DNA of 64,000 nt from a virus, in IMG/VR virus record IMGVR_UViG_3300012000_000002, positions 55,040 through 119,039 of that record, one strand, 5' to 3'. The position numbers and the translations under genes are program-made. This document shows, in pieces, positions 1-64,000 of the stretch. How positions within the stretch are numbered: position 1 is the first letter of the stretch; each line of letters begins with the position of its first letter. The notes beneath the pieces were generated by a model. It searched no databases. It was not told the origin of the DNA and was given only the letters and a program-made list of their open reading frames with translations.

Positions 1-191
1 AATGATATTTCTTTGTTTGTTTTTAACTCAGCAGGAAGCACTATACCAAAATCGTGTTCATCTTGAATTATTACACGGCAAGTATATACAGCATCATCTA
101 AAAGCGAAGACAAGCTTTCATGAAAAGCTTCTTCCACAGATAACAAAGTTAAATTGTTTGGTTTGATTGATAAAACAGAAAGCTCTTCCAT
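1..191 (-). CDS. Hypothetical protein, N-terminal part only
   Basis: The ATG is at 191 and the frame stays open to the window edge, so about 63 residues are visible. The protein begins MEELSVLSIKPNN and is acidic. I recognise no family. The start lies 1 nt past the stop codon of the 264-residue gene upstream, so the two are probably co-transcribed and translationally coupled. Confidence 0.6.
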   Translation of the reverse strand, partial: MEELSVLSIKPNNLTLLSVEEAFHESLSSLLDDAVYTCRVIIQDEHDFGIVLPAELKTNKEIS

Positions 192-192
192 A

Positions 193-987
193 TTAGCCTT
201 TTAAGATTCCACGGCCATTGTGATTTGGATAATAGTTTTGTTGTGGATGTTGGCGGGCGTCGGTAATCATTTGTCTACCATTGCCATATGGACCGGGAGC
301 AACAACAGCTTCCCGTGGTACAAGCAACGGTCCAAGAGAAGCCATTGGTGGTGCATGTACTTCAACCAATGAAGAAAGTAAATGTGGATTACGTTGAATC
401 TCATTAATGTTAACTTGCGTTTGATGTTGAGGAACAACATAAGCTTGGATTAATCCCTTCATAAGAAAGGGTTGATTAGCTAATTGGTTGTTAACAACTC
501 CAACTTCTCTTGCAAGAATAAATGCATTTCCAAAAGCTTGTTGAATTGCACGATACACTGGATATCCTTCACGCAAAACAACTTGTTGAGGATTTTGTTG
601 TGGTTGTTGATGATGACCGGGAAGAGGTTGTTGTGGTGCAGCTTGTCTTCCTTTGTTGAAGATCATATCTAAGTCTGCTTCACCCACAGGATTCACTCCA
701 CCAGTTTGTTGAAGTAGTTGTTGTTGACGAGCAAAGGCTTCCATATCAACGTTGGTTTTTACTTCTTTTTCTAGGGGGATAGGGCCATAATGAGGTTGTT
801 GCGCTCGTTTAGCAACAAGATCACGAATATAAGGATCATGAATTTCAGCTTCTTTTGCCGATTGATCTTTATAAGTTACACGTTGGTCTAATGGATTGGT
901 ATTGCGTTGATTGTGACGTTGTTGAGCACGCATACGCATTTGTGCGTCAAACCAAGCTTGGCTACCGTCATCGTACTTGTTGGACAT
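193..987 (-). CDS. Hypothetical Gln/Pro-rich protein, 264 aa
   Basis: Not recognised. The first 140 residues are polar and rich in Gln, Asn and His, with runs such as QQPLPGHHQQPQQ. A more ordered segment follows (about 140-215, YPVYRAIQQAFGNAFILAREVG), then a Gly/Pro-rich tail. There is no membrane segment or signal peptide. A GGAG lies 8-12 nt before the ATG. It is first in a short minus-strand group with the truncated gene at 191. The composition resembles the other virion-type proteins here (for example at 24052 and 23368), so a structural role is possible but unproven. Confidence 0.65.
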   Translation of the reverse strand: MSNKYDDGSQAWFDAQMRMRAQQRHNQRNTNPLDQRVTYKDQSAKEAEIHDPYIRDLVAKRAQQPHYGPIPLEKEVKTNVDMEAFARQQQLLQQTGGVNPVGEADLDMIFNKGRQAAPQQPLPGHHQQPQQNPQQVVLREGYPVYRAIQQAFGNAFILAREVGVVNNQLANQPFLMKGLIQAYVVPQHQTQVNINEIQRNPHLLSSLVEVHAPPMASLGPLLVPREAVVAPGPYGNGRQMITDARQHPQQNYYPNHNGRGILKG

Positions 988-1022
988 TTATATTCTCCAA
1001 CCAAAGAGGATAAGAGATTATA

Positions 1023-1319
1023 TCAAACTTTTACAAAACCTCGACGCACAAGAAGACGTTCAAGTAGCACTTCATCAGATGTGGATACATCAAATTGTAG
1101 ATGTGCATAGCTGCTATCGATATCTTCTTTGATAACCTTTGCATGTGGCAAGGTTGAGCGAAGTTCTTGTTGAACAGATATAAACTCACGACGAATGTCT
1201 TCACGTTTGCAAAATTTTGGATATTGTTTCACAAACATATTGCTTTGACCTTTGCCGCTAATAGCAGGTTGTTCTGAACGTTCGTGGAACTCGCTTTGTA
1301 ATGGAACTGCGTATCTCAT
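1023..1319 (-). CDS. Hypothetical protein, 98 aa
   Basis: Not recognised. It is basic, with a likely alpha/beta fold in the second half (EVLLERLLVRRGFVKV at the end). A good AGGAG sits 8 nt before the ATG. A perfect 8-bp stem-loop (1332-1350) lies directly upstream of that ribosome site. The neighbours on the same strand are also of unknown function. Confidence 0.6.
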   Translation of the reverse strand: MRYAVPLQSEFHERSEQPAISGKGQSNMFVKQYPKFCKREDIRREFISVQQELRSTLPHAKVIKEDIDSSYAHLQFDVSTSDEVLLERLLVRRGFVKV

Positions 1320-1331
1320 TGTTTAACTCCT

Positions 1332-1350
1332 ATCGACTAACCTAGTCGAT
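1332..1350 (-). promoter_or_regulatory. Stem-loop directly upstream of a ribosome binding site
   Basis: ATCGACTA and TAGTCGAT form a perfect 8-bp stem with a 3-nt loop. On the minus strand the 3' arm is followed at once by AGGAG, the ribosome site of the 98-aa gene. There is no U-tract, so it is not an obvious terminator. An RNA-processing or translation-control role is inference. Confidence 0.5.
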
Positions 1351-1362
1351 TGATGATTCTCC

Positions 1363-1875
1363 TCACTCATAAAGAGTATCATCAGTATCTTCTTCTAAAT
1401 AGCTTTCCGATTTAACTTTTGCTTTTTTTGTGTTGGCCACAAATTGTTTGCGGCCACCTTTTGATTTGCTTTTCTTTTTCTTTGCTGTAGCAGCTCGTTC
1501 TTTTTTAGACAGGGAATAAGCCTTAGAAGCAGGAAGACAACGATCTGGATTGCTGGTATCTTTACTTGAACCGCATTCACCTTTCACTTCTCCAGAAGAG
1601 CTTATGCGTTTCCATTTTTCCTTAAACCAATCACGTAAGTCTTCCATAATGATTTCTTTAAGAGCTTCATTTAACTCTAAAGATTCATTAGCTTTCTTTT
1701 TTTTCTTTCTCCAACCGCCACCTTTGCTTTTATACCATTTAGAAGCCCACGCATTAGCATAAGCACTGGGGTATTTAGTGAATTTACTTCTGGCAGCAGC
1801 TTTTGCTCTTGACCATAGCTCGGGATTTGTTGGTGCATTCTCGCCTTCAAAAAGAATATCGTCGTCGTCTTCCAT
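1363..1875 (-). CDS. Conserved basic phage protein (DUF5872-like), 170 aa
   Basis: Two blocks are familiar from small proteins of large marine and T4-like phages. The first is NPELWSRAKAAARSKF with SAYANAWASKWYKSKGGGW (about 18-55). The second is DWFKEKWKRISSSGEVKGECG with NPDRCLPASKAYSLSKKERA (about 82-128). The rest is Lys-rich, with an acidic start (MEDDDD) and end. The biochemical role is unknown. The residues GECG and NPDRCLP are the kind seen in the family I recall as DUF5872; the name is from memory. A CTATACTTAAG element lies just upstream of the ATG. Confidence 0.7.
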   Translation of the reverse strand: MEDDDDILFEGENAPTNPELWSRAKAAARSKFTKYPSAYANAWASKWYKSKGGGWRKKKKKANESLELNEALKEIIMEDLRDWFKEKWKRISSSGEVKGECGSSKDTSNPDRCLPASKAYSLSKKERAATAKKKKSKSKGGRKQFVANTKKAKVKSESYLEEDTDDTLYE

Positions 1876-1954
1876 ATTGCTTAAGTATAGAAGCTAACGC
1901 TTTATTGATATTGTTGCAAAAAATAACATACCCAACAATATCAAAACCACAAAA

Positions 1955-2275
1955 TCAAGATATATTGGTATTAACTCTTTCAAAAGAAGCATATCCATCA
2001 TCTAACACATAAAGTATTTGATCTTCAACCAACAACTTAAAATATACAGCTTGTTCAATAATTGGTTGCAATTTAAAATGCATTATGCTGGTAACGAATT
2101 GTTCTAAATAAACAACCAATGTACCGTTAACAATGGTTACACCAGCGTCTTCAACATCATGATATGGATCTTTTGTTGCAAAAACAAAAGTGCTAAAAGG
2201 TGCAATAACAGCATCTTCTTCATATCTTAAAGAAGAGTAAATTATATAAAGTTTTCCACGTTCAAGCTCTTTCAT
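1955..2275 (-). CDS. Hypothetical protein, 106 aa
   Basis: Not recognised. The frame also has an upstream TTG start (2323), but I chose the ATG at 2275 (MKELERGKLYIIYSSL) because the longer form would overlap the divergent gene's leader. The protein looks like a small beta-rich domain and has no membrane segment. It is divergent from the membrane protein gene at 2334, so the roughly 58-bp gap must hold both promoters. Confidence 0.55.
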   Translation of the reverse strand: MKELERGKLYIIYSSLRYEEDAVIAPFSTFVFATKDPYHDVEDAGVTIVNGTLVVYLEQFVTSIMHFKLQPIIEQAVYFKLLVEDQILYVLDDGYASFERVNTNIS

Positions 2276-2333
2276 GTTAACTTGTAAAATAGCTTTGTAA
2301 TGATTTATGCTTAAGCATAACAAGGATAACTAT

Positions 2334-2699
2334 ATGACAACAAACAACCAAAACAATTCTGAAGAACAACAAGCTGCAAAAAGCTTTGTAAGTTTTTTCT
2401 ATAACTTGATAGCTTTTGCTGGTGCTGGACTTATTGTTAAGCTAGCTTGGAATTTGGGCATAGCTTCTTTGTTTCCCGGCAAGATACCGGTAATCAATTA
2501 TATTCATGCTATGACATGGCTTACCATGCTTTATATCGCAGCAAGAACTATTGCGGCTGGATTTATGTCTGAGGTAGAAAAAACTGTTTCAAACCTTGTT
2601 GATCAATTCGAAGGTTTTATAAAAACAGCTCAAGAATATTTCGATGTTGCTAGCTCAAAAACTGCTGGCGATAACAACGATCATTCCAACTTGAATTAG
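2334..2699 (+). CDS. Small membrane protein, 121 aa
   Basis: I chose the ATG at 2334 because AAGGATAA precedes it by 5 nt; an earlier in-frame ATG at 2307 lacks a ribosome site. Two hydrophobic stretches (about residues 20-45 and 55-80) suggest two membrane helices, followed by a charged amphipathic C-terminus (EVEKTVSNLVDQFEGFIKTAQEYF). It is the only plus-strand gene in this part and converges on the next gene, overlapping its stop. The function is unknown; a holin-like or host-membrane role cannot be told apart. Confidence 0.65.
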   Translation: MTTNNQNNSEEQQAAKSFVSFFYNLIAFAGAGLIVKLAWNLGIASLFPGKIPVINYIHAMTWLTMLYIAARTIAAGFMSEVEKTVSNLVDQFEGFIKTAQEYFDVASSKTAGDNNDHSNLN

Positions 2700-3004
2700 C
2701 CGATAAGATAACGTAGGCGTAGAATGTTTCCAATGCCATTACGTGTTTCTCTTAAATAACCAACAAGACTTAAAATCACACGGCGACGTTCTGTTGCTGC
2801 CGTGTTATGAAAATAGTTTTCACGAAGAAGTGTTTCACCTTCTTCTGCAAGTTCATCAGCACTAGCAAAAGTTTCATTCAAAAACTTTTCTACCTTTTTG
2901 TTGTATTCGGATAATCCACCTTCTCCACCAGAAAGAAGGATGGAATCAACATCTAGTGCTTCTTTGATTGCAGCTTTAAGTTGGTTGCGAAGTTTATTGT
3001 TCAT
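2696..3004 (-). CDS. Hypothetical helical protein with possible capsid-targeting N-terminus, 102 aa
   Basis: The start is the ATG at 3004, with AAAGG 8 nt upstream; a TTG two codons earlier is less likely. It begins MNNKLRNQLKAAIKEALD, an amphipathic helix ending in IKE-A. This matches the short N-terminal tags seen on many head-type proteins in this window. The rest is helical, charged and basic at the C-terminus. No known domain is seen. Confidence 0.6.
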   Translation of the reverse strand: MNNKLRNQLKAAIKEALDVDSILLSGGEGGLSEYNKKVEKFLNETFASADELAEEGETLLRENYFHNTAATERRRVILSLVGYLRETRNGIGNILRLRYLIG

Positions 3005-3049
3005 AGCCAATACCTTTTGTGATAAGTAGTGGCATATATCGATTTTAAA

Positions 3050-3376
3050 CTATTTTCGCAACACTAGCGGATTGTCTTTGGGATGAATCTTCCAATATTG
3101 TTCTTCTAATGGAGGTGGTTCTCCCTTGCGAAAGAACATTAATTGGCGGCCATTTGCTTTGGTGCTGGGATACACACCTATGATAACAATGTCGCCGGTA
3201 TGAACAAGGCTATGACAAATAGCACAAAGGACAGCCAAGTTGTTCAAGTTATTTGAACAACGAGAATCTGCCCTTGGGATTATATGATGAATATGAAGAG
3301 CGTCGGGATTGTTGTAACTGCAAACTTCGCAAGAAACCTTTTTCAAGGTTTCACCTGTGCGCTTCTTACGTTGCAT
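3050..3376 (-). CDS. HNH endonuclease, 108 aa
   Basis: This is a compact HNH nuclease. Zinc-binding CEVC (about 16-19) is followed by the catalytic block HIHHIIPRAD (about 28-37), the central N in NNLNNLAVLCAIC (about 43-55) and a final H in HSLVH. Such free-standing HNH proteins are usually homing endonucleases in phages. The gene starts inside the end of the deacetylase gene (11-bp overlap), so it has been fitted into that operon and is probably translated by coupling. Confidence 0.85.
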   Translation of the reverse strand: MQRKKRTGETLKKVSCEVCSYNNPDALHIHHIIPRADSRCSNNLNNLAVLCAICHSLVHTGDIVIIGVYPSTKANGRQLMFFRKGEPPPLEEQYWKIHPKDNPLVLRK

Positions 3377-4220
3377 CTACATAATGCTCCAAGCAAGAAC
3401 GCAAAGTGTTTTCATGCAACGAAAGAACCTTAGAGATTGGGTCTTGATAACCTCCAGCAAGATTCCAAACAATCGGCTTTTGATGCTTGGCAGCGAACTG
3501 AAACACGATATCATCACGAAGCTTCATTTGTTCAGTGGTCAGATATCCACCAAGAGGATCGTTGATGTGAGGATCGGCACCGGCTTGATAAAGCAAGATA
3601 TCACAATCACGGAAGTTTGCATTGAGATATGCAGGAAGCTTTAGAAGCCAATGATCGAAGTTATCACCGTTATGTGCAAACTCACCAAAGGTGTAGTGTT
3701 CGATAAGCTTGTTAGCTCCCTCAAACCGATTAATGATATCGTGCGTACCATTTCCATAATGGGCATCAAAATCGATGATACCGATTCGTCCAACACCCTG
3801 CTTCCAAAGCTGGAATGCTGTAACCATCAAGCCGTTGAAGGTACAAAACCCTCCGCAGCTACTATAGCAACTGTGATGAAATCCGCTTGTGGGACTCATT
3901 GCAACAGTATCATTTACCAGCGCATATTCAGCGGCACGCAAAAAGCTACCAACCGTATAAGGCAAGCTATTCGCTACAGCCTCCAAGGTGTTACCAAACC
4001 CATTCATTCGACGCAACGACAAAATATCGTCAACAAACTTAGGATCGTGAGCAACAGCGATTTCGTGCTTACTCACTGGCAACCAATCGTTTACTACATC
4101 AATTCGCTTGCTCTTATTGAAAAGCTCTACAACCTTTTCGGGCTTTCCTGCGCTCGGAGAAAAACTGGTGTTGGTGCTAACAGACTGCTTTGGAGAATAA
4201 AAGACCTTGAGATTCGACAT
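3366..4220 (-). CDS. Histone deacetylase / acetylpolyamine amidohydrolase family hydrolase, 284 aa
   Basis: The family is a zinc-dependent amidohydrolase. Key signs are SPTSGFHHS with the His pair at 115-116, IIDFDAHYGNGT with zinc ligands Asp152 and His154, and AGADPHINDPLGG with Asp216. The length suits a minimal HDAC-like fold. The start was taken at the ATG preceded by AAAGGAA; a TATAATACT box lies just before that, so the gene probably has its own promoter. Bacterial members deacetylate small molecules such as polyamines, or proteins; the phage substrate is unknown. Such genes are uncommon in phages. It is followed by, and overlaps, an HNH gene. Confidence 0.85.
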   Translation of the reverse strand: MSNLKVFYSPKQSVSTNTSFSPSAGKPEKVVELFNKSKRIDVVNDWLPVSKHEIAVAHDPKFVDDILSLRRMNGFGNTLEAVANSLPYTVGSFLRAAEYALVNDTVAMSPTSGFHHSCYSSCGGFCTFNGLMVTAFQLWKQGVGRIGIIDFDAHYGNGTHDIINRFEGANKLIEHYTFGEFAHNGDNFDHWLLKLPAYLNANFRDCDILLYQAGADPHINDPLGGYLTTEQMKLRDDIVFQFAAKHQKPIVWNLAGGYQDPISKVLSLHENTLRSCLEHYVDAT

Positions 4221-4280
4221 ATGCTTTATTTCCTTTAGTATTATAATAACACGTTTTAACAATATTCTAAAAGAAATAAA

Positions 4281-4308
4281 AAAGGCTTTTTGTTTCCAAA
4301 AAGCCTTT
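4281..4308 (-). terminator. Rho-independent terminator after tail tube gene
   Basis: AAAGGCTTTTT pairs with AAAAAGCCTTT across a 6-nt loop. On the minus strand the stem is followed by a U-rich run. It lies 36 nt past the stop of the tail tube gene and before the deacetylase promoter, so it closes the tail transcript. Confidence 0.8.
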
Positions 4309-4343
4309 GTTTTAAGGGTGTTTAGCGATTTTGAGAAAGAATA

Positions 4344-4835
4344 TCAATATTGCATTACACAGTTGTCGAAACGTAGGGTAAGAGAAATTTCTGCCATATC
4401 TGCGGTGCTATCGTATGAAAGATCACCGAAACCTGCTGTTGTGCAGAAAGCTCCTTTGATATCCCAAAGTTGGATTACTGTACCAACTGGGTCAAGCATT
4501 TTAAGTTGAATGTCACGCTTGTAGAAGTCTGGGTAACCAGCACGACCTGATACAGATTCAAAGCAAAGGCGAACCCATTCCATTACTTGTTGAGCACCAG
4601 ATGGTGCTATTGGATCGTGAAGGGTTACAGCGAGGGTACCGAAGGTTGTTTTACCAGCAACATAGCGTGTGCTGTTAATCCAGTTGATTGTTACTTCTTC
4701 GGTTGTGATTTCTGGTCTTGCTGCTGTTTTCACCAAGAATGCGTCAATACCTTCGATAGCGAAGATAAACTGACGTTTCATCATTGGGGTAAACTTAGCT
4801 GGAAGCATTTCCGTTACTGATAATGTTTGTGCCAT
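4344..4835 (-). CDS. Tail tube protein (T4 gp19-like), 163 aa
   Basis: The length and layout fit the gp19 tube monomer that stacks in hexameric rings inside the contractile sheath. Supporting features are KRQFIFAIEGIDAFLVKTAARP (about 20-41), the WINSTRYVAGKTTFGTL block, and the end ISLTLRFDNCVMQY, as in T4-type tubes. It lies directly downstream of a sheath gene, as in T4. AGGAG is 9 nt before the ATG, and a terminator follows. Confidence 0.85.
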   Translation of the reverse strand: MAQTLSVTEMLPAKFTPMMKRQFIFAIEGIDAFLVKTAARPEITTEEVTINWINSTRYVAGKTTFGTLAVTLHDPIAPSGAQQVMEWVRLCFESVSGRAGYPDFYKRDIQLKMLDPVGTVIQLWDIKGAFCTTAGFGDLSYDSTADMAEISLTLRFDNCVMQY

Positions 4836-4886
4836 TGACTTAAACTCCTATTTTCTTTAAGTTAAATATTGCTTGTTTTCTATTTT

Positions 4887-7800
4887 TCAACCACCAACAA
4901 AGTTATTGCGGTTTGTTACGAAGAAGTCGATTGTGAAGAACTCTAGAGATGTGGTTGGGATTAGATAAATCTTGCCACGAAGAGTTTTGTTATCTAGATC
5001 GGCTTGTGTTGTTGTTGTTGCATCGATAACAACACGATAACGTTCAACACCACCAGCGGATTGATAACGTGCCATGATTGGTTGAACAGCAGCGTTAAAT
5101 GCTTGTAGCGTTGTTGATTGAGCTGGTTCGAACAAGAAGCGTGTTGCAACTTGACGTACATCACGACGAATTGCAATAAGCAATCTACGAACGTTTACAC
5201 GGTTAAGCAAACTGTCTTTGTTGAGAAGAGTTTTTTGACCCCACACAACTGGACCAACACCTTGTTTTGAAAGCAAAAGGTTTATTCTTGCCACATAAAG
5301 GGTGTCAGAGTTGGCTTGATTTAGTGCAACAGCAAAGTCTGTTACGTTAGCAAGTGTGCCTCTTGTAAAGCCTGCTGGTGCGTTGAATGGTTGACCAACT
5401 GTATCGTTTTTAGCATATGCACCAAGTACAGCAACAGATGGTGGTACTTTTTCATAAACAGAACCGTCGTTTGTTACAATGTTTACGTCTGGGAAATAAG
5501 TTGCTGCAAAGCTGCTGTTTACTCCACGAGTAACGAATTGTTGCGCTGTTTGTGAAACGTTAACTGCTTCATAAGAACCAGTAAGTGATGTACCATTAGA
5601 ATCATATTGTTCTGGATCCATGATGTAGAAACAGTCGAAGCGATCATTTTCTACAGCGTTGATTGCTGTATCTGTGACATAACGCACACGGATACCGGGC
5701 ATTGTAAGAAGTTGGATGTTAACATCGTTAACATCTGAGATAATTCCAATGCTCTTCAAGTAGCTTTGTACGGTTGGACCGTTTGTTAGACCACGGCTTG
5801 TTTGTGTGATTTCTTGAGCAACGGCTGCGTTTTTAAGATAACGTGTATCTGGATTAAAGATACGAGTACCATCGAAACCACGTTCTAGATAAAAGCTGAA
5901 CTTAGCCAAGCGTTGTACTGCGGCATTTTCAACAAGGTCGTTCACTGAAAGAGCTCTTGTTTTTGTTGCTTCGTCAGCGGCAATGTTTCCTGCACGAACA
6001 TAACTCCAGCTTAGAAGTGCTGCTGTGCTTGTGTTTGGTACGTCGCCGCTACCCGTTACAATCTTAACTTTTTCTAGAGAGAAAAGGTTGTTGTTAAACA
6101 AGTCTGAGTCAATGATACCGTTTGCGGTTGTGGTAGCTGCGCCATTGTTATCAAACACTGCTGGTTGCACATTTGTTGAGCCTTCAAGATTTGGATAATA
6201 CTTGCTGAATCCAAGTAAGCTTGGATTAAAGATAGAACTTCCATTTGGATCGGTAAGGCTTGTTACGTTTTGGAATTGTACACCCCAATAAAGACCTGTG
6301 TCAACACCAGAAGAAGCAGATAGCTTCTTAATGTTTAGACGCATTGGAATAGGTGGTTGCGATGCGTTGTAAAGTGGTACGCCCCCGCCAGCAAAGTATG
6401 GGAAAGCTGGGGCTAGTAAATCGCCTTGCTTGATGTTATAAAGTGAGCTTGACCCTTGTGTTACAAGGTGTTGCGGACCACGGAAACCAAAAGGCATCGC
6501 TGAAGGATCAAGTTCACCAGCGTCTACTGCATCTGCAATTTCAACACGAACATAACGAGAATTGTTTGAATAAGATCCATCTGTTGTTACTTTTTGTGAA
6601 GCTGTGTCTGTGTCGAAGTTAAAGAACGTGTTTATGTTGCCGATTTTCTTGGCAATATAGTTTGGTGAAGTTGGATCAAGTGAGCAGTTTGTAAATGTTT
6701 CCAAAGCTGCATCGTTATCGGTTGAAGTCATCGAACGAACAAGAACTGTAAACACACCATATGGTTGTGTTGCTGTTCCGGGTTGAATGTTAACGATAGA
6801 TATCTTTACCTCACCATTGCTTGCTTCACCATCTGAGAGACTGTGGAAACGGAAAAGATTTTGTGGAACTCCACCGAATCCTTGAGAAATAACCCAAGGT
6901 GAGAAAGCGTGGCCATAACGATCTTGGAAGCCTTCGAAGTTTGGTGTGATTGCTGAACCAACGTTTGATGTGTGGGTAGCGTTCGAACCAGATGAAGGAA
7001 CAAGGAACGCAATGTTTTGTTTGGTACCGTAAGCAGAGCCAGAAGAAGCCACAATAACACCAGAACCTGTTGGAACTGCAAGGGCAGAGAATACATCAAA
7101 GCTACCATAAAGCAAGTGACCAGCTTCTTCTGTTTTAAGCGGATCAGTATTCAAAACACTTGGGAAATAGTTCACGGCTTGTGGATCGAAACTTGCAGTA
7201 ATAACGTTCGGATAACGTGCATCTGTTCCTTTGTGACCATTAAGAATCATCACAAAGCTTTGTTGGCCAGAGGCAAGTTCAACTGACCCAGTAAATGCAC
7301 CACTGAATGACATTTCAGTAGCTACAAAGCTTGAAGCTGGAGCTGGTGAATTTTGTGCTGCTGATGATAGACGAAGCACAACTCCAGACGGAGCAAACAG
7401 CACACCACGAACGATTGGTACTGAGCCTGTTGAAGTTTGCAAGCCTGCATCAGAAAACACAGTAGAGCCAACTGATTCACTCATGAAGCAACCAAGCATA
7501 TACACAGAGCCGGTCACACCACCTGCGTTTGCAAACACGTTGTTTCCAAGAGCACCAGTGCTTCCACTTGGCTGTTGAGAACCAACAACGAAACCTGCAT
7601 CTGTTACAGTTCCGTTAGTATTTCGTGCTAAACCTTGACCAGCTCCAAGCACTCTTAGTTGCATGAGAGGTACACCAGTGTTACTAAACCATTCTCTCGC
7701 TGAAAGATAACCTAGTGGAGTATTTGAGTTAACACCACCAAACACTGACACATATTGTGTTAGTGTTGTTGCCATGATAGGAACAAATGCTGGTCCTTTG

Positions 7801-7904
7801 GCTGTTGTAGATATTACCAACGCAGGAACTCCTGATGGTGAGCGAGTTGTTGGTTGACTTATATCAAACTCTCTTGCTAGTACGCCGGGGCTTAATAGTG
7901 CCAT
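4887..7904 (-). CDS. Tail sheath protein, copy 1 (T4 gp18-like), 1005 aa
   Basis: The N-terminus MALLSPGVLAREFDIS followed by GPAFVPI is the usual sheath start. The C-terminal 200 residues hold the conserved sheath core (VNVRRLLIAIRRDVRQVATRFLFEP, then FTIDFFVTNRNN). At 1005 residues it is much longer than T4 gp18 (659), with extra domains in the middle, probably exposed on the sheath surface. A CGGAG ribosome site and a CTATTTATCG box lie upstream, and a terminator separates it from the second sheath gene. The two sheath genes are therefore separately transcribed. Confidence 0.9.
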   Translation of the reverse strand: MALLSPGVLAREFDISQPTTRSPSGVPALVISTTAKGPAFVPIMATTLTQYVSVFGGVNSNTPLGYLSAREWFSNTGVPLMQLRVLGAGQGLARNTNGTVTDAGFVVGSQQPSGSTGALGNNVFANAGGVTGSVYMLGCFMSESVGSTVFSDAGLQTSTGSVPIVRGVLFAPSGVVLRLSSAAQNSPAPASSFVATEMSFSGAFTGSVELASGQQSFVMILNGHKGTDARYPNVITASFDPQAVNYFPSVLNTDPLKTEEAGHLLYGSFDVFSALAVPTGSGVIVASSGSAYGTKQNIAFLVPSSGSNATHTSNVGSAITPNFEGFQDRYGHAFSPWVISQGFGGVPQNLFRFHSLSDGEASNGEVKISIVNIQPGTATQPYGVFTVLVRSMTSTDNDAALETFTNCSLDPTSPNYIAKKIGNINTFFNFDTDTASQKVTTDGSYSNNSRYVRVEIADAVDAGELDPSAMPFGFRGPQHLVTQGSSSLYNIKQGDLLAPAFPYFAGGGVPLYNASQPPIPMRLNIKKLSASSGVDTGLYWGVQFQNVTSLTDPNGSSIFNPSLLGFSKYYPNLEGSTNVQPAVFDNNGAATTTANGIIDSDLFNNNLFSLEKVKIVTGSGDVPNTSTAALLSWSYVRAGNIAADEATKTRALSVNDLVENAAVQRLAKFSFYLERGFDGTRIFNPDTRYLKNAAVAQEITQTSRGLTNGPTVQSYLKSIGIISDVNDVNIQLLTMPGIRVRYVTDTAINAVENDRFDCFYIMDPEQYDSNGTSLTGSYEAVNVSQTAQQFVTRGVNSSFAATYFPDVNIVTNDGSVYEKVPPSVAVLGAYAKNDTVGQPFNAPAGFTRGTLANVTDFAVALNQANSDTLYVARINLLLSKQGVGPVVWGQKTLLNKDSLLNRVNVRRLLIAIRRDVRQVATRFLFEPAQSTTLQAFNAAVQPIMARYQSAGGVERYRVVIDATTTTQADLDNKTLRGKIYLIPTTSLEFFTIDFFVTNRNNFVGG

Positions 7905-7952
7905 GTTTTATTCTCCGTATATCAAACGTTAACGATAAATAGAAGAATAAAA

Positions 7953-7982
7953 AAAAACTGCCACCTTTCGATGGCAGTTTTT
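7953..7982 (-). terminator. Terminator between the two sheath genes
   Basis: AAAAACTGCCA pairs with TGGCAGTTTTT (11 bp, 8-nt loop). It is followed on the minus strand by a run of about nine T. It ends the transcript of sheath copy 2, and the likely promoter of copy 1 sits directly after it. Confidence 0.85.
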
Positions 7983-8018
7983 CTTTTGTGCTAGTTTCGT
8001 TCTAGCGTATTAATGTAA

Positions 8019-11000
8019 TCAGATAGAAACTCCGCTTGGAAGAACAACGAAATCCATTACGATGTATTCGATTGCTCTTGTTGGAAGCACTCTAATTTGA
8101 GCATTCATACGGTTGCTGTTAACGTCTTCAGCAGTATTGTTACGATCATCACAGATAATCGCAAACTGTTCAATACCTTGTTGGGCTTGAACTGTTGCAA
8201 GTACCAATGCTGCTTCGTTAACAAAACGTGTGCGAAGTGCTGGTGTGTTTTGTTCGAAGAGCAAACGGTTACCGATTGCAACAATTTGACGCTTGATTTC
8301 TAGTAACATTCTTTTAACGTTAATAGATTCCAAAGCACTTTCTGCTTGTTGCAATGTGTTTTGTGAGAAGAACACATAGTTGGCACCGGGGAACTTCACG
8401 ATTGGGTTAATGTTGGCATCGTAAAGTGTGTTGCGATCATTTTGGTTTATTCTTATTGAAGTAAGAAGTACGAAACCAAGAGAACCACGATCAAATCCTG
8501 CTGGAGCAAACCAAGGGAACTTAACACGGTCGTTATAGCTCAATGCTGAAAGAGCAGCAATAGAAGCTGGGAGTTGTACACGGCGAGTGTTAACAGTGTC
8601 TTCGATAACGATGTTGGGGAAGTATGCTGCACCACCGTTGTTATCCAATGCACGGTTTATAAACGCATTTGATGTTTTGTTGATGGAGATTGATCGATTT
8701 GATTCACCATCAAAGATACGAACATCGTCTTTGTCGTATGGTTGAAGGTCTAGAAGATAAAAACTCAAACCGTAATCTGTGTTTTTCTCTAGTGCGTAGT
8801 TTGTGATAAGTGGATCACGTTGACCGGGCGTTGCAAGAATGTTGTTGTTTGCAAGGCTTGGGTTGGTTGCAATATCAAGTGCTGTGCGATAAGCAACAAC
8901 GTTTTGGTTAGAAGCACCAACGCCAGTATAGTTGGTTGCTGATGGAGCACCGGGAGATACATAGCTTGCATTAGCAAGACCATATACACCACCAGCACCA
9001 GCTTCTGTAGATGTTGATTGATCTGTAAAGCGAGCAGCTTGTTTGTCAAAGATGTTTACACCATCCCAGCCACCTTGCATAAAGGTTGTGAATTTAGCGT
9101 AGTTAGAGAAGTTGTTAAACTGAACTGCGCTGCTGCTGTTAACCAACGAAGCAAAAGTAATACGGTTGCTGTAGTTTGTTGCAACGTATGTTGTTGGATC
9201 GATTGTTGCGTTACGAAGATATGCAGCAGACTTCATAAGTGTTAGAATATCTGTTGAAGCTACCGTTGTCATTGAAGTTTCGTTTAGCGCAACATTTGCA
9301 AGGGTGAACTTGTTGTTGTTCAAAAGATCGCTTGCTGAACCAGTTGTAAGCACACCTAGTTTTTCAATGCCAGCAAATTTAGAAAAGTTTGCAACAATTG
9401 GGTTAATCGCTGCATTAACGTTAACGTTTAGAACGTCATTGTTGTTTCGTTCTAGTTTAACGCCCCAATACAATCTTCCGTCTACAACTGTTTGAGCACC
9501 GGGAGCACCAAACACTGTACCAGAAGCAGTTAGTGGGTTGCGTGTAACTGTAAATCGATATGGAACAGGTGGAACAATTGATCCAGATAGCAAAGCACCA
9601 TTTGGAACTGTGCTTGAAGATACACCACTTATTCTTGCAAGTGTTGGCAAACCACCTTGATCGCTCAAAGCTACGTTTGTCAAAAGCATTTGGTGACCAC
9701 GGAAACCGAATGGAAGAGCTAGTTCTGGCACTTCGTCGTTTTCAAGTTGTGAGCTTGGAACCACACGAATAAATCTGCTGCGATTACCGTATTTTCCTTC
9801 AACTACAACACCACGGTCTTCTGCTTCAACTTGATCAAAATCAAACTTGGTGCGTTTATCACCAATAACTCTTGCAATATATTGGCTGCTTTTTGGATCA
9901 AGTGATAGGTTGTTAAATTGTTCTAGAATTTGTGGTTGTTCGTCGGTGTCATTGAACGCTCTAACAGACAAAGTAAATGAACCATATTTTGATGATGGAT
10001 TTGTTGATGCCAACAAGTTTGAAATGCTGATTTTATACTTGCTGTTTGCATATTCACCGTCATCACGGCTTTCTACATAAAATAGATCATACTCGATTCC
10101 ACCAAAAGGTTGTGAAACAAAGTATGGAGTTTTTGGTGCTGTATAACGTGTGTTAAAGTAACCAAATACTTCACTGTATTCAAGACCAAGTGAGTTTGTG
10201 TTGGCAGATCCAGAAAGAACCGCAACGGTTGGAACAGTGTTGCTAGCGGAAAGAGTTGCAACTTGTGCATCTACAGCATAATCAAGATAAAGAAGATGTT
10301 TTTTTGTTGCAAAGTTTTCTGGGTTTGTGTTTAAGATTTTTCCAACGTATTGATCTGAGTCTGGATCGAATGATGCTGAGAAGATTTGAAGACCTGCAAC
10401 ACCATCATCGGAAGAAAATGAAGAACCAGCAGAGCAAGAAAGAACTAGTTTAAACATTCCTTGCATTGGTCCAGTTGTACCAACTTGTGCTGCTTCGTAT
10501 GTGCCGCTTCCTCCAAATGCAGCAGTTGGATCATAAACACCACCAGAATCTACTGCACCACTTAAAACAAGAAAGCGTGAATCCGGTGCAGTGAATAGAA
10601 CAGCACGAACAAGATTTACACTATCATTGTCTGGTGTAAAGCCGCTAACGTTATAGCTGTTGTTGTTGGTAAACATTGGATATCCAAACACTTCGTTGTT
10701 TTGTACAAAGTGCTTACCAACCAAGAATTGTACACGGCCTTGCAACGCACCAGAAACGAATACTGTTCCGTTACCGACAACTTGCATACCGGCGTTTGTA
10801 ACAGTGCCGCTAACTTGTGTTTGTGTTATATCAATTGAACTACTATTGGCACCACAACCAAGAACACGAATGTAGTTAACTGAAGCTAGCTCAGTGCCTT
10901 TTGCTTCTAGAAATTTTTGTACACCATATGTACCAACATATTTCGAGTTTACTGGTCCAAACTTGTTTGAAAAATCTGTGTAACTTCCAAGGGTTATTGG

Positions 11001-11129
11001 CACAAAGGCTGGGCCTTTTTCTGCACCACCAATAATGGTTGCTGGCGTTCCACCAACAGGGATTGTACGTTCGGTTAAGTCGAACTCTCTATCGAAATAA
11101 TTGGGGGCTTTTAATACTGTTTCTGGCAT
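8019..11129 (-). CDS. Tail sheath protein, copy 2 (T4 gp18-like), 1036 aa
   Basis: The start is the ATG with GAGGATAA upstream; a GTG four codons earlier would place the ribosome site inside the gene. The N-terminus (APNYFDREFDLT, GGAEKGPAFVPIT) and the C-terminus (INVKRMLLEIKRQIVAIGNRLLFEQ, YIVMDFVVLP) align by eye with copy 1, so the two are paralogues of similar size but clearly diverged. Either the sheath is a heteropolymer or the copies serve different positions or life stages. It has its own upstream CTATTTATG box. Confidence 0.9.
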   Translation of the reverse strand: MPETVLKAPNYFDREFDLTERTIPVGGTPATIIGGAEKGPAFVPITLGSYTDFSNKFGPVNSKYVGTYGVQKFLEAKGTELASVNYIRVLGCGANSSSIDITQTQVSGTVTNAGMQVVGNGTVFVSGALQGRVQFLVGKHFVQNNEVFGYPMFTNNNSYNVSGFTPDNDSVNLVRAVLFTAPDSRFLVLSGAVDSGGVYDPTAAFGGSGTYEAAQVGTTGPMQGMFKLVLSCSAGSSFSSDDGVAGLQIFSASFDPDSDQYVGKILNTNPENFATKKHLLYLDYAVDAQVATLSASNTVPTVAVLSGSANTNSLGLEYSEVFGYFNTRYTAPKTPYFVSQPFGGIEYDLFYVESRDDGEYANSKYKISISNLLASTNPSSKYGSFTLSVRAFNDTDEQPQILEQFNNLSLDPKSSQYIARVIGDKRTKFDFDQVEAEDRGVVVEGKYGNRSRFIRVVPSSQLENDEVPELALPFGFRGHQMLLTNVALSDQGGLPTLARISGVSSSTVPNGALLSGSIVPPVPYRFTVTRNPLTASGTVFGAPGAQTVVDGRLYWGVKLERNNNDVLNVNVNAAINPIVANFSKFAGIEKLGVLTTGSASDLLNNNKFTLANVALNETSMTTVASTDILTLMKSAAYLRNATIDPTTYVATNYSNRITFASLVNSSSAVQFNNFSNYAKFTTFMQGGWDGVNIFDKQAARFTDQSTSTEAGAGGVYGLANASYVSPGAPSATNYTGVGASNQNVVAYRTALDIATNPSLANNNILATPGQRDPLITNYALEKNTDYGLSFYLLDLQPYDKDDVRIFDGESNRSISINKTSNAFINRALDNNGGAAYFPNIVIEDTVNTRRVQLPASIAALSALSYNDRVKFPWFAPAGFDRGSLGFVLLTSIRINQNDRNTLYDANINPIVKFPGANYVFFSQNTLQQAESALESINVKRMLLEIKRQIVAIGNRLLFEQNTPALRTRFVNEAALVLATVQAQQGIEQFAIICDDRNNTAEDVNSNRMNAQIRVLPTRAIEYIVMDFVVLPSGVSI

Positions 11130-11209
11130 ATTTATCCTCACTTTACAGTTAGTTAAAGTTCTACGGCATAAATAGAGACAAGAAACCGGTTTACCTTAAA
11201 GAACCAAAG

Positions 11210-12418
11210 TCACTTATTATCGATAAAGAAATCATACAACGCTTGTTGGTCTGAAGCGGTATAAACCGTTTCGCCTTGTTTTTGATTGTTTGATACTTCT
11301 TTTACATACTTTGTTTGTGTAACGTTTTGGTTGAATGGATCACGATAAACTCTTTGAAAAACAAGCTTGTCTTGTTCTGGTGGAGTTTCTTTTGTTGCTG
11401 GGTCTTGTTCAATGTCTGTAAGCACAAACTGGTTTTCTTTGGTGAAATCGTTTTTTGTTTCGTTGTATTGATCTTTGGCTGGTTGAGAGAAAACTTCGCC
11501 GGGAGCCACATAAGTTTCAAACGATATGTTGACGTTTGAAAGATAACGCTTGAATGGCACTCTTTGACCGGGAGCGTTTGGAGCAAGTAAATAACCCCGT
11601 ACTGTGATGTTAAAGCTATACTTGATTAAACGTTCTGCATCTGTTATATCGTCAAAATTGTCTTGAGCATTTAATCCAGCATCAACTGTTGCAGCAAACC
11701 AATATCCTTTTTCAGTTTTGAGATAAAAACCTTTGCCGGGAGTTATTTGGCTGGCAAGAAACGTTTCAATCAAATAGTTCATATGTTGGGTATAGTTCGT
11801 CCAAAACACAATCTCATACGTTGCCGTGAAAAATTGAGGAAACGGGATTGCAATAATCTCATAAATGTGATCGGCTCTTAAACGTTTTGTTTTATCGTCC
11901 AACAACATTCCTTCAACAATAGAAGGGTCTTTTGCATTTTCTCCCTTGCTTTGCCTCAAGGTGTCTGGAGGAGTTGGAGTGTTGTTTAAAAGCAAACGAT
12001 TAATCAACGATTGATAATCTTTGTCAGATTCATCTAATCTGCGTTTGATTGTTAACTCTCCAACAAAAGTATCTCCAGAGTTTTGTTCTATACCTGTTCT
12101 ACGCAACGATATCGCTGGTAGCAACAAAACACCGTTACGATCACGAAAAGGCTTTAAACGCTTGGCAAGAGCAAATCTTTCGCCTGTTGCCAAAATAACA
12201 AACGGTTTCTTTAAGTTGATTTCTTTTTCATAGCTTGTGTTTATTTGATATGTTTGAAAAGGAATCTCTTTATCAAACAAGCTATGCATTCCGGCATCAA
12301 CGTCTTCGATTCCACAAGAAGGAATGTAATAAGTTGATGGGTCATTGTTGCGAAGATCGTAGCCCGTTGGTTGTTGATCTTTGCCTTCTAAAAAAGGAAC
12401 GTTAAAACGTGTGGTCAT
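11210..12418 (-). CDS. Tail sheath stabiliser / tail completion protein (T4 gp15-like), 402 aa
   Basis: Two segments resemble gp15. One is an IPAISLRRTG-type strand pair near residues 95-110. The other runs from IYEIIAIPFPQFFTATYEIVFW through ETFLASQ to LIKYSFNITVRGYLLAPNA (about 188-290), matching the order of gp15 (IYELSIFTRYED ... RRIEWSLTFEVNGWMYPP). In T4, gp15 caps the tail and joins it to the neck. The position between sheath and neck genes supports this. The C-terminal 110 residues are polar and unrelated. The call rests on pattern and context. Confidence 0.6.
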   Translation of the reverse strand: MTTRFNVPFLEGKDQQPTGYDLRNNDPSTYYIPSCGIEDVDAGMHSLFDKEIPFQTYQINTSYEKEINLKKPFVILATGERFALAKRLKPFRDRNGVLLLPAISLRRTGIEQNSGDTFVGELTIKRRLDESDKDYQSLINRLLLNNTPTPPDTLRQSKGENAKDPSIVEGMLLDDKTKRLRADHIYEIIAIPFPQFFTATYEIVFWTNYTQHMNYLIETFLASQITPGKGFYLKTEKGYWFAATVDAGLNAQDNFDDITDAERLIKYSFNITVRGYLLAPNAPGQRVPFKRYLSNVNISFETYVAPGEVFSQPAKDQYNETKNDFTKENQFVLTDIEQDPATKETPPEQDKLVFQRVYRDPFNQNVTQTKYVKEVSNNQKQGETVYTASDQQALYDFFIDNK

Positions 12419-12437
12419 ACCTTATAAGTAGCCAACA

Positions 12438-13157
12438 CTATTCGTCATATAATCCTTTTTTGGGAGGCAACGGATCATTGTTAAAGCTTTGAGTTTCGCC
12501 TTCAATAAAATCTCCACCGTCATCAACGTTTGGCTCAACACGACGTTGCCCTGTGCCAAGAGCAATAGGAGCCATATCGTGTCCAAGACGTTCACGCATT
12601 TCACGAACATCTCCTGTTGGATCACCATCGTTGGTTATTGGTAAGCCACGTTGTTGTTCGTATACTCTTTCAATGTCATCTGGAGCAAGGCGTGGGTTTG
12701 GAATGTTTGGCACATCAATTTGATTAAGTCTTGCAGAACGTGCTGTGATTTTCCATGACACGTTATATTCAGCAAGACCAAAGATGTTTTTACCAGCGTT
12801 GGTAAACGTAAGAACCTCGTAAAGAATATCGTCGTAAGAAAAGAAATCTCCCTCGCTTAATATGATACCTTTATCTTGAAGATCTTTATATTGAATCAAC
12901 ACTTCAACCTTGGCTTCAATGTCTGGGCCAAAGTTTGTTGTTTTACTTGAATATTCTGGCATTCCAACAAGAGCGGGAATCATGATTGGGTTTTCGAAAA
13001 TCTTTTGTAAAGATTCGTTGTATATCTTGTGTACAGAGCTTTTAATGGTTGAAACTGGGAAGTAGTTTATAAACTGCCCTGCAACGTCTTTTATAAACTC
13101 TTTCGTCAAGTCGTTTATGAACTGTACTTCTCGTTGACCTATGAATAATCTTGCCAT
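12438..13157 (-). CDS. Neck protein, probably T4 gp14-like, 239 aa
   Basis: The region of about residues 5-135 holds FINDLTKEFIKDVAGQFINYFPV, then a beta-rich stretch with GDFFSYDDILYEVLTFTNAGKNIFG, as in head-tail connector proteins. The C-terminal 100 residues are disordered and acidic, and rich in Pro and Asp. It lies between the gp13-like and gp15-like genes, which is the gp14 position in T4. The sequence signal alone is weak. AGGATAA precedes the ATG, and a CTATATTA box is just upstream. Confidence 0.45.
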   Translation of the reverse strand: MARLFIGQREVQFINDLTKEFIKDVAGQFINYFPVSTIKSSVHKIYNESLQKIFENPIMIPALVGMPEYSSKTTNFGPDIEAKVEVLIQYKDLQDKGIILSEGDFFSYDDILYEVLTFTNAGKNIFGLAEYNVSWKITARSARLNQIDVPNIPNPRLAPDDIERVYEQQRGLPITNDGDPTGDVREMRERLGHDMAPIALGTGQRRVEPNVDDGGDFIEGETQSFNNDPLPPKKGLYDE

Positions 13158-13194
13158 TGTTTATCCTGTTAATATAGAGGGCAGGTTTTACAAA

Positions 13195-14451
13195 CTAGAA
13201 TATACCGATTGCGTACTTGGGTGGCATTGGTATAAACGCAAGTTGCTTAACTGCATTTTCTGCTTTAGACGCTTCACGTTCAGCGATTTTATCATACGTT
13301 AAGTTATCCAAGGTTTCTTTCAAGCTTGTCATAAGCTTTTCTTTGTCTTCTTTGCCTTGAGATATTAGATCGTCACCGTTAAGAGAAAGGTCGGCACCGG
13401 GAATAGGCATCGATTTAAACTTGCTTCTGATACGTCCAAGTTGGATAGTGCATAGCGCAAGAGTCATTTGAGCAATCCAGTTTCTGCTCCACATGTTTAA
13501 CGAATCGTAGTTTAATGGACCGAAAGGTGCGGTAAATGGTCCGTTAACACCATAGATTTTATCTTCTTGATAAGCTCCAGAGCTACCCGATCCAACAGGA
13601 GAAAAGCTAGAACCACTATTGACTATGGTGTTAGCTAAAGTTGGAAAAGGTTGTCTGGTGAATCTAACCCGAATCCAAACACGATTGTTATAGCCGGGAA
13701 CAAGACTGTTTGGTGTTGGGTATATTCTTATACTGCGGCCAGAAATCTTGTAGCTATAATGTGATCTTCTTACTCTTTGAGCAGCTTCTAACATTCCTGC
13801 TCTTAATACGTCTTCAAACAATGGAAGAACGTAGAAACGTGTATCTGGAATGTAAGACTCTACAGGAAGACCTGTTGCAACGAAGTTGCTAGCAAGGTTA
13901 GAGTTAAACACATATTGTACAGGTGCGTTGTGAAACACTTCAACAACTTGCATAGAACCAACAGAACCACTTGGCTGCAAGTTCCATATAGGTGTTCCAT
14001 TCTTGTCAACTAAATCAGTATATAAATCGTATTCTTGTTTGGTGTTTTGCATTGTAAGATAACCAAGATAAGTTTGCTCGTCTTGGGCATAACCTACAAC
14101 ACCTGCATATGGAGCTGCAAGAGTTAACAAAAACTCTAAGTTTTGTTGCACGTACATATCTGTAACGTTTATGCTGGGAGTTCCGTTTGCGTCAATGCTT
14201 CCTGTTGGTGAACCAAGAAGGTTGGCAAGATTGGATATGTTTTGATATTCAATCATTTTGCCGTTGAATTCACGGGTTGCTTGCTCAAAGTTATCCCAGA
14301 TTTGACGTTTGGTTAGCTCAACAGATAAAACGTCTTCACCAAGAAACCTTAAGACGAATGTAACCATATTGTCGGCGTCTTGCTGAAACAGTTGATATTT
14401 GTCGTAAAAACCAAAGCTTGTTGGTTTTAATGTTGTGTTGAACGTGCTCAT
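13195..14451 (-). CDS. Neck protein, probably T4 gp13-like, 418 aa
   Basis: The C-terminal part contains WSRNWIAQMTLALCTIQLGRIRSKFKSMPIPGADLSLNGDDLISQG (split here for reading: W...LG, IRSKF, PIPGA, LNGDDL). This is the block I associate with gp13-type neck proteins of T4-like phages. The N-terminal half (FLGEDVLSVELTKRQIWDNFEQATREFN) is typical of head-completion proteins. The start is MSTFNTT at 14451; the upstream alternative overlaps the divergent phosphatase gene. The two start codons are only 16 bp apart, and no clear ribosome site is present. Confidence 0.55.
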   Translation of the reverse strand: MSTFNTTLKPTSFGFYDKYQLFQQDADNMVTFVLRFLGEDVLSVELTKRQIWDNFEQATREFNGKMIEYQNISNLANLLGSPTGSIDANGTPSINVTDMYVQQNLEFLLTLAAPYAGVVGYAQDEQTYLGYLTMQNTKQEYDLYTDLVDKNGTPIWNLQPSGSVGSMQVVEVFHNAPVQYVFNSNLASNFVATGLPVESYIPDTRFYVLPLFEDVLRAGMLEAAQRVRRSHYSYKISGRSIRIYPTPNSLVPGYNNRVWIRVRFTRQPFPTLANTIVNSGSSFSPVGSGSSGAYQEDKIYGVNGPFTAPFGPLNYDSLNMWSRNWIAQMTLALCTIQLGRIRSKFKSMPIPGADLSLNGDDLISQGKEDKEKLMTSLKETLDNLTYDKIAEREASKAENAVKQLAFIPMPPKYAIGIF

Positions 14452-14467
14452 ACTTATAATTACAAAC

Positions 14468-14998
14468 ATGAACGTAAGATTAATTAAGCCCGTAATAAAA
14501 GCGATACTTTTAGAAGCTTTAGCAAAAGCAAAAACTCTTTATGTGTTTGACTTCGATCATACCATCGCAAAAACGTATGAAGAAAACATACGTTTGCCAA
14601 ATGGTAGAATCGATTTACGTGCTTTTTCTAACTTAAGCGACGAAACAAAACCAAACGGTGAAATATTCGATATGTTTGCCGATAAAGTTGAAAGCGATCC
14701 TGATACAACATTTATTCTCACCGCTAGACCTATAGGAGTTAAAAACCCAATGATCGAATGGTTGAAAAGCCAAGGAGTTGATATCGATCCCGCAAAGATC
14801 GTATGTCTTGGAGATGGTGCCGCAGGTAAAAAACGAGATTGGATCAAAGAAAAAATTTTGAAAACCAAAGCAAAAAAAGTTATGTTTTGGGATGATAGAG
14901 AAAGAAATACAAAAGCAGTTGACAGCTTAAACGATAAAGAAAAGCATCCAGAATTGGAAGGCGTTAAAGTCAAAACAACAACGGTGGTAAAGTCATGA
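14468..14998 (+). CDS. HAD-superfamily phosphatase with capsid-targeting-like N-terminus, 176 aa
   Basis: HAD motifs in order are YVFDFDHT (motif I, nucleophile Asp near 28-30), FILTARP (motif II) and MFWDDRERN (motif IV). This pattern resembles the phosphatase half of polynucleotide kinase-phosphatases and RNA-repair HADs. The first 19 residues (MNVRLIKPVIKAILLEALA) do not belong to the domain and end in LLE-A, matching the T4-type prohead protease site. TATAAT lies 8 nt before the ATG with no ribosome site, suggesting a leaderless transcript. It overlaps the next HAD gene by ATGA. Confidence 0.75.
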   Translation: MNVRLIKPVIKAILLEALAKAKTLYVFDFDHTIAKTYEENIRLPNGRIDLRAFSNLSDETKPNGEIFDMFADKVESDPDTTFILTARPIGVKNPMIEWLKSQGVDIDPAKIVCLGDGAAGKKRDWIKEKILKTKAKKVMFWDDRERNTKAVDSLNDKEKHPELEGVKVKTTTVVKS

Positions 14999-15669
14999 AC
15001 AAAAACTTAAAACAAATCATTAAAGCGGTTATCTTAGAAGTTCATGAAGAAGAGTTTTTAAAACTTGGAGTGCCTTCTGAAAAAACTGGATTGAAAACTC
15101 TTCGTGTGTTTGATTTCGATGACACTCTTGCTAAAACCAATTCAAAAGTTGGTGTAACTGAATTCGATAAAGAAACTGGCAGGCAAATCAAATCAGAATA
15201 TATGATTACTCCCGCCGAATATGCAACGTTTAAAGTAGATGTAGCAGAAAAGAATCCTGACATTGAATACGCATACGATTATCGTGAATTCGCAGAAGTT
15301 AAAGATCCAAAAATAATTGATTGGACTTTTGAAGTTTTAAACAAGATTGTTCGAAAGTTAAGAGCTAGCGAAAACATTCCCGCCGTTATTCTAACAGCAA
15401 GAGGTCATGGCGCAAACAAAAACATTCGTGAGTTCTTAAGAGAAATGGATATCAACATTCCTGTTAAAACCCTTAATGGCTCTGCTCCAGAACTAAAAAG
15501 CGAATGGATCAAACAAACAATGCTTGATCGCAACATTCCTCATATTGAGTTCTTTGACGATAGCAGACTTAATGTTGCTGCTGTTAAACAACTAAACGAT
15601 GATTTAGAGCTGTTGGCAAAGTTTAAACAAGACCTAAAAGTTCGTTCTCGTCTTGTGCAAGCAGAATGA
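14995..15669 (+). CDS. HAD-superfamily phosphatase, second copy, 224 aa
   Basis: Motifs are RVFDFDDTLAKT (about 37-48), VILTARGHG (about 132-140) and IEFFDDSRLN (about 180-189). It is a diverged paralogue of the gene before it, with an insertion after motif I. The N-terminus MNKNLKQIIKAVILEVHEEE again looks like a removable head-targeting tag (ILE-V). The start overlaps the previous stop by 4 nt. Possible roles are 3'-phosphate removal in RNA repair or nucleotide dephosphorylation; the substrate cannot be told from sequence. A bidirectional terminator follows. Confidence 0.75.
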   Translation: MNKNLKQIIKAVILEVHEEEFLKLGVPSEKTGLKTLRVFDFDDTLAKTNSKVGVTEFDKETGRQIKSEYMITPAEYATFKVDVAEKNPDIEYAYDYREFAEVKDPKIIDWTFEVLNKIVRKLRASENIPAVILTARGHGANKNIREFLREMDINIPVKTLNGSAPELKSEWIKQTMLDRNIPHIEFFDDSRLNVAAVKQLNDDLELLAKFKQDLKVRSRLVQAE

Positions 15670-15672
15670 AAA

Positions 15673-15700
15673 AAACTCTTGATGGAAACATCAAGAGTTT
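15673..15700. terminator. Bidirectional terminator between convergent genes
   Basis: AAACTCTTGATG and CATCAAGAGTTT form a perfect 12-bp stem with a GAAA loop, flanked by A-runs on the left and T-containing sequence on the right. It sits between the plus-strand HAD pair and the minus-strand tag-protein operon. Confidence 0.85.
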
Positions 15701-15732
15701 ATAAAAACAAGCTGCATACTTGGAAAAAAGTA

Positions 15733-16050
15733 TCAGCGACGGGATGAGCGACCTTTGCGGTAACCGGCACGATAAGCTGCTGCTACTGCTTCTTTTAAAG
15801 ATTCGGAATAACCAGAAAGTTCAATGCTTGATGGGCCTTCGCCACGTTCTTCTCTACTTTTGTAGGTATATTCTTGATCACGTTGTCTGCGGCGTTGATC
15901 TTCGTAGCTTTCTTTTTCGCCTGAATCCCATGAGTCGCCGTGACGATTTCCACCTTCACCGCCTCTTGAATAGCTTCCAAATTGTTCATCCATAGCTTCT
16001 TCAGAAGCTTCACGAATTAATGCTTTTAGTTGCTTAACTGTAATTCTCAT
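15733..16050 (-). CDS. Small head-type protein with LIREA N-terminal tag, 105 aa
   Basis: It begins MRITVKQLKALIREASEEAMDE. The middle is Gly/Arg/Glu-rich and probably disordered. The end LKEAVAAAYRAGYRKGRSSRR is basic and helical. Both ends are nearly identical to those of the upstream neighbour (16065-16280), so the two are a tandem duplication with a variable middle. IRE-A fits a gp21-type cleavage site. The basic tail could bind packaged DNA. GGAG precedes the ATG. Confidence 0.7.
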   Translation of the reverse strand: MRITVKQLKALIREASEEAMDEQFGSYSRGGEGGNRHGDSWDSGEKESYEDQRRRQRDQEYTYKSREERGEGPSSIELSGYSESLKEAVAAAYRAGYRKGRSSRR

Positions 16051-16064
16051 AACAATATCTCCAA

Positions 16065-16280
16065 TCAGCGACGGGTGGCACGGCCACGACGATAACCTGC
16101 ACGGAAAGCTTTGGCAACTGCTTCTTGAAGGGCTTCTTCCATGCCAGCACCTTCGTCTTTGCCATGATCCATAGCTTCGTCCATATCTTTACCTTCGTCT
16201 TCTTGCTTCTTCATTTCGTCCATAGCTTCTTCTGTAGCTTCACGGATCAATGCTTTTAGTTGTCTAACTGTAACTCTCAT
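16065..16280 (-). CDS. Small head-type protein with LIREA N-terminal tag, paralogue, 71 aa
   Basis: It begins MRVTVRQLKALIREATEEAMDE and ends LQEAVAKAFRAGYRRGRATRR, like the downstream copy but with a shorter acidic centre (KKQEDEGKDMDEAMDHGKDE). Acidic middle and Arg-rich tail suggest a small DNA-associated internal protein; this is inference. AAAGGAG lies 7 nt before the ATG, and a CTATTATATCTG element is farther upstream. Confidence 0.7.
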   Translation of the reverse strand: MRVTVRQLKALIREATEEAMDEMKKQEDEGKDMDEAMDHGKDEGAGMEEALQEAVAKAFRAGYRRGRATRR

Positions 16281-16322
16281 GATAAAACTCCTTTGGCAGA
16301 TATAATAGCCATACTTAATTAT

Positions 16323-16550
16323 TCACGCTTTTTCTTTTTGTTTTTTTAAACCCATATTTTTCATGATCTTGGTGGCCGTACCATATATTGCTGCTTCGTT
16401 GTCACCATAACGGGGTTTAAGTTCTTTTTTGATAATCTTTTCTACTTCTGCTGGGAAGTGTATTTTGCCCTTACGTTTCTTTTTACGTTTTTCTAAAAGA
16501 ACTTCTTGAATAATCAAACTTATAAGTTCTTCTAAGATTACTTCCTTCAT
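16323..16550 (-). CDS. Conserved small phage protein, 75 aa
   Basis: The second half (VEKIIKKELKPRYGDNEAAIYGTATKIMKNMGLKKQ) is a block I have seen in small proteins of large phages, of unknown function. The first 20 residues (MKEVILEELISLIIQEVLLEK) are amphipathic with LLE-K and IQE-V sites, resembling the head-targeting tags. A GGAGG ribosome site precedes the ATG, and a CTATTTACTTC box lies 25 nt upstream. Confidence 0.65.
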   Translation of the reverse strand: MKEVILEELISLIIQEVLLEKRKKKRKGKIHFPAEVEKIIKKELKPRYGDNEAAIYGTATKIMKNMGLKKQKEKA

Positions 16551-16565
16551 ACTGGTTATCCTCCA

Positions 16566-17102
16566 CTATGAAGTAAATAGTAGCACAATTTCAGAGATGT
16601 TATTTTGTACAAGAGATATATTAGGCAAAGCTTCACGAAGTTTTACACGATTGCCTTCGGCAAGATATGTGCGTGTATCTGTTCCAGAAATACGCTTTAC
16701 ACCTTTGCCAGCTTTCACAGGAGAAAGAATCTCAACACGAATCTTGTTGTTTTTCACAAGAATCGGAAAGTTCTTTTTCAATGCTTCGGGACGATACCTG
16801 TCTTTAGCATCCTCAACACCAGCAAACAAATATACTTCGTTATTCCTATCCAACGTTTCAATCATTGAATACATCTCACCTACAGGTGATCCGTTAATGT
16901 AATGAAAAACAACGTTAGGCAACGTAGGAGCAACATACTTCTCAACATATTGCTTGCACGCCAATCCACTTAGCTCTCCTCGATTTTTTACACTCATAAG
17001 CACATGAAGTTCATCCACACACTCACACATAGAAACAATTGATTGATAATGCCCACGATGAAGTGGCTTAAAACTACCGGGAAAAAATCCAATCTTATTC
17101 AT
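16566..17102 (-). CDS. Nucleotidyltransferase of the NMNAT/cytidylyltransferase superfamily, 178 aa
   Basis: The N-terminus IGFFPGSFKPLHRGHY has the HxGH motif (His15-Arg-Gly-His18) that binds the nucleotide phosphates. The second signature is ISGTDTR (about 138-144). The fold transfers NMP from NTP to a small phosphate acceptor, and phage members include NMN adenylyltransferases used in NAD salvage. The exact acceptor is not clear. It is divergent from the ligase-like gene at 17197; the pairing of these two families suggests NAD or RNA-end metabolism, but this is inference. Confidence 0.75.
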   Translation of the reverse strand: MNKIGFFPGSFKPLHRGHYQSIVSMCECVDELHVLMSVKNRGELSGLACKQYVEKYVAPTLPNVVFHYINGSPVGEMYSMIETLDRNNEVYLFAGVEDAKDRYRPEALKKNFPILVKNNKIRVEILSPVKAGKGVKRISGTDTRTYLAEGNRVKLREALPNISLVQNNISEIVLLFTS

Positions 17103-17196
17103 ATTTCTACAATATCAAACAAAAAAGAATAAGTCAAAGAATATCTTTAGAAATATATTTGAGTTTGTTACACTGGGGCAAAGGCAGGAAAAGTAA

Positions 17197-18222
17197 ATGG
17201 GTGGAGCAGCAGGACATATGAAGCATCCGTTTGACATTGTTGCAAACGGAAACGAACTACATAACTTGTTCATGCGTGCGTATACGCATATCAATAACAA
17301 CAACAACGCTTGTGTTAAAATCGATGGATTGAATATTAGCGTAAAGCTCGTAAACGGCTCTACAAGGCACGGAAAGCAGTTTGCCATAGATCGGGGTAGC
17401 GCAAAAGAACTTGACGTTCTAGGCGTCACCAAAAACGATCTCAAGGCACGATTTGGCGAACATCATGGTATGATGACCAAAGGTGGTGTTGTGCTTGATA
17501 TCTTGAACCAAGCTATTCCTAATATCAAAAACGAACTTAAGTTGCTTGGTATGTGGGATAACAATAATCTTGTTTTGAATATGGAATATGTTGAAGGCAA
17601 AAGCAACGTTCAAGATTACGGTTGCAACTTTTTGGCTGTACATGGTTTGTTGGGTATGAAGTTTGTTACTAACAAGCGTAGAGCAAGTTATGAAGTTGAC
17701 TATGCGGCTGTTACCATGCGATCATTGATTGATAAGCTTAACACTGTTTCAAGCAACTTTGGTTTCAAGGTAGTTGGTTCCATTGGTGTTGAAAACGTTA
17801 ACAAGCCTAACTTTGATGTTGAGCTTAACAAGCATTATACCGTTTGTTACAACAAGAACAACAAGGTAACAAAGACTTTGCGTGATTGGTTGTATGGTGT
17901 AACATATGTTCCACACAACGTTAAGATCAATCTCAAGAATGGTAGAAAAGTTGATGCTTTGAGCAAAGAAGTTTTTGTAAGCATCCTTGAAGGCATTAAC
18001 TTGCATGAATATATGCAAGATGATTGTACTGATGCTGTTAATGGTTTTGTTTGTTATCTTGCCACAATGAAGCTTGGTGAAGCATTTCTACAATCTTATA
18101 CTTCTGAACTTGGAAACGTTAGCGAGCAAGAAGGTTTGGTTGTAAGAAATATGTTCAACGAACCGTTTAAGATTACTGGAAGCTTTATCCTACGAGGTAT
18201 GAATAGCTGTTTCCAGAAGTAA
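17197..18222 (+). CDS. RNA/DNA ligase-like nucleotidyltransferase, 341 aa
   Basis: Motif I is VKIDGLN, with the candidate adenylated Lys41 (KxDG). Nearby are FAIDRGSAKELDVLGVT and LVLNMEYVEGKSNV (motif III-like, around 125-135). Near the end EQEGLVVRN and FKITGSF fit motifs IV and V. The start MGGAAGHMKHPFD is a family feature I recall from large marine phages. The likely reaction is adenylylation followed by strand joining. No OB-fold or zinc domain is evident. AGGAAAAG precedes the ATG. Confidence 0.65.
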   Translation: MGGAAGHMKHPFDIVANGNELHNLFMRAYTHINNNNNACVKIDGLNISVKLVNGSTRHGKQFAIDRGSAKELDVLGVTKNDLKARFGEHHGMMTKGGVVLDILNQAIPNIKNELKLLGMWDNNNLVLNMEYVEGKSNVQDYGCNFLAVHGLLGMKFVTNKRRASYEVDYAAVTMRSLIDKLNTVSSNFGFKVVGSIGVENVNKPNFDVELNKHYTVCYNKNNKVTKTLRDWLYGVTYVPHNVKINLKNGRKVDALSKEVFVSILEGINLHEYMQDDCTDAVNGFVCYLATMKLGEAFLQSYTSELGNVSEQEGLVVRNMFNEPFKITGSFILRGMNSCFQK

Positions 18223-18268
18223 ACAACATAACACCATATATATAAACTACTCACAAGGAGAATATCTT

Positions 18269-18583
18269 ATGAAAGCTGTATTAAATGGTGAATATTCTGG
18301 GTCTGGTGGAAAACAACATATTTCTATCAAAGGTGATTTAAGCGTTGAAGGATTGAATGTAGAAGCTTTGCTAGGTAGAATTGCACAACTTGAAGCTCAC
18401 GTTGTAAAGCTTGAAGAAATTGTTTCAAGACTTCAAGAGCAAAGCATTCGTTCTTCTACAAAAGAACTAGCTAAAGCTTTGGAAGAAGTAAAAGTCGAAG
18501 AAGCCGTTTCTGAACCAGTTGTAGCTCCAGTACAAGAAGAAGTTAAGCCAGTAGCTTCAACCAGCAAAAAGAAATCAGCATAA
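18269..18583 (+). CDS. Hypothetical coiled-coil protein, 104 aa
   Basis: Not recognised. It has a beta-like start (KAVLNGEYSGSGGKQHISIKGDLSVEG), then a heptad region (about 34-75, LLGRIAQLEAHVVKLEEIVSRLQEQ) predicted to form a coiled coil, then an Ala/Val/Glu/Pro tail ending in Lys. AAGGAG is 8 nt before the ATG. It could be a second cistron with the ligase gene, 46 nt upstream. Confidence 0.6.
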   Translation: MKAVLNGEYSGSGGKQHISIKGDLSVEGLNVEALLGRIAQLEAHVVKLEEIVSRLQEQSIRSSTKELAKALEEVKVEEAVSEPVVAPVQEEVKPVASTSKKKSA

Positions 18584-18589
18584 TTGCAA

Positions 18590-18961
18590 TTATTTATTCA
18601 TTGGGATGCCTTGGGGACATTTCTCCAAGGCATCTTGCTTTTTAGTTAAAGCATTTAACGCATCTTGCACAACGTTTGGATTTTCTTTTTTCCAACTACC
18701 AAGATGACCAACGTTTAAATGACATTGATATTCTTTGTTTTCACAAAGAGTTATAAGGTTTGAATTCTCTAATTCAAGTTCTGGATAAAGATGAAATGGT
18801 TTGATGTGATGAACTTGAAGTTGTTGTTCACAACCACAAGCCGCACACACTGGAAACGATTTTAAATGCCTTTTGCGGACAGTTTCCCAACGAGGTGAAC
18901 GTAGCTTTAATGGTTTACCTTTAACAGCCTCTGTTAAGGCTTTAAACAGTCTTTTAATCAT
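18590..18961 (-). CDS. HNH endonuclease, 123 aa
   Basis: The zinc and active-site motifs are CAACGCEQQLQVHHIKPFHLYPELELEN (C near 39-42, catalytic HHIKP near 51-55) and LITLCENKEYQCHLNVGHLG. The region before them, SPRWETVRKRHLKSFP, is common in free-standing phage HNH proteins. Its ATG lies in the 3' arm and its Shine-Dalgarno in the 5' arm of an 8-bp hairpin, which should limit translation. It sits between the coiled-coil gene and the MCP terminator. Confidence 0.85.
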   Translation of the reverse strand: MIKRLFKALTEAVKGKPLKLRSPRWETVRKRHLKSFPVCAACGCEQQLQVHHIKPFHLYPELELENSNLITLCENKEYQCHLNVGHLGSWKKENPNVVQDALNALTKKQDALEKCPQGIPMNK

Positions 18962-18980
18962 CTGGATATAACTCCAGATG
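18959..18980 (-). promoter_or_regulatory. Hairpin sequestering the HNH ribosome site and start codon
   Basis: CATCTGGA and TCCAGATG form a perfect 8-bp stem with a 6-nt loop. On the minus strand the first arm carries GGA of the Shine-Dalgarno and the second arm ends in the start codon ATG. T4 is known to hide the ribosome site of I-TevI in a similar way, allowing expression only from particular transcripts; applying that here is inference. A CTATTTAC box overlaps just upstream. Confidence 0.6.
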
Positions 18981-18998
18981 TAAATAGTATAAAAGCAG

Positions 18999-19026
18999 AA
19001 AGGCTGCCTTTTTAGGGGCAGCCTTT
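18999..19026 (-). terminator. Terminator after the major capsid gene
   Basis: AAAGGCTGCC and GGCAGCCTTT form a 10-bp GC-rich stem with an 8-nt loop, 30 nt past the MCP stop. T-rich sequence follows on the minus strand. It likely closes the highly expressed head operon. Confidence 0.8.
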
Positions 19027-19056
19027 CCTAACCTTTTATAAGGTCTTTTGTGTCTA

Positions 19057-21009
19057 TCAGATGATGGACATATCGAGGCAGGTCACGGTGGCGTAGAAGT
19101 CTGCACGAACCATCTTCTTCCCGTAGCGGGTCATGATGCCCTTACGTGGGGTGAAGTCCTCTTGTCCGTAGATTACGGGGGTGAGGATAAGTGGAACGTA
19201 TGGAGCGTAGATATAGCCGCTTTCAAGGAAGCTTGAACCCTTAAGACCGATAAGGATCTTGTTTACTGGGAAGTATGGGTCAACGAATACTGAGTAGCGA
19301 CCGTTTACTGTACCGACTGCTTCTGCACCAATGCTCATGTTGTCACGAACTTGGCCGTCTGAGTCGATTTTGTAGTTGGCACGGTAAGCAACTGTTGCTT
19401 CAAGGATTGTGCCCACTTCTGGTGAGCAGACGATGAAGTTACCTGAGCCACGGAGGGTCTTCTTGTGGATGACGTTGGCTGCGTCTGTGATGGTTTCGAT
19501 AAGTGTTTCGTACCATTCACGGACTGTGCCGGTGAATTGTGGACCGGGGTAAACGGTGTTGGTACGAGCAACTTCGGTGCCTGTGTATTTGTTGACGAAG
19601 CGACCGGGGGCACGGCTCCAGTAGTAGTTAGCTGCTTGAGCTTGTGTGAGGAGGTCGTTGAGAATTTCACGGTCGATATCCAATGTGATCATTTCAGAAA
19701 GGATATTTGTGAGATTTGCTTCTACGTCGATTGAGTAGAATGCTGTAAGGTCTTGAGCCAGTTCTGGTGACCAGCGAGCACGTAGCTTGCGGGTTGTGGC
19801 TGTTACAGCTACTGAATCGATTTTGATGTCAACGTCTGGGATGCGTGGTGATGCATCAACAGCGAAGTTTGATTCAAAGCTTGGAATTGTCAATGTTGAA
19901 CCATCAGCATTGACTGAGAGGGAGTCAGCAATTGGAATAGAAGCTGTGATTTGTGTTGATGCGTTGCCAAGATAAACGGAGCTAACGCTTTGTGCGTTTG
20001 CAAGACCGAGAGCAACAAGGATGTGTGAACCGCCGAATGGATCTGGTGTGAATGTTGAGCTTGTGCCAGCATCGGTCCAGTTACCACGCTTGGTGAAGCG
20101 ACGGAAGTTAAGAACGCCTTCGCCTGCTTGGTAGGTTAGTGGAGGTGCTGTGAAGCTTGAGCCTGACAAACCAAGACCAACAACTGCGAGTTGTTCAAGT
20201 GATGTAAGGTCTGCACCATTGATTGCGTTTGTTACTTGTGAAGCTGAGAACACCAAGAAGGTATAGTCGAGCACATTGCTTTCAACGTCTGCTGCAAGAA
20301 GTGGATCATAATCAGTGAAGCGTGCGTTGTAACCAACGTTTGCTGATGCTGAAGCAACTGATGATTGTGATAGCCATGTTGTGCCTTGATACCATGTACC
20401 GAGAGCAACTACGCCTGTTGCAAGTTTGGATTCTGAGTGAACCTTTGAGTAACCAGAACCGATAAGGTTGTATTGACCACCGGCAGCGAGTGAACCGCTG
20501 GTACGGATCAATGAACCGGATGGGTTGGTGTATACTGATTGACCACGGGCATATGTTGCTGCGCCGGGATCGGTACCAGTTGCAAATTGGTTAGCTGCTG
20601 TACCTGCATCACCACCGACGTATGAGCCGTAGGTGTAATCTAAGTAGAAGAGTAGACCTGATGGAAGGCTCATTGGTTGAACGCTGACGATTTCGTTAGC
20701 AACGAGGCCAGCGAACACACGACGAACGATTGGGAATGCTACGTTTGTAAACCCAGCAACTTGTCCAGAGGATGCAAGTGATGCACCACCTGTTGAAAGT
20801 GAAAGGCTTTCATTGAGCATTGATGAGCCGCCCTTAAGAACTTCTACTGCTTGGTTTTCAAGGAGGCGAGCCATCTTTTGCTTGCCAGTATCTGAAAGAC
20901 CTTCTAGAAGACCTGTGCGTGACCACTTGCCTACAATGCGGTCATCGCCATTTGCTGCGGTACGTTGAATACCTTCAGCTAGTTGTGAGAGTGTTAGTGT
21001 ACGTGACAT
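19057..21009 (-). CDS. Major capsid protein (T4 gp23-like), 650 aa
   Basis: This is an HK97-fold capsid precursor. The conserved block is FTNVAFPIVRRVFAGLVANEIVSVQPMSLPSGLLFYLDYTYG (about 85-126; compare gp23), and the end holds RYGKKMVRADFYATVTCLDMSII. The N-terminal 65 residues contain LLEG, LLENQ and MLNES, candidates for removal by the gp21-type protease, the last giving a mature protein starting at SLSLSTGG. At 650 residues it exceeds gp23 (521), with inserted surface loops. Base composition is visibly more GC-rich than its neighbours. AAGGAG lies before the ATG. Confidence 0.93.
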   Translation of the reverse strand: MSRTLTLSQLAEGIQRTAANGDDRIVGKWSRTGLLEGLSDTGKQKMARLLENQAVEVLKGGSSMLNESLSLSTGGASLASSGQVAGFTNVAFPIVRRVFAGLVANEIVSVQPMSLPSGLLFYLDYTYGSYVGGDAGTAANQFATGTDPGAATYARGQSVYTNPSGSLIRTSGSLAAGGQYNLIGSGYSKVHSESKLATGVVALGTWYQGTTWLSQSSVASASANVGYNARFTDYDPLLAADVESNVLDYTFLVFSASQVTNAINGADLTSLEQLAVVGLGLSGSSFTAPPLTYQAGEGVLNFRRFTKRGNWTDAGTSSTFTPDPFGGSHILVALGLANAQSVSSVYLGNASTQITASIPIADSLSVNADGSTLTIPSFESNFAVDASPRIPDVDIKIDSVAVTATTRKLRARWSPELAQDLTAFYSIDVEANLTNILSEMITLDIDREILNDLLTQAQAANYYWSRAPGRFVNKYTGTEVARTNTVYPGPQFTGTVREWYETLIETITDAANVIHKKTLRGSGNFIVCSPEVGTILEATVAYRANYKIDSDGQVRDNMSIGAEAVGTVNGRYSVFVDPYFPVNKILIGLKGSSFLESGYIYAPYVPLILTPVIYGQEDFTPRKGIMTRYGKKMVRADFYATVTCLDMSII

Positions 21010-21071
21010 TTTATTAATCTCCTTATTACTTTGTTTTTACCTTAATTGGTAACTTATCTCTAACTATGCGC

Positions 21072-23315
21072 TTACTTTGCGTTTCTCTTCATACCAGCAA
21101 GTATTTGCCAGCGTGAAGTATCGAAGCTTGGTTCTACAACTGATTCGGTGATATATCTTACTACTGGACGTTGTGCTGATTCTTTAATCATTGCACCGTT
21201 TTTCTTGCCAGCATCTAGAACACGCACCAAACGGCTGTAGATTTCTTTTGCTTCTGCAATTGTGCGAGCACTGTCGAGATACTCAACGATTTTGCGTTTT
21301 TGTGTCCCTGTCAATTCGTCTCTCACGAAAAGCTTGTTTACATACAATGAACGTGCTGTAAGAAGTTGTGTTTCTGAAAGATGACCACGAAGAGCTTTGT
21401 TTTCGTTAACAGCCTTGCTAATCATTCTACGTGATTCCTTGACTAGCTCTTCTACTTCTTCAACTTCTTCATCAGAAGAATCTTCTTCTGAATCATCTTC
21501 TTCTGATGCTTCTTCTTCGTCCATTTCAACTTCTAGTTCTTCACCATCAAGTGAAACATTAACGTTTTGAACATTAGCACCAGAAACACCATCTAGATCG
21601 ATGGTAAGAGAAAGTTTTTCTTCTGCTTGTTCACGAAGAGCCTTGAGACGAGCACGGGCTTTGCGTGCTTCCATCATTACTTCTTCGTCTGCAAGTTCAA
21701 GAACAACTTCATCTTCTTCGTGCATACCTTCATCGGTATCATCACCCATTTCGGCCATGAGCTCACCAATTTCTTCTTCAAGTTGTTCTAGAAGAGATTC
21801 TGGGGATGGTTTACCGGGCCATTCTTTCTTTTGTTTGGTGCGGAACGGAGCAGCTTCGGCTTCGGCTTTAACACCTTTTGGATTGCCAGAAACTTTATGG
21901 GCGTGTTCTGCTGAACCGCCTTCTGAGTCACCAGCAGGATCAACCTTGCCTGCTTCGTCTTCGAAACCTTCTGCGCCTTCAAAAAGCGCACGAACTAATT
22001 CTTTCAATGAGTTATTTTTCATATTTTTACCCTTTACTAATGGATTTTGCTTATAACTAGTGATTACATTTAAATTTTCGTGAAGCAATCCCAATCTGTC
22101 TTCATTGAAAGAAAATAGTCTAGGGGATATTGCATTTTTTGCTTTTAAACTAAGGAGGTTGTTGTAAAGTGAAAAAAGATGCTTTTCATAAGCTTCTTTC
22201 ACAAACATCAAATTTCCGCTTTCGCTTTTGTTACGAAGGGATTGAATTAAAACTTCTGTACGTTCAAGATTTTGTTTAAAATTCTTGTATTCGGTTACAG
22301 GAGCAGGAGCAGCCGGGGCAGCAGGAGCACCAGCAGCGGTTGGTGTTGGTGTAACGGGGGGTGGTGCTGCGCCTGTTGCATCGGGTGTTGCAGGAGCACC
22401 AGCAGCGGGGGGTGCAGGGGCAGCAGCGGGAGTTGCTGGGGCACCGGGAGCAGGAGTTGCACCAGCGGCAGCATTTAAATCTGTTGGAGCCCCAGCCGCA
22501 GGTGCAGGGGCGGCTGCGGCTGGATCAGGAGTTGCTGGTGGAGTTGCTGGGGCTGCTCCTGCGGCTGGTGGAGCTGGTGCGGCAGGGGCAGGTGCGGCTG
22601 CTGCTGGATCGGGAGTTGCTGGAGCTGCGCCTCCTGCGGGTGGTGCTGGTGGAGCTGCTGCTGCTGGATCAGCGGGAGGAGTTGCGGGAGCAGCAGGGGC
22701 AGCAGCTTGTTCTCTTAAAAGCTTTTGCACAGCACGATAAATTTCAGAAATTGATTCTGGTGTTGCTTCTGGAGAAGGAGGAGGAGGAGGAGGGGGAGGT
22801 GCAGAAGCATCTGGTGTTGGTGCCGTTTCCATAGCAGCGGGAGTTGCTTCTGGTGTTGCGGTTGCTGCTGAAGCTGGTGATGTTTCTTTTTGAAACAACG
22901 CATCAACAGGAATAACAATTTGTTGTTCACCTGACGGACCAAGATCAATTTTTCCAATAACATCTGTACCGGGAGTTTTTATTGGTGGAGCAGCAGCAGA
23001 AACTGCTGGTGTCATTCCGGGCATTGGTGGTTTTGATTCAGCACCAGCAGGAGGAGTTGCTTCAACTGGACCTGTTGAACCTGCATCTGGTGATGGGGTT
23101 GGAGGTGCAGGAGGAGGTGCGTCTGCTGACGCTGCATCTGCTGGTGGGGGAGGTGGTTCATCTTGTTCCAAAATAATGCCAGAAATTTCTTTGTCGATCA
23201 TTTGTTTGATCAATGGAGACACTGCTTCTAAAACTGCATTCTTTGCTTCTACTGCTGCTGCATCACGCAGCTTTTTAGCTTCAATAAGGGCTTCTTGGTA
23301 CAAAGGTGTTGACAT
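21072..23315 (-). CDS. Prohead core scaffold (T4 gp22-like) with large Pro/Ala-rich N-terminal extension, 747 aa
   Basis: It lies between protease and MCP, the gp22 position. The C-terminal 300 residues are acidic and helical, with many protease-like sites, and end SFDTSRWQILAGMKRNAK, like gp22-type scaffolds. Residues about 52-335 are Pro/Ala low complexity with repeats of PAP, APAA and TPD. A helical linker (about 340-425) follows, then MKNNSLKELVRALFEGAEG, which has a Shine-Dalgarno before it and looks like an independent tagged start. The gene may be a fusion, or may make two products. The N-terminus has LIE-A and VLE-A sites. Confidence 0.75.
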   Translation of the reverse strand: MSTPLYQEALIEAKKLRDAAAVEAKNAVLEAVSPLIKQMIDKEISGIILEQDEPPPPPADAASADAPPPAPPTPSPDAGSTGPVEATPPAGAESKPPMPGMTPAVSAAAPPIKTPGTDVIGKIDLGPSGEQQIVIPVDALFQKETSPASAATATPEATPAAMETAPTPDASAPPPPPPPPSPEATPESISEIYRAVQKLLREQAAAPAAPATPPADPAAAAPPAPPAGGAAPATPDPAAAAPAPAAPAPPAAGAAPATPPATPDPAAAAPAPAAGAPTDLNAAAGATPAPGAPATPAAAPAPPAAGAPATPDATGAAPPPVTPTPTAAGAPAAPAAPAPVTEYKNFKQNLERTEVLIQSLRNKSESGNLMFVKEAYEKHLFSLYNNLLSLKAKNAISPRLFSFNEDRLGLLHENLNVITSYKQNPLVKGKNMKNNSLKELVRALFEGAEGFEDEAGKVDPAGDSEGGSAEHAHKVSGNPKGVKAEAEAAPFRTKQKKEWPGKPSPESLLEQLEEEIGELMAEMGDDTDEGMHEEDEVVLELADEEVMMEARKARARLKALREQAEEKLSLTIDLDGVSGANVQNVNVSLDGEELEVEMDEEEASEEDDSEEDSSDEEVEEVEELVKESRRMISKAVNENKALRGHLSETQLLTARSLYVNKLFVRDELTGTQKRKIVEYLDSARTIAEAKEIYSRLVRVLDAGKKNGAMIKESAQRPVVRYITESVVEPSFDTSRWQILAGMKRNAK
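22020..22035 (-). promoter_or_regulatory. Internal ribosome site and start codon within the scaffold gene
   Basis: AAAGGG (22030-22035) precedes an in-frame ATG (22020-22022) by 7 nt. Translation from here would give a 316-residue protein starting MKNNSLKELVRALFEG, close in size to T4 gp22 and with the same kind of N-terminus as other head proteins in the window. Use of this start is inferred. Confidence 0.45.
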
Positions 23316-23367
23316 ACGATAAACTCCTAATAGCGTTAATTTTTATATATGCAACGATTTGCAAATA

Positions 23368-23991
23368 TCATGTTGGTGGACGGGGGAATTGTCCTCTTGC
23401 TGCGGGAATTGATGTACCAGTTGCTGCACCAGAACCAACTCCTAGTTTAAATCTACGTACTGCTCCAACGTTGTTAACGTTTGTTGTAGAATCTGTATTT
23501 TGGTGTTCAGCGTCTGCTGGATTATCTTTGTTAACAGGCCCAGCTTGCAATACTTGTGTTGCTTGACTTTGTACGGAACGTAGAGCTTCTGGATTGATTC
23601 CTTGACCTTCACCGGGAGAATCGATTGTTGGTGTAAATGCATTTCCAACTTTGAGTCGGTTTCTTTCTTCTTCACTCAAATCGATTGGTTTAACTCTTGG
23701 TTCAACATATTCTTCTGTAAGGCTACCACCAGCAGGAACAAAGTTTCTGCGATATTGTGGAAACATTGAGTTTTGACCATTATCTTCTGGGCGGTCGAGA
23801 GTTGCTCTTGCATTAGTCAATGCTGTTTGTTGAGAATCATTGGAAATACCAACTCCTCCAACAAATGCGGCTTCAAGACCGGTTTGGTTTCTTACACCCA
23901 GAGTTCCTGCTGCTGTTCCCGTGCCATAACCGGGACGAGTTTCGGGTGAAACGGTTGATTCGTATTTTGGGGGTGGGGTTGCTGCTGGCAT
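23368..23991 (-). CDS. Hypothetical head-region protein, 207 aa
   Basis: Not recognised. It is polar and rich in Gly, Thr, Asn and Pro, with little predicted order (MPAATPPPKYESTVSPETRPG at the start; GAATGTSIPAARGQFPRPPT at the end). One helical block, KPIDLSEEERNRLKVGNAF (about 102-120), stands out. It lies in the head operon between the scaffold and another tagged protein, so a minor core or capsid role is likely. A 9-bp hairpin overlaps its ribosome site. Confidence 0.6.
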   Translation of the reverse strand: MPAATPPPKYESTVSPETRPGYGTGTAAGTLGVRNQTGLEAAFVGGVGISNDSQQTALTNARATLDRPEDNGQNSMFPQYRRNFVPAGGSLTEEYVEPRVKPIDLSEEERNRLKVGNAFTPTIDSPGEGQGINPEALRSVQSQATQVLQAGPVNKDNPADAEHQNTDSTTNVNNVGAVRRFKLGVGSGAATGTSIPAARGQFPRPPT

Positions 23992-24000
23992 GATCTATAC

Positions 24001-24024
24001 TCCTTGTAGTTATTTCTACAAGGA
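24001..24024 (-). promoter_or_regulatory. Hairpin overlapping a Shine-Dalgarno in the head operon
   Basis: TCCTTGTAG and CTACAAGGA form a perfect 9-bp stem with a 6-nt loop. On the minus strand AAGGAG of the 207-aa gene's ribosome site forms the 3' arm. This should reduce ribosome access, or act as a processing site, between the 164-aa and 207-aa genes. There is no U-tract. Confidence 0.55.
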
Positions 24025-24051
24025 TAACTATAGATCAAATCTAGTTTTAGA

Positions 24052-24546
24052 TTATTCGAAACTACCTTTTTTAGAGCCGGGAAGATGTCCACCACCACCA
24101 AATCCACCACCAGATTGTGCTGGACGGTTTGATATTGGCTTGTTAAACGCTAAACGTGCCCATGCACTTGTAGGATTTTGAACTTGTTGCTGTTGATATT
24201 GTTGTTGTAGATTTGCAACAGCTTGTGGATCTCTTGGAGGAAGAGGATTACGTCCTTGTGGAGCAGCTTCTCCTAGCATTGCAAGGTTAACGCCTGTGGC
24301 TAGCGGCATACCATGTTGTTGTTGAGGAAGACTTGTTACAGCAGTATCGGCAAATATTTGTTCCATGATTGGATTGCCACCAGCAGCCATTTTAATTCTT
24401 GGGTCTTGAAGCAAAGCTTGCTGTTGAACAACTTGTGAACGTTCAGCTAATAAGCCACTAACCATATGATCTAATGCACCTTCAGCAACAAGCTCTTTAA
24501 GGCACTCTTTGATAATCGCTTTAAACTCTGTTTTTTGTATTTTCAT
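24052..24546 (-). CDS. Hypothetical head protein with tag-like N-terminus, 164 aa
   Basis: It begins MKIQKTEFKAIIKECLKELVAEGALD, an amphipathic helix with IKE-C and VAE-G sites. Next comes LLAERSQVVQQQALLQDPRI, then a Gln-rich and finally Gly-rich tail (GGGFGGGGHLPGSKK). No family is recognised. It is immediately downstream of the prohead protease. In T4 the small core proteins gp67 and gp68 lie next to the protease gene, so a core role is plausible. Confidence 0.6.
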   Translation of the reverse strand: MKIQKTEFKAIIKECLKELVAEGALDHMVSGLLAERSQVVQQQALLQDPRIKMAAGGNPIMEQIFADTAVTSLPQQQHGMPLATGVNLAMLGEAAPQGRNPLPPRDPQAVANLQQQYQQQQVQNPTSAWARLAFNKPISNRPAQSGGGFGGGGHLPGSKKGSFE

Positions 24547-24588
24547 GTTAACTTGCTTCTTATTGTTTTTTAGAGATTGAAGAATTGA

Positions 24589-25200
24589 CTAAGGTTTTTT
24601 GCGAAGAGCTAATATTTCGTTTGCTGCACGATCAACAAGATCGCTTTTTGTAAAAATATTCTTGGTAATGCTTGCGTCATATTGTTTTGCTTCGGCCATC
24701 ATAAACGCACCGGGAGTGCTTGGTTCGCTAACAAAGTCCCAACAAATAATTTGTAAGTCATCTTGAACAACGTTTACATTGTTTTCTCTTTGAAGAGAAC
24801 CTAATGCTCTGCTAGAAATGCCGGGTTTGCATTTTGCTTTAATAATGCTTTCGATTATTTTACCGCAAGGTGTATCAAGGATTTCTACCTTGCCGTATAC
24901 TACGTCGCCTTCCATCCAAATCTCACGAATAACGTGAGAAATGTTTTTCATATTGACAATTGGTTCGTTAGCATGGTCAAGTTCACCAAACGCACGATTC
25001 TCACGAATAAGTTTTTCGTAGTTACGAATCTCACGTTCAAGGATGTGACGAGGATATACACGACCGTTTTGGTTTAATGTGTTAGCTTTTTGAAGGATAC
25101 CATTTAAAACAAGTGGCTTTCCTTCTTCACGTTTATCTAAATCAGAGTCGTTATATTCAAAGGCTGTGAATTCTTTGAGTAGAAATTTTTTGTCGGTCAT
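24589..25200 (-). CDS. Prohead core protease (T4 gp21-like), 203 aa
   Basis: This serine protease of the herpes-assemblin type matures the prohead by cutting after [LI]-x-E. Family blocks are NQNGRVYPRHILEREIRNYE (about 43-62), GELDHANEP with catalytic His (about 72-80), SHVIREIWMEGDVVYG, and GISSRALGS with catalytic Ser (about 126-134). The start overlaps the 3' end of the upstream gene by 4 nt. It lies between portal and scaffold/MCP, as in T4. The C-terminal region could be removed on maturation. Confidence 0.92.
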   Translation of the reverse strand: MTDKKFLLKEFTAFEYNDSDLDKREEGKPLVLNGILQKANTLNQNGRVYPRHILEREIRNYEKLIRENRAFGELDHANEPIVNMKNISHVIREIWMEGDVVYGKVEILDTPCGKIIESIIKAKCKPGISSRALGSLQRENNVNVVQDDLQIICWDFVSEPSTPGAFMMAEAKQYDASITKNIFTKSDLVDRAANEILALRKKP

Positions 25201-26069
25201 TTTGCTTTTACCTCTCCTTCTAGTTTCGATAAGCCAAGATAGAAGGTTACAAGCTCTTCAGTAACAACTGAAATATCGCTAAAATCTTTTTGCAGTGTGT
25301 TGCGAATCTCGTTTAGTTTGTTTGACAAAACTTTATCTTCAGCAAACTCATGAGAGTGAGCGGCAACTGTTCCAAGAAAACGTTTCTTAAGAATGTCTAG
25401 TTTTTCTGCAAGTTGTTTCTCTGCTTGAGAATCATCTTTGCTAAACACATACAAACGAATGATATCTTTTTGCTCTAGGTTAAGGTTGTTATAACGCTTG
25501 TTAACTTTTTCTGTCATGATGTTGACAACAAGACGATCAACGTCTTCATTTGTCATTTTTGCTGCTTCATTAGCTTGCTCTTCTGTTTTACGTTTTTCAA
25601 GCATATGCTCGATAAGACGTTCTTCTAGTTGAACAGTTTCAGAAACCGATTCTTTTAAGGTTTCATCCCGCCATGTGTTAAGAAGCACTTGAATGGTTGC
25701 AAGCTTTTTATAATCTGGAATTGCTTCTTCAAAGAACAAGTTTGCATTCAAGTTTGCGTTAACTTCATGAATAAGAGAAGTTTTTTCTAATTCAAGTCGA
25801 GCTTGACTTTGAAACTTTACGGCATCACGCACACGATTAACCATATAAATTGCTTGCTCACGTTGAGCAAAGCTACTTTCAGACAATGCTTTAAAGAGTT
25901 TGAGTTCTTTGTAAATGTCTGTGGTTTTGTTGAAATGTTTTTTCAACAAAGTTTTGGCTTTGGATATATCGTTGTCTCGCCCTTCTAAAATAGCTTTGCC
26001 GATATAACGGGCGAAGAACTCGTAAAGCAACCCAGTGTTTCGTTTTTTGTTGTGTTTTAGCTTTTGCAT
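25197..26069 (-). CDS. Conserved head-operon protein, 290 aa
   Basis: The N-terminus KHNKKRNTGLLYEFFARYI is one I recall from conserved hypothetical proteins of T4-like cyanophages. The protein is almost all helix and highly charged, with no membrane or known catalytic motif. It lies between portal and protease, where T4 has small core proteins. A structural or assembly role in the prohead core is likely by position; the mechanism is unknown. It has a 4-nt overlap with the protease gene. Confidence 0.7.
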   Translation of the reverse strand: MQKLKHNKKRNTGLLYEFFARYIGKAILEGRDNDISKAKTLLKKHFNKTTDIYKELKLFKALSESSFAQREQAIYMVNRVRDAVKFQSQARLELEKTSLIHEVNANLNANLFFEEAIPDYKKLATIQVLLNTWRDETLKESVSETVQLEERLIEHMLEKRKTEEQANEAAKMTNEDVDRLVVNIMTEKVNKRYNNLNLEQKDIIRLYVFSKDDSQAEKQLAEKLDILKKRFLGTVAAHSHEFAEDKVLSNKLNEIRNTLQKDFSDISVVTEELVTFYLGLSKLEGEVKAK

Positions 26070-26134
26070 TTTTTACCTTGCTTACAGATATATTAGATAG
26101 CTGCTTGCCGCTAGCCGATTTATAAGTAGAATAC

Positions 26135-28150
26135 CTATTCCGATTTCAACTCTTTTTCTATAAGGAATAATTCGTCTGTATCATTCAATGATTGAGTTTT
26201 TTCGGTAACTATTTTTACTTGTTTTTGTGAAAACAAACTTTCGTTTAACTGACGAAGGCATGTTTGCATTTCTCTAGAAATTCCGATTGGTAAACGATTT
26301 TGTGTATCAAACAAATCTTTTTCCATTTCGTTTTCTTCTAACACAAACTTGCGAATCGATTCAACGTCAAACGGATCTTTGCTGTATCGATTGTTGGTAA
26401 TATCCAGCATCTTTTTAAAGTCTGGCATCACAAGTGCTCTGTCCCCTGTAAAAGACTTGTTTCTTCTGGATTTCCTAAAGCTTTTATCTAGGTTTGGTGT
26501 TGGGCTAAACCTAATTGGAATTCCACCTTGCGATCCAGCATTTTCTTCACGTTCCTTTTCACGGCGAGCTTGATGTTCTCGCTCTTGCTCATGGTTTTGT
26601 TGTTCGATTTTACGAACTTCTTTTTTATCGGGAGCAAATGGTGAAGTAGGAACGCTATAGTTGCTTGGATCAAAGATATCGATATTGCTATCAATGCTTT
26701 TATCGAATGGTGGATTCTCTGCGATCTTTTTAAGTTCGGCCATTGTAACTTGATCTTGTTTAGCTTCTTGCCGAATAATGTTGATTTGTTCTGGGCGAAG
26801 ACCTAGAATCTCTTTTTGAATATAGTTGAAGCTTAACAAACCAGTTTCTTTTGATAGTTCTAAAGCTTTTCCGGCAATCTCAAGCTTACTAGAAATCAAA
26901 GCTAGTTTTTGTTGCACCGCAACAGTTGATGGATTGCTAAACTTTAAATCAAAGTTCAAAAGATCGTCACCGGAAAATCCAAGAGAATAAAGATGAATCA
27001 TTGCAAGTTTGTTAAGTTCTGCAATCAAAATCTTTTGCAAATGTGCAATGGTTCTAGAAAATCGAATATCTTCCTGTGCTAGCGTTGCTTTAGAAGAAAT
27101 AGCTTCGTCATAGGTAAGATAAGCTTTTGGTACCATCAAAGCAGCAATAAGCTTCTTGTGAATATATTCTACGTCTTCGATAGCTGTTGCGTTTTGTCCT
27201 CCAGCCAACGATTCAATCTTGGTTTGATTGTTTGGTCTGGTTGGCAAGAAATAATCTTCATCAATAGCAAGAGGGTTATATCTAAAATCTTGTCTACCTG
27301 TTTGTTGTTCAATAACAGAAGCTCCACGCATAGACTCTTTAACAGCTTCCATATAGCTTGGAATATCGTTTGGATGTACGGCTGATACGTCTACATAAAA
27401 CACTCTACGTTCTGGAGAGCGTACAAGACGATATACCAACATGCTGTCTTCCATCATGGTTAGCTGTCTCCAAGGTCTTCTTGCGGACTCTAGAAAGCTT
27501 GTACCATATGGAAGAAACAAATCGTTGCCAAGAATACGGAAATGAAGCATTTGCCAGTTTTCTAGATACTTGCCACCTCTTGTGATAAGACGGAATCTAA
27601 CGGCATATGGGTCATGCTTGTCAAATCCTTCTTCACGTTCTACTTCATTTACTGGAAGCGGTTCTACGTTGATTACACCGTAGTCTGGTACAACTTCAAC
27701 ATACATGAAGTAATCACCGTTTTTAACAAGGTTACGAACCATACGTCTGGCATTGAATTCAATGTTTAGTACGTCATAAAACAGTTCTTCTAACGCTCGT
27801 TGTATTTGTGGTGTATCGCTATAAATGTGGAATGTTTTACCGTTTTCATCTGTTGCACAAGATTCATCAGCGTATACGTTTAATGCTGTTGCAATATCCG
27901 CTGTGTTTTCCATTTCAGCAAACTCAGCATAACGAGACATACGATCAAGAATACCGTATGCGCCCATTACCGAGAATGGAGAAGCTTCACGTTTAAATCC
28001 GGCAGCACCATAGTAGCCAAGATTGTTTTGAACAACTTGATTATCGTAGAAGTTTTTGTAATCTTGTCCTCTAACTTTACGACGTATTGCTGGACCGCTG
28101 CGGAATAAACGAGTTAGCCTTTGATAAAAGGATTTTTCTTTTTTGGCCAT
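26135..28150 (-). CDS. Portal vertex protein (T4 gp20-like), 671 aa
   Basis: This forms the dodecameric ring through which DNA is packaged. Features include MSRYAEFAEMENTADIATALNVYADE (about 71-96), the clip-region block SPERRVFYVDVSAVHPNDIP (about 245-264), AYLTYDEAISSKATLAQEDIRFSRTIAHLQ and the long C-terminal helix region. The length is somewhat above T4 gp20 (524) because of a polar insertion around residues 495-560. It is first in the head operon and divergent from the gene at 28209. Confidence 0.9.
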   Translation of the reverse strand: MAKKEKSFYQRLTRLFRSGPAIRRKVRGQDYKNFYDNQVVQNNLGYYGAAGFKREASPFSVMGAYGILDRMSRYAEFAEMENTADIATALNVYADESCATDENGKTFHIYSDTPQIQRALEELFYDVLNIEFNARRMVRNLVKNGDYFMYVEVVPDYGVINVEPLPVNEVEREEGFDKHDPYAVRFRLITRGGKYLENWQMLHFRILGNDLFLPYGTSFLESARRPWRQLTMMEDSMLVYRLVRSPERRVFYVDVSAVHPNDIPSYMEAVKESMRGASVIEQQTGRQDFRYNPLAIDEDYFLPTRPNNQTKIESLAGGQNATAIEDVEYIHKKLIAALMVPKAYLTYDEAISSKATLAQEDIRFSRTIAHLQKILIAELNKLAMIHLYSLGFSGDDLLNFDLKFSNPSTVAVQQKLALISSKLEIAGKALELSKETGLLSFNYIQKEILGLRPEQINIIRQEAKQDQVTMAELKKIAENPPFDKSIDSNIDIFDPSNYSVPTSPFAPDKKEVRKIEQQNHEQEREHQARREKEREENAGSQGGIPIRFSPTPNLDKSFRKSRRNKSFTGDRALVMPDFKKMLDITNNRYSKDPFDVESIRKFVLEENEMEKDLFDTQNRLPIGISREMQTCLRQLNESLFSQKQVKIVTEKTQSLNDTDELFLIEKELKSE

Positions 28151-28208
28151 ACTTTAACCTTATTGTTGCTTAAGTATTTAAAAGAAAGGCTAAAAACGAT
28201 AATCTATT

Positions 28209-28577
28209 ATGCCTCTATCGGATTACGCTAAAGAACGAATCGAATATGTTGCGTCATATGTACAAGGTAGTGTAACAGATTGGTTTATTTTAAAACGAAT
28301 AATATTGCAAGGTATACCGGGACAACATCGCAAGTCTATAGGAATGTCTAAAAGGCATCGAAGCACCAAAAAAATGATAATCAACGATGTTGATCGTGAA
28401 GTGATAGCTTATTGGGAACTAATTACAGGTGTAAAGCTTTGGATTGACCCAGCAAGATTGCACGATCCCAACTGGATATATCGACCAAAAGGATGGGCTT
28501 TAAATGGTGGCAAACAAAAAGTTCTTGAACAAAAAGTTAAACGAGAAGCGAATGGAGATTCTTCTTCAAATCATTGA
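28209..28577 (+). CDS. Hypothetical protein, 122 aa
   Basis: Not recognised. It is basic, with WELITGVKLWIDPARLHDPNWIYRPKG as a distinctive middle block and a Lys-rich HRSTKKMIINDVDREVIAYW segment. There is no clear ribosome site. It is first in the plus-strand operon running from 28.2 to 35.9 kb and overlaps the next gene by 26 nt. Confidence 0.55.
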   Translation: MPLSDYAKERIEYVASYVQGSVTDWFILKRIILQGIPGQHRKSIGMSKRHRSTKKMIINDVDREVIAYWELITGVKLWIDPARLHDPNWIYRPKGWALNGGKQKVLEQKVKREANGDSSSNH

Positions 28578-29556
28578 AGAAGAAATTGATATTGCTCATG
28601 AACAACTTATTGAACAATATGATGATTATTCGGACGGCAGTGGTACCGGGGGGCCGTTGCGAAGAGATCGATTCGTTGGCCAACTATTATCGCCTATTAC
28701 CGATATATGGAATGCCATAAAGTTCAGAGCAGGAGAAATCGGAATCAAAGCAGTTAGAACAGTTGGTCAATTAATTTCGAACACTGTTTCTGGTTTGTTG
28801 CCATTTAATGAATACAGCAGAGAAAAGCTAAATGATTATTTTGAAAACTGGGAAGATAAAGCTTTAAGTGGTTTAGATCGTCAATTTGCACAAGAACGCA
28901 AACAAATGGACGAAGGTTGGGAAACGTTTAAAACCGATTTTTGGGGTATTGGTTTTGTTGCTTCTCCAATGAATGCTATAGCTGGTCTTGCGGTTGGTGG
29001 CAAAGCTTTAGATACAGCGTTCTCTATTTTAAACGTTGCAAGTGGAGGAAGAGCTGGAGCGATATACGATCTTATAACTGGAGAGCGTACAGAAAGAGGA
29101 TATCGTTACGAAGCATTAGAACCAAAGAAAGATGCATTTAAAGATTTACCAGAAGACGAAAAGAAAAAAATCTTTGATGAAATCATAGACAACCCAGAAG
29201 TTATAAAAGCAGTAAATAAATGGAGCGCAAAAAATTTGCCAAAAGTTATGGGCAGCATCGTTAAAGATATGAACCAAGCAATAACTTCTGGTAAAGCTGG
29301 CAACATCACTTCTAAAGAAATCGAAAGTTACAAAGAAATGGCTCCAAACTTTGTTACAACCATATTCGATAAAATAAAAGGCAAAAACAAAAAGTTTGAT
29401 GTTGAACCTTCAAAAGAAGCTTTGGCAGCCGCAAATCGAGTTGTTGCTGACGAAATTATAAGTATGCCCGACGTTGTGGTTGAGCCAGAAGAACCAAAGG
29501 CTATAGCTTCAACACCGGCTCCACCAAAGCCTGTTGCGGTAAAACCCCAACGATAA
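28552..29556 (+). CDS. Hypothetical virion-type protein, 334 aa
   Basis: I prefer the ATG at 28552 (MEILLQIIEEEIDIAHEQLIEQ). An upstream TTG/GTG-type start at 28504 lies deep in the previous gene. The first 20 residues have tag-like LLQIIEEE sites. A moderately hydrophobic region with GIGFVASPMNAIAGLAVGGKALDTAFSIL (about 120-150) may contact membrane. The rest is charged, with a Pro/Val/Ala tail. No family is recognised. A packaged or ejected protein is possible. Confidence 0.55.
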   Translation: MEILLQIIEEEIDIAHEQLIEQYDDYSDGSGTGGPLRRDRFVGQLLSPITDIWNAIKFRAGEIGIKAVRTVGQLISNTVSGLLPFNEYSREKLNDYFENWEDKALSGLDRQFAQERKQMDEGWETFKTDFWGIGFVASPMNAIAGLAVGGKALDTAFSILNVASGGRAGAIYDLITGERTERGYRYEALEPKKDAFKDLPEDEKKKIFDEIIDNPEVIKAVNKWSAKNLPKVMGSIVKDMNQAITSGKAGNITSKEIESYKEMAPNFVTTIFDKIKGKNKKFDVEPSKEALAAANRVVADEIISMPDVVVEPEEPKAIASTPAPPKPVAVKPQR

Positions 29557-29616
29557 GTTATACAAAAAGTTAAAAACCCAAATATGATATGCATATCCAC
29601 AAGGATAGGCATAAAC

Positions 29617-29889
29617 ATGGGAAGAAAACAACAAGTTGAACCAGACGAGATGCCGGAAAATCTCGCTGAACTTAAACCGATTGTTAACGAGTTTGTTGAC
29701 AGAATGAGAACTCTTGAAAACGAAGAAGTAACTCTTCGTGAAGCAAAGAAAGAACTCGTTGATGAATACGCTTCAAAGCTTGACACAAAAACTTTAAAAC
29801 TTGCTTTGCGGTTGGTTGATCTCAAAAAGAAAGTGCAACACAAGCACTACTTCGACCTTTTCCTTGAGATTCTTTCCGATGACCAATGA
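29617..29889 (+). CDS. Small helical protein, possibly GapR/DUF2312-like, 90 aa
   Basis: The start at 29617 follows AAGGATAGG. Residues 14-60 (ELKPIVNEFVDRMRTLENEEVTLREAKKELVDEYASKLDTKTLKLALRLV) form a long helix pair with the spacing seen in GapR (DUF2312) DNA-binding proteins. The match is by pattern only, and the family's second half is different here. It overlaps the homing endonuclease start by 4 nt (ATGA). Confidence 0.5.
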   Translation: MGRKQQVEPDEMPENLAELKPIVNEFVDRMRTLENEEVTLREAKKELVDEYASKLDTKTLKLALRLVDLKKKVQHKHYFDLFLEILSDDQ

Positions 29890-30776
29890 TACTTATTGGT
29901 ATGGCATATACCGTTTATCGAATCAAAAGAAAAACAGTCGAAGATAATCGCTCATATATCGGTGTCACGGGTGTAGAGTTAACAACTCGCCTCTCAAGAC
30001 ATAAGCATGGAAACAACAAAAAACTTGTCGCATGGTTAAAAAAGTATTGGGACGATATCATAATCGAATCGATAGCTTTTTTTACTTCTTTGGAAGATGC
30101 GCTGTCTTTGGAAAAAACGCTAGTGCCAGCCAAACAAGAAGAACGTGATAAACTAGGTTTATTAAATCTAACAGAGGGTGGTGGATCGCCGGGACATTGG
30201 GATAATCTATCTTCTGAACAACAAAAGATTAGAAAGACAATATTGTCAGAAAAGCTAAAAGGAAAAAAAAGATCAGCAGAACAAAAAAAGAGAATGTCAG
30301 AAGCTCATAAAGGCAAAAAACAAACACAAGACCAAATAACGAAAAGAATGCAAAGTTACGTAAAATCCGAAAAACTAAACAGACAAATAATGTTGATATC
30401 TCCTGCTGGGGTGAGCGTAACAGAAAAAAATCCAGCGATATTCGCAAAAAAATACAACTTAGACGATTCTTTGCTGCGTAGGCTTTTAAAGAAAAAGGTT
30501 CGCCACTATCAAAACTGGAGTCTTAATGGTGTCCCAGTTTATATTGTTTGTGCGCCTAATGGAGAAAAGTATGCGTTTTGCAACAAGAGCAAATTTGCTA
30601 AAACGCATAACTTGTCACAGGTTGGCATCAGTCATCTTGTAACCAAACGTATACAATCCCACTGTGGATGGACTCTTATAAAAGTATCTAGCAACATTAT
30701 TTTATACGATTCCGATCCAGAGCATTATAAAATATTCCAGAAATATCTGAAAACAGAAGAAAGAGATGAACCATGA
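29886..30776 (+). CDS. GIY-YIG homing endonuclease with NUMOD repeats, 296 aa
   Basis: The N-terminal domain has VYRIKRKT and SYIGVTGVELTTRLSRHK (a Y-I-G variant of GIY-YIG) and SLEDALSLEKTL with the metal-binding Glu. Residues about 120-160 hold NUMOD3-like DNA-binding repeats (GKKRSAEQKKRMSEAHKGKK). The C-terminal half has two NUMOD1-like helix-turn-helix units. This is a Seg/I-TevI type free-standing element. It has 4-nt overlaps with both neighbours, so it sits in the operon without breaking translation. An internal ATG at 29901 is an alternative start. Confidence 0.88.
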   Translation: MILIGMAYTVYRIKRKTVEDNRSYIGVTGVELTTRLSRHKHGNNKKLVAWLKKYWDDIIIESIAFFTSLEDALSLEKTLVPAKQEERDKLGLLNLTEGGGSPGHWDNLSSEQQKIRKTILSEKLKGKKRSAEQKKRMSEAHKGKKQTQDQITKRMQSYVKSEKLNRQIMLISPAGVSVTEKNPAIFAKKYNLDDSLLRRLLKKKVRHYQNWSLNGVPVYIVCAPNGEKYAFCNKSKFAKTHNLSQVGISHLVTKRIQSHCGWTLIKVSSNIILYDSDPEHYKIFQKYLKTEERDEP

Positions 30777-31261
30777 GCACAGCAAAGCAAAATCGTAAAC
30801 TAGACTTTATTCCAGAGATTCTTTATGAATCACCAAGTTATCCCGGTGAAAAAGTTTCTCCAATTCCTTATATGGTTATTCCAAAAGACAAGGATATGCC
30901 TGTAGGATTGTTTCTTATGCGTTATACACAAACAGGTGAATACGAAGTTGGTGATTCTGGAAAGCCAGAAGAAATCATGGATGGACCACATCCTCATATG
31001 TTTGTTGACTTTAAACACGTTGAAGCTGTTCTTCATGAATCTTTCCCCAATCTTCATATGGGAGATGCTGTTGACAAGATTCGTGTTGGTTTAGGTCTTA
31101 AGCCTCTTGCCAAAGCTCGCAAAGATGGTAATGATCTTCTAGAACGTGTTGTCGCTAAAGCAAATGACATTGCTAGCGTTGCTTTTGAAAAACAACAAGA
31201 ACGTAAAGCACAATATGAAAATCAACTACAAAAGGATATTGCGGAGGATCAAAAACAATGA
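30773..31261 (+). CDS. Hypothetical protein, 162 aa
   Basis: Not recognised. The N-terminal two thirds look like a compact alpha/beta domain (YPGEKVSPIPYMVIPKDKDMPVGLFLMRYTQTGEYEVGDSG; DGPHPHMFVDFKHVEAVL), with a helical charged C-terminus (QQERKAQYENQLQKDIAEDQK). There are ATGA overlaps at both ends with the GIY-YIG gene and the 135-aa gene. It is tightly coupled to an operon with chaperonin and primase downstream. Confidence 0.6.
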   Translation: MSTAKQNRKLDFIPEILYESPSYPGEKVSPIPYMVIPKDKDMPVGLFLMRYTQTGEYEVGDSGKPEEIMDGPHPHMFVDFKHVEAVLHESFPNLHMGDAVDKIRVGLGLKPLAKARKDGNDLLERVVAKANDIASVAFEKQQERKAQYENQLQKDIAEDQKQ

Positions 31262-31665
31262 AGTTTCATGCCAGTGTTATTGAAGACATTATTTTGAATT
31301 GTAGAAACTTTGGTGGTCATGCATCAGAACGTAAACTTCGTGAGGTTCTTGGAGCCAAACGTTATGCAATTTACGTTGGTGATAGAAGAGATATGGTATT
31401 GGTTGATGCTGAACGTTATATGAAAGAAGCATTTCAACGTGGACAATCAACAAATCAAATTGTACCAATGACTCTTCATCCAAAAGCATTTGAAAAAATC
31501 ATGTATTTTTTCGATTTGTATTCTGGATATGATACCGAAGCCAAGCTAAGACAGTCTTTGGTTAGTATGGATTTTACTCCATACGAACGTAAGCTTGGAG
31601 GAAGTCACGATACCATTCTTGTTCTTACGGAAGATTATACTAAGGCATTACAAGGATCACCATGA
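31258..31665 (+). CDS. Hypothetical protein, 135 aa
   Basis: Not recognised. It is a soluble alpha/beta-type protein with RKLREVLGAKRYAIYVGDRRDMVLVDAERYMKEA (about 25-58) and a similar-looking second half. It could be an internal duplication, since each half ends in a hydrophobic strand (DMVLV, DTILVLT). It has 4-nt overlaps with both neighbours. Confidence 0.6.
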   Translation: MKFHASVIEDIILNCRNFGGHASERKLREVLGAKRYAIYVGDRRDMVLVDAERYMKEAFQRGQSTNQIVPMTLHPKAFEKIMYFFDLYSGYDTEAKLRQSLVSMDFTPYERKLGGSHDTILVLTEDYTKALQGSP

Positions 31666-32198
31666 GCTTTGCAATCGGACAAGTGATTTATGTTCTTAGC
31701 GACAAAACGCAAACTGTTTTGCCGGGAATCGTTCAAGAAGAAATTCATCACCGAACCATTGATGGAGAAAAAGTTTCTTATCGTGTTGCTATCGGTCCAC
31801 CAAACAAACAACGTGTTGTAGACCTTGCAACCGTTGATGGTGAAGTATATGGAAATCTAGACGAAATCCGAAACGTTTTAATCGCTCGTCTTACTGCGTT
31901 TGTTGACGATCTTTGTAACACAACAAACGAAAGAGTTAATCAATGGTATCACGCTAATACTAGAACGCAAACAACAACTACAAACAATGGAAAACTTGAT
32001 CCGGCAGCTTTAATGAACGAAGTAGCTCCTACTAATGGAACAAACGTATATCAAACGCAACAAAAACCATTGGTAAATGGAATCGTTAATGGATTAAATG
32101 GTTTGAGAACGGCTTTAGCCGATCCAGACCTAAACACTCGTGAATTCATCGACGCTGACGGAACAATCCGCAAAATTTCAATCAACATACCACAGTGA
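31662..32198 (+). CDS. Hypothetical protein, 178 aa
   Basis: Not recognised. The first 80 residues look like a beta-barrel (IGQVIYVLSDKTQTVLPGIVQEEIHHRTIDGEKVSYRVAIG). A polar linker rich in Thr and Asn follows, with a short C-terminal domain. It may bind nucleic acid or be structural, but nothing decides this. It is coupled to the 135-aa gene by ATGA and lies just before groEL. Confidence 0.6.
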   Translation: MSFAIGQVIYVLSDKTQTVLPGIVQEEIHHRTIDGEKVSYRVAIGPPNKQRVVDLATVDGEVYGNLDEIRNVLIARLTAFVDDLCNTTNERVNQWYHANTRTQTTTTNNGKLDPAALMNEVAPTNGTNVYQTQQKPLVNGIVNGLNGLRTALADPDLNTREFIDADGTIRKISINIPQ

Positions 32199-32203
32199 AA
32201 CAT

Positions 32204-33925
32204 ATGAACAAAAACGTTGAAAACGATTCGAATAGCCAAGAAGTTACATTTGGTCAAGATGCACACGAACAGCTTTTAGCTGGTGCCGCAATACTTTATA
32301 AAGCTGTTAAAAGCACAATGGGTCCAAGTGGTCATAACGTTATTATCGATAACGGACAAACAGCACCGTTGATTACAAAAGACGGTGTAACTGTTGCAAA
32401 GAGTATTAATCTCAAAGCTAAACTTCCAAGCTTGGGTGCTGAACTTATAAAAGAAGTAGCTAGCAAAACAAACGAACTTGCTGGTGATGGTACCACCACT
32501 GCTACCGTTCTTGGCTATGCCATGCTTCAGCAAGGTATTAAAATGACTGCCACAGGACGTTCTGCAATTGAAATCAAACGTGGAATGGAATGGGCAACAA
32601 ATAAAGTTATTGATTGGTTAAAGCAACACGCTATATCAATTCGTAACAACGAAGATATCGTTAACATTGGAACCATTTCTGCTAACGGAGACAGATCGAT
32701 TGGTGAACTTCTTTGTGATGCAATCTCGAAAGTAGGACAAGACGGTATCATCACAATCGAACCAGCGAAAAGCGTTAAGACAACATTAGACGTTGTTGAA
32801 GGTATGCAGTTTGATTCTGGTTTTGTTAGTCCTTATTTCGTAACAAACCAAGAAAAGATGTCAGCAGAGTTAACCGATCCTTACATCTTAATCACCAACA
32901 AAAAGATATCTTCGCTTCAAGAAATTCTTCCTGTGTTGGAACTTGCAGCCAACGCCAGCAAGCCTCTTTTAATCATTGGTGATGAAATTGAAGGTGAAGC
33001 TCTTCACACAATGATTGTTAACAAGATGAAAGGAGTTCTTTTCACTTGTGCAGTCAAAGCTCCAAGTTACGGTGAAAATCGTACAGATATTCTTTCTGAT
33101 ATTGCTCTTGTAACTGGCGGCAAAGTTTTTGATGCTAGTTCAGAAAAGCAAATCAAGAATGCTGTACTTTCTGATCTTGGAAAATGCAAACGAGCTATTA
33201 TCACCAAAGGATCAACAACTCTTGTAGGTGATGATACAAGCCGTAAAGATCTTATTGCTGAACGTGTTGAACAACTAAGAAATCTTCTTTTGGCTAATGT
33301 TGGAATCGATGATCTTAAACGTGAAAACACAAAAAAGCGTCTTGCCAAACTTGCTGGAGGTATCGCCGTTATCAAAGTTGGTGGAAGTACAGAAGTTGAA
33401 ATCTTTGAAAAGAAAGATCGTGTTGAAGACGCTTTAAATGCCACCATAGCGGCTGTTCAAGAAGGAATCCTTCCCGGTGGTGGTACAGCTCTTTTCTACG
33501 CCTCAGAATGGCTGCAAAGAGAAATGCAAAGCACTTCTGAATTCACAGAAGATGAACTAGCTGGAGTAAAGGTTATATACGAAGCTTGTCGTCAACCTTT
33601 AAGAGTTATTGTGGAAAACACAGGTAAGAGTGCTGATGTTGTAATGAACGAACTACGTTCATATGACAATAAAAAGCTTGTTAGCTTTCTTCATGATCTT
33701 GCTGGAGATACAAACCGTCCAGAAGAATTAGTTGAAAAGAAAGCAGAGATACTATTAAGCAAACGTTTACGTCAAGGATATGATGCAAGTCGTCATACGT
33801 ATTGCGACTTGATTGAACATGGTGTAATCGATCCTCTTAAAGTTGAACGTTATGCTATTGAACATGCTTGTTCGGTGGTTGGGTTGTTGCTTACCACAAA
33901 CTGTGTTGTAGTTGTAGAAAATTGA
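32204..33925 (+). CDS. groL: GroEL-like chaperonin, 573 aa
   Basis: This is a group I chaperonin subunit. It has MGPSGHNVIIDN, the ATP-binding GDGTTTATVLGYAM (about 86-99), SYGENRTDILSDIALVTGG, and VEDALNATIAAVQEGILPGGGTAL (about 406-429). It lacks the usual GGM-repeat C-terminal tail and ends CVVVVEN. No GroES-like gene is seen next to it. Similar genes occur in some giant phages, where the ring folds virion proteins. ATG 32204 is my choice; a GTG at 32195 overlaps the previous stop and is also possible. Neither has a clear ribosome site. Confidence 0.92.
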   Translation: MNKNVENDSNSQEVTFGQDAHEQLLAGAAILYKAVKSTMGPSGHNVIIDNGQTAPLITKDGVTVAKSINLKAKLPSLGAELIKEVASKTNELAGDGTTTATVLGYAMLQQGIKMTATGRSAIEIKRGMEWATNKVIDWLKQHAISIRNNEDIVNIGTISANGDRSIGELLCDAISKVGQDGIITIEPAKSVKTTLDVVEGMQFDSGFVSPYFVTNQEKMSAELTDPYILITNKKISSLQEILPVLELAANASKPLLIIGDEIEGEALHTMIVNKMKGVLFTCAVKAPSYGENRTDILSDIALVTGGKVFDASSEKQIKNAVLSDLGKCKRAIITKGSTTLVGDDTSRKDLIAERVEQLRNLLLANVGIDDLKRENTKKRLAKLAGGIAVIKVGGSTEVEIFEKKDRVEDALNATIAAVQEGILPGGGTALFYASEWLQREMQSTSEFTEDELAGVKVIYEACRQPLRVIVENTGKSADVVMNELRSYDNKKLVSFLHDLAGDTNRPEELVEKKAEILLSKRLRQGYDASRHTYCDLIEHGVIDPLKVERYAIEHACSVVGLLLTTNCVVVVEN

Positions 33926-33938
33926 AAGGAATGATATC

Positions 33939-34292
33939 ATGGCTAAAGGAGATCATGTTAGAGTAGGTCACGGCAGTACAGTTCATGGAATCGCACCAGA
34001 CAACGTACCCGTTTATGAACTTGAAAAAGATGAATGGGGAAATGTTCGCTGCGATATCAATGGATGTGCATTTCCAAGACCTGTTGGTGGAGTAAAAGGA
34101 GGTTCAGCAGCTACAATTGCTGGTGACCCCATTAAAGTCCAACGTGGATATGTTGAACGTATGAGCGAAAGCACTAAATCATTTGGTGGTGCTGACTTTG
34201 TAATGCTGTTTCCTGTTTATTTCACTCACTATCAAAAAACAGCATACATTCAAGCCAATCATATGCATTTAACTCATGGACAACTTACCTAA
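33939..34292 (+). CDS. Hypothetical protein, 117 aa
   Basis: Not recognised. It contains DEWGNVRCDINGCAFPRPVGGVKGGSAATIAGDPIKVQRGYVERM. It starts 13 nt after groEL with AAAGGA, so it is in the same operon. It is not a GroES: there is no mobile-loop or roof pattern. The histidine-rich end (HYQKTAYIQANHMHLTHGQ) is notable. Confidence 0.6.
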   Translation: MAKGDHVRVGHGSTVHGIAPDNVPVYELEKDEWGNVRCDINGCAFPRPVGGVKGGSAATIAGDPIKVQRGYVERMSESTKSFGGADFVMLFPVYFTHYQKTAYIQANHMHLTHGQLT

Positions 34293-34294
34293 AC

Positions 34295-34597
34295 ATGGAA
34301 CCTAAAAAAGATTGCAAGCTTTGTGAATATGCTCCAGTTATATCTTTGATTGCGTTAGATTTCGTTGGAGCTTTTAATGGTTTATCGATGAACGTATATT
34401 GGTATATGTTTGAAATGATGTTTGCTGCGCTTTATCTAAGACACATAACATCTATCAACGATATCTTTACAAGAAAACCAAACGGCTCAATCAAATATAA
34501 ACCACATGGAATATTGCTTGCTATTATGTTTGGAATATCAATGAGAACATTGATTATGCTTTCCTTCTCTTCTATTGGTTATGTTCCACAAGGTTGA
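34295..34597 (+). CDS. Small membrane protein, 100 aa
   Basis: A CKLC pair near the N-terminus precedes a hydrophobic segment (about 15-50, APVISLIALDFVGAFNGLSMNVYWYMFEMMFAALYL). A second segment lies at about 74-95 (ILLAIMFGISMRTLIMLSF). Two or three membrane helices are likely. No family is recognised. It begins 2 nt after the previous stop. Confidence 0.6.
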   Translation: MEPKKDCKLCEYAPVISLIALDFVGAFNGLSMNVYWYMFEMMFAALYLRHITSINDIFTRKPNGSIKYKPHGILLAIMFGISMRTLIMLSFSSIGYVPQG

Positions 34598-34603
34598 TAA
34601 TAA

Positions 34604-34870
34604 ATGTTACCTCCTATAACCGAACAAGAAAAAGCTGTATATACTCTTAAATTACAACTACAAAAAGCTACTGAAGAGCTTTTAGCTGAAGCTTATGAGT
34701 CTGGATATAACGGTTACATTGATATATGGCCTATTGTTACCAACAACAAAAAGCAGTTGATATTAGAAGTGTCTAGCAAAAAGGTATTAGTTGCTTCATC
34801 TGGTTTAAGTCATAACGAAGCAATGCGATATCATGTGCAACAAGGCAAGGGTTGCAAGCGCATTAAATAA
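34604..34870 (+). CDS. Hypothetical protein, 88 aa
   Basis: Not recognised. A helical start (EQEKAVYTLKLQLQKATEELLAEAYESGYNGYIDIWP) is followed by a small beta segment and a basic end. No ribosome site stands out. It is last before a candidate promoter (34874-34902) for the primase gene. Confidence 0.5.
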   Translation: MLPPITEQEKAVYTLKLQLQKATEELLAEAYESGYNGYIDIWPIVTNNKKQLILEVSSKKVLVASSGLSHNEAMRYHVQQGKGCKRIK

Positions 34871-34873
34871 CTC

Positions 34874-34902
34874 TTGACTTTTGGTATTAATGCTTGTACC
34901 CT
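34874..34902 (+). promoter_or_regulatory. Sigma70-like promoter for a possibly leaderless primase mRNA
   Basis: TTGACT and TACCCT are separated by 17 bp. The -10 ends 7 nt before the primase ATG, so the transcript would start at or next to the start codon. No Shine-Dalgarno is present there. The -10 is a weak match. Confidence 0.4.
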
Positions 34903-34909
34903 ATGTACA

Positions 34910-35869
34910 ATGCATACACAAGGTCAAGCAATTACATTTATTGAACGTTGCTTTGGTCCAGCAAAACTTACAAACGCTGGATTGAATGCAAACGTTTGTT
35001 GTCCTGTATGCGGAGATACAGACAAAAAGAAACTTGCTATTCGTACCGATAACTGGTTAACAAAATGTTGGAAGTGTGGTTACAAAGCAAGAAGCATTTA
35101 TGGTCTATTAAGGCGTTATAAGCCCGTACAAGCCGAAGAGTTTATCACTCAGTTCGATGGTGCATCTCTTGTCTCTGACGCCGAAGAAAATGCCTTTAAA
35201 AAGGAACTAGAGGTACTTCAATTACCAACAGGGTTTCAGCTATTAGCGGAGTGGTTAGATAATGAAGATACTCCAGCTCATATCAGACAAGCAACGAAAT
35301 ATCTTGAAAGTCGTGGACTAACAGAACGTGATTTTTGGTATTTCAAGTTTGGTGTAACGGACTTAGATAAATCTTATAAGAATCGTGTTATTGTTCCTTC
35401 GCACGATATAGAAGGTAACTTAAACTTCTTTACCGCAAGAACCTACAAAAGCTTTATCAAACCAAAGTATTTCAATCCAAGGTTTCGTAGAGAAACTGTT
35501 GTGTTTAATGAAATCAATATCGATTGGGAAGAAGAACTAACAATTGTTGAAGGGCCATTCGATATGTTCAAGGTAAATGACAACGCAACTTGTTTGTTGG
35601 GAAAAGAACTTACAAAGCAATGTGCATTGTTTCAAGCTATTGTATCTCATAACACGCCTGTATTGCTTTGCTTGGACAACGATGCATTAAGAGCAACGCT
35701 AGATACCGCCAAGCTGTTGTATGAATATAACATCAACGTAAAGATATTAGAACTTCCCGAAGATATTAAAGACCCCGGCGAAATATCAAAAAAACGATTT
35801 TTAGAGTTGCGTGAAACAAACAGTGTAGAATTTGATGAAATGTATTACTTGAGAAACATTATCAAGTAG
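34910..35869 (+). CDS. DnaG-type DNA primase, 319 aa
   Basis: An N-terminal zinc ribbon has CPVC (31-34) and CWKC (53-56). A central primase region contains a helical linker (YLESRGLTERDFWYFKFGV). A Toprim domain follows, with TIVEGPFDMFKV (acidic Glu) and VLLCLDNDA (DxD-like). It makes RNA primers for replication. It is shorter than bacterial DnaG because there is no C-terminal helicase-binding domain. I chose the ATG at 34910 over a TTG 36 nt upstream that forms part of a -35 box. The Mre11/Rad50-like gene follows 26 nt later. Confidence 0.8.
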   Translation: MHTQGQAITFIERCFGPAKLTNAGLNANVCCPVCGDTDKKKLAIRTDNWLTKCWKCGYKARSIYGLLRRYKPVQAEEFITQFDGASLVSDAEENAFKKELEVLQLPTGFQLLAEWLDNEDTPAHIRQATKYLESRGLTERDFWYFKFGVTDLDKSYKNRVIVPSHDIEGNLNFFTARTYKSFIKPKYFNPRFRRETVVFNEINIDWEEELTIVEGPFDMFKVNDNATCLLGKELTKQCALFQAIVSHNTPVLLCLDNDALRATLDTAKLLYEYNINVKILELPEDIKDPGEISKKRFLELRETNSVEFDEMYYLRNIIK

Positions 35870-35895
35870 TATATGCTTGACTCTGGAGAAACCTT

Positions 35896-38800
35896 ATGCC
35901 TAAGTTTGCCTTTGTTTCTGATATTCACTGGAGAGGTATCACTCGTCACGATGAATATTCTCAGGTATTTACCGAACTTTTTCGTCAATTGCGAGAAGAA
36001 GTTAAACCAGATTATATTCTTTGTGGGGGTGATATCTTTCACACCAAAACTCAAGGTATTACACCAGAAGTAATCGATAAAATCACATGGATGTTTAATG
36101 AACTTGCATCCATTGCTCCTGTGTATTCCATTCTTGGTAACCACGACGGTAACTTAACCAACGATAACCGTCAAGATACCATTTCTCCTATTGTTGCCGC
36201 AATCAACAATCCAAGAATCACTTTGTTCAAAAAGAGTGGAAACCAAATCATTCCAAAAACAAACATAAACCTATGTGTTCTATCATGTTTTGATGAAGCT
36301 GGATGGAACAACGTTCAAACAGATCATGACTTAATCAACATTGCAATGTTTCACGGCTCTGTAAGAGGCTGTGCAACAGATAGCGATTGGGTTATGACTC
36401 ATGGAGAAGCTGAAATCTCTATGTTTGAACGCTTTGATTTTGCTTTGCTGGGAGATATTCACAAGCAACAGTTTCTTGGTTATCGTTCACACGATGGTAT
36501 TACAAGAGATATGAAACCTTGGATTGGGTATCCCGGCTCTCTAATCCAGCAAAACTATGGTGAAGACATTGTTAAAGGATATCACGTTTGGGATATTCGT
36601 TCTGCTGATGATTGGGATGTAACTTTTCATCAAGTGCAAAACGATTATCAGTTTATCACCGTTGATTGGAAAGGTGATGTAGCTTCTACCGTATCAGAAG
36701 CATTAAAAGTTGCAGGGAAAACCTTGCAACATAAACGTGTTCGTATTGTTTCAGATCAAACAGTGTTTCATCTTCAAATGAAAGAACTGTATGATGAACT
36801 CAAGAACAAGCACAAAGCTTCCGAGGTTGTGTTTAAAGCGGGTAAAAACGAAAATATCAGCGAAAGTGGATCTGATGAAGATACACATCAAAAAGCAACA
36901 AGTCTGCGTAATGCACCAGAAGTGCTTTGTGAACTTTATGATTCGTTTATCGATAAAGACTATAAGATTGCGTTGTCTTTGGAGCAAAGAGAACAAGCAA
37001 AAACGCACATTCAAAAGTCTTTGGAAAAAGTACGTCAATCAGAAGATGATGTAGCCAGAGATGTTGTGTGGTCTATCAAAGAAATGCAGTTCTCTAATCT
37101 ATATCGTTATGGAGAACATAACTACATCAACTTTTCTAACCTTAGTGGGATTACAGGTATCTTTGGACCAAACAAAGTTGGCAAAAGTTCTATCGTTGGC
37201 TCTCTTATGTTTGGGTTGTTCAACACCACAGATCGTGGCCCTGTAAAAAGTGCTTATATCATCAACAAAAACAAGCGTGAAGGTTATTCCCGTATTACCT
37301 TGAATGTTTCTGGGGTAGACTATGTTGTTGAACGTAGTGTTGCTAAAGCTTCAAAACGTGGCGGCAGATTCGATGATGAAAAAGCAGCAACAAAGCTATG
37401 TTTATCTCGTTTGGAAAGCGATGGAACAGAAGTAGAACTTGTATCCGAAAACAGTGAATCCAGAACAGATACCGACAAAGTTATTCGTAAGCTTATTGGT
37501 ACATCACAAGACTTTTTGCTTACTGCTTTTTCAAACCAAGGCGGCATGAATCGTTTTATCGATGAAGGTGCAACTCAACGTAAAGCTATTCTCAATCGTT
37601 TTCTTGATCTCGATATCTTTGAAAAGCTTTACAAGATGGGAAATGAAGAGCTTCAAGGATTTAACGTTCTTAGCAACAAGTTCCGTAACGTAAACTGGAA
37701 CGAAGCAAAGAATGAATGTGAAGCTTCAATTGCTGCTTGCAACCAAGATATTCTTCTAGCAAAAGACGAGTTAGACACAAAGCAATCAAAGCGTGAAAAG
37801 CTTCGTGGCTGGTTGCAACAACATGGTGCAGACAAGCAAGCTGATTTACGTCGAAAGACTGTTGACGCTTTTGACAAGGTAGAACGAGTGCAAGGCAAGC
37901 TTGCGATGCGTCAAGTTGAAGTTGACAATCACAAACAAACTTGTGAACAGCTTAAGCAACGCATTGAAGATATAAACAACGAAATAGCTAGTGTGCAACT
38001 TGCTGATCTTGAATCAAAAGCATCAAGGCTAAAAAGCCTTGGTCAACAATACAACGATCTAAAAGTTGAAGTTTCTCAAGAACAACAAAAGCTTGTTGCT
38101 CAAGTTAAAAGCATCAAAAAGCTTGATGTTGTTCCTTGTGGTGATTCATTTCCAACTTGTCATTATATCAAAGACAGTCATGCCGACAAAGCTTCGCATG
38201 AAGCTCAAAAGAAAATCGTGGAAGATATTCTTGCAGCATACGAAGCAATGAAAACTGATTTTGAGTCTCTTCAACAAGAAAAGATTGAAGAGCAAATCAA
38301 GTCATACAATCGTTGGGAAAAAGAGCTTGAAACCAAGCAACAACAACTACAGTTTACAGAAACCTTGTTGAAAGGTAGCTTGGATGCTATTGGAAATCTC
38401 CAGCAAGAACTTGAAGCAATAAAAGCAGAACACAAAACTCTTGTAGATGAATTAAACAAGCAAGAAGATCTTGGAGCAGCTATCGAAGAAGAAAAAGCGT
38501 TGGCAACTGTTATAAAAGATATAGAGTCAAAGCTTCAACAACTTTATGTTAAGCTTGGAGGATATAACAACAAACTTGAACAACTAAACAAAGAATCAGA
38601 AGATGCGGCAAAGATTATCAAAGAGCAAAAAGTATATGACTCAATTGTTCAAGCATTTTCCAAGAACGGTATTCCGGCTTATGTGTTGAAGAACAAGCTC
38701 CCAGAAATCAATTCAGAGTTAAACAACATTCTTGCTGGTATTGTTTCATTCCGTATCTTTCTGGAAACAGAAGTAGGAAGCAACACACTTGATGTGTTTA

Positions 38801-39108
38801 TCGAAGATAAAGACTCTAGAAGGGTTATAGAGCTTGCTAGCGGTATGGAAAAGATGATTGCATCACTTGCTATTAGAGTGGCTCTAATAAGCCTCTCAAG
38901 CCTTCCAAAACCTGATATCTTTATCATTGATGAAAGCTTTGGAGCGTTGGATAGTTCGAACTGTGCAAAGGTTATTGAGTTACTTCAAACAATCAAAAAC
39001 AGGTTTAAGAGCATTCTGATAATCTCTCACGTTGAAGAGATTAAAGAAGCTGCAAGTAACATTGTAACGATTTATGACAATGGAACAGAAAGCAGTGTTA
39101 ACTGCTGA
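35896..39108 (+). CDS. Fused Mre11/SbcD nuclease and Rad50/SbcC ATPase (gp47-gp46 fusion), 1070 aa
   Basis: The N-terminal 260 residues are a calcineurin-type nuclease: VSDIHW, LCGGDIFHT, LGNHDG, ALLGDIHKQ and GYPGS. After a linker comes the Rad50 ATPase start with Walker A GPNKVGKSS (about 425). Long coiled coils surround a hook PCGDSFPTC (about 748) with six residues between the Cys instead of CxxC. Signature LASGMEK and Walker B IFIIDESFGALD (about 1007) follow. The T4 functions gp47 and gp46, normally two genes, are in one chain. The role is end resection in recombination-dependent replication. Confidence 0.92.
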   Translation: MPKFAFVSDIHWRGITRHDEYSQVFTELFRQLREEVKPDYILCGGDIFHTKTQGITPEVIDKITWMFNELASIAPVYSILGNHDGNLTNDNRQDTISPIVAAINNPRITLFKKSGNQIIPKTNINLCVLSCFDEAGWNNVQTDHDLINIAMFHGSVRGCATDSDWVMTHGEAEISMFERFDFALLGDIHKQQFLGYRSHDGITRDMKPWIGYPGSLIQQNYGEDIVKGYHVWDIRSADDWDVTFHQVQNDYQFITVDWKGDVASTVSEALKVAGKTLQHKRVRIVSDQTVFHLQMKELYDELKNKHKASEVVFKAGKNENISESGSDEDTHQKATSLRNAPEVLCELYDSFIDKDYKIALSLEQREQAKTHIQKSLEKVRQSEDDVARDVVWSIKEMQFSNLYRYGEHNYINFSNLSGITGIFGPNKVGKSSIVGSLMFGLFNTTDRGPVKSAYIINKNKREGYSRITLNVSGVDYVVERSVAKASKRGGRFDDEKAATKLCLSRLESDGTEVELVSENSESRTDTDKVIRKLIGTSQDFLLTAFSNQGGMNRFIDEGATQRKAILNRFLDLDIFEKLYKMGNEELQGFNVLSNKFRNVNWNEAKNECEASIAACNQDILLAKDELDTKQSKREKLRGWLQQHGADKQADLRRKTVDAFDKVERVQGKLAMRQVEVDNHKQTCEQLKQRIEDINNEIASVQLADLESKASRLKSLGQQYNDLKVEVSQEQQKLVAQVKSIKKLDVVPCGDSFPTCHYIKDSHADKASHEAQKKIVEDILAAYEAMKTDFESLQQEKIEEQIKSYNRWEKELETKQQQLQFTETLLKGSLDAIGNLQQELEAIKAEHKTLVDELNKQEDLGAAIEEEKALATVIKDIESKLQQLYVKLGGYNNKLEQLNKESEDAAKIIKEQKVYDSIVQAFSKNGIPAYVLKNKLPEINSELNNILAGIVSFRIFLETEVGSNTLDVFIEDKDSRRVIELASGMEKMIASLAIRVALISLSSLPKPDIFIIDESFGALDSSNCAKVIELLQTIKNRFKSILIISHVEEIKEAASNIVTIYDNGTESSVNC

Positions 39109-39110
39109 TA

Positions 39111-39302
39111 TCACTCTTCGTCTTTTTTAGACTTAGCTTTGCTGCGACGACCGAGTTTTTCGAAATCATCGCCTGTTAGCTTACCAAAAGGAGGAGCAAC
39201 ATCAAGTTCATCTTGATCTCCTTTTAGTTCATCTTTTTCTTCCATTACTTCTTCAACAGCTTCACGAATAAGTTGCTTTAGTTGTTTTACTGTAATACGC
39301 AT
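39111..39302 (-). CDS. Small head-type protein with LIREA N-terminal tag, 63 aa
   Basis: It begins MRITVKQLKQLIREAVEEVMEE, almost identical to the proteins at 15733 and 16065. An acidic, Pro-containing middle and a Lys-rich end (RRSKAKSKKDEE) follow. AGGAG is 8 nt before the ATG, and CTATATATTG lies 18 nt upstream. It is isolated in the plus-strand region and ends 2 nt from the convergent Mre11/Rad50 stop. It is most likely an internal head protein. Confidence 0.65.
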   Translation of the reverse strand: MRITVKQLKQLIREAVEEVMEEKDELKGDQDELDVAPPFGKLTGDDFEKLGRRSKAKSKKDEE

Positions 39303-39339
39303 AGATAACTCCTAAACAATATATAGTTTTCGAAATGTC

Positions 39340-39393
39340 TTTACTTTCAAATATTGATTTGGCATTATGAGTATGTAGCCGATGGGTGCTACA
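39340..39393 (+). promoter_or_regulatory. Sigma70-like promoter followed by a 5' stem-loop
   Basis: TTTACT (39340) and CATTAT (39363) are separated by 17 bp, with GG before the -10. Starting 6 nt after the -10, TGTAGC and GCTACA (39374-39393) form a hairpin with an 8-nt loop at the expected mRNA 5' end. It drives the 94-aa gene and perhaps the tRNAs. Confidence 0.5.
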
Positions 39394-39429
39394 AAGTTTT
39401 TAATCGGTTCATAAAAGAGATACAATAAT

Positions 39430-39714
39430 ATGGCAAAATCAGTTCGTCTATCAGAAGCAGATCGTTTTCTTCTTGAAACACTTGGCAAGTTTTGTGTTCG
39501 TGCTCGTCATTCAAGCTGGCAAGACCTAACATATTCCAACGATGCAGAGGCTGTTGGTCTAATGCGAGAAATGAGTCCACTACTTACTGCATCTGAGTAT
39601 CGTAACCTTATGGAAGGATGGGGAAACATTCGAATCAACAACGATCAAAAAATGCTAAATGAAGCTGTAGAACATATTACACAAAGGCTTCAACAGCGTG
39701 TAGAATCATACTGA
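39430..39714 (+). CDS. Hypothetical protein, 94 aa
   Basis: Not recognised. It is small, soluble and helical (LSEADRFLLETLGKFCVRARHSSWQDLTYSNDAEAVGLMREM). GAGAT lies 8 nt before the ATG. It is preceded by a good promoter and followed by the three-tRNA group after 53 nt. Confidence 0.6.
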   Translation: MAKSVRLSEADRFLLETLGKFCVRARHSSWQDLTYSNDAEAVGLMREMSPLLTASEYRNLMEGWGNIRINNDQKMLNEAVEHITQRLQQRVESY

Positions 39715-39767
39715 TTACACTAGTTACATAACACATACGCAAGAGAATGTAAAACTTCTCTTGTTTC

Positions 39768-39840
39768 GGGCTCATAGCTCAGTTGGTAGAGCGTCAGATT
39801 TGCATTCTGAATGTCGCAGGTTCGACTCCTGTTGGGTCCA
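39768..39840 (+). tRNA. tRNA-Ala (anticodon TGC)
   Basis: The cloverleaf is complete. Acceptor GGGCTCA pairs with TGGGTCC and includes the G3-U70 wobble that specifies alanine. The anticodon loop TTTGCAT gives TGC, the T arm is GCAGG-TTCGACT-CCTGT, and the discriminator is A. CCA is not encoded. It reads GCA codons. Confidence 0.93.
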
Positions 39841-39848
39841 CAAACAAA

Positions 39849-39920
39849 ACCATCCTAGCTTAACTCTTAAAGCCCTATCTTGTTGATGGGAAGATAAAGG
39901 TGAAAATCCTTTGGATGGTA
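39849..39920 (+). tRNA. Aberrant tRNA or tRNA-like RNA, possible anticodon TGT
   Basis: The length is 72 nt, with a perfect 7-bp acceptor (ACCATCC/GGATGGT), a D arm (GCTT/AAGC), an anticodon stem CCTAT/ATGGG and a T stem AAAGG/CCTTT. The T loop is TGAAAAT instead of TTCNANN, and position 26 is missing. The loop CTTGTTG centres on TGT, but TTG (Gln) cannot be excluded. It is either a diverged phage tRNA or a decaying one. It lies between tRNA-Ala and tRNA-Thr. Confidence 0.5.
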
Positions 39921-39922
39921 TT

Positions 39923-40003
39923 GCCGGGTTTGCATAGAGGTCGATTGCACCACTTTTGTAAAGTGGCATTTAAACACCGTGGGTTCGAATCCCACACTCG
40001 GCT
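39923..40003 (+). tRNA. tRNA-Thr (anticodon TGT) with long variable region
   Basis: Acceptor GCCGGGT/ACTCGGC, anticodon stem CCACT/AGTGG with loop TTTGTAA, and T arm GTGGG-TTCGAAT-CCCAC are all sound. The variable region is about 12 nt, longer than usual for tRNA-Thr, and the D stem is TGCA/TGCA. The discriminator is T. CCA is not encoded. Confidence 0.85.
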
Positions 40004-40012
40004 TTAAACAAC

Positions 40013-40045
40013 AAAGGCACCAAGGCAATACCTTTGGTGCCTTTT
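40013..40045 (+). terminator. Terminator after the tRNA group
   Basis: AAAGGCACCAA pairs with TTGGTGCCTTT around a 10-nt loop and is followed by TTTT. A second small hairpin (ACTGCC/GGCAGT, 40055-40069) follows. Together they end the tRNA transcript. Confidence 0.8.
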
Positions 40046-40134
40046 GTGTTATAAACTGCCTTTGGCAGTGGTCTAAGGGCCAAAAAGAAGTTTGGTTTTG
40101 AGCGCACTATATATATGTAGCCGATTTGGCTTTT

Positions 40135-40166
40135 GATTTCGCAAAGCGTATGATACGCTAGAAATC
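40135..40166 (+). promoter_or_regulatory. Stem-loop in the leader of the lysis genes
   Basis: Outer arms GATTTC/GAAATC and inner arms AGCGTA/TACGCT form an extended hairpin. It ends 8 nt before the AAGGAAA ribosome site of the endolysin gene. A TATATATATG element lies about 20 nt upstream. Timing control of lysis is a possible role, by inference. Confidence 0.45.
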
Positions 40167-40185
40167 GACAAAAAAGGAAATAAAC

Positions 40186-40671
40186 ATGATTACAGCAGCA
40201 GAAGTAATAACTGCAATCCTCGTTTTGTACCCACACATGTCAGGAAATAACCGACAATGCATTATGGAACGTCGTTCACAAATCGAACAAGTGCTTGTAG
40301 AAGCTCAACGTCAATATCCAGAAATGCCAACCGAGGTATTTGCAACTATTGGCTTTATGGAAACTCATCTTGGTTGCGATCAAGGTGAAGGTGGCAACTG
40401 GGGAGCACCATTGTCTCCTCAACAAAGACATATAGCTGGAGCACCTATCCAAGCAGCTACAGCATTGTGGCGTTCATATCAAGTATGCGGCACATGGAAT
40501 GGTGCAGCAAGAAGGTTTAGAACAGGTCTTTGCCGTCCAACAGTTATCGGTACAAGATATTCAACAATCGCAAATCAAATAACCAACAGAATCAGACTTA
40601 ATGTTGATTCATCCAGAGAACATTCAAGAAGACTGTGTTTAAACTCTCCAATGGAATGTAGACCACTATGA
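40186..40671 (+). CDS. Lysozyme / lytic transglycosylase-like endolysin, 161 aa
   Basis: The central part IGFMETHLGCDQGEGGNWGAP has a candidate catalytic Glu59 in the E-T-H-L-G context of transglycosylase-like enzymes. It is followed by QAATALWRSYQVCGTWNGAARRFRTGLC, resembling lysozyme-like domains found in phages and Myxococcota. It would cleave peptidoglycan at lysis. There is no signal peptide. AAGGAAA precedes the ATG. The next gene, overlapping by 4 nt, encodes a membrane protein that could be its holin. Confidence 0.65.
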   Translation: MITAAEVITAILVLYPHMSGNNRQCIMERRSQIEQVLVEAQRQYPEMPTEVFATIGFMETHLGCDQGEGGNWGAPLSPQQRHIAGAPIQAATALWRSYQVCGTWNGAARRFRTGLCRPTVIGTRYSTIANQITNRIRLNVDSSREHSRRLCLNSPMECRPL

Positions 40672-40964
40672 AACAAACCGTTTATCAATTCATCAAAAAT
40701 GTTATATTTGGACTTGCTATAGGCGTATTTTTTCCTATAGGAGTTATATACACTCTTTTCAAAAGAGAAATAAGTCCTTTTGCAACTATTCTAGGAACCG
40801 CAATCATTATGTTGGTTGCAATTTTTGGTGGTACGTATCTTCACCAAATTACTCAACTGCCTCGTAACCTAACAATCGGATTGTTGTATTTCGGAATGTG
40901 CATTAGCTTTGCTGTTGCAACAAACGTAAGTTCTCAAAACAATACCGAAAATACCGAGAAATAA
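40668..40964 (+). CDS. Membrane protein, candidate holin, 98 aa
   Basis: Three hydrophobic segments (about 8-28, 37-57 and 66-86) fit a class I holin-like topology, with a short polar Asn/Glu tail. The start overlaps the endolysin stop (ATGA). Holin function is inferred from position, size and topology only; there is no diagnostic motif. Confidence 0.5.
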   Translation: MKQTVYQFIKNVIFGLAIGVFFPIGVIYTLFKREISPFATILGTAIIMLVAIFGGTYLHQITQLPRNLTIGLLYFGMCISFAVATNVSSQNNTENTEK

Positions 40965-40968
40965 TCAT

Positions 40969-40997
40969 TTTAAATCATGAATATCTTGTGATAAAAT
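40969..40997 (+). promoter_or_regulatory. Sigma70-like promoter for UvdE
   Basis: TTTAAA and TAAAAT are separated by 17 bp. The -10 ends 6 nt before the ATG and no Shine-Dalgarno is present, so the mRNA may be leaderless. Confidence 0.45.
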
Positions 40998-41003
40998 GAT
41001 ATT

Positions 41004-41936
41004 ATGAGTCTAGGTGTTTGTTGTCAATGGTTGGAACCACGCACGAAACGTGATGGTTCTGTTGTTTATGAAAACTCTATCAACGAGCGTACACTTCAAC
41101 TTGGACGCTTTCAACAAGGTGCATATACCAAAGCTTATGTTCGTGAATGTTACATCAACAACATCAACGAAATCATTAAGCTTGTTCCAAAGCTTGTAGC
41201 TAACAAGCTTAAGCTGTTTCGTCTATCCAGCAATTTGTTTTCATTGTCCGAGTACAACAAAGATATACTTCACAATGATGAGCAAATCAATCTATTGCTT
41301 GCCAAGGCTGGCAAGGCTTTTATAGACGCTGGTATTCGTGTTACTACACATCCCGATCAGTTTGTTGTATTGAGTTCAGATAATCCTGTAACGGTTGAGA
41401 ATGCTATCAAGGAACTATCACATCATGCGTGGGTGTTTGACCGTATGGGCTTCTCAATGTCTCCTCATGCTGCAATCAATATTCATGGTGGCAAGTCTGA
41501 CAGGATGGATCAACTTGTTAAAGCTATTCATTATCTACCAGACAATGTACGTTCTCGACTCACGTTTGAAAACGATGAAAGTGCGTACAGTTTGGTAGAC
41601 TTGCTTAAGGTTAATTCTACCACCAACATTCCTCTTGTATGGGATTCACACCATCATACATTTAACGATGGTGGTTTGTCGTTAGACGATGCATTTAGCT
41701 TGTCTGTGTACACATGGAAGGCTAGTGGGTGCAAGCCATTGCAGCATTTGTCTAACACCACACCGGGACTAGAGAATGGTAGTTTCACTGAAAGAAGGAA
41801 ACACAGTGATTATATTCACTACGTTCCAGATTGTCAGCGAGAAGGTTTGTTGGTTGATGTGATTGATGTTGATGTAGAAGCCAAGATGAAGAACTTGGCT
41901 GTTAACGTGTGCGAGTCTTTACTGGTTTCGTGCTAG
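41004..41936 (+). CDS. uvdE: UV damage endonuclease UvdE, 310 aa
   Basis: This is a TIM-barrel metal-dependent nuclease that nicks DNA 5' of UV photoproducts. Family blocks in order are SLGVCCQWL at the start, KLFRLSSNLFS (about 69-79), VTTHPDQFVVLSS (about 113-125), INIHGGK, RLTFENDES and PLVWDSHHHTF, with the His/Asp/Glu metal ligands present. It is about the standard length. The 3' end overlaps the convergent gene by 35 nt. It protects or repairs the genome in sunlit habitats. Confidence 0.92.
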   Translation: MSLGVCCQWLEPRTKRDGSVVYENSINERTLQLGRFQQGAYTKAYVRECYINNINEIIKLVPKLVANKLKLFRLSSNLFSLSEYNKDILHNDEQINLLLAKAGKAFIDAGIRVTTHPDQFVVLSSDNPVTVENAIKELSHHAWVFDRMGFSMSPHAAINIHGGKSDRMDQLVKAIHYLPDNVRSRLTFENDESAYSLVDLLKVNSTTNIPLVWDSHHHTFNDGGLSLDDAFSLSVYTWKASGCKPLQHLSNTTPGLENGSFTERRKHSDYIHYVPDCQREGLLVDVIDVDVEAKMKNLAVNVCESLLVSC

Positions 41937-43050
41937 CTAAAGCTTTAAGTTTGCCTACATCACCGATTTTAAGTTGAGGTGGGTGCCCTTCACCATCGGT
42001 ACGAATTTCAATATAAAACAAAGGATTTGTTTCACCGTCAGGGTCATCTTTATCCCAAACAATGCCGTATGGTTGTTTTGCACCTGCACCTGCAACGAAT
42101 TTTGTTGAAAGAATAATCGCTGCTGGTAAAGCGTAGATATCAAAATCTAATGCTAGCGTATCAACTTCTGGGAATCCGTCAGCATCTTTATTGCAAGTAT
42201 ATTTTGCAAACGCTGTGGTTTTACCTTTCATCGGTGAAAACAAACGATCTCGCATATCTTGGTTTATTTGCCCAGCGAAATTAAGCCGAGACAACAACTT
42301 GAAATTGTTCTTAAAAGCGATTTTTACAGCTCTTTTTACTACAGCAAACGGATGACTTTGGTTGGGGGAACCATGCATATCAGTTGGTTTCTTAGGAAAG
42401 CCGCCGTTGGTAAAAAGGTTGTATGCTTTTTCTGCCGCCGCCCGATTGTTTAGTCTTTTATTTGCTCCATCCATCATGATAGCTTCTATGGTAGCTTTTT
42501 TGACCGCTGCCGATCTCATGACTCCATCAACGCTACTAAAAAACTTGTTGGCAAACAATGTGTCTGCACCAAAGCCAAACACTCTTTGCCCCGGTGAGCT
42601 TTGATTTAGCTTAACGTGTATGTTTGCTTTATCAGTTTCAACGTCAAACTTTGCTGTTCCACCAATAGCAGAACCCGAAATAGTGCTTCCTGCTAATGCA
42701 CGATTTGTCGTTCTTTGTCTTTTATAAATTACATCGGTGTTTAAAACATTGTTGCTAACTCTAAATGCTTTACGAACAAAAGCATCGAAAGCACTTATTC
42801 CACTAGTTGCGTAGGCTCTTTGCGCTCGATCTCCCATACGTTGCATATCAACAACATTGTTCCAAGCATTTGTTAAAGCTTTGTGTTTGGCTGCCCAAGT
42901 AGATAAATCGGCTGGAATAGGATCACCTGAGATTGCGTCCATTAAAGCGAATTCACAAGCGAAGCCAAGCATTTGATCTGATAGTAATTTTTTTACTGGA
43001 TCTTTTTCATCATCAGCTTCGTTTAAAATATATTCCCACAAATATTTCAT
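41902..43050 (-). CDS. Hypothetical protein with tag-like N-terminus, 382 aa
   Basis: The start is MKYLWEYILNEADDEKD, with GGAG 9 nt upstream. ILNE-A matches the T4 prohead protease site, so this is a candidate packaged protein. The body contains GGTAKFDVETDKANIHVKLN (about 128-147), LLSRLNFAGQINQDMRDRLF and a C-terminal beta-rich region (YGIVWDKDDPDGETNPLFYIEIRTDG). The KFDVE and HVKLN strands resemble a nuclease-like core, but I cannot assign a family. It converges on and overlaps uvdE, and follows the acidic tagged gene 11 nt upstream. Confidence 0.65.
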   Translation of the reverse strand: MKYLWEYILNEADDEKDPVKKLLSDQMLGFACEFALMDAISGDPIPADLSTWAAKHKALTNAWNNVVDMQRMGDRAQRAYATSGISAFDAFVRKAFRVSNNVLNTDVIYKRQRTTNRALAGSTISGSAIGGTAKFDVETDKANIHVKLNQSSPGQRVFGFGADTLFANKFFSSVDGVMRSAAVKKATIEAIMMDGANKRLNNRAAAEKAYNLFTNGGFPKKPTDMHGSPNQSHPFAVVKRAVKIAFKNNFKLLSRLNFAGQINQDMRDRLFSPMKGKTTAFAKYTCNKDADGFPEVDTLALDFDIYALPAAIILSTKFVAGAGAKQPYGIVWDKDDPDGETNPLFYIEIRTDGEGHPPQLKIGDVGKLKALASTKPVKTRTR

Positions 43051-43061
43051 TATCATTCTCC

Positions 43062-43322
43062 TCAATCTGGTGTGACAACAATATCTACTGTTGGAGTTTC
43101 TTCTGAATCTTCATCTTCGTTAAGCTCTGCGCTTTCTAATATCTCGCTGGCTTCTGCACCTTCGGGTTTGTAATATCTTGTTTTTAACCAATCAGACATT
43201 TCTTCGTCATCCATTGGTTCGATAGCTGGCTCTCCAATGTCTTCTGGGTCGGGCATTAATTCGTCATAAGATTCTTGCTTTTCTTCTTGCTCGAACAAAA
43301 TCTTGTATAGCTTTGTGTTCAT
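43062..43322 (-). CDS. Acidic small protein with tag-like N-terminus, 86 aa
   Basis: It begins MNTKLYKILFEQEEKQE and is otherwise strongly acidic (about a third Asp and Glu), probably disordered, with WLKTRYYKPEGAEASEILES in the middle. The size and charge resemble T4 head core proteins such as gp67. CTATATATTG lies 26 nt before the ATG, the same box as at 39320. It is in an operon with the 382-aa gene. Confidence 0.6.
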   Translation of the reverse strand: MNTKLYKILFEQEEKQESYDELMPDPEDIGEPAIEPMDDEEMSDWLKTRYYKPEGAEASEILESAELNEDEDSEETPTVDIVVTPD

Positions 43323-43361
43323 TAAAGGTTCCTCGTTCTATAACAATATATAGCTTTTATC

Positions 43362-43655
43362 ATGCAAACTATTGTTCACGACAATAAACGTATAACTATT
43401 TTACACGACGGGAAAGTTGTTGTTGTGTCTCCTGTAGACAATAACAAAATCATTGTGCCTTTCCATTGTCCTATGTGTGAATATCCAATGAAAACATCAG
43501 ACGACGCTCAAAGCTACCGAGAAGTAGAATGTTGCAGCATGTGTCAGCTATATTGGAAAACAAGCAACATAGAACCAGACAAAACAAGCGAACGTTGGAA
43601 GAGTTATATGCAACGCAGACATATGGCATTCCTTCCACAAATCCAGTTTAAATGA
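43362..43655 (+). CDS. Zinc-finger-like hypothetical protein, 97 aa
   Basis: CPMC (about 36-39) and CCSMC (about 57-61) could bind one zinc. The first 30 residues look like two beta hairpins. No family is recognised. It is divergent from the acidic gene. No strong ribosome site is visible. Confidence 0.6.
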   Translation: MQTIVHDNKRITILHDGKVVVVSPVDNNKIIVPFHCPMCEYPMKTSDDAQSYREVECCSMCQLYWKTSNIEPDKTSERWKSYMQRRHMAFLPQIQFK

Positions 43656-43685
43656 ATACTTATCCGTAAAGGATAATCACAAGAT

Positions 43686-44144
43686 ATGCCTATTCAGCAA
43701 AAAGCACGCTATAGATTGTTAACCAATCTTCTTAACACTTCATTCGGTAAATCATCCGAACGTCAATATCCAAACCATTTTGTTAAATTTACAATGCCAC
43801 TTGAAAACACCATTCAAGTTAAAGCGCAGATTCTTGTTAATCTTGGCGGCACAACAAACGCTTATATTGCGATTCGTCCAAAACTTCGTGAAGAACTATT
43901 AGAAATCATCAAGCAACGCTTGGAACGTATTTCAGACGAATATAAACGTGCCGTTGAAGCCGCAACAGATGAATCAATGCTTTCATATCGTAAACAACCT
44001 TACGAAGAAGCTCCAGAAAAAACTGTTAAGCTAGCCGTTGACAACTATTCCATTCAAGAATGGATTGAACCAATCTCAATGAGTGCTTATCGTAACAATA
44101 AAACCAATATATATCACTTACATTGCGTTGTAAGCGTATCATAA
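43686..44144 (+). CDS. Hypothetical protein upstream of the terminase, 152 aa
   Basis: Not recognised by sequence. A helical segment (RPKLREELLEIIKQRLERISDEYKRAVEAAT, about 63-93) is flanked by beta-rich parts. It lies 7 nt before the large terminase gene, where small terminase genes often sit, and is close in size to T4 gp16. There is no helix-turn-helix that I can see, so that role stays a guess. Confidence 0.6.
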   Translation: MPIQQKARYRLLTNLLNTSFGKSSERQYPNHFVKFTMPLENTIQVKAQILVNLGGTTNAYIAIRPKLREELLEIIKQRLERISDEYKRAVEAATDESMLSYRKQPYEEAPEKTVKLAVDNYSIQEWIEPISMSAYRNNKTNIYHLHCVVSVS

Positions 44145-44151
44145 TATCGGC

Positions 44152-45801
44152 ATGGCATTAACGAAAAAAGAACAAGTTGATGAAATAATGAAATGTGGCA
44201 GCGATCCCTGCTACTTCATTAAAAAATACTTGTATATTCAACATCCCGTTAAAGGTAGACTTCCATTTGAACTTTATCCGTTCCAAGAAGAATGTATTAA
44301 TTCGTTCTTGGATTACAAGTTCAATATTGTTCTTAAGTCTCGTCAGTTGGGCTTGTCCACAACAACATCTGCTTATTGTCTTTGGATGGCAATGTTTAGA
44401 CAAGATGCCAACATCATGATTATGGCAACAAAGCTGGAAACCAGCAAAAACATGATTCAAAAAATCAGAACAACGTTTAAAATGCTTCCTCCTTGGATGC
44501 TTACGTTGCTTGATTTAAAAGAACCAGAAGCAGAATCTGTTAAGTATATCAAGTTCAACAACGGATCAAAGATTACAGCTATTCCTACATCTGCTGACGC
44601 TGGTCGTGGTGAAGCGTTAAGTCTTCTTGTGGTTGACGAAGCTGCTCACGTTGATGTTCTTGAAGAACTATGGTTAGGTCTTTATCCTACACTATCAACT
44701 GGTGGTAGAGCTATTATCTTCTCAACTCCTAACGGCAAAAACTTTTTTTATCAACTATGGGCTGGAGCAGACACAGGGGAATATGAAGAAGGTAAGGTAG
44801 GCTTGCACTGTAAAGGTGTAGGTCAAAACAAATTTCATGGCATTAAACTTCCTTGGTATGTTCATCCAGAACGTGATGAAAAATGGTTTGAAGATCAAGC
44901 CAAGCCAATGGATGCTAGAGGTATTGCACAAGAACTTTTGTGTGGCTTTGAAGGTTCTACGTTAACCTTCTTTGATCAAAACAGCATTGATTGGATTCGT
45001 AACTTATCTCAAACTCCTATTGGCTTCACAGGGCCAAACAACAAAGGTCAAGACTTACACATTTGGAAAACTGCTATTCCAGATCACAAGTATGTTATAG
45101 CCGCAGACGTTGCAAGAGGTGACGCAGAAGACTTTTCAACCTTTCATGTGTTTGATACAAATGAAAGCGAAGTTGTTGCTGAATATATGGGCAAGATTCC
45201 TCCAGATAGATTTGGAGAATGGCTTATAGAGATTGGTAAAAGATATAACGATGCTCTTATCGTAAATGAAAAAAACACGGTGGGTATTGCAACAGCAATC
45301 AAGTTAAGAGATGCTGAATATCCAAACTTGTATTACGATTTAGATTTGGCTGAAAAGATGCTAACAATGACGCCGGATGAAAAGAAAGACGTTCTTCCCG
45401 GCTTTACAATCACTCCCAAGAACCGTGAAAAGATTCTTGAAAACTTAGAACAAGTTATCAGAAACCATCAATTAAAGATTTATTCGTTACGCTTTGTTGC
45501 TCAAATGGAAACGTTTGTTTGGAACGGCAAACGTGGTCAAGCATTAAAGAAACGTCACGATGACCTTATTATGGCAATGGCTATTGGTTTGCAAGTATTT
45601 ACACCAATGGCTCATGAACAAGGTTATCTTGGAATGTTAGCCGTTAACAAAACCATTGCTGATGCAATGCTTGCTGGCATGACAAGAGGTTATCGTGATG
45701 TTAAACAAAAAGTTAACGGCAAAAAAGTTCCGGCTGGAGTTAATCCAGATTCAGTTAAAAACGAGTTAGAGTTCAGAAAAGAATTTTGGTGGCTTTACTA
45801 A
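44152..45801 (+). CDS. Terminase large subunit (T4 gp17-like), 549 aa
   Basis: This is the ATP-driven DNA packaging motor and headful nuclease. Walker A is KSRQLGLST (62-70), Walker B is LLVVDEAAH (about 158-166), the coupling motif is FSTPNG, and the adenine-binding region is LYPFQEE. The C-terminal RNase H-like nuclease has VIAADVARGDAEDFS, IVNEKNTVG and KRHDDLIMAMAI with the acidic triad. The length is similar to gp17 (610). It is intact, with no intein or intron. Confidence 0.93.
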   Translation: MALTKKEQVDEIMKCGSDPCYFIKKYLYIQHPVKGRLPFELYPFQEECINSFLDYKFNIVLKSRQLGLSTTTSAYCLWMAMFRQDANIMIMATKLETSKNMIQKIRTTFKMLPPWMLTLLDLKEPEAESVKYIKFNNGSKITAIPTSADAGRGEALSLLVVDEAAHVDVLEELWLGLYPTLSTGGRAIIFSTPNGKNFFYQLWAGADTGEYEEGKVGLHCKGVGQNKFHGIKLPWYVHPERDEKWFEDQAKPMDARGIAQELLCGFEGSTLTFFDQNSIDWIRNLSQTPIGFTGPNNKGQDLHIWKTAIPDHKYVIAADVARGDAEDFSTFHVFDTNESEVVAEYMGKIPPDRFGEWLIEIGKRYNDALIVNEKNTVGIATAIKLRDAEYPNLYYDLDLAEKMLTMTPDEKKDVLPGFTITPKNREKILENLEQVIRNHQLKIYSLRFVAQMETFVWNGKRGQALKKRHDDLIMAMAIGLQVFTPMAHEQGYLGMLAVNKTIADAMLAGMTRGYRDVKQKVNGKKVPAGVNPDSVKNELEFRKEFWWLY

Positions 45802-45861
45802 TCTATACGTTTTAGATACCTTTTATGCCACTTTATACTAAACACTAGGAGAACTATTATT

Positions 45862-46617
45862 ATGGCAAACAAAATCAATGTAGGTAACCCAGAAGTTACA
45901 ACCAAAACAAACATCTTAGACATTGGCCTTCCAACAGAACTTGAAAATGCTATATCAACAGGTTGGGACCACTTTGACGCTCTTTGCGCTGGAGATGGTA
46001 TGATTCCTTCCACCGTAGCAATTCTTACAGGTCTTCCCGGTTCTGGTAAAACAACGTTTGCAATTCAACTTGCAGACTCTATCACAGGCACAGGTAACCT
46101 CGCTCTTTATAACACTTGTGAAGAAAGCATTTATCAAGTAAGAAGAACTGCTAAAAGAATGCAACTACAACACGGATTCATTCCATCATATCACAATGAT
46201 GTAAATGACATTCTTAAGCACGCCGACGAAATTCGTGCAGAAAATCCCGGTAAACAACTATTCCTCTTCATTGATTCACTTCAAACAGTTGAATGCAATG
46301 AAGTTGATCCAAAAACAAACAAAGTATATTCTCAACAAGCTCAAACAATTCAATCAGCTTGGAGACTTGCTGAATGGTGTAAAAAGAACTATACCAACGC
46401 AATCATCATTGGTCAAGTAACCAAAGACGGCACCTTTGCCGGTAAACAAGAAGTTAAACACGCTGTTGATATGCATATCTCTCTTCACCTAGACACAGAT
46501 CGTAGAAGTGAAACTTATGGTGACAGAGTTGCAATGGTTGAGAAAAATCGCTTTGGTACAGGCGGGCTTTACTTCCCTTACGAAGTTACTAGCAAGGGAA
46601 TCCAATTCAAAGATTAA
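45862..46617 (+). CDS. RadA/Sms-like RecA-family ATPase, 251 aa
   Basis: Walker A is GLPGSGKTT (57-65) and Walker B is LFLFIDSLQ (about 133-141). It carries the RadA-specific KNRFG motif (228-232). It lacks the N-terminal zinc finger and the C-terminal Lon-like domain of bacterial RadA, so it is a core-only version. It probably acts in homologous recombination or branch migration. The start has AGGAGAAC. It overlaps the convergent head-type gene by 4 nt. Confidence 0.8.
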   Translation: MANKINVGNPEVTTKTNILDIGLPTELENAISTGWDHFDALCAGDGMIPSTVAILTGLPGSGKTTFAIQLADSITGTGNLALYNTCEESIYQVRRTAKRMQLQHGFIPSYHNDVNDILKHADEIRAENPGKQLFLFIDSLQTVECNEVDPKTNKVYSQQAQTIQSAWRLAEWCKKNYTNAIIIGQVTKDGTFAGKQEVKHAVDMHISLHLDTDRRSETYGDRVAMVEKNRFGTGGLYFPYEVTSKGIQFKD

Positions 46618-48692
46618 AGAGCGTCTTTAATAGCGTTTAATTTTGCAAACAATGCTGTGATTTGCTCGTTTGGAGCTCTTTGAAAAGCTATCTGAAAAGC
46701 TTTAAAGCTTTCAGAATCTTTTAATGCATTAGCGGGTGCTGCTAGTTTTGGTACATTAGCATTAATATCAGCAACTGCTTTGCTGATAGCGTCAGCAGGC
46801 GCATTAAATGCTTTGGTATATTCTTGTATTGTTGCTTGAAAATTTGCTACTTTGTTACCGCTACCATCAACAAGATTTCCGTCCGCATCCATTCCAGCAC
46901 CAATTCCATTTGTTACATTTACAACCTGTTGTTGTGGATTTCCACTGGGGGTGTCATATGAAGAACTATAGCCGGTATATGAGTCTTTAAAGAAACCTGA
47001 TAGTTTTGACGTTGCCCAAGCTATAGCTCCTGCCAATGCAGAAAGAAGTAATGCTGTAAGAAAAAACTCATTAAGTTGAATCTTGTTGGCAACTTCTCCT
47101 GTTTTTGCATATTCCGACAAAACTTGTTTTTTGAAATACAACTTAGCAAGTTGTTGTTGTTTTGCTGTTAAAGCAGATTCAGCAACTTGTTCTTGACCAA
47201 TTTTTGTCAGTGCGTCTTGTAAAGCAGAAGATTGTTTCAGCAATGCTCCAAAGGCTCCTGTATCTGCATTTACACCAATAATCGTAGAAATAGCTTTGCC
47301 TATTGGTTCTATAGCTGGATCTGGACCTTGTTGTGCTGCTGCTCCTCCTTGTGGTGAGACTCCTGCCGTTGCTGCTGGTGCTGATGTTGGTGCTGATCCT
47401 CCTGATGGTTGTTCAGCTAGAACTTTTTTTGTTTTAACAAGAGCAGCAAGATATTCAGAGCGATCAATCAATCCAGCTTCATAAAGTCTTTTTGTTAACA
47501 TAAACGATTTGTTTATGTTTTCGGTGGTTGGTGCTGGTGCTGCTGGCTGTACTATAAACGACATATTTTGTGGGAGCCTACTAAGCCTATCCCACTCTGC
47601 ATCAATAACGTCCTTTTTTAATCCTATTGCATCTAGTTTTGCCTGCAAACTTTCTTCTGTTTCTGCTGGGACAGCTACTGGGGCTGTTGCGGCGGGCCGA
47701 GGCTCGAGCCCTGATACATCTGCTGCTGGTGCGTCGGATGCTGGTGGATTTGTAACTGATGCTGTTCCTCCTCCTGCTGGTGGTGGTTGTCCTGCTTTGG
47801 TTTCTCCTCGTTTTCCTTTGCCACGCCCGCCCCCGCCACCGGGACCACGGCCTCCTCTTGTTCTATTTGCTTCTCTAGCTCCTTCGTTTAAATGATTTCT
47901 AACATCAAGAACAGAAGCAAGATATTCTGAACGTTCAATCAATCCAGCTTCATATAGCTTTTTATCCATCTTGAATCTATCAACGATTGATGACTCTTTT
48001 AATGGTGCTCCTGCTGATGCTGTTCCTCCTACTGCTGGTGTGGTTGTTACAGTTCCTCCTGCTGATGCCGCTGGAGCTTTAAGTTCATCCCACAATGCTT
48101 TCATCCATTGAGGTTTGGTTATGGGCTGGTTTTTGTTAGCCACTAAAGCCTTTTCAAAAGCACTTTGAGATTTTACTGCGTCTACTGGTGCTGGTTGTGT
48201 CGCCGGGGCCGCTGGTTTTGCTGTATTGACGCTATTAAAAGCCTTTGCAAAGTTGGCAGCGATTGGAGCAAGACCTTTGCTATCGTTTGAAATTATGTCT
48301 GTTAATGCTGCTGCTGCTTTAGCCGCTTCGGTGGTGGCTACTTTTAGTTTACCTTGAAAATCCTCTGCTGCTTGTTGAAGTTCGTCAAAAGCTTTGTCGT
48401 CAGACAAAGCATCAAAAATCAATTTTGCTTCATCGGTGGCTTTTCCACCCCAAGGCTTCAAAAAAACTTTTATAAACCAAGCACGATTTGAACCGCTTGG
48501 TTTTAAGTTTTTGATTACGTTATTAATCTCACCGATTCGTTCACGTTTTACTTTGCCTTCTTTGCCGCTAAAAAGTTTCTTAACCCAGTTTGCTTCTTGT
48601 TCTAGATTAAGATATTCCTTCGACCAATCTTGCAAAGCTTTGATTGGAACAAGCTGATCGTTTTTTGGATTCAACGTAAGTTTGATTGCCAT
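46614..48692 (-). CDS. Large multi-domain virion-type protein with two SHOCT-like repeats, 692 aa
   Basis: Helical N-terminal part (1-150); Pro/Ala/Gly-rich linkers; two copies of a KxLYEAGLIxRSEYLA module (about 250-270 and 408-428) that resemble the short SHOCT motif; an Arg/Gly-rich stretch between them; a hydrophobic segment FFLTALLLSALAGAIAWA (about 543-560); and a soluble C-terminus. Each module is followed by a possible protease site (LNE-G, LAE-Q). It may be a head-internal protein that is cut and ejected. CTATTTACTTAA lies 26 nt before the ATG, suggesting late expression. Confidence 0.6.
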   Translation of the reverse strand: MAIKLTLNPKNDQLVPIKALQDWSKEYLNLEQEANWVKKLFSGKEGKVKRERIGEINNVIKNLKPSGSNRAWFIKVFLKPWGGKATDEAKLIFDALSDDKAFDELQQAAEDFQGKLKVATTEAAKAAAALTDIISNDSKGLAPIAANFAKAFNSVNTAKPAAPATQPAPVDAVKSQSAFEKALVANKNQPITKPQWMKALWDELKAPAASAGGTVTTTPAVGGTASAGAPLKESSIVDRFKMDKKLYEAGLIERSEYLASVLDVRNHLNEGAREANRTRGGRGPGGGGGRGKGKRGETKAGQPPPAGGGTASVTNPPASDAPAADVSGLEPRPAATAPVAVPAETEESLQAKLDAIGLKKDVIDAEWDRLSRLPQNMSFIVQPAAPAPTTENINKSFMLTKRLYEAGLIDRSEYLAALVKTKKVLAEQPSGGSAPTSAPAATAGVSPQGGAAAQQGPDPAIEPIGKAISTIIGVNADTGAFGALLKQSSALQDALTKIGQEQVAESALTAKQQQLAKLYFKKQVLSEYAKTGEVANKIQLNEFFLTALLLSALAGAIAWATSKLSGFFKDSYTGYSSSYDTPSGNPQQQVVNVTNGIGAGMDADGNLVDGSGNKVANFQATIQEYTKAFNAPADAISKAVADINANVPKLAAPANALKDSESFKAFQIAFQRAPNEQITALFAKLNAIKDAL

Positions 48693-48751
48693 TAGTTACA
48701 ACCTTTTGATATTAAGTAAATAGGCTAACCTTAAATACTTGCTTTTGAGAA

Positions 48752-48757
48752 TATAAT
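48752..48757 (+). promoter_or_regulatory. Candidate -10 box upstream of the peptidase-sigma operon
   Basis: TATAAT lies 16 nt before the ATG of the 141-aa gene. The -35 region is poor (CTTAAA at about 17 bp). It is placed to drive the metallopeptidase, sigma factor and helix-turn-helix genes. Confidence 0.4.
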
Positions 48758-48773
48758 GTGTTAGCATGAAAGT

Positions 48774-49199
48774 ATGAGTTATACTGATTGGAACAATTAT
48801 CTAACAACATTAAAGCAACACTGTGTTAACAACAACATTGAAGTTGTTTTCAAGCGTGGTTGCCAAGACGCTTACACTGTAGAAACTCAACTGATCGAAA
48901 TTAACAGCAACCGAACAAAGCAAAATCAAGTTTATATTTTGCTTCACGAAATCGGGCATCACAAAGTTGTTAACAACAAAAAGCTTGCAAAAAAGTTTGC
49001 ATCATTGAATCAACCATATTCTCGTAACTTGTCCAACAAGATTTTAAATCTTGAGGAAGAAGTTATGGCATGGCATTATGGAGAAAATCTTGCGGCAGAA
49101 CTTGGAATTGAACTTGACTCAAAATACCAAGTGCTTAAAGCAAAATGTTTGAAAACTTATATTGAATCAATCAGTTCAAAGAAAAGGAATCAACAATGA
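48774..49199 (+). CDS. Putative zinc metallopeptidase (ImmA/IrrE-like), 141 aa
   Basis: The HExxH-type motif is LLHEIGHHKV (His58, Glu59, His62). A downstream Glu pair is LEEEVMAWHYGE (about 104-115), which could give the third ligand. This order and size match the ImmA/IrrE (DUF955) domain. Family members cleave regulators or act as inactive scaffolds. It overlaps the sigma factor gene by 4 nt, so it may act on transcription proteins; this is inference. Confidence 0.65.
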   Translation: MSYTDWNNYLTTLKQHCVNNNIEVVFKRGCQDAYTVETQLIEINSNRTKQNQVYILLHEIGHHKVVNNKKLAKKFASLNQPYSRNLSNKILNLEEEVMAWHYGENLAAELGIELDSKYQVLKAKCLKTYIESISSKKRNQQ

Positions 49200-49924
49200 A
49201 AACAAATCAAAGCGAAGAAGACATTGAATTATTCAAACGTTATCAAGAAACAAAAATCCTAGACGAAAATGGAAAAGTTCTAAGAGCTGATGTAAAGCTA
49301 CGCAATGATTTAGCTGAACGAAACGCAAAGCTTGTAACGTTTGTTATCAACAAGTTTTATAGCAAAAAGCAACGTCATAAGGAACTAAGAAACGATTTAC
49401 TTCAAGAAGGTCATCTTGGCTTGTTTGATGCTATTGATGGATTCAAACCCGAACTAGGGTTTAAGTTTTCAACATATGCAACTTGGTGGATTCGACAAAG
49501 TGTAAACTCATATCTTTTGGATGAAGAACCAATGCTTCATATTCCCAGCCATATCAGAACAGCAAGAAACAAGTTGTTTAATCTGGCAAAGGAACGTTCG
49601 ATTGCGTTTAAAGACATTGGCAAAGACATGTTAGAAGAACTTAACATGACAGAAAAGATGTTTGCTTCTGTTACAGCGGCAGTAAAAACAAAGTCATGGA
49701 ACGTTCAATCAATTGATGAACCTTTATCGTCCAGCATGGATAGAACACTACGAGATGTAATTCCTAGCAACGATGTTGAGTTGTCAACATCAGTTGACAA
49801 CAAGCGTATTCTTATTGCTGCCAAAGAAGCGTTTGCTAAATTGTCATTAAGAGAGAAATGTGTTTTGTTGGAACGATATGGTATTGATTGCAGTCAAATT
49901 CTTAAGAAGGAAGGTGAGAAATGA
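49196..49924 (+). CDS. Sigma70-family factor ending after region 4.1, 242 aa
   Basis: Region 2 is well kept: LLQEGHLGLFDAIDGFKPELGFKFSTYATWWIRQSVNSYL (about 67-106). The WWIRQS block melts and reads the -10. A region 3-like part follows (HIPSHIRTARNKL), then region 4.1 (FAKLSLREKCVLLERYGID) at the very end. The region 4.2 helix-turn-helix that reads the -35 is absent. T4 gp55 is likewise a sigma without this part. The next gene, overlapping by 4 nt, encodes a separate helix-turn-helix resembling region 4.2. Confidence 0.85.
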   Translation: MKTNQSEEDIELFKRYQETKILDENGKVLRADVKLRNDLAERNAKLVTFVINKFYSKKQRHKELRNDLLQEGHLGLFDAIDGFKPELGFKFSTYATWWIRQSVNSYLLDEEPMLHIPSHIRTARNKLFNLAKERSIAFKDIGKDMLEELNMTEKMFASVTAAVKTKSWNVQSIDEPLSSSMDRTLRDVIPSNDVELSTSVDNKRILIAAKEAFAKLSLREKCVLLERYGIDCSQILKKEGEK

Positions 49925-50202
49925 ATCAGAAGTATATAACTATCGAAGAAGGTGAAGACTATCGCACCATTGCGGCAAAGATGACAACATTAGGATATAA
50001 AATGAATCATGCAACAGCAAGAAACATTCTTTTATCTGGGATGTATAAGTTCATGCAACATATGTCTGAATCTCTTGGTAAACCGCTATCAGAAGAGGAA
50101 TGCACAACCTTGGTAATGCGGCAAGACATTCATGAAGTATTGGGTGATATTCTTCCTCTTTGTGCAACAGAGGAAACAACATTATGCCCGGTGGAAAAAT
50201 AA
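49921..50202 (+). CDS. Helix-turn-helix protein resembling sigma region 4.2, 93 aa
   Basis: Residues about 13-44 (DYRTIAAKMTTLGYKMNHATARNILLSGMYKF) fit the sigma 4.2 pattern: a first helix, a turn, and a recognition helix ending in the aromatic/basic tail. It starts by ATGA overlap at the exact point where the preceding sigma factor lacks this domain. The C-terminal half is acidic. By analogy with T4 gp33, it may supply the missing contact with the polymerase flap or with DNA. The function is inferred. Confidence 0.6.
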   Translation: MNQKYITIEEGEDYRTIAAKMTTLGYKMNHATARNILLSGMYKFMQHMSESLGKPLSEEECTTLVMRQDIHEVLGDILPLCATEETTLCPVEK

Positions 50203-50597
50203 CAATAAAGTCTGATATTCCTGATTTCGAAAGCTTTCTTGCACGCAAACGTTATCCTTTAGATAAATGGTTGCTTGCTAATAACATCACTTCTTTAGAA
50301 GCGTTTAAAAGCCTATTAAATTCCGGTCAATGGGTTATGAGCGAAGCCATTGTTAAATCCGTTGAAGAGCTTTTAAAGCCTGTTCCTACGCCAGCAAAAG
50401 CCATTGCACCAGTTGTTGTTGAAGAACCTGTGCAAGTTGTGATGGCTGCGGTAGAAGAACCAAAAGTTGAAACACAAGTTGTCCTCAATGGTGAGGATTC
50501 TGTGGTTTCTTCTATAGAAGAAGTTGTTCCACATGTTGTGGAAGAACCTTCTTTAGTTTCAGTTAATTCTTACAAAGAAAGAAAAAAGTCAAGGTAG
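50184..50597 (+). CDS. Hypothetical protein, 137 aa
   Basis: The start is MPGGKITIKSD, with AGAGGA 9 nt upstream inside the previous gene. The N-terminal 60 residues look folded (FESFLARKRYPLDKWLLANNITSLEAFKSLLNSG). The rest is a Val/Glu/Pro-rich tail ending in Lys and Arg. No family is recognised. It is in the sigma factor operon. Confidence 0.55.
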   Translation: MPGGKITIKSDIPDFESFLARKRYPLDKWLLANNITSLEAFKSLLNSGQWVMSEAIVKSVEELLKPVPTPAKAIAPVVVEEPVQVVMAAVEEPKVETQVVLNGEDSVVSSIEEVVPHVVEEPSLVSVNSYKERKKSR

Positions 50598-50604
50598 TAT
50601 TTTC

Positions 50605-50787
50605 ATGAGTTCTCGTCATCAAAAAGAAAAGCGTCTTCGTCCACAAAGAGATCCTTATAAAAGAGATCATTTCGATCAATCAAAGTATATTGCAATTCCT
50701 GTAAATAACAAACAAACCCTCGATTCTACAATTAACGAGGATATCGCTGATTTCACTGATGAAAACGACTATGACGAATTCGAATGA
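50605..50787 (+). CDS. Hypothetical protein, 60 aa
   Basis: Not recognised. It has a basic first half (SSRHQKEKRLRPQRDPYKRD) and an acidic second half (ADFTDENDYDEFE). AAGG lies about 10 nt before the ATG. It is last in the sigma operon. Confidence 0.5.
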   Translation: MSSRHQKEKRLRPQRDPYKRDHFDQSKYIAIPVNNKQTLDSTINEDIADFTDENDYDEFE

Positions 50788-50793
50788 AATACT

Positions 50794-50868
50794 TTTAGAG
50801 ATTGTTTTTTAACTGGCATACTGAATCTACCGAAAGGAGCTACGGCAACAAAACAACAATCCCGTAGC
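50794..50868 (+). promoter_or_regulatory. Sigma70-like promoter with 5' stem-loop
   Basis: TTTAGA (50794) and CATACT (50817) are separated by 17 bp, with GG before the -10. GCTACGG (50839-50845) pairs with CCGTAGC (50862-50868) near the expected mRNA start, a 7-bp stem with a 16-nt loop. It drives the 94-aa gene at 50891. Confidence 0.5.
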
Positions 50869-50890
50869 AAAAATGAAAGGTAGAAACATT

Positions 50891-51175
50891 ATGTCATACG
50901 AAACAACCAACTCATCATACGATTCACTCGCTCGCATTGGCACCGGCTCAAACCCACGCAACGCTTTGCGTTTCACTCCAACGAATTCAACCGATATCGG
51001 TGTAAGCGTTGAACAACCTGCTAGCAAGAAGGCTATGACGATGGAAGTAATTGTACCAATCTCACGGTCGAAAACTCGTTCTCGTCGTACCGCTCACTTC
51101 ACCCTTAACGGTGCTCAAGCTCGCAAGCTTTACGAAACACTCAGCAAGTTTTATTCAGAACGTGATGGTGAATGA
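50891..51175 (+). CDS. Hypothetical protein, 94 aa
   Basis: The start is MSYETTNSSYDSLARIG, with AAAGG 10 nt upstream. The C-terminal half (VPISRSKTRSRRTAHFTLNGAQARKLYETLSKFY) looks like a small beta-hairpin plus helix domain. It is monocistronic, with its own promoter, leader hairpin and strong terminator, so probably well expressed. Codon use is slightly richer in C than its neighbours. The function is unknown. Confidence 0.65.
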   Translation: MSYETTNSSYDSLARIGTGSNPRNALRFTPTNSTDIGVSVEQPASKKAMTMEVIVPISRSKTRSRRTAHFTLNGAQARKLYETLSKFYSERDGE

Positions 51176-51210
51176 TATAACATCACATTACAACAATCAA
51201 AATCTCTAAT

Positions 51211-51241
51211 AAAGGCAGGATGTTATACATCCTGCCTTTTT
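51211..51241 (+). terminator. Strong terminator
   Basis: AAAGGCAGGATGT and ACATCCTGCCTTT form a perfect 13-bp stem with a 3-nt loop, followed by a T-run. It ends the 94-aa gene's transcript. Confidence 0.88.
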
Positions 51242-51262
51242 TCTTTGTTCATACTTATAAGT

Positions 51263-51940
51263 ATGACTTCGAAGTTGCAACTAAAAGATATTGGAAAGCT
51301 TTACAAGGTGAAAATGCTTGCCGAAGCTTTTATTCTTTGCAACAACGTTATCGATGCAGGAGATTGGTGGCGCAAGGTTGTAGCCTTGAACGCAAATTCA
51401 CGATCTTATAAACACGATACAATCGAAAGCACATATGGTTTGTCGCTAGACAAGCTTTTCTCTCAACTTGATATCGATCAATATGTTGTTGAAGTGTGTT
51501 CGTTTGTGATTATTACAAATGGTGGCTATAGATTTATTAGGAACAATCAAGAAGCCGAAAATGTAATCAAAACAGGTAAACGTTGGTCGATAAGAGCTGT
51601 TGGCGTAAAAATCTATCACAGCTACGATCCAGAAACAAAAACACTTGGCAAGATATGGGAGCCAACATCGCTACCAACAATTGAATGGTTTTATTTGCCA
51701 AGACACTTTGTTGATTTAGATATTGCTCAACTTTACAACAGCATCAATGTTGGTGATATGGTTGTGTTCAAAAAAACACAAGCGTTTGTTGCAAGTGTTA
51801 AAACGCTTAAGCGGAAAAAGTTTTGGGCTACATGCAGTTGGACAAAGAAAAAAATAACTGTATTGAATGGAAGCACTGGAAGACAAATGCGATTAACTAC
51901 TAGTCGTGATTATACGGTGTTAAAAGGAAAAGTAACATAG
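51263..51940 (+). CDS. Hypothetical protein, 225 aa
   Basis: Not recognised. The start MTSKLQLKDIGKLYK was chosen over an upstream non-ATG start inside the terminator region. The protein is alpha/beta with DIAQLYNSINVGDMVVFKKTQAFVASVKTLKRKKFWATC near the end, which could be a small beta-barrel. CTTATAAG lies directly before the ATG and no ribosome site is seen. It converges on the 57-aa gene. Confidence 0.6.
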   Translation: MTSKLQLKDIGKLYKVKMLAEAFILCNNVIDAGDWWRKVVALNANSRSYKHDTIESTYGLSLDKLFSQLDIDQYVVEVCSFVIITNGGYRFIRNNQEAENVIKTGKRWSIRAVGVKIYHSYDPETKTLGKIWEPTSLPTIEWFYLPRHFVDLDIAQLYNSINVGDMVVFKKTQAFVASVKTLKRKKFWATCSWTKKKITVLNGSTGRQMRLTTSRDYTVLKGKVT

Positions 51941-51941
51941 C

Positions 51942-52115
51942 TTACTCTTCGTTGTCTTCGTCGTCTTCGTCCTCAAGTTCTGTTTTAACACGATCAACGA
52001 TTGAAATGGTGTCATCCACAGTTGACATTTCATCGGCTTCTAAAAGTGTTTTATACTCTTCCATGAACTCTTCAAGGCGATCAATCAATCTAGCAAGTGC
52101 TCGTACATTTGACAT
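51942..52115 (-). CDS. Small acidic helical protein, 57 aa
   Basis: The ATG at 52115 is preceded by AAAGGATAA. It is a long amphipathic helix (VRALARLIDRLEEFMEEYKTLLEA) followed by a very acidic tail (DEDDEDNEE). The function is unknown. The ribosome site overlaps the end of the gene upstream (52120-52431). Confidence 0.55.
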   Translation of the reverse strand: MSNVRALARLIDRLEEFMEEYKTLLEADEMSTVDDTISIVDRVKTELEDEDDEDNEE

Positions 52116-52119
52116 ATAA

Positions 52120-52431
52120 TTATCCTTTTTCAACTAACTCAAACTGTTTTTTACTTCCGATAATCCAACCAAATATATCACCATACAAGCATTTGTAATA
52201 AAAACCACCATTTTCGTCTTTTAGTTCATCAAGCAAGATAAATGGTTCTGTTGTTGATTTCATGGTTGATCTCTTGGGAGCTTTGCAAAGCTCACTTGTT
52301 AATATACTTGGCATCCAATTATTGTTCTTTGTTCTTTGGTTAAGTACGTCATCAATATCAGAATACAAAACAACATATGACTGCAACGAATTCTTTTTAC
52401 TTCGAATGTAACAAAGGGAACCTTTACGCAT
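52120..52431 (-). CDS. Hypothetical protein, 103 aa
   Basis: Not recognised. It looks like a small beta-rich domain (GSLCYIRSKKNSLQSYVVLYSDIDD; FILLDELKDENGGFYYKCLYGDIFGWI), possibly SH3-like. It is in a two-gene minus-strand operon with the acidic 57-aa protein. Confidence 0.55.
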   Translation of the reverse strand: MRKGSLCYIRSKKNSLQSYVVLYSDIDDVLNQRTKNNNWMPSILTSELCKAPKRSTMKSTTEPFILLDELKDENGGFYYKCLYGDIFGWIIGSKKQFELVEKG

Positions 52432-52472
52432 TTATAAAGCACAACTCCATTTTCAACTAACTATAGGATAAC

Positions 52473-52712
52473 ATGGAAACGTTTGTTGGTAACGAAAGAT
52501 ATCTTACACATGTGTTTAAGTCAAGTACAAATTTATCATATTGCAAATATGATACTGTTCTATCTCTTCTATTGGTTATCTTCCACAACGGTACGGAATA
52601 CGAATATTCTGGTGTAGATTTACAGACTTATCAAGAACTTATATCAGCGTCTTCTGCTGGAAGCTATTTTAACAGAGTAATAAAAACTTACAAGCACCAA
52701 AGATTTAAATAA
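52473..52712 (+). CDS. KTSC-domain protein, 79 aa
   Basis: The body (SSTNLSYCKYDTVLSLLLVIFHNGTEYEYSGVDLQTYQELISASSAGSYFNRVIKTY) matches the KTSC domain pattern: strand, turn, F-x-N-G-x-x-Y-x-Y, then a helix and S-x-G-x-x-F-N. This domain is found alone in phages and at the end of some lysyl-tRNA synthetases. Its role is unclear. CTATAGGATAA precedes the ATG. Confidence 0.75.
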   Translation: METFVGNERYLTHVFKSSTNLSYCKYDTVLSLLLVIFHNGTEYEYSGVDLQTYQELISASSAGSYFNRVIKTYKHQRFK

Positions 52713-52723
52713 TACTTATCCAT

Positions 52724-53935
52724 ATGCGTAAACTTTTCGACATTCTTTTCACCAACGAAAATACTGGTGACTTTTCTGGTGCTGGTACTTTTCAAGGTGG
52801 GCCTTATGGATTTGGTAACCGTTATCAGTTAGCTAACTCCCAAGTATGGCCGGGACTACAAGACCCAGATGAAGGATTACCTCCCAATCCTTCTTTAAGA
52901 CCTGCAATTGACGCACAAAGAGATCCAAAGGACACCGAATATGAATCCCTTGAAAGTTCTGAAATTTACGATAGTCGCCCTCATTTATTGCCCGGAGAGG
53001 ATATGGTTAGAGACGAAGTGCTCCTTAAAAGCAAAGATATCGAACCTTCGTACTTTTATACGCCGGACTTTATGAACGAAGACCCAGCACGAGTTCTTTA
53101 TCGAGACTTACCCGGCTTTCCTGCCATGAACACTTTGTCTGAACCAATCGATCACGTTCCTGACGATCAAGACCCAGACAGAACAGAACCAGAAGAAGAA
53201 CGCTATAATGTGCCTCGTTTGCTTCCTTCACCAAGAGAAGGCAAGCGTGGCGTTCCGTTTGGTCATGGACCGGTTAATGTTCCCGGTGAAGGAACTCTTA
53301 GCATGAAACCGGGAGACATTGGTGTGCAAGCCAGTATGTACGATCCTATGGAACCAGAGGGTAACCAACTAAACCTAACCAAAAAACGTAATCAAACGCT
53401 TAATCGTTGGAAAGAAACAACTGAAGTTGATAAAGGACACACCAATCGTGACGCTGTGTTTAATCATCTTGTAAAGCCTATTGATTACATCAAAAAAGAG
53501 TTCGGCCAAAACGATTATGTAAAAGACTTGGACAATCCTGACGATGTGCCACTTCATGCTGGTGGACAAGGAGTAATCGCACATCCTGTTAAGCATGTTC
53601 CCGGCAACATCAATATCTATAAGAAAGGTAATCCCGGTTATTCTCTGGGTGAGGCTAAGGAAACTAAAATGGCAAAGAAAGAACCAAAACGTGAACTTGA
53701 AGATTATGTTCCAAAAGACCTTGATAAAAAGGAAACAAAGGAAACATATGGAAATGGTATGGGTCAAATCATGAAAGCTTATCAGTTTCCCCGTGAAGAT
53801 AGAGAAATAAAAAAACACAAACCTCTTGAACCGGAACAAACTTATATTCCATATCAATATGATCGCAGCAACATTGACGTTATCATTCTCGACAAGCTTT
53901 TCGAGAAACTATCCAAACTAACAAAAAAGTCATGA
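52724..53935 (+). CDS. Hypothetical polar protein, 403 aa
   Basis: Not recognised. The start MRKLFDILFTNENTG resembles the short head tags, though the site would be atypical (FTNE). The rest is Pro-, Gly-, Asp- and Lys-rich with little predicted order, including several repeats of short P-G-E/D turns (LLPGED, NVPGEG, HVPGN). It overlaps the metallopeptidase gene by 4 nt, so the two are likely made together. It may be a packaged or structural protein. Confidence 0.55.
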   Translation: MRKLFDILFTNENTGDFSGAGTFQGGPYGFGNRYQLANSQVWPGLQDPDEGLPPNPSLRPAIDAQRDPKDTEYESLESSEIYDSRPHLLPGEDMVRDEVLLKSKDIEPSYFYTPDFMNEDPARVLYRDLPGFPAMNTLSEPIDHVPDDQDPDRTEPEEERYNVPRLLPSPREGKRGVPFGHGPVNVPGEGTLSMKPGDIGVQASMYDPMEPEGNQLNLTKKRNQTLNRWKETTEVDKGHTNRDAVFNHLVKPIDYIKKEFGQNDYVKDLDNPDDVPLHAGGQGVIAHPVKHVPGNINIYKKGNPGYSLGEAKETKMAKKEPKRELEDYVPKDLDKKETKETYGNGMGQIMKAYQFPREDREIKKHKPLEPEQTYIPYQYDRSNIDVIILDKLFEKLSKLTKKS

Positions 53936-54747
53936 AGTTATCGGATATCATCGAAGCGAAAATATTGCAAAGATTAGCTGAATCCAGTGAAGAAGATGTA
54001 GAAAAGCTTCACAAAGCTAACGAAGTCTTTGAAAGTATTATAAGCTTTGTTGAAAACCTAAATCAAGACCCTAAAAACTTCGATAAAAAATTTATGAAAG
54101 ACAACGAAAATCGGTTGTATGGAATTAAGTTGCATTCCATAATATCGATGCCAGAAACTGAAAACATGCGTGTGTTATTCTTTGATTACGATATCGAAGG
54201 AGTGAAAAAAACCATTAAAGCAAAAGCTGGAAGAAAAATTGAAGGCGATCAACTTAAAAGCGTTTATGTTTCGTTGTTCTTTGATGCTCCATCTTCTGTT
54301 AAAGAAAACGTAAAAACATACAATCGTTGGTTTGCTAAAAACCTAATCAACATTTTGAACGATTCAAGATATCGTTCTTCCTTTGTACATGAATTTACGC
54401 ACACACTTGATTATCGCAGAATAAATCCAGAATATCTTGTTGCAAGAGCAAAACAAAAAATATCAGAAAAAGAAGCGAAGAAAACAAAAGATCGTGACAA
54501 GTACATCAACGATCCATTAGAGCTTAATGCTTATTACCAACAAGCGATGAGTGATATATACAACAAGTTACTTGCTACTGAAACCGTAGAAGAATGGAAC
54601 AAACTTATAGGAAACACTCCACAAGAATTTGTAGAAGTGCTATTAGCAAATTTGCGTCCACAAGTTCAAAAACGGTTGAATCCAGAAAACGTTAAACGTC
54701 TTATGAAGCGTGCATCAACAACTTGGGAATATTTAAGATTAACATGA
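53932..54747 (+). CDS. Putative zincin metallopeptidase with tag-like N-terminus, 271 aa
   Basis: SSFVHEFTHTLDYRR carries HExxH (His153, Glu154, His157). The following 60 residues contain NDPLELNAYYQQ, where the Glu could be the third ligand. The N-terminus MKLSDIIEAKILQRLAESSEED is tag-like, with an LAE-S site. If the tag is real, the enzyme is packaged in the head and delivered with DNA. The target is unknown. A 25-codon membrane peptide gene follows with ATGA overlap. Confidence 0.65.
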   Translation: MKLSDIIEAKILQRLAESSEEDVEKLHKANEVFESIISFVENLNQDPKNFDKKFMKDNENRLYGIKLHSIISMPETENMRVLFFDYDIEGVKKTIKAKAGRKIEGDQLKSVYVSLFFDAPSSVKENVKTYNRWFAKNLINILNDSRYRSSFVHEFTHTLDYRRINPEYLVARAKQKISEKEAKKTKDRDKYINDPLELNAYYQQAMSDIYNKLLATETVEEWNKLIGNTPQEFVEVLLANLRPQVQKRLNPENVKRLMKRASTTWEYLRLT

Positions 54748-54821
54748 GTATTATTCAGTATTTCGTTATTTCGATTGTGTTGATTGTTGGCTTGTATTTT
54801 TGTCTAATCAAAGAAGACTAA
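54744..54821 (+). CDS. Very small membrane peptide, 25 aa
   Basis: Beginning at an ATGA overlap with the metallopeptidase stop, the frame encodes MSIIQYFVISIVLIVGLYFC then LIKED. It is a single predicted membrane helix with a charged end. Coupled start and composition support it, but the length makes the call uncertain. Confidence 0.4.
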   Translation: MSIIQYFVISIVLIVGLYFCLIKED

Positions 54822-54843
54822 ACTACCCTGTTGCTTGAATATA

Positions 54844-54907
54844 ACGGCATTATGCGGGCGTTGAAACTAGTTTGTAGCAGCGATTTATCGTGCAAACGTT
54901 TTGCCGT
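54844..54907 (+). ncRNA. Possible structured RNA after a GGCATTAT box
   Basis: Outer arms ACGGCA and TGCCGT enclose AAACTAGTTT and a hairpin GCA-g-CGAT-tt-ATCG-TGC. The total of 64 nt could fold as a branched RNA. It is not a tRNA: no T arm or anticodon arm can be found. It lies between convergent genes, just before the HNH stop, so it may instead be a leftover of a tRNA operon or a terminator-like structure. Confidence 0.25.
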
Positions 54908-54918
54908 GTAAAAAGCCA

Positions 54919-55608
54919 TTAAGATCTTTTTGGGATATCTTCCAAAAGAAGTAAACCATGATCGAACTCCCAATGGTGATTTCTACAAAGCACAAGGATG
55001 TTATCAGAAGAGTTGATTTCTTCCAAATAAGCTGAATCTGGGAATGATGAAACAGCTTTTATATGAGCTAACTCTACATGGGTAGAATACCCACATTTTT
55101 GGCATGGCAACTTTTTTAAAGCTCGATTATATGCAGCATTATGATGACGAACATGAGTTGTCTTCCAAGAAGGATGTTTACCTTTAACCGACAGTTTTTC
55201 TATACATTCGACAAGTGTTATATTTTTTGTAGTTTTTTTATTGTTTCTACAATCACGGCACAGATATGACCGATCATCATTCAAACGAAAAAACGAAGTG
55301 CCACATCGCTTACATTCTCTCGATTTTGGTGGATTTTTTTGTTTTCCCTTATTGTTCCAAGTAGCAGCACATGAAGAGGAACAAAATGTATTTCCATTCG
55401 TTTTGGAACTTTTAGGTCGATAAAAACTGGCATTGCAACACAAACAAATTGAATTTTCTTTCATATGAGCTTTGCTAAAAGCAATCGAACATTCAGAAGA
55501 ACAAAAAAACTTTTTTGTACCTTTTTTGACTTTTGCTTGATAACGATTTTTTTGTAGTGTATACTGTTTTTGGCAGTGAAAACAAACAAGATCAACTAGT
55601 TTAGACAT
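54919..55608 (-). CDS. HNH homing endonuclease with zinc-finger array, 229 aa
   Basis: Three Cys-rich treble-clef-like fingers come first: CFHC...FCSSEC, CLCC...FCSSSC and CKRCG...LCRDC. A C-terminal HNH follows: CQKCGYSTHVELAHIKAV (about 168-185), then NILVLCRNHHWEFDHG. The start MSKLVDLVCFHC is preceded by GGAG; an ATG four codons earlier coincides with that site. Free-standing enzymes of this kind move into tRNA or conserved genes. The gene lies 14 nt from an abnormal tRNA on the other strand. Confidence 0.85.
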   Translation of the reverse strand: MSKLVDLVCFHCQKQYTLQKNRYQAKVKKGTKKFFCSSECSIAFSKAHMKENSICLCCNASFYRPKSSKTNGNTFCSSSCAATWNNKGKQKNPPKSRECKRCGTSFFRLNDDRSYLCRDCRNNKKTTKNITLVECIEKLSVKGKHPSWKTTHVRHHNAAYNRALKKLPCQKCGYSTHVELAHIKAVSSFPDSAYLEEINSSDNILVLCRNHHWEFDHGLLLLEDIPKRS

Positions 55609-55622
55609 ACTAGACTCCATCT

Positions 55623-55698
55623 GCCCTTATACCGGCTCTGTCTTCTAAACAGTAGTACCGTAATTGGATTTATGCAGGTTCGAATCCTGCTAAGGGCG
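55623..55698 (+). tRNA. Aberrant tRNA, no D arm visible, possible anticodon TCT (Arg)
   Basis: It has a perfect acceptor GCCCTTA/TAAGGGC, a perfect T arm GCAGG-TTCGAAT-CCTGC and a normal total length of 76 nt. A loop CTTCTAA on a 4-bp stem gives TCT. Only 7 nt separate the acceptor from that stem, and about 20 nt separate it from the T arm. It is therefore either a D-armless tRNA or a scrambled, non-functional one. The HNH gene starts right beside it. Confidence 0.45.
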
Positions 55699-55739
55699 CA
55701 AATCATAGGTAGTATCATTAATTCGAAATAACAAAAAGA

Positions 55740-55760
55740 AAAACTCTAAAAAAGAGTTTT
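55740..55760 (+). terminator. A/T-rich hairpin beside a tRNA fragment
   Basis: AAAACTCT and AGAGTTTT form an 8-bp stem with a 5-nt loop. The right arm ends in TTTT. It is a weak terminator candidate for the preceding tRNA. Confidence 0.4.
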
Positions 55761-55762
55761 AC

Positions 55763-55787
55763 GCTGGTTCGAATCCAGCAGAGCGCA
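55763..55787 (+). pseudogene. 3' fragment of a tRNA gene
   Basis: GCTGG-TTCGAAT-CCAGC is a perfect T arm followed by AGAGCGC and A, as the 3' acceptor strand and discriminator. The matching 5' strand GCGCTCT and the other arms are absent upstream, where a hairpin stands instead. It is a remnant left by deletion or recombination. Confidence 0.6.
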
Positions 55788-55807
55788 CTAACTATTGGAA
55801 TTCAACA

Positions 55808-56182
55808 ATGAAACTAAAAGCTTTGATTCTTTGTTGTTTTCTTTTTGGGTGTGAAACAACACAACCAAGATTCGTAAACTCTTATCCAATGCAAGCGTCT
55901 CTTGAAGAAACGCAGCATGAAATCGAAAGCAAACTCCACGATCTAGGCTGGAGAATTCTTCCAAGAATAGGTCCGATTGGATATATTACTGCTGTTAATA
56001 ATCAAACGGCAACAATGAGAGATCATCTTACAATCGATTTATCGATGAGTGGTCATATATCTTTGTGGATTCGTACAGAAATTAAAATCGATCATCATTG
56101 GATTGCTCCCGATCATGTATGCGATGGTTATACTTGGGCAAGAGAACAACAACTGCTTTCTCGAATTCTAAGCAGCAGATAA
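55808..56182 (+). CDS. Putative lipoprotein, 124 aa
   Basis: The N-terminus MKLKALILCCFLFGCETTQ is a short signal peptide with lipobox LFGC (Cys15), predicted to be lipidated at the membrane. The mature part is a small alpha/beta domain (ASLEETQHEIESKLHDLGWRILPRIGPIGYITAV). The family is unknown. An outer-membrane spanin subunit or superinfection-exclusion protein are possibilities without further support. It lies among tRNA genes. Confidence 0.65.
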   Translation: MKLKALILCCFLFGCETTQPRFVNSYPMQASLEETQHEIESKLHDLGWRILPRIGPIGYITAVNNQTATMRDHLTIDLSMSGHISLWIRTEIKIDHHWIAPDHVCDGYTWAREQQLLSRILSSR

Positions 56183-56228
56183 GAAAAAAACTAAAACAAG
56201 TTTACAAACGAATAAGAGCTTGCTAGAG

Positions 56229-56240
56229 TAAGAACATAAG
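56229..56240 (+). repeat. 12-bp repeat before tRNA-Leu
   Basis: TAAGAACATAAG is identical to 57266-57277 before tRNA-Ile. GCTAGAG just upstream here corresponds to GCTAATC there. It probably marks duplicated tRNA leader or promoter sequence. Confidence 0.5.
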
Positions 56241-56323
56241 CCAAGGTGGTGAAATCGGCAGCCACAGAAGACTTAAAATCTTCCGACTGAAAGGTCTTAC
56301 GGGTTCAAGTCCCGTCCTTGGCA
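56240..56323 (+). tRNA. tRNA-Leu (anticodon TAA)
   Basis: Acceptor GCCAAGG/CCTTGGC; anticodon stem GAAGA/TCTTC with loop CTTAAAA giving TAA; a long variable arm as expected for Leu; T arm ACGGG-TTCAAGT-CCCGT. The discriminator is A. CCA is not encoded. It reads UUA codons. Confidence 0.93.
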
Positions 56324-56327
56324 CTAA

Positions 56328-56489
56328 ATGGATCAAATTCAAATTGATGAATGCATAAGAGCTGTAAGAATGCGTATGCGTTATGGTCACAATAAACAAC
56401 AAATCGCTGAACAACTTGGGAAGTTCTTTCCTCAAGAATTGTTGTTTCTTGCGTATCATGCAGCACTAATACTAGAAAAACGACGATAA
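56328..56489 (+). CDS. Hypothetical small protein, 53 aa
   Basis: An open frame of 53 codons starts 4 nt after tRNA-Leu: MDQIQIDECIRAVRMRMRYG, then HNKQQIAEQLGKFFPQELLF and a short hydrophobic end. The HNKQQIAEQLG part could be a helix-turn-helix. No ribosome site is visible, so expression is uncertain. Confidence 0.4.
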   Translation: MDQIQIDECIRAVRMRMRYGHNKQQIAEQLGKFFPQELLFLAYHAALILEKRR

Positions 56490-56493
56490 CAAA

Positions 56494-56521
56494 GCCCTTG
56501 TGGTGGAATGGCAGACACGGC
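56494..56521 (+). pseudogene. 5' fragment of a tRNA-Leu gene
   Basis: GCCCTTG-TG-GTGG and AATGGCAGACAC follow the 5' half of bacterial tRNA-Leu: acceptor strand, then D arm. The sequence then changes to the coding frame of the next gene. No matching anticodon or T arm follows. The fragment overlaps the apparent start of that gene. Confidence 0.65.
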
Positions 56522-57028
56522 AAAAAGAAGCCAATTATCGAACATACAATACCCTACGAATTATCTCTTGTTGAGGAAATCGTGCTAGATGCCTATACAT
56601 GGCATAACGTAAAAAATCACGTTCCTTCCATTAAAGACGTTAAGGTAATCTACAGAGAAGAAGTACAAGACAAGATTTGTATTCGTAAATGGTATACACC
56701 CAACATTACAGTTCCTTGGTTTGCAAAAGGTAAAATCAAAGACGATATGTTGGAATGGGGCGAAATGCTTACATGGTGTCCCCAAAGTCATTCTGGAGAA
56801 TTCATTATCGAGCCAAACATTCCAAACGAATGGAAAACTTATTTTGATTGCCAAGGCCAATATAAGTTGGAGAGTGCTTGGATTGAAACAACCAAAAGAA
56901 TTGTATCTATTAACTTAGACGTAAAAATTCCATTGTTTAGAGGAATAGCCGAAGAATATATTGCTGAAAAAGTAAAAGTTTGGTATCAGCAAGAAGCTGA
57001 AGCGTTGAAGATTCTAGCGGCAAAATAA
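56498..57028 (+). CDS. START-like (DUF2505-type) domain protein with chimeric start, 176 aa
   Basis: From residue 12 the protein looks like a DUF2505 START-type fold: IIEHTIPYELSLVEEIVLDAYTWHNVKNHVPSIKDVKVIYREE, ending in a long C-terminal helix. Such folds bind lipids or small hydrophobic molecules. There is no ATG. The only early in-frame start is a TTG at 56498, inside a tRNA-Leu 5' fragment, so residues 1-8 (MWWNGRHG) derive from tRNA sequence. The original start was probably lost in a recombination. A GTG at 56582 is an alternative that would truncate the domain. Confidence 0.6.
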   Translation: MWWNGRHGKKKPIIEHTIPYELSLVEEIVLDAYTWHNVKNHVPSIKDVKVIYREEVQDKICIRKWYTPNITVPWFAKGKIKDDMLEWGEMLTWCPQSHSGEFIIEPNIPNEWKTYFDCQGQYKLESAWIETTKRIVSINLDVKIPLFRGIAEEYIAEKVKVWYQQEAEALKILAAK

Positions 57029-57029
57029 C

Positions 57030-57236
57030 ATGAACAAAGAACAAAAGAAACAACTTATTCTTGAGTTTATAAACGGGCCATTACAAAGATATCTCACGGG
57101 AGATATATCCTTTGGTAAGTTTAAAGAAGTAATCAACGAAACGTTTGAAGTAGATTTCAGTTATTCAGATCTTTATCCCAGTTATTTGTTCAATGCAGAA
57201 ATAAAGTATCCACAAGATTTTATCGAAATAAAATAG
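57030..57236 (+). CDS. Hypothetical protein, 68 aa
   Basis: Not recognised. It is a small alpha/beta protein (EQKKQLILEFINGPLQRYLTGDISFGKFKEVINETFEVDF). It begins 1 nt after the stop of the START-like gene and is probably coupled to it. Confidence 0.5.
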   Translation: MNKEQKKQLILEFINGPLQRYLTGDISFGKFKEVINETFEVDFSYSDLYPSYLFNAEIKYPQDFIEIK

Positions 57237-57265
57237 ATTTAGAATACAAATATCGGCTGCTAATC

Positions 57266-57277
57266 TAAGAACATAAG
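57266..57277 (+). repeat. 12-bp repeat before tRNA-Ile
   Basis: TAAGAACATAAG, identical to 56229-56240 before tRNA-Leu. It lies 10 nt upstream of the mature tRNA here. Confidence 0.5.
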
Positions 57278-57287
57278 AGAAACACAT

Positions 57288-57361
57288 AGGCGTATAGCTC
57301 AGTTGGTTAGAGCACCTGCCTTATAAGCGGGAGGTCATTGGTTCAAGCCCAATTACGCCTA
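57288..57361 (+). tRNA. tRNA-Ile (anticodon TAT)
   Basis: Acceptor AGGCGTA/TACGCCT; anticodon stem CCTGC/GCGGG with loop CTTATAA giving TAT; D arm GCTC/GAGC; T arm ATTGG-TTCAAGC-CCAAT. It reads the rare AUA codon with an unmodified-type anticodon, unlike the usual bacterial CAU-lysidine tRNA. CCA is not encoded. Confidence 0.93.
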
Positions 57362-57402
57362 CTAAATTAAATCGTTTTCAAGATTCAAACGTCAATAAAA
57401 CC

Positions 57403-57744
57403 ATGAAAACAATTATGGCACTCGCACTGGTTGGTTCAATGGTAATGAACTTGAGTATCGAAAAAAGAAACAACAACCCACAATATTGTTATAGGGTAAC
57501 TGAATCTACATCTGCTTCTTTGTTCACACGAACACAAAGCTTTTGTCACACCACACAAGCTCTTTGTATGAGAAGTGCAGATCGAGCAAGAGAAAGATCA
57601 TCAGAACATATAGAAGTTTCTGGATGTGAAAGAACAAACAGATTGTTTTGTGTTAGTGTTCATAACACAAGATGGTGTAGCAGCGATCTATATCAATGTT
57701 CAGAAACAGCACAATATTTTGGTATAGATCACGGTTGCAGATAA
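57403..57744 (+). CDS. Secreted cysteine-rich protein, 113 aa
   Basis: The N-terminus MKTIMALALVGSMVMNLS is a signal-peptide-like segment. The mature part has eight Cys in four spaced pairs (YCYR, FCHT, LCMR, GCER, FCVS, WCSS, QCSE, GCR), suggesting disulfide bonds in the periplasm or outside. The pattern is unlike usual phage proteins and resembles small secreted proteins of predatory or gliding bacteria. It sits beside the AgmX-like gene, convergent. It may have been acquired from the host; function unknown. Confidence 0.6.
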   Translation: MKTIMALALVGSMVMNLSIEKRNNNPQYCYRVTESTSASLFTRTQSFCHTTQALCMRSADRARERSSEHIEVSGCERTNRLFCVSVHNTRWCSSDLYQCSETAQYFGIDHGCR

Positions 57745-57745
57745 T

Positions 57746-59110
57746 TTATTCTGGACGTTGTAGATTAAACGGATAGTTTACTGTTACAATTCCACCACCT
57801 TCGGGTGTTGGAAACTGCCAGCGACGAACAGCGTTCGAAATACATTGACCAACAGAAGGTACTGAAATGTTACTTTCGGTAACGTTTGCACCCATTACTA
57901 TACCTTCACTTCCTATAATAAACCGTACAACAACTCTTCCTTCCAATGCAGGATTTTGCACTAATCCTTGCTCATGGCAGTGAATGACTTGTGGTAGGTT
58001 GCGAATAACAACTCTTCGGATGGATTCTGGAGACAGTAATCCGATTACGCTTGGAGCGGCTGGACGAACAATTGGACCCCTTGTGCCACGATTGCCAAGT
58101 CGTGACCCCCTATCAGTACCATAACCGTGATTACCGGAACCTCCAACACCGTTGGTGTTTAAGTTACCGAGTCCAATAACTCCTTCGCCGTTGCCATTTG
58201 CACCCCATCCTGTACCAGAATTACCTAATCCGTTATAACCAAAAGAATCACCAATAACATCGCCGTTAATGTTACCGTTTGCATTTTGGCTTTCCAAGCC
58301 AGATTCAGTTAATCCTCCAAATGGAGAAATAATGCCTGCGTTGCCGCCAGCTAATGCTCCCCTTGAACCAAGGGCAACAAATATACCTCTGCTTGCTACC
58401 ATATCACGAGCAGCTTGACGAGACATATGCGGTGGTTCTCCATTGTTGCGAATAGCGTGACGAGCATTCCTAGCAGGAGATTGACGGTTACCCATTTGTC
58501 CATCTGGGCCAGAATGTCTTTGACTTGCTGCTCCTTGTTGGCTGGTGGTGGTTTCTTGTTGCGGTTGTTCTACTTGACGTTCTTGTTGACGTTGAATAAA
58601 CGCACGTAAGTCATTTAATCTTTCTTCTTCATTTACTTGTTGCAAAAGATCATTGTTTGCTGGAACAAGGAAATGCATGGATAGCATGATAAAGATTCCA
58701 GCAAAAGCAGAAGCAATGCTAGAAACCAAAAACGGTTTATCGAGTTTTAGTGCAAAAGGTAGTTTCTTGTCTTTCACAACTTTTTTTGCTGTGATGGTTA
58801 TTCCTTTAACGTTCATTTTGTAACAAGAGGAATCATCGATTAAAGCTTCTTGTGTGTTGGTTTCAACACCATTTATTTCTATTGTTGAGTTGTTTAACGT
58901 TAGGAATTTAACTTCGTCTTGTGAATTGATAACAATTGGAACTTGATTTAACTCACCGAGAATATCTGTACCAACAACAAAGTGATTGTTGTTTTTTATC
59001 TTTTCGCTTGAAAGAACAAAAGATTGATTGTTGTCGATATGGAAAACTTGTAGTAAAGAAGTTCCCCATGAAACAGTAACTTCAACAGTTTGCGTTTGTT
59101 TGTTTTGCAT
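57746..59110 (-). CDS. AgmX/PglI C-terminal domain (TonB-like) protein, 454 aa
   Basis: An N-terminal FHA-like beta domain (about 8-115, VSWGTSLLQVFHI, VVGTDILGE) comes before one membrane helix (about 137-157), a Gln-rich then Gly/Asn-rich linker, and a C-terminal domain IRRVVIRNLPQVIHCHEQGL, LEGRVVVRFIIGSEG, VGQCISNAVRRWQFPTPEGGG with its two conserved Cys. This domain order is typical of AgmX/PglI proteins linked to gliding motility in Myxococcota. It is presumably host-derived. It has its own AGGAAG site with a hairpin upstream. Confidence 0.85.
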   Translation of the reverse strand: MQNKQTQTVEVTVSWGTSLLQVFHIDNNQSFVLSSEKIKNNNHFVVGTDILGELNQVPIVINSQDEVKFLTLNNSTIEINGVETNTQEALIDDSSCYKMNVKGITITAKKVVKDKKLPFALKLDKPFLVSSIASAFAGIFIMLSMHFLVPANNDLLQQVNEEERLNDLRAFIQRQQERQVEQPQQETTTSQQGAASQRHSGPDGQMGNRQSPARNARHAIRNNGEPPHMSRQAARDMVASRGIFVALGSRGALAGGNAGIISPFGGLTESGLESQNANGNINGDVIGDSFGYNGLGNSGTGWGANGNGEGVIGLGNLNTNGVGGSGNHGYGTDRGSRLGNRGTRGPIVRPAAPSVIGLLSPESIRRVVIRNLPQVIHCHEQGLVQNPALEGRVVVRFIIGSEGIVMGANVTESNISVPSVGQCISNAVRRWQFPTPEGGGIVTVNYPFNLQRPE

Positions 59111-59127
59111 TGTTTTCTTCCTAACTC

Positions 59128-59143
59128 AACAGCTTAGGCTGTT
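59128..59143 (-). promoter_or_regulatory. Small stem-loop before the AgmX-like gene's ribosome site
   Basis: AACAGC and GCTGTT form a 6-bp stem with a 4-nt loop. It ends 5 nt before AGGAAG on the minus strand. Confidence 0.35.
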
Positions 59144-59189
59144 AAAAGTACCGACAATCAACAAACGAAAAGGTTTCAAGAAAAATACT

Positions 59190-59218
59190 TTTACAAACAA
59201 TATTTTGTACGGCATACT
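59190..59218 (+). promoter_or_regulatory. Sigma70-like promoter for tRNA-Lys and tRNA-Asn
   Basis: TTTACA (59190) and CATACT (59213) are separated by 17 bp, with GG before the -10. The first tRNA starts 12 nt after the -10, so the primary transcript has almost no leader. Confidence 0.6.
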
Positions 59219-59230
59219 GAAAACATCAAA

Positions 59231-59303
59231 GGGTTGTTAACTCAGTCGGAAGAGTAGTTGGCTTTTAACCAATTAGTCGAAGGTTCGATCCCTTCACAAC
59301 CCA
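59231..59303 (+). tRNA. tRNA-Lys (anticodon TTT)
   Basis: Acceptor GGGTTGT/ACAACCC, anticodon loop CTTTTAA giving TTT, T arm GAAGG-TTCGATC-CCTTC, discriminator A. CCA is not encoded. It reads AAA and AAG, very common codons in this AT-rich genome. Confidence 0.93.
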
Positions 59304-59307
59304 CTAT

Positions 59308-59381
59308 TCACCCATAGCTCAGTCGGTTAGAGCGTCTGCCTGTTAAGTAGAATGTCCCTAGTTCAAGTCTAGGTGGGTGAG
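59308..59381 (+). tRNA. tRNA-Asn (anticodon GTT)
   Basis: Acceptor TCACCCA/TGGGTGA, D arm GCTC/GAGC, anticodon stem TCTGC/GTAGA with loop CTGTTAA giving GTT, T arm CCTAG-TTCAAGT-CTAGG. The discriminator G is as usual for Asn. It lies 4 nt after tRNA-Lys. CCA is not encoded. Confidence 0.93.
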
Positions 59382-59414
59382 CAAATCATAATCCTCACTA
59401 TGTAATATCAAACA

Positions 59415-59636
59415 ATGAAGGATTATCCAAATCATAAATGCGCTGATTGCGGCTTACAGTTTTTTCGAGATAAAAAAGCAATCGGTTATCGATGCCCGCT
59501 TTGTGAATCGATTAATGTTCAATCTTTATTCGTACTATGGTATGCAATAGAAAAGGCAAACAATGAGCCACAAACACAAGTACATGATTTCAACACGTTG
59601 GTTTATGCTCTTCCAAGAAGCACCGGGAGTTATTAG
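59415..59636 (+). CDS. Zinc-ribbon protein, 73 aa
   Basis: CADC (about 9-12) and CPLC (about 28-31) form a rubredoxin-like zinc ribbon. The C-terminal 25 residues overlap the next gene in another frame and look non-conserved (NNEPQTQVHDFNTLVYALPRSTG), so the true protein may end differently or frameshift into the next gene. GAAGGA-like sequence is only within the gene; no clear ribosome site precedes it. Confidence 0.5.
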   Translation: MKDYPNHKCADCGLQFFRDKKAIGYRCPLCESINVQSLFVLWYAIEKANNEPQTQVHDFNTLVYALPRSTGSY

Positions 59637-59754
59637 CAAAGACCCTTGTTGGGTTCTTTTCTATGACTGTTACGGTATCTATGATACATCTTTGATTCGA
59701 TTGCTATGGACGGCAATCAAAGAATACAAAGATGATCGTCACCTTGTTGGATGA
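59563..59754 (+). CDS. Hypothetical protein, 63 aa
   Basis: Not recognised. It is aromatic-rich (STRWFMLFQEAPGVISKDPCWVLFYDCYGIYDTSLIRLLW). AAAAGG lies 6 nt before the ATG, a good ribosome site, within the preceding gene (74-nt overlap in the +1 frame). It overlaps the RNA ligase frame by ATGA at its stop. Confidence 0.55.
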   Translation: MSHKHKYMISTRWFMLFQEAPGVISKDPCWVLFYDCYGIYDTSLIRLLWTAIKEYKDDRHLVG

Positions 59755-59762
59755 TAAAAATC

Positions 59763-60833
59763 ATGAGCACACACGAAGTAAAAGTTGTTCGCATCGAATC
59801 TATTCACTCTCATCCAAATGCTGATTCTCTTGAACTAACAAACATTTGGGGTTACCAATGTGTTATCCGTAAAGGAGCACATAAAGTTGGTGATCTAATG
59901 GCTTATATTGAGCCAGATTATAAGATTAACATTACTCGAAATGAGTTTCGTTTTCTTGATGATGGGAAGGGTAAGGAATGGCAACGTATTACTATGAGAA
60001 GGTTCCGTGGAGAGCCTTCTTATGGACTGCTTATCCCGGCTCCACAAGGCTCTGTAGAGGGCGATAATGTCATAGAGCTACTTGGAGTCGAACGATATGA
60101 ACCACCGGCTCCAAAAGGCTCTGGGATGCCTTCCGGCATCCAAGTTTCTGGACCTAATATTCCTGTTCCCCATTACGATCTTGAAAACTTTAAGAAGTAT
60201 CATACCCTTTTTAATGAAGGAGAGAATGTGATTCTTACCGAAAAAGTTCATGGCACAAATGCTCGTTATGTGTTTCATAACGGTGAAATGTACTGTGGAT
60301 CAAGAACCACATGGAAGATGAAGCCGGGAACTCATGTAAAAGACGTTACATGGACTGATGAAAATGGCATTGAAGTAATCAAAATTATCTCAGCCCCAGA
60401 GTGTGTATGGTGGACTGTACTAAACCAAAATCCTTGGATTGAGGAATGGTGCAAGAATCACCCAGATGTAGTTCTATATGGAGAGGTATACGGACCAAAT
60501 GTTCAAGGTGGTAATTTCCATTATGGAAAAAATCAAGGCAAGTATGGATTCGCAGTCTTTGATGTACTGGATCATGGTCGTTGGATTGACAATGCTGAGT
60601 TATTTGACAATCCTGTTTATGCTAGTGGTTTACACGAAACTGTAAAAGTTCTTTATCGTGGACCACTAGATAGCGGTTTGCTAGCAAAGCTTGCAGAAGA
60701 AGATAGTGCTTACCCTAATCAGAAAATTAGAGAAGGTATTGTGGTTAAGCTCGACCGAGGAGAACGTTATGATCCTCGACACGGTAGAGTTGCACTCAAA
60801 TATGTTTCAGATCAATACTTGATGAAAAGTTAA
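59763..60833 (+). CDS. RNA ligase (Rnl2/DRB0094-like), 356 aa
   Basis: An N-terminal OB-like domain (STHEVKVVRIESIHSHPNADSLEL, about 1-110) precedes the nucleotidyltransferase core. Motif I is LTEKVHGTNARYVF, with the likely adenylated Lys161. Motif III/IIIa is VVLYGEVYGPNVQGG, motif IV is REGIVVKL and motif V is VALKYVS. It seals nicks or breaks in RNA, for example tRNAs cut by host defence. I start at MSTHEVK; an ATG four codons earlier overlaps the previous stop. It converges on the head-type gene. Confidence 0.85.
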   Translation: MSTHEVKVVRIESIHSHPNADSLELTNIWGYQCVIRKGAHKVGDLMAYIEPDYKINITRNEFRFLDDGKGKEWQRITMRRFRGEPSYGLLIPAPQGSVEGDNVIELLGVERYEPPAPKGSGMPSGIQVSGPNIPVPHYDLENFKKYHTLFNEGENVILTEKVHGTNARYVFHNGEMYCGSRTTWKMKPGTHVKDVTWTDENGIEVIKIISAPECVWWTVLNQNPWIEEWCKNHPDVVLYGEVYGPNVQGGNFHYGKNQGKYGFAVFDVLDHGRWIDNAELFDNPVYASGLHETVKVLYRGPLDSGLLAKLAEEDSAYPNQKIREGIVVKLDRGERYDPRHGRVALKYVSDQYLMKS

Positions 60834-62026
60834 GAACCATACAAAATGGTTGATAGCTTAACTGTCCGACGATGCTCACCCATAACGGGTGCTGCGCCTG
60901 CTTGTTGAGGTGCGGCTGGTGCAGCTCCTCCTGCTGCCGCTGGTGCCGCTGCTTGTTGAGGATTAATCATTTGATTGTATTTTGTTATGAATTCGTTTAC
61001 AATAGGTTTGATAGCATCAACGGCTGTAGATACAACTTTGTATAAAGCGTAGATTCCTGTGACAAAAGACCCTGCTGCTAAACCAGCAACCCACATTGCT
61101 AGCTTGGTACCAAGAAGATTAGAAAATTTCTCTTTAAGAGACTTAAGCAAACCGGTTGTTAATTGAGTTACGGCTTCTTTTGCACCTGCCTCTGCACCAC
61201 CAAATGCTGCCTGACCAGCAACTTTACTTGTTGCGCCTTTTGCTTTTTCTGCTGATTTTTTGGCACTAGCCGCAACGCTTAATCCTTTTTGAACTGCACC
61301 TTTTGGTAATGCTTTGGATATCTTTGCAAGAATCTCTGAAACCTTTAACTGATCCATAAGTTGTTTTTGCACATATGAAAAAATAACGAAAGCCATTAAA
61401 CCAAAGGTTACTTTTTTCCAACCAGCCAATTCATCGTATTTTGCTTTTAAGTTCATTAATGCGTTCTTCATGGTATCAATGATACCAACATCTTGATCGG
61501 CGGCAGCCTCTTGCTCGCTTAGTACAGCTTGCACTTTGGTTTTTACAGTTTGCACAATTTCTTTGATTTTCGCAAACAGGTCTGCGACCGGCTTATAAGT
61601 TTCTTCGATTTTCTGGCCAATCACACTAGTCATCATAGGTATGGTTTCTGGTTTTTGAATCATAATCATGATTGCGTTTGCTGTGCTTTTTAGGTCTTTA
61701 GCTAAAGTCAAAGGTTTTGTGATTTTATCGATAGTGGCAGCTTTAGCCGCTGCACCAACACCAGAAGCAAACTGACCTACTTGCGAAGCAACACCTGTTG
61801 CGGCTTGTTTTAGTTTTTGAAACCATTGTTCGAACAAATATTGCTCACGAACGATTTCTTCTTGTTTGTGACGATTAATCGATTCTGTGAGTAGAGGAAG
61901 TTTAATACCCAATACCAACTCAATGTGTTTACGAGTTAAACCAAACACTTTGTTCGGATCATTATCAAACAAACCTTCGTTAATAAGCTTTCTGCGAAAT
62001 GATTTAAAATCGTTTTTGTACGACAT
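60830..62026 (-). CDS. Virion-type protein with tag-like N-terminus and membrane segments, 398 aa
   Basis: It begins MSYKNDFKSFRRKLINEGLFDND; LINE-G and further sites (LLTE-S, VLSE-Q) fit the head protease. Hydrophobic segments are KKVTFGLMAFVIFSYV (about 205-220) and LAMWVAGLAAGSFVTGIYALYKVV (about 308-331), the rest being amphipathic helices rich in Ala and Lys, with a Pro/Ala C-terminus. The style matches the 692-aa protein at 46614. It may be ejected with DNA and cross the membrane; this is inference. Confidence 0.6.
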   Translation of the reverse strand: MSYKNDFKSFRRKLINEGLFDNDPNKVFGLTRKHIELVLGIKLPLLTESINRHKQEEIVREQYLFEQWFQKLKQAATGVASQVGQFASGVGAAAKAATIDKITKPLTLAKDLKSTANAIMIMIQKPETIPMMTSVIGQKIEETYKPVADLFAKIKEIVQTVKTKVQAVLSEQEAAADQDVGIIDTMKNALMNLKAKYDELAGWKKVTFGLMAFVIFSYVQKQLMDQLKVSEILAKISKALPKGAVQKGLSVAASAKKSAEKAKGATSKVAGQAAFGGAEAGAKEAVTQLTTGLLKSLKEKFSNLLGTKLAMWVAGLAAGSFVTGIYALYKVVSTAVDAIKPIVNEFITKYNQMINPQQAAAPAAAGGAAPAAPQQAGAAPVMGEHRRTVKLSTILYGS

Positions 62027-62055
62027 ACACTTTAACTATTCCCGTGATACGAAAA

Positions 62056-62268
62056 ATGCGAGAACCCACCCCCGGAGATTTGATACAAATCATAGAAATG
62101 CCAGATCAAGGCTACTATGAAAAGTCTTTGCGTGGCAAGCTTGGGGTTATAATCGAACATGTACACACAAACAGTTCTCCAAACATATGGAAAATCTTAA
62201 TCGACAACAAGTGTTGTAATCTTCACTTGTTTGATTTTGTCATCGTTCAATCAACAAAAAAGGAATAA
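62056..62268 (+). CDS. Hypothetical protein, 70 aa
   Basis: Not recognised. It looks like a small SH3-like beta-barrel (MREPTPGDLIQIIEMPDQGYYEKSLRGKLGVIIEHVHTN, then WKILIDNKCCNLHLFDFVIV). A GTG at 62044 is an alternative start. It is divergent from the virion-type gene, 29 nt away. Confidence 0.55.
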   Translation: MREPTPGDLIQIIEMPDQGYYEKSLRGKLGVIIEHVHTNSSPNIWKILIDNKCCNLHLFDFVIVQSTKKE

Positions 62269-62272
62269 CAAA

Positions 62273-62482
62273 ATGGAAAAACAAGCAAACAGCATGTGGA
62301 TTGCAAGAAAAATGGTATATGTTGGACCATATCCAGCGTTTCAATACGAAGAAGTAACAAAGGAAAAACTAGAACAAATGGCTATGGAAGCTCAGATTCT
62401 TTTAGAAGAAGAAGCACATCGTCATACCGAAAATTGTGATTGGTGGCAAGATTGGCACGCTTGTAACTGTGGTGGGTTTTAA
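62273..62482 (+). CDS. Hypothetical protein, 69 aa
   Basis: The ATG at 62273 is preceded by AAAGGAA. The C-terminus HRHTENCDWWQDWHACNCGGF has clustered Cys, His and Trp that could bind a metal. No family is recognised. A strong terminator follows. Confidence 0.6.
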   Translation: MEKQANSMWIARKMVYVGPYPAFQYEEVTKEKLEQMAMEAQILLEEEAHRHTENCDWWQDWHACNCGGF

Positions 62483-62490
62483 TCAAAAAG

Positions 62491-62516
62491 AAAAAGGGAG
62501 CTTTCGCTCCCTTTTT
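62491..62516. terminator. Bidirectional terminator
   Basis: AAAAAGGGAGC and GCTCCCTTTTT form a perfect 11-bp stem with a TTTC loop, with A- and T-runs built into the arms. It serves the convergent genes ending at 62482 and 62540. Confidence 0.88.
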
Positions 62517-62539
62517 CCGTTTTAGTTTATTGATTGTTT

Positions 62540-63013
62540 TTATCTTGTGCTTTTTATAGCTTCACGAACAATTGTTTTAAGACTTTCTCCAAGTCTACGT
62601 CTCATACCGCTACGTTTTGGAAGATCTTCTAAATCTTCATATCCTAAGCTGCCAAGTTCTTTCTTAGCATCTTCTGCTCGCTTGTCTTCATCTTCGAATT
62701 TTTTCGATAGTTTTTCGAAATATCTTTCTTCTTCTTCGGCTTCACGTTTGCGTTGTTCCATTTCTCTTGGATATATTTCTTCAAGGTGAGCAATCAACGC
62801 ACGAAGTTGTTCTTCTGATACGTTTTCTGAGCGTATCCAGCGTGGGCGAATGTTGTAAAGCTCTTTGTACATATCGCTGTACAAACTTATTAGGTCATCT
62901 TTATCGCTAATTGTATCTACATATTTAGCTTTTCTATCTAGTTCGCTAGGATCGATTTCGTCTATCGCTTCACGAACAAGACGTTTAAGTTGTTTAACGG
63001 TTAGTTTAGGCAC
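62540..63013 (-). CDS. Head-type protein with LVREA N-terminal tag, 157 aa
   Basis: It starts with GTG: MPKLTVKQLKRLVREAIDEID, the same tag as the 63-, 71- and 105-aa proteins. It is helical and very charged. The block SLYSDMYKELYNIRPRWIR (about 44-62) followed by LRALIAHLEEIY is one I recall from hypothetical phage proteins. The C-terminus ESLKTIVREAIKSTR repeats a tag-like motif. AGGAG is upstream, and GTATTTATCG lies 29 nt before the start. Confidence 0.65.
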   Translation of the reverse strand: MPKLTVKQLKRLVREAIDEIDPSELDRKAKYVDTISDKDDLISLYSDMYKELYNIRPRWIRSENVSEEQLRALIAHLEEIYPREMEQRKREAEEEERYFEKLSKKFEDEDKRAEDAKKELGSLGYEDLEDLPKRSGMRRRLGESLKTIVREAIKSTR

Positions 63014-63098
63014 TGAAATACTCCTTTAAATCTGTTAGCGATAAATACAGTTTAAACTTTGTTTTTTATCTGCTATGCTAAAAAAAGAAAGGTATACA

Positions 63099-63338
63099 AT
63101 GAACACGTACAGGTTGATAAAGTTTCTTGATATGGATCGAGCAGTATTAAAGCGAAATGGCAAAACATATGTTGCATCATTCGCTGATGTACATGGATCT
63201 GGACCAGAGGTGCTTGTATTTCCTGCAACAACGAACGGAACGATCACAGATTGGAGCGAAGTGGACGGAGGCAGAGGATACACTAGCTTGCAAGATTTCC
63301 TATCGCAAGCCCTGCTAAACACTAACCGTTATCAATGA
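63099..63338 (+). CDS. Hypothetical protein, 79 aa
   Basis: The ATG at 63099 has AGAAAGG upstream. It is a small beta-rich protein (NTYRLIKFLDMDRAVLKRNGKTYVASFADVHGSGPEVLVF). Not recognised. Its 3' end overlaps the convergent gene by 7 nt. Confidence 0.55.
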   Translation: MNTYRLIKFLDMDRAVLKRNGKTYVASFADVHGSGPEVLVFPATTNGTITDWSEVDGGRGYTSLQDFLSQALLNTNRYQ

Positions 63339-63583
63339 GATTTTTTCAAGCCCCTCTTAACCGCTTCAAAAACGGCTGAACGAATCATGCCCTCGGGAGA
63401 ATATGATTCTAATTCTTTTTCAAGTTCTGCAACCGGAGTATCGATGACATCCATCAGATCTGAACCGCTTAGGCTTTCTCCACTGTACATGTTTCGACGT
63501 TCTAAAACCTTGAGAATCAATCGATAATGCTTTTCTGGCAAATCTCTAATCTTTTCCATTACATCTAAAAATGTTGTTTCCAT
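63332..63583 (-). CDS. Hypothetical protein, 83 aa
   Basis: Not recognised. It is helical and acidic (FLDVMEKIRDLPEKHYRLILKVLERRNMYSG), with SAVFEAVKRGLKK at the end. AAGGAG lies 11 nt before the ATG. Confidence 0.55.
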   Translation of the reverse strand: METTFLDVMEKIRDLPEKHYRLILKVLERRNMYSGESLSGSDLMDVIDTPVAELEKELESYSPEGMIRSAVFEAVKRGLKKSH

Positions 63584-63654
63584 TTTACTTAAACTCCTTG
63601 TATTAAACGTGTTTTGATTAAATATGTTGGCAACAAAAATTTTGAGGTAGATTT

Positions 63655-64000
63655 ATGAAAACGTTTAAAAGTGTGTTTGGATTGGCTGCAAACAAAGAAG
63701 AATCAAAAGAAAAAACAAAAAAGCCAAAAGTCAAAGAAAAAACAAAAACCAAGGCAAAGACAAAAGAAAAGGTTGAACCAAAGAAGCGTGGTCGTCCAAC
63801 AAATGCCGAGCTTGCTGCAAAGGCAAAAGAAAAGCGTGACACAGAGATTGCGTTGCGTAAAGAACTAATCGAACGTCAAAAAGCTGCAACGGTTTCTGGG
63901 TCTGTAACAACAGTTGAATACAACGAAAATAATGAACGTGTATATCCAGAGTACAAAACCGACTTCTCAACAAAGGTTAAAGATCCAAACTGGATTCCTC
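63655..64000 (+). CDS. Lys-rich protein with AT-hook-like motif, N-terminal part
   Basis: The frame opens at ATG 63655 (GAGGTAG 6 nt before it) and stays open to the window edge, so at least 115 residues. It begins MKTFKSVFGLAANKEESK. A Lys/Thr/Glu-rich stretch follows, then PKKRGRPTNAELAAKA, an AT-hook-like DNA-binding motif. It ends in the window near TKVKDPNWIP. It is possibly DNA-binding; the rest lies outside. Confidence 0.7.
   Translation, partial: MKTFKSVFGLAANKEESKEKTKKPKVKEKTKTKAKTKEKVEPKKRGRPTNAELAAKAKEKRDTEIALRKELIERQKAATVSGSVTTVEYNENNERVYPEYKTDFSTKVKDPNWIP

Follow-up and report, generated by a model that had tools for sequence, protein, structure and literature searches.

Sigma factors made of two polypeptides are rare, and the known examples are either broken between domains or work with an unrelated partner. 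In a review of phage T4 late transcription, gp55 and gp33 are termed a split sigma, and gp33 is said to lack sequence similarity to sigma factors (PMC2988020). Gp55 is missing the whole of domain 4, the two genes are far apart in T4, and both proteins end in a sliding-clamp motif. In Bacillus subtilis, the SigO and RsoA proteins together form one sigma factor, with the break located between domain 2 and domain 4 (PMC8103513, PMC10028694). The Bacillus phage SPO1 encodes a sigma factor, gp34, and an accessory protein of approximately 100 amino acids, gp33, in genes that overlap by 4 bp. RpoD-like phage sigma factors belonging to PHROG 351, for example those of Vibrio phage 2.275.O and, judged by sequence, of Kyanoviridae cyanophages, retain region 4.2 within the sigma polypeptide and have no accompanying small gene. 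Gp33-type helix-turn-helix proteins beside sigma factors also figure in a survey of jumbo phages (PMC7824862); the open-access excerpts of that survey contain no description of the gene pair considered here.

The window analyzed in this study covers the final 64 kb of IMGVR_UViG_3300012000_000002, an IMG/VR virus record of 119,039 bases that carries genes for tail sheath, portal, major head protein and terminase. The window includes a tandem pair of tail-sheath genes encoding proteins of ~1000 amino acids each (4887-7904 and 8019-11141), a phage GroEL (32195-33925) and an RNA ligase (59751-60833). The operon of interest lies on the plus strand. Its upstream gene (48774-49199, 141 amino acids) has a weak metallo-protease match (PHROG 87, E 1e-6) and shares an ATGA overlap with a sigma factor gene (49196-49924, 242 amino acids). 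As the initial annotation described, the sigma gene overlaps in turn with a gene for a protein of 93 amino acids (49921-50202) through a second ATGA (49921-49924). A purine-rich ribosome binding site for the small gene, AAGGAAGGTGAG, is located within the sigma gene (49907-49918). A third gene (50184-50597, ATG start, 137 amino acids) follows.

The two overlapping genes probably encode a single sigma factor in two polypeptides, the product of an old split, in which the small one supplies the helix-turn-helix that reads the -35 element on the host polymerase. The two genes would be translated together from one operon, as separate proteins. The 242-amino acid subunit, with regions 2, 3 and 4.1, would dock on the core of the host RNA polymerase and open the -10 element, and the 93-amino acid subunit would provide a helix-turn-helix in place of region 4.2, placed close to the beta flap, where it would read the DNA around -35. 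Four records, possibly incomplete, were searched for a phage RNA polymerase beta subunit and none was detected; therefore, the split sigma probably uses the RNA polymerase of the host.

The larger protein is a primary-type sigma factor, and it has orthologues. It matches Pfam Sigma70_r2 (PF04542, 4.5e-12; residues 39-109, window 49310-49522) and PHROG 351 'RNA polymerase sigma factor' (3.9e-40), and its predicted fold matches solved sigmaS and sigmaA structures (E 4e-10). By sequence and by fold, the PHROG 351 phage sigmas are its closest known relatives. The initial annotation placed the end of this protein directly after region 4.1, and this is borne out. Region 4.1 (LSLREKCVLLERYGID, 49838-49885) occurs together with regions 2 and 3 in one chain, which stops at most 12 residues later and does not contain a complete region 4. 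The last helices of the model, 196-215 and 218-227, correspond to region 4.1 and a short tail. Also, the Pfam Sigma70_r4 matches in the sigma reading frames of three relatives cover only the first 18-20 of its 50 positions. Thus, unlike SigO-RsoA, the break is inside domain 4, between 4.1 and 4.2.

SPO1 gp34/gp33 resembles the pair in combining a phage sigma with a small accessory gene, but the SPO1 gene order is reversed, and SPO1 gp33 matches its own Pfam family, PF25742, whereas the 93-amino acid protein does not. Moreover, the weak region 4 match of gp34 runs into region 4.2, so its region 4 is apparently unsplit. We therefore rejected SPO1 as an instance of the same system, since its gene pair has the 4-bp overlap in common with that of the window but lacks the split.

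The 93-amino acid protein has no Pfam match at E<=5 and no PHROG match, and its best match among viral models is an unnamed protein of an uncultured phage. An AlphaFold2 model built on an alignment of 72 relatives is confident (pLDDT 85) and predicts a helix at residues 14-23, a six-residue turn, a helix at 30-51 with a conserved MNH.TARN pattern (together 49960-50073) and two further helices. This model and the conserved residues agree with the initial annotation's impression of a helix-turn-helix, here with a long predicted turn, ~5 residues longer than that of sigma factors. When aligned by hand to sigma70, the conserved residues N29, H30, R34 and N35 correspond to T583, R584, R588 and Q589, which are established -35 contacts or lie next to them; K43 corresponds to K597, and I17-A18 to V576-G577. 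The invariance of the conserved motif arises partly from selection, because residues 28-35 belonged to the search pattern. The protein in the window is acidic (pI 5.1), and the core of its family is basic (median pI 9.7).

The initial annotation also held that the second gene fits region 4.2. Its register and its model conform to this description, but homology is statistically insecure. Comparison of the small-family profile with a region 4 alignment of 11 rows aligned the expected helices, yet 14 of 200 column shuffles scored as high, and a reversed region 4 profile slightly outscored the real one. With region 4.2 alone, five of 100 shuffles were as good. A Foldseek search of the PDB with the model gave no match, Pfam Sigma70_r4_2 was matched by only two of the 72 family members (E 0.16 or worse), and searches of Pfam, NCBIfam, the PDB and PHROG with the family gave only scattered weak matches. 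The small protein represents a new family, whose known members all come from uncultured phages. That it functionally replaces region 4.2 is well supported, and its descent from region 4.2 is no more than suggested. A true region 4.2 (GPHTLQKIGQIYGLTRMRICQIEK; Sigma70_r4 positions 20-49) standing alone was observed in one other phage, where it ends a reading frame of 93 amino acids (L182, 1321-1602; match G003:19575-19664) far from that phage's split sigma, with no region 4.1 in other frames just upstream.

Because neither sequence nor fold comparison gave a significant match to region 4, there is room for a second explanation, in which the small protein binds the flap as a coactivator that is unrelated to region 4 and does not read the -35 element, but bridges to another factor or blocks unspecific DNA binding. 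T4 gp33 sets a precedent, in that it binds the flap tip and has been called a mimic of sigma4 although its sequence is not similar to that of sigma factors (PMC2988020), and the extra C-terminal helices of the 93-amino acid model could be accommodated by such a role. However, the model is that of a helix-turn-helix with conserved polar residues where the second helix begins, there is a candidate class of promoters that includes a -35-like box, the protein has no clamp-binding tail, and the small family shows no likeness to gp33 proteins (in hhalign, 27 of 100 shuffles aligned as well). We consider this explanation unlikely.

Resemblance to T4 gp55/gp33, which the initial annotation had proposed, holds for function only: in both cases a sigma factor without its -35-reading domain is paired with a small separate partner, and both partners act on the host RNA polymerase, as predicted for the pair in the window. 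The sigma factors belong to different families, because T4 gp55 matches PHROG 234, which the 242-amino acid protein does not match. The gp33 family (PHROG 254, Pfam Trans_coact) was not found in the record containing the window or in four larger relatives (G000-G004). Orthology was rejected on the PHROG assignment, the absence of gp33 from these five records and the hhalign shuffles. The T4 proteins terminate in LDFLL and LDFLYEAND, whereas neither protein of the window has an LDFL tail. Also, the break in the window follows region 4.1 instead of removing all of domain 4, and the genes overlap instead of being far apart.

The split is strongly supported by its distribution. Non-redundant sigma reading frames from viral contigs and phage records were sorted by two features, a region 4.2 on the sigma polypeptide itself and a small gene at the locus. 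Among 127 assignable frames, 100 lack region 4.2 and are accompanied by the small gene, 27 have an intact region 4.2 and no small gene, and none has both (Fisher p 3e-28, a value that ignores shared ancestry and is inflated by relatedness). Three further entries of the sigma set are outside these 127: a non-sigma match (L210), a fragment at a contig edge (L277) and Escherichia phage EJP2, whose region 4.2 match is very weak (L089). The same pattern holds for loci retrieved by the sigma factor alone, where 73 sigmas without region 4.2 have the small gene and 18 with region 4.2 do not, with no exceptions apart from one non-sigma match and one contig-edge fragment. Conversely, a search with the small-protein profile retrieved 91 loci. 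Among the 80 that were retained, 79 have a sigma lacking region 4.2 directly upstream on the same strand. The sole exception, L120, is on a contig of 38.6 kb that yielded no sigma. This all-or-none association strongly supports the initial annotation's view of one sigma divided over two genes. No natural fusion of sigma and small protein, for which the initial annotation had proposed a search, occurs among the analyzed loci.

IMG/VR relatives of the gene pair at 73-100% identity have the same layout, including those at 84-87%, and relatives with only 30-45% identity in the sigma factor also retain the pair. The gap between the sigma and small reading frames is at most 50 nucleotides in 91 of 100 loci, and spacing ranges from overlap to about 1 kb, with 0.4-1 kb in a few loci. 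This variation implies two distinct proteins rather than a frameshift product. In two loci, a reading frame that may encode a GIY-YIG homing endonuclease is found between the sigma gene and the small gene (L010, 6078-6704; L011, 5675-6367), which may offer a clue to the way in which a sigma of this kind comes to be split.

These inserts also indicate that the sigma and small genes can be separated without loss, as might be expected if the small protein were simply a fellow traveller of the sigma that regulates it, either as an anti-sigma factor or as an autorepressor of the operon. Small co-transcribed regulators beside sigma genes are common. However, the small protein accompanies every sigma that lacks region 4.2 and none that has it, a pattern not anticipated for a regulator, and this explanation is very improbable. 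We give almost no credence to an artefact, in which a sequencing error or recent frameshift broke a normal sigma gene or the small reading frame arose by chance: although the two frames overlap in neighbouring phases, both are preserved with approximately 100 different sigma sequences found across many metagenomes, and the conserved arrangement, varied spacing and intervening genes rule it out.

A phylogenetic tree of the sigma factors allows all split ones to share one origin (p-AU 0.57; the tree that holds them together is better by 2.27 log units). The independent evidence therefore amounts to one old event that has been kept without exception, not 100 events. The picture is of an old split that probably arose once and was passed on within a wide range of large uncultured phages. 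Every genome with the pair is metagenomic and possibly partial. Searches with the members that were tried found neither the small gene nor the third gene of the operon in cultured phages, and the only genome contigs obtained were two MAG contigs.

This third gene represents another new family, which the initial annotation missed. It occurs downstream of the small gene in 86 of 104 loci and is a possible third member of the system. Its products have a head with the motif F..RR....SYE.L...V.PP and a low-complexity tail that is charged or proline-rich. No match of weight was found in Pfam (seven members scanned), the PDB or PHROG. Comparison with T4 gp33 gives a collinear but weak alignment (two of 100 shuffles as good) that is supported by neither PHROG nor the PDB, so this possible likeness is a lead and not a finding.

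A candidate promoter was recognized in G001, the closest of the large relatives. Across seven stretches of 20 kb (L283-L289), and allowing no more than one mismatch, TTTAGA-N14-TGATAT is present 24 times, versus 0-5 times at other spacings. In the phage of the window (G000) the signal is weaker, with six occurrences versus 0-4. The form TTTAGA-N14-TGATATTCT is often positioned 9 nucleotides before the start of a reading frame, for example in the window's phage at L281 5110 and L282 13120. On sequence grounds, it can be read as a putative bipartite promoter with a -35 box TTTAGA, 17 bp and an extended -10 element TGATATTCT, which departs from the sigma70 consensus at fixed places. Such a promoter fits a sigma factor of altered specificity, and it could also be read by a host sigma. 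It was not found at the structural genes in the window, and no promoter of fixed spacing was seen in two more distant relatives (G002, G004). Several genes on the structural side have a CTATTTA-like box, located upstream of 7904, 11141, 16550, 18961 and 48692 (minus strand). This box is found in six regions of the phage versus 1.4 expected, and is not enriched in G001.

Returning to the two-polypeptide sigma, we infer that the 93-amino acid protein binds the sigma subunit and the flap, reads the -35 element and descends from region 4.2. A more elaborate history is a tentative proposal, with perhaps a modest chance of being correct: a single ancient split within domain 4 was followed by reshaping of the -35 half into an independent protein that gained two helices and a longer turn, the protein of the third gene joined as a subunit, and the resulting multi-part sigma reads the phage-specific sequence TTTAGA-N17-TATTCT.

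The novelty of this system is a break within domain 4 that is common to approximately 100 distinct sigma sequences of uncultured large phages. The analysis also gives a likely role to an otherwise unannotated family of small proteins, and a direct test is possible. If the small subunit reads the -35 element, recognition of the -10 and the -35 elements can vary in these phages on two different polypeptides, and the pair would be a natural model for how a T4-like sigma and coactivator might arise from an ordinary sigma factor.
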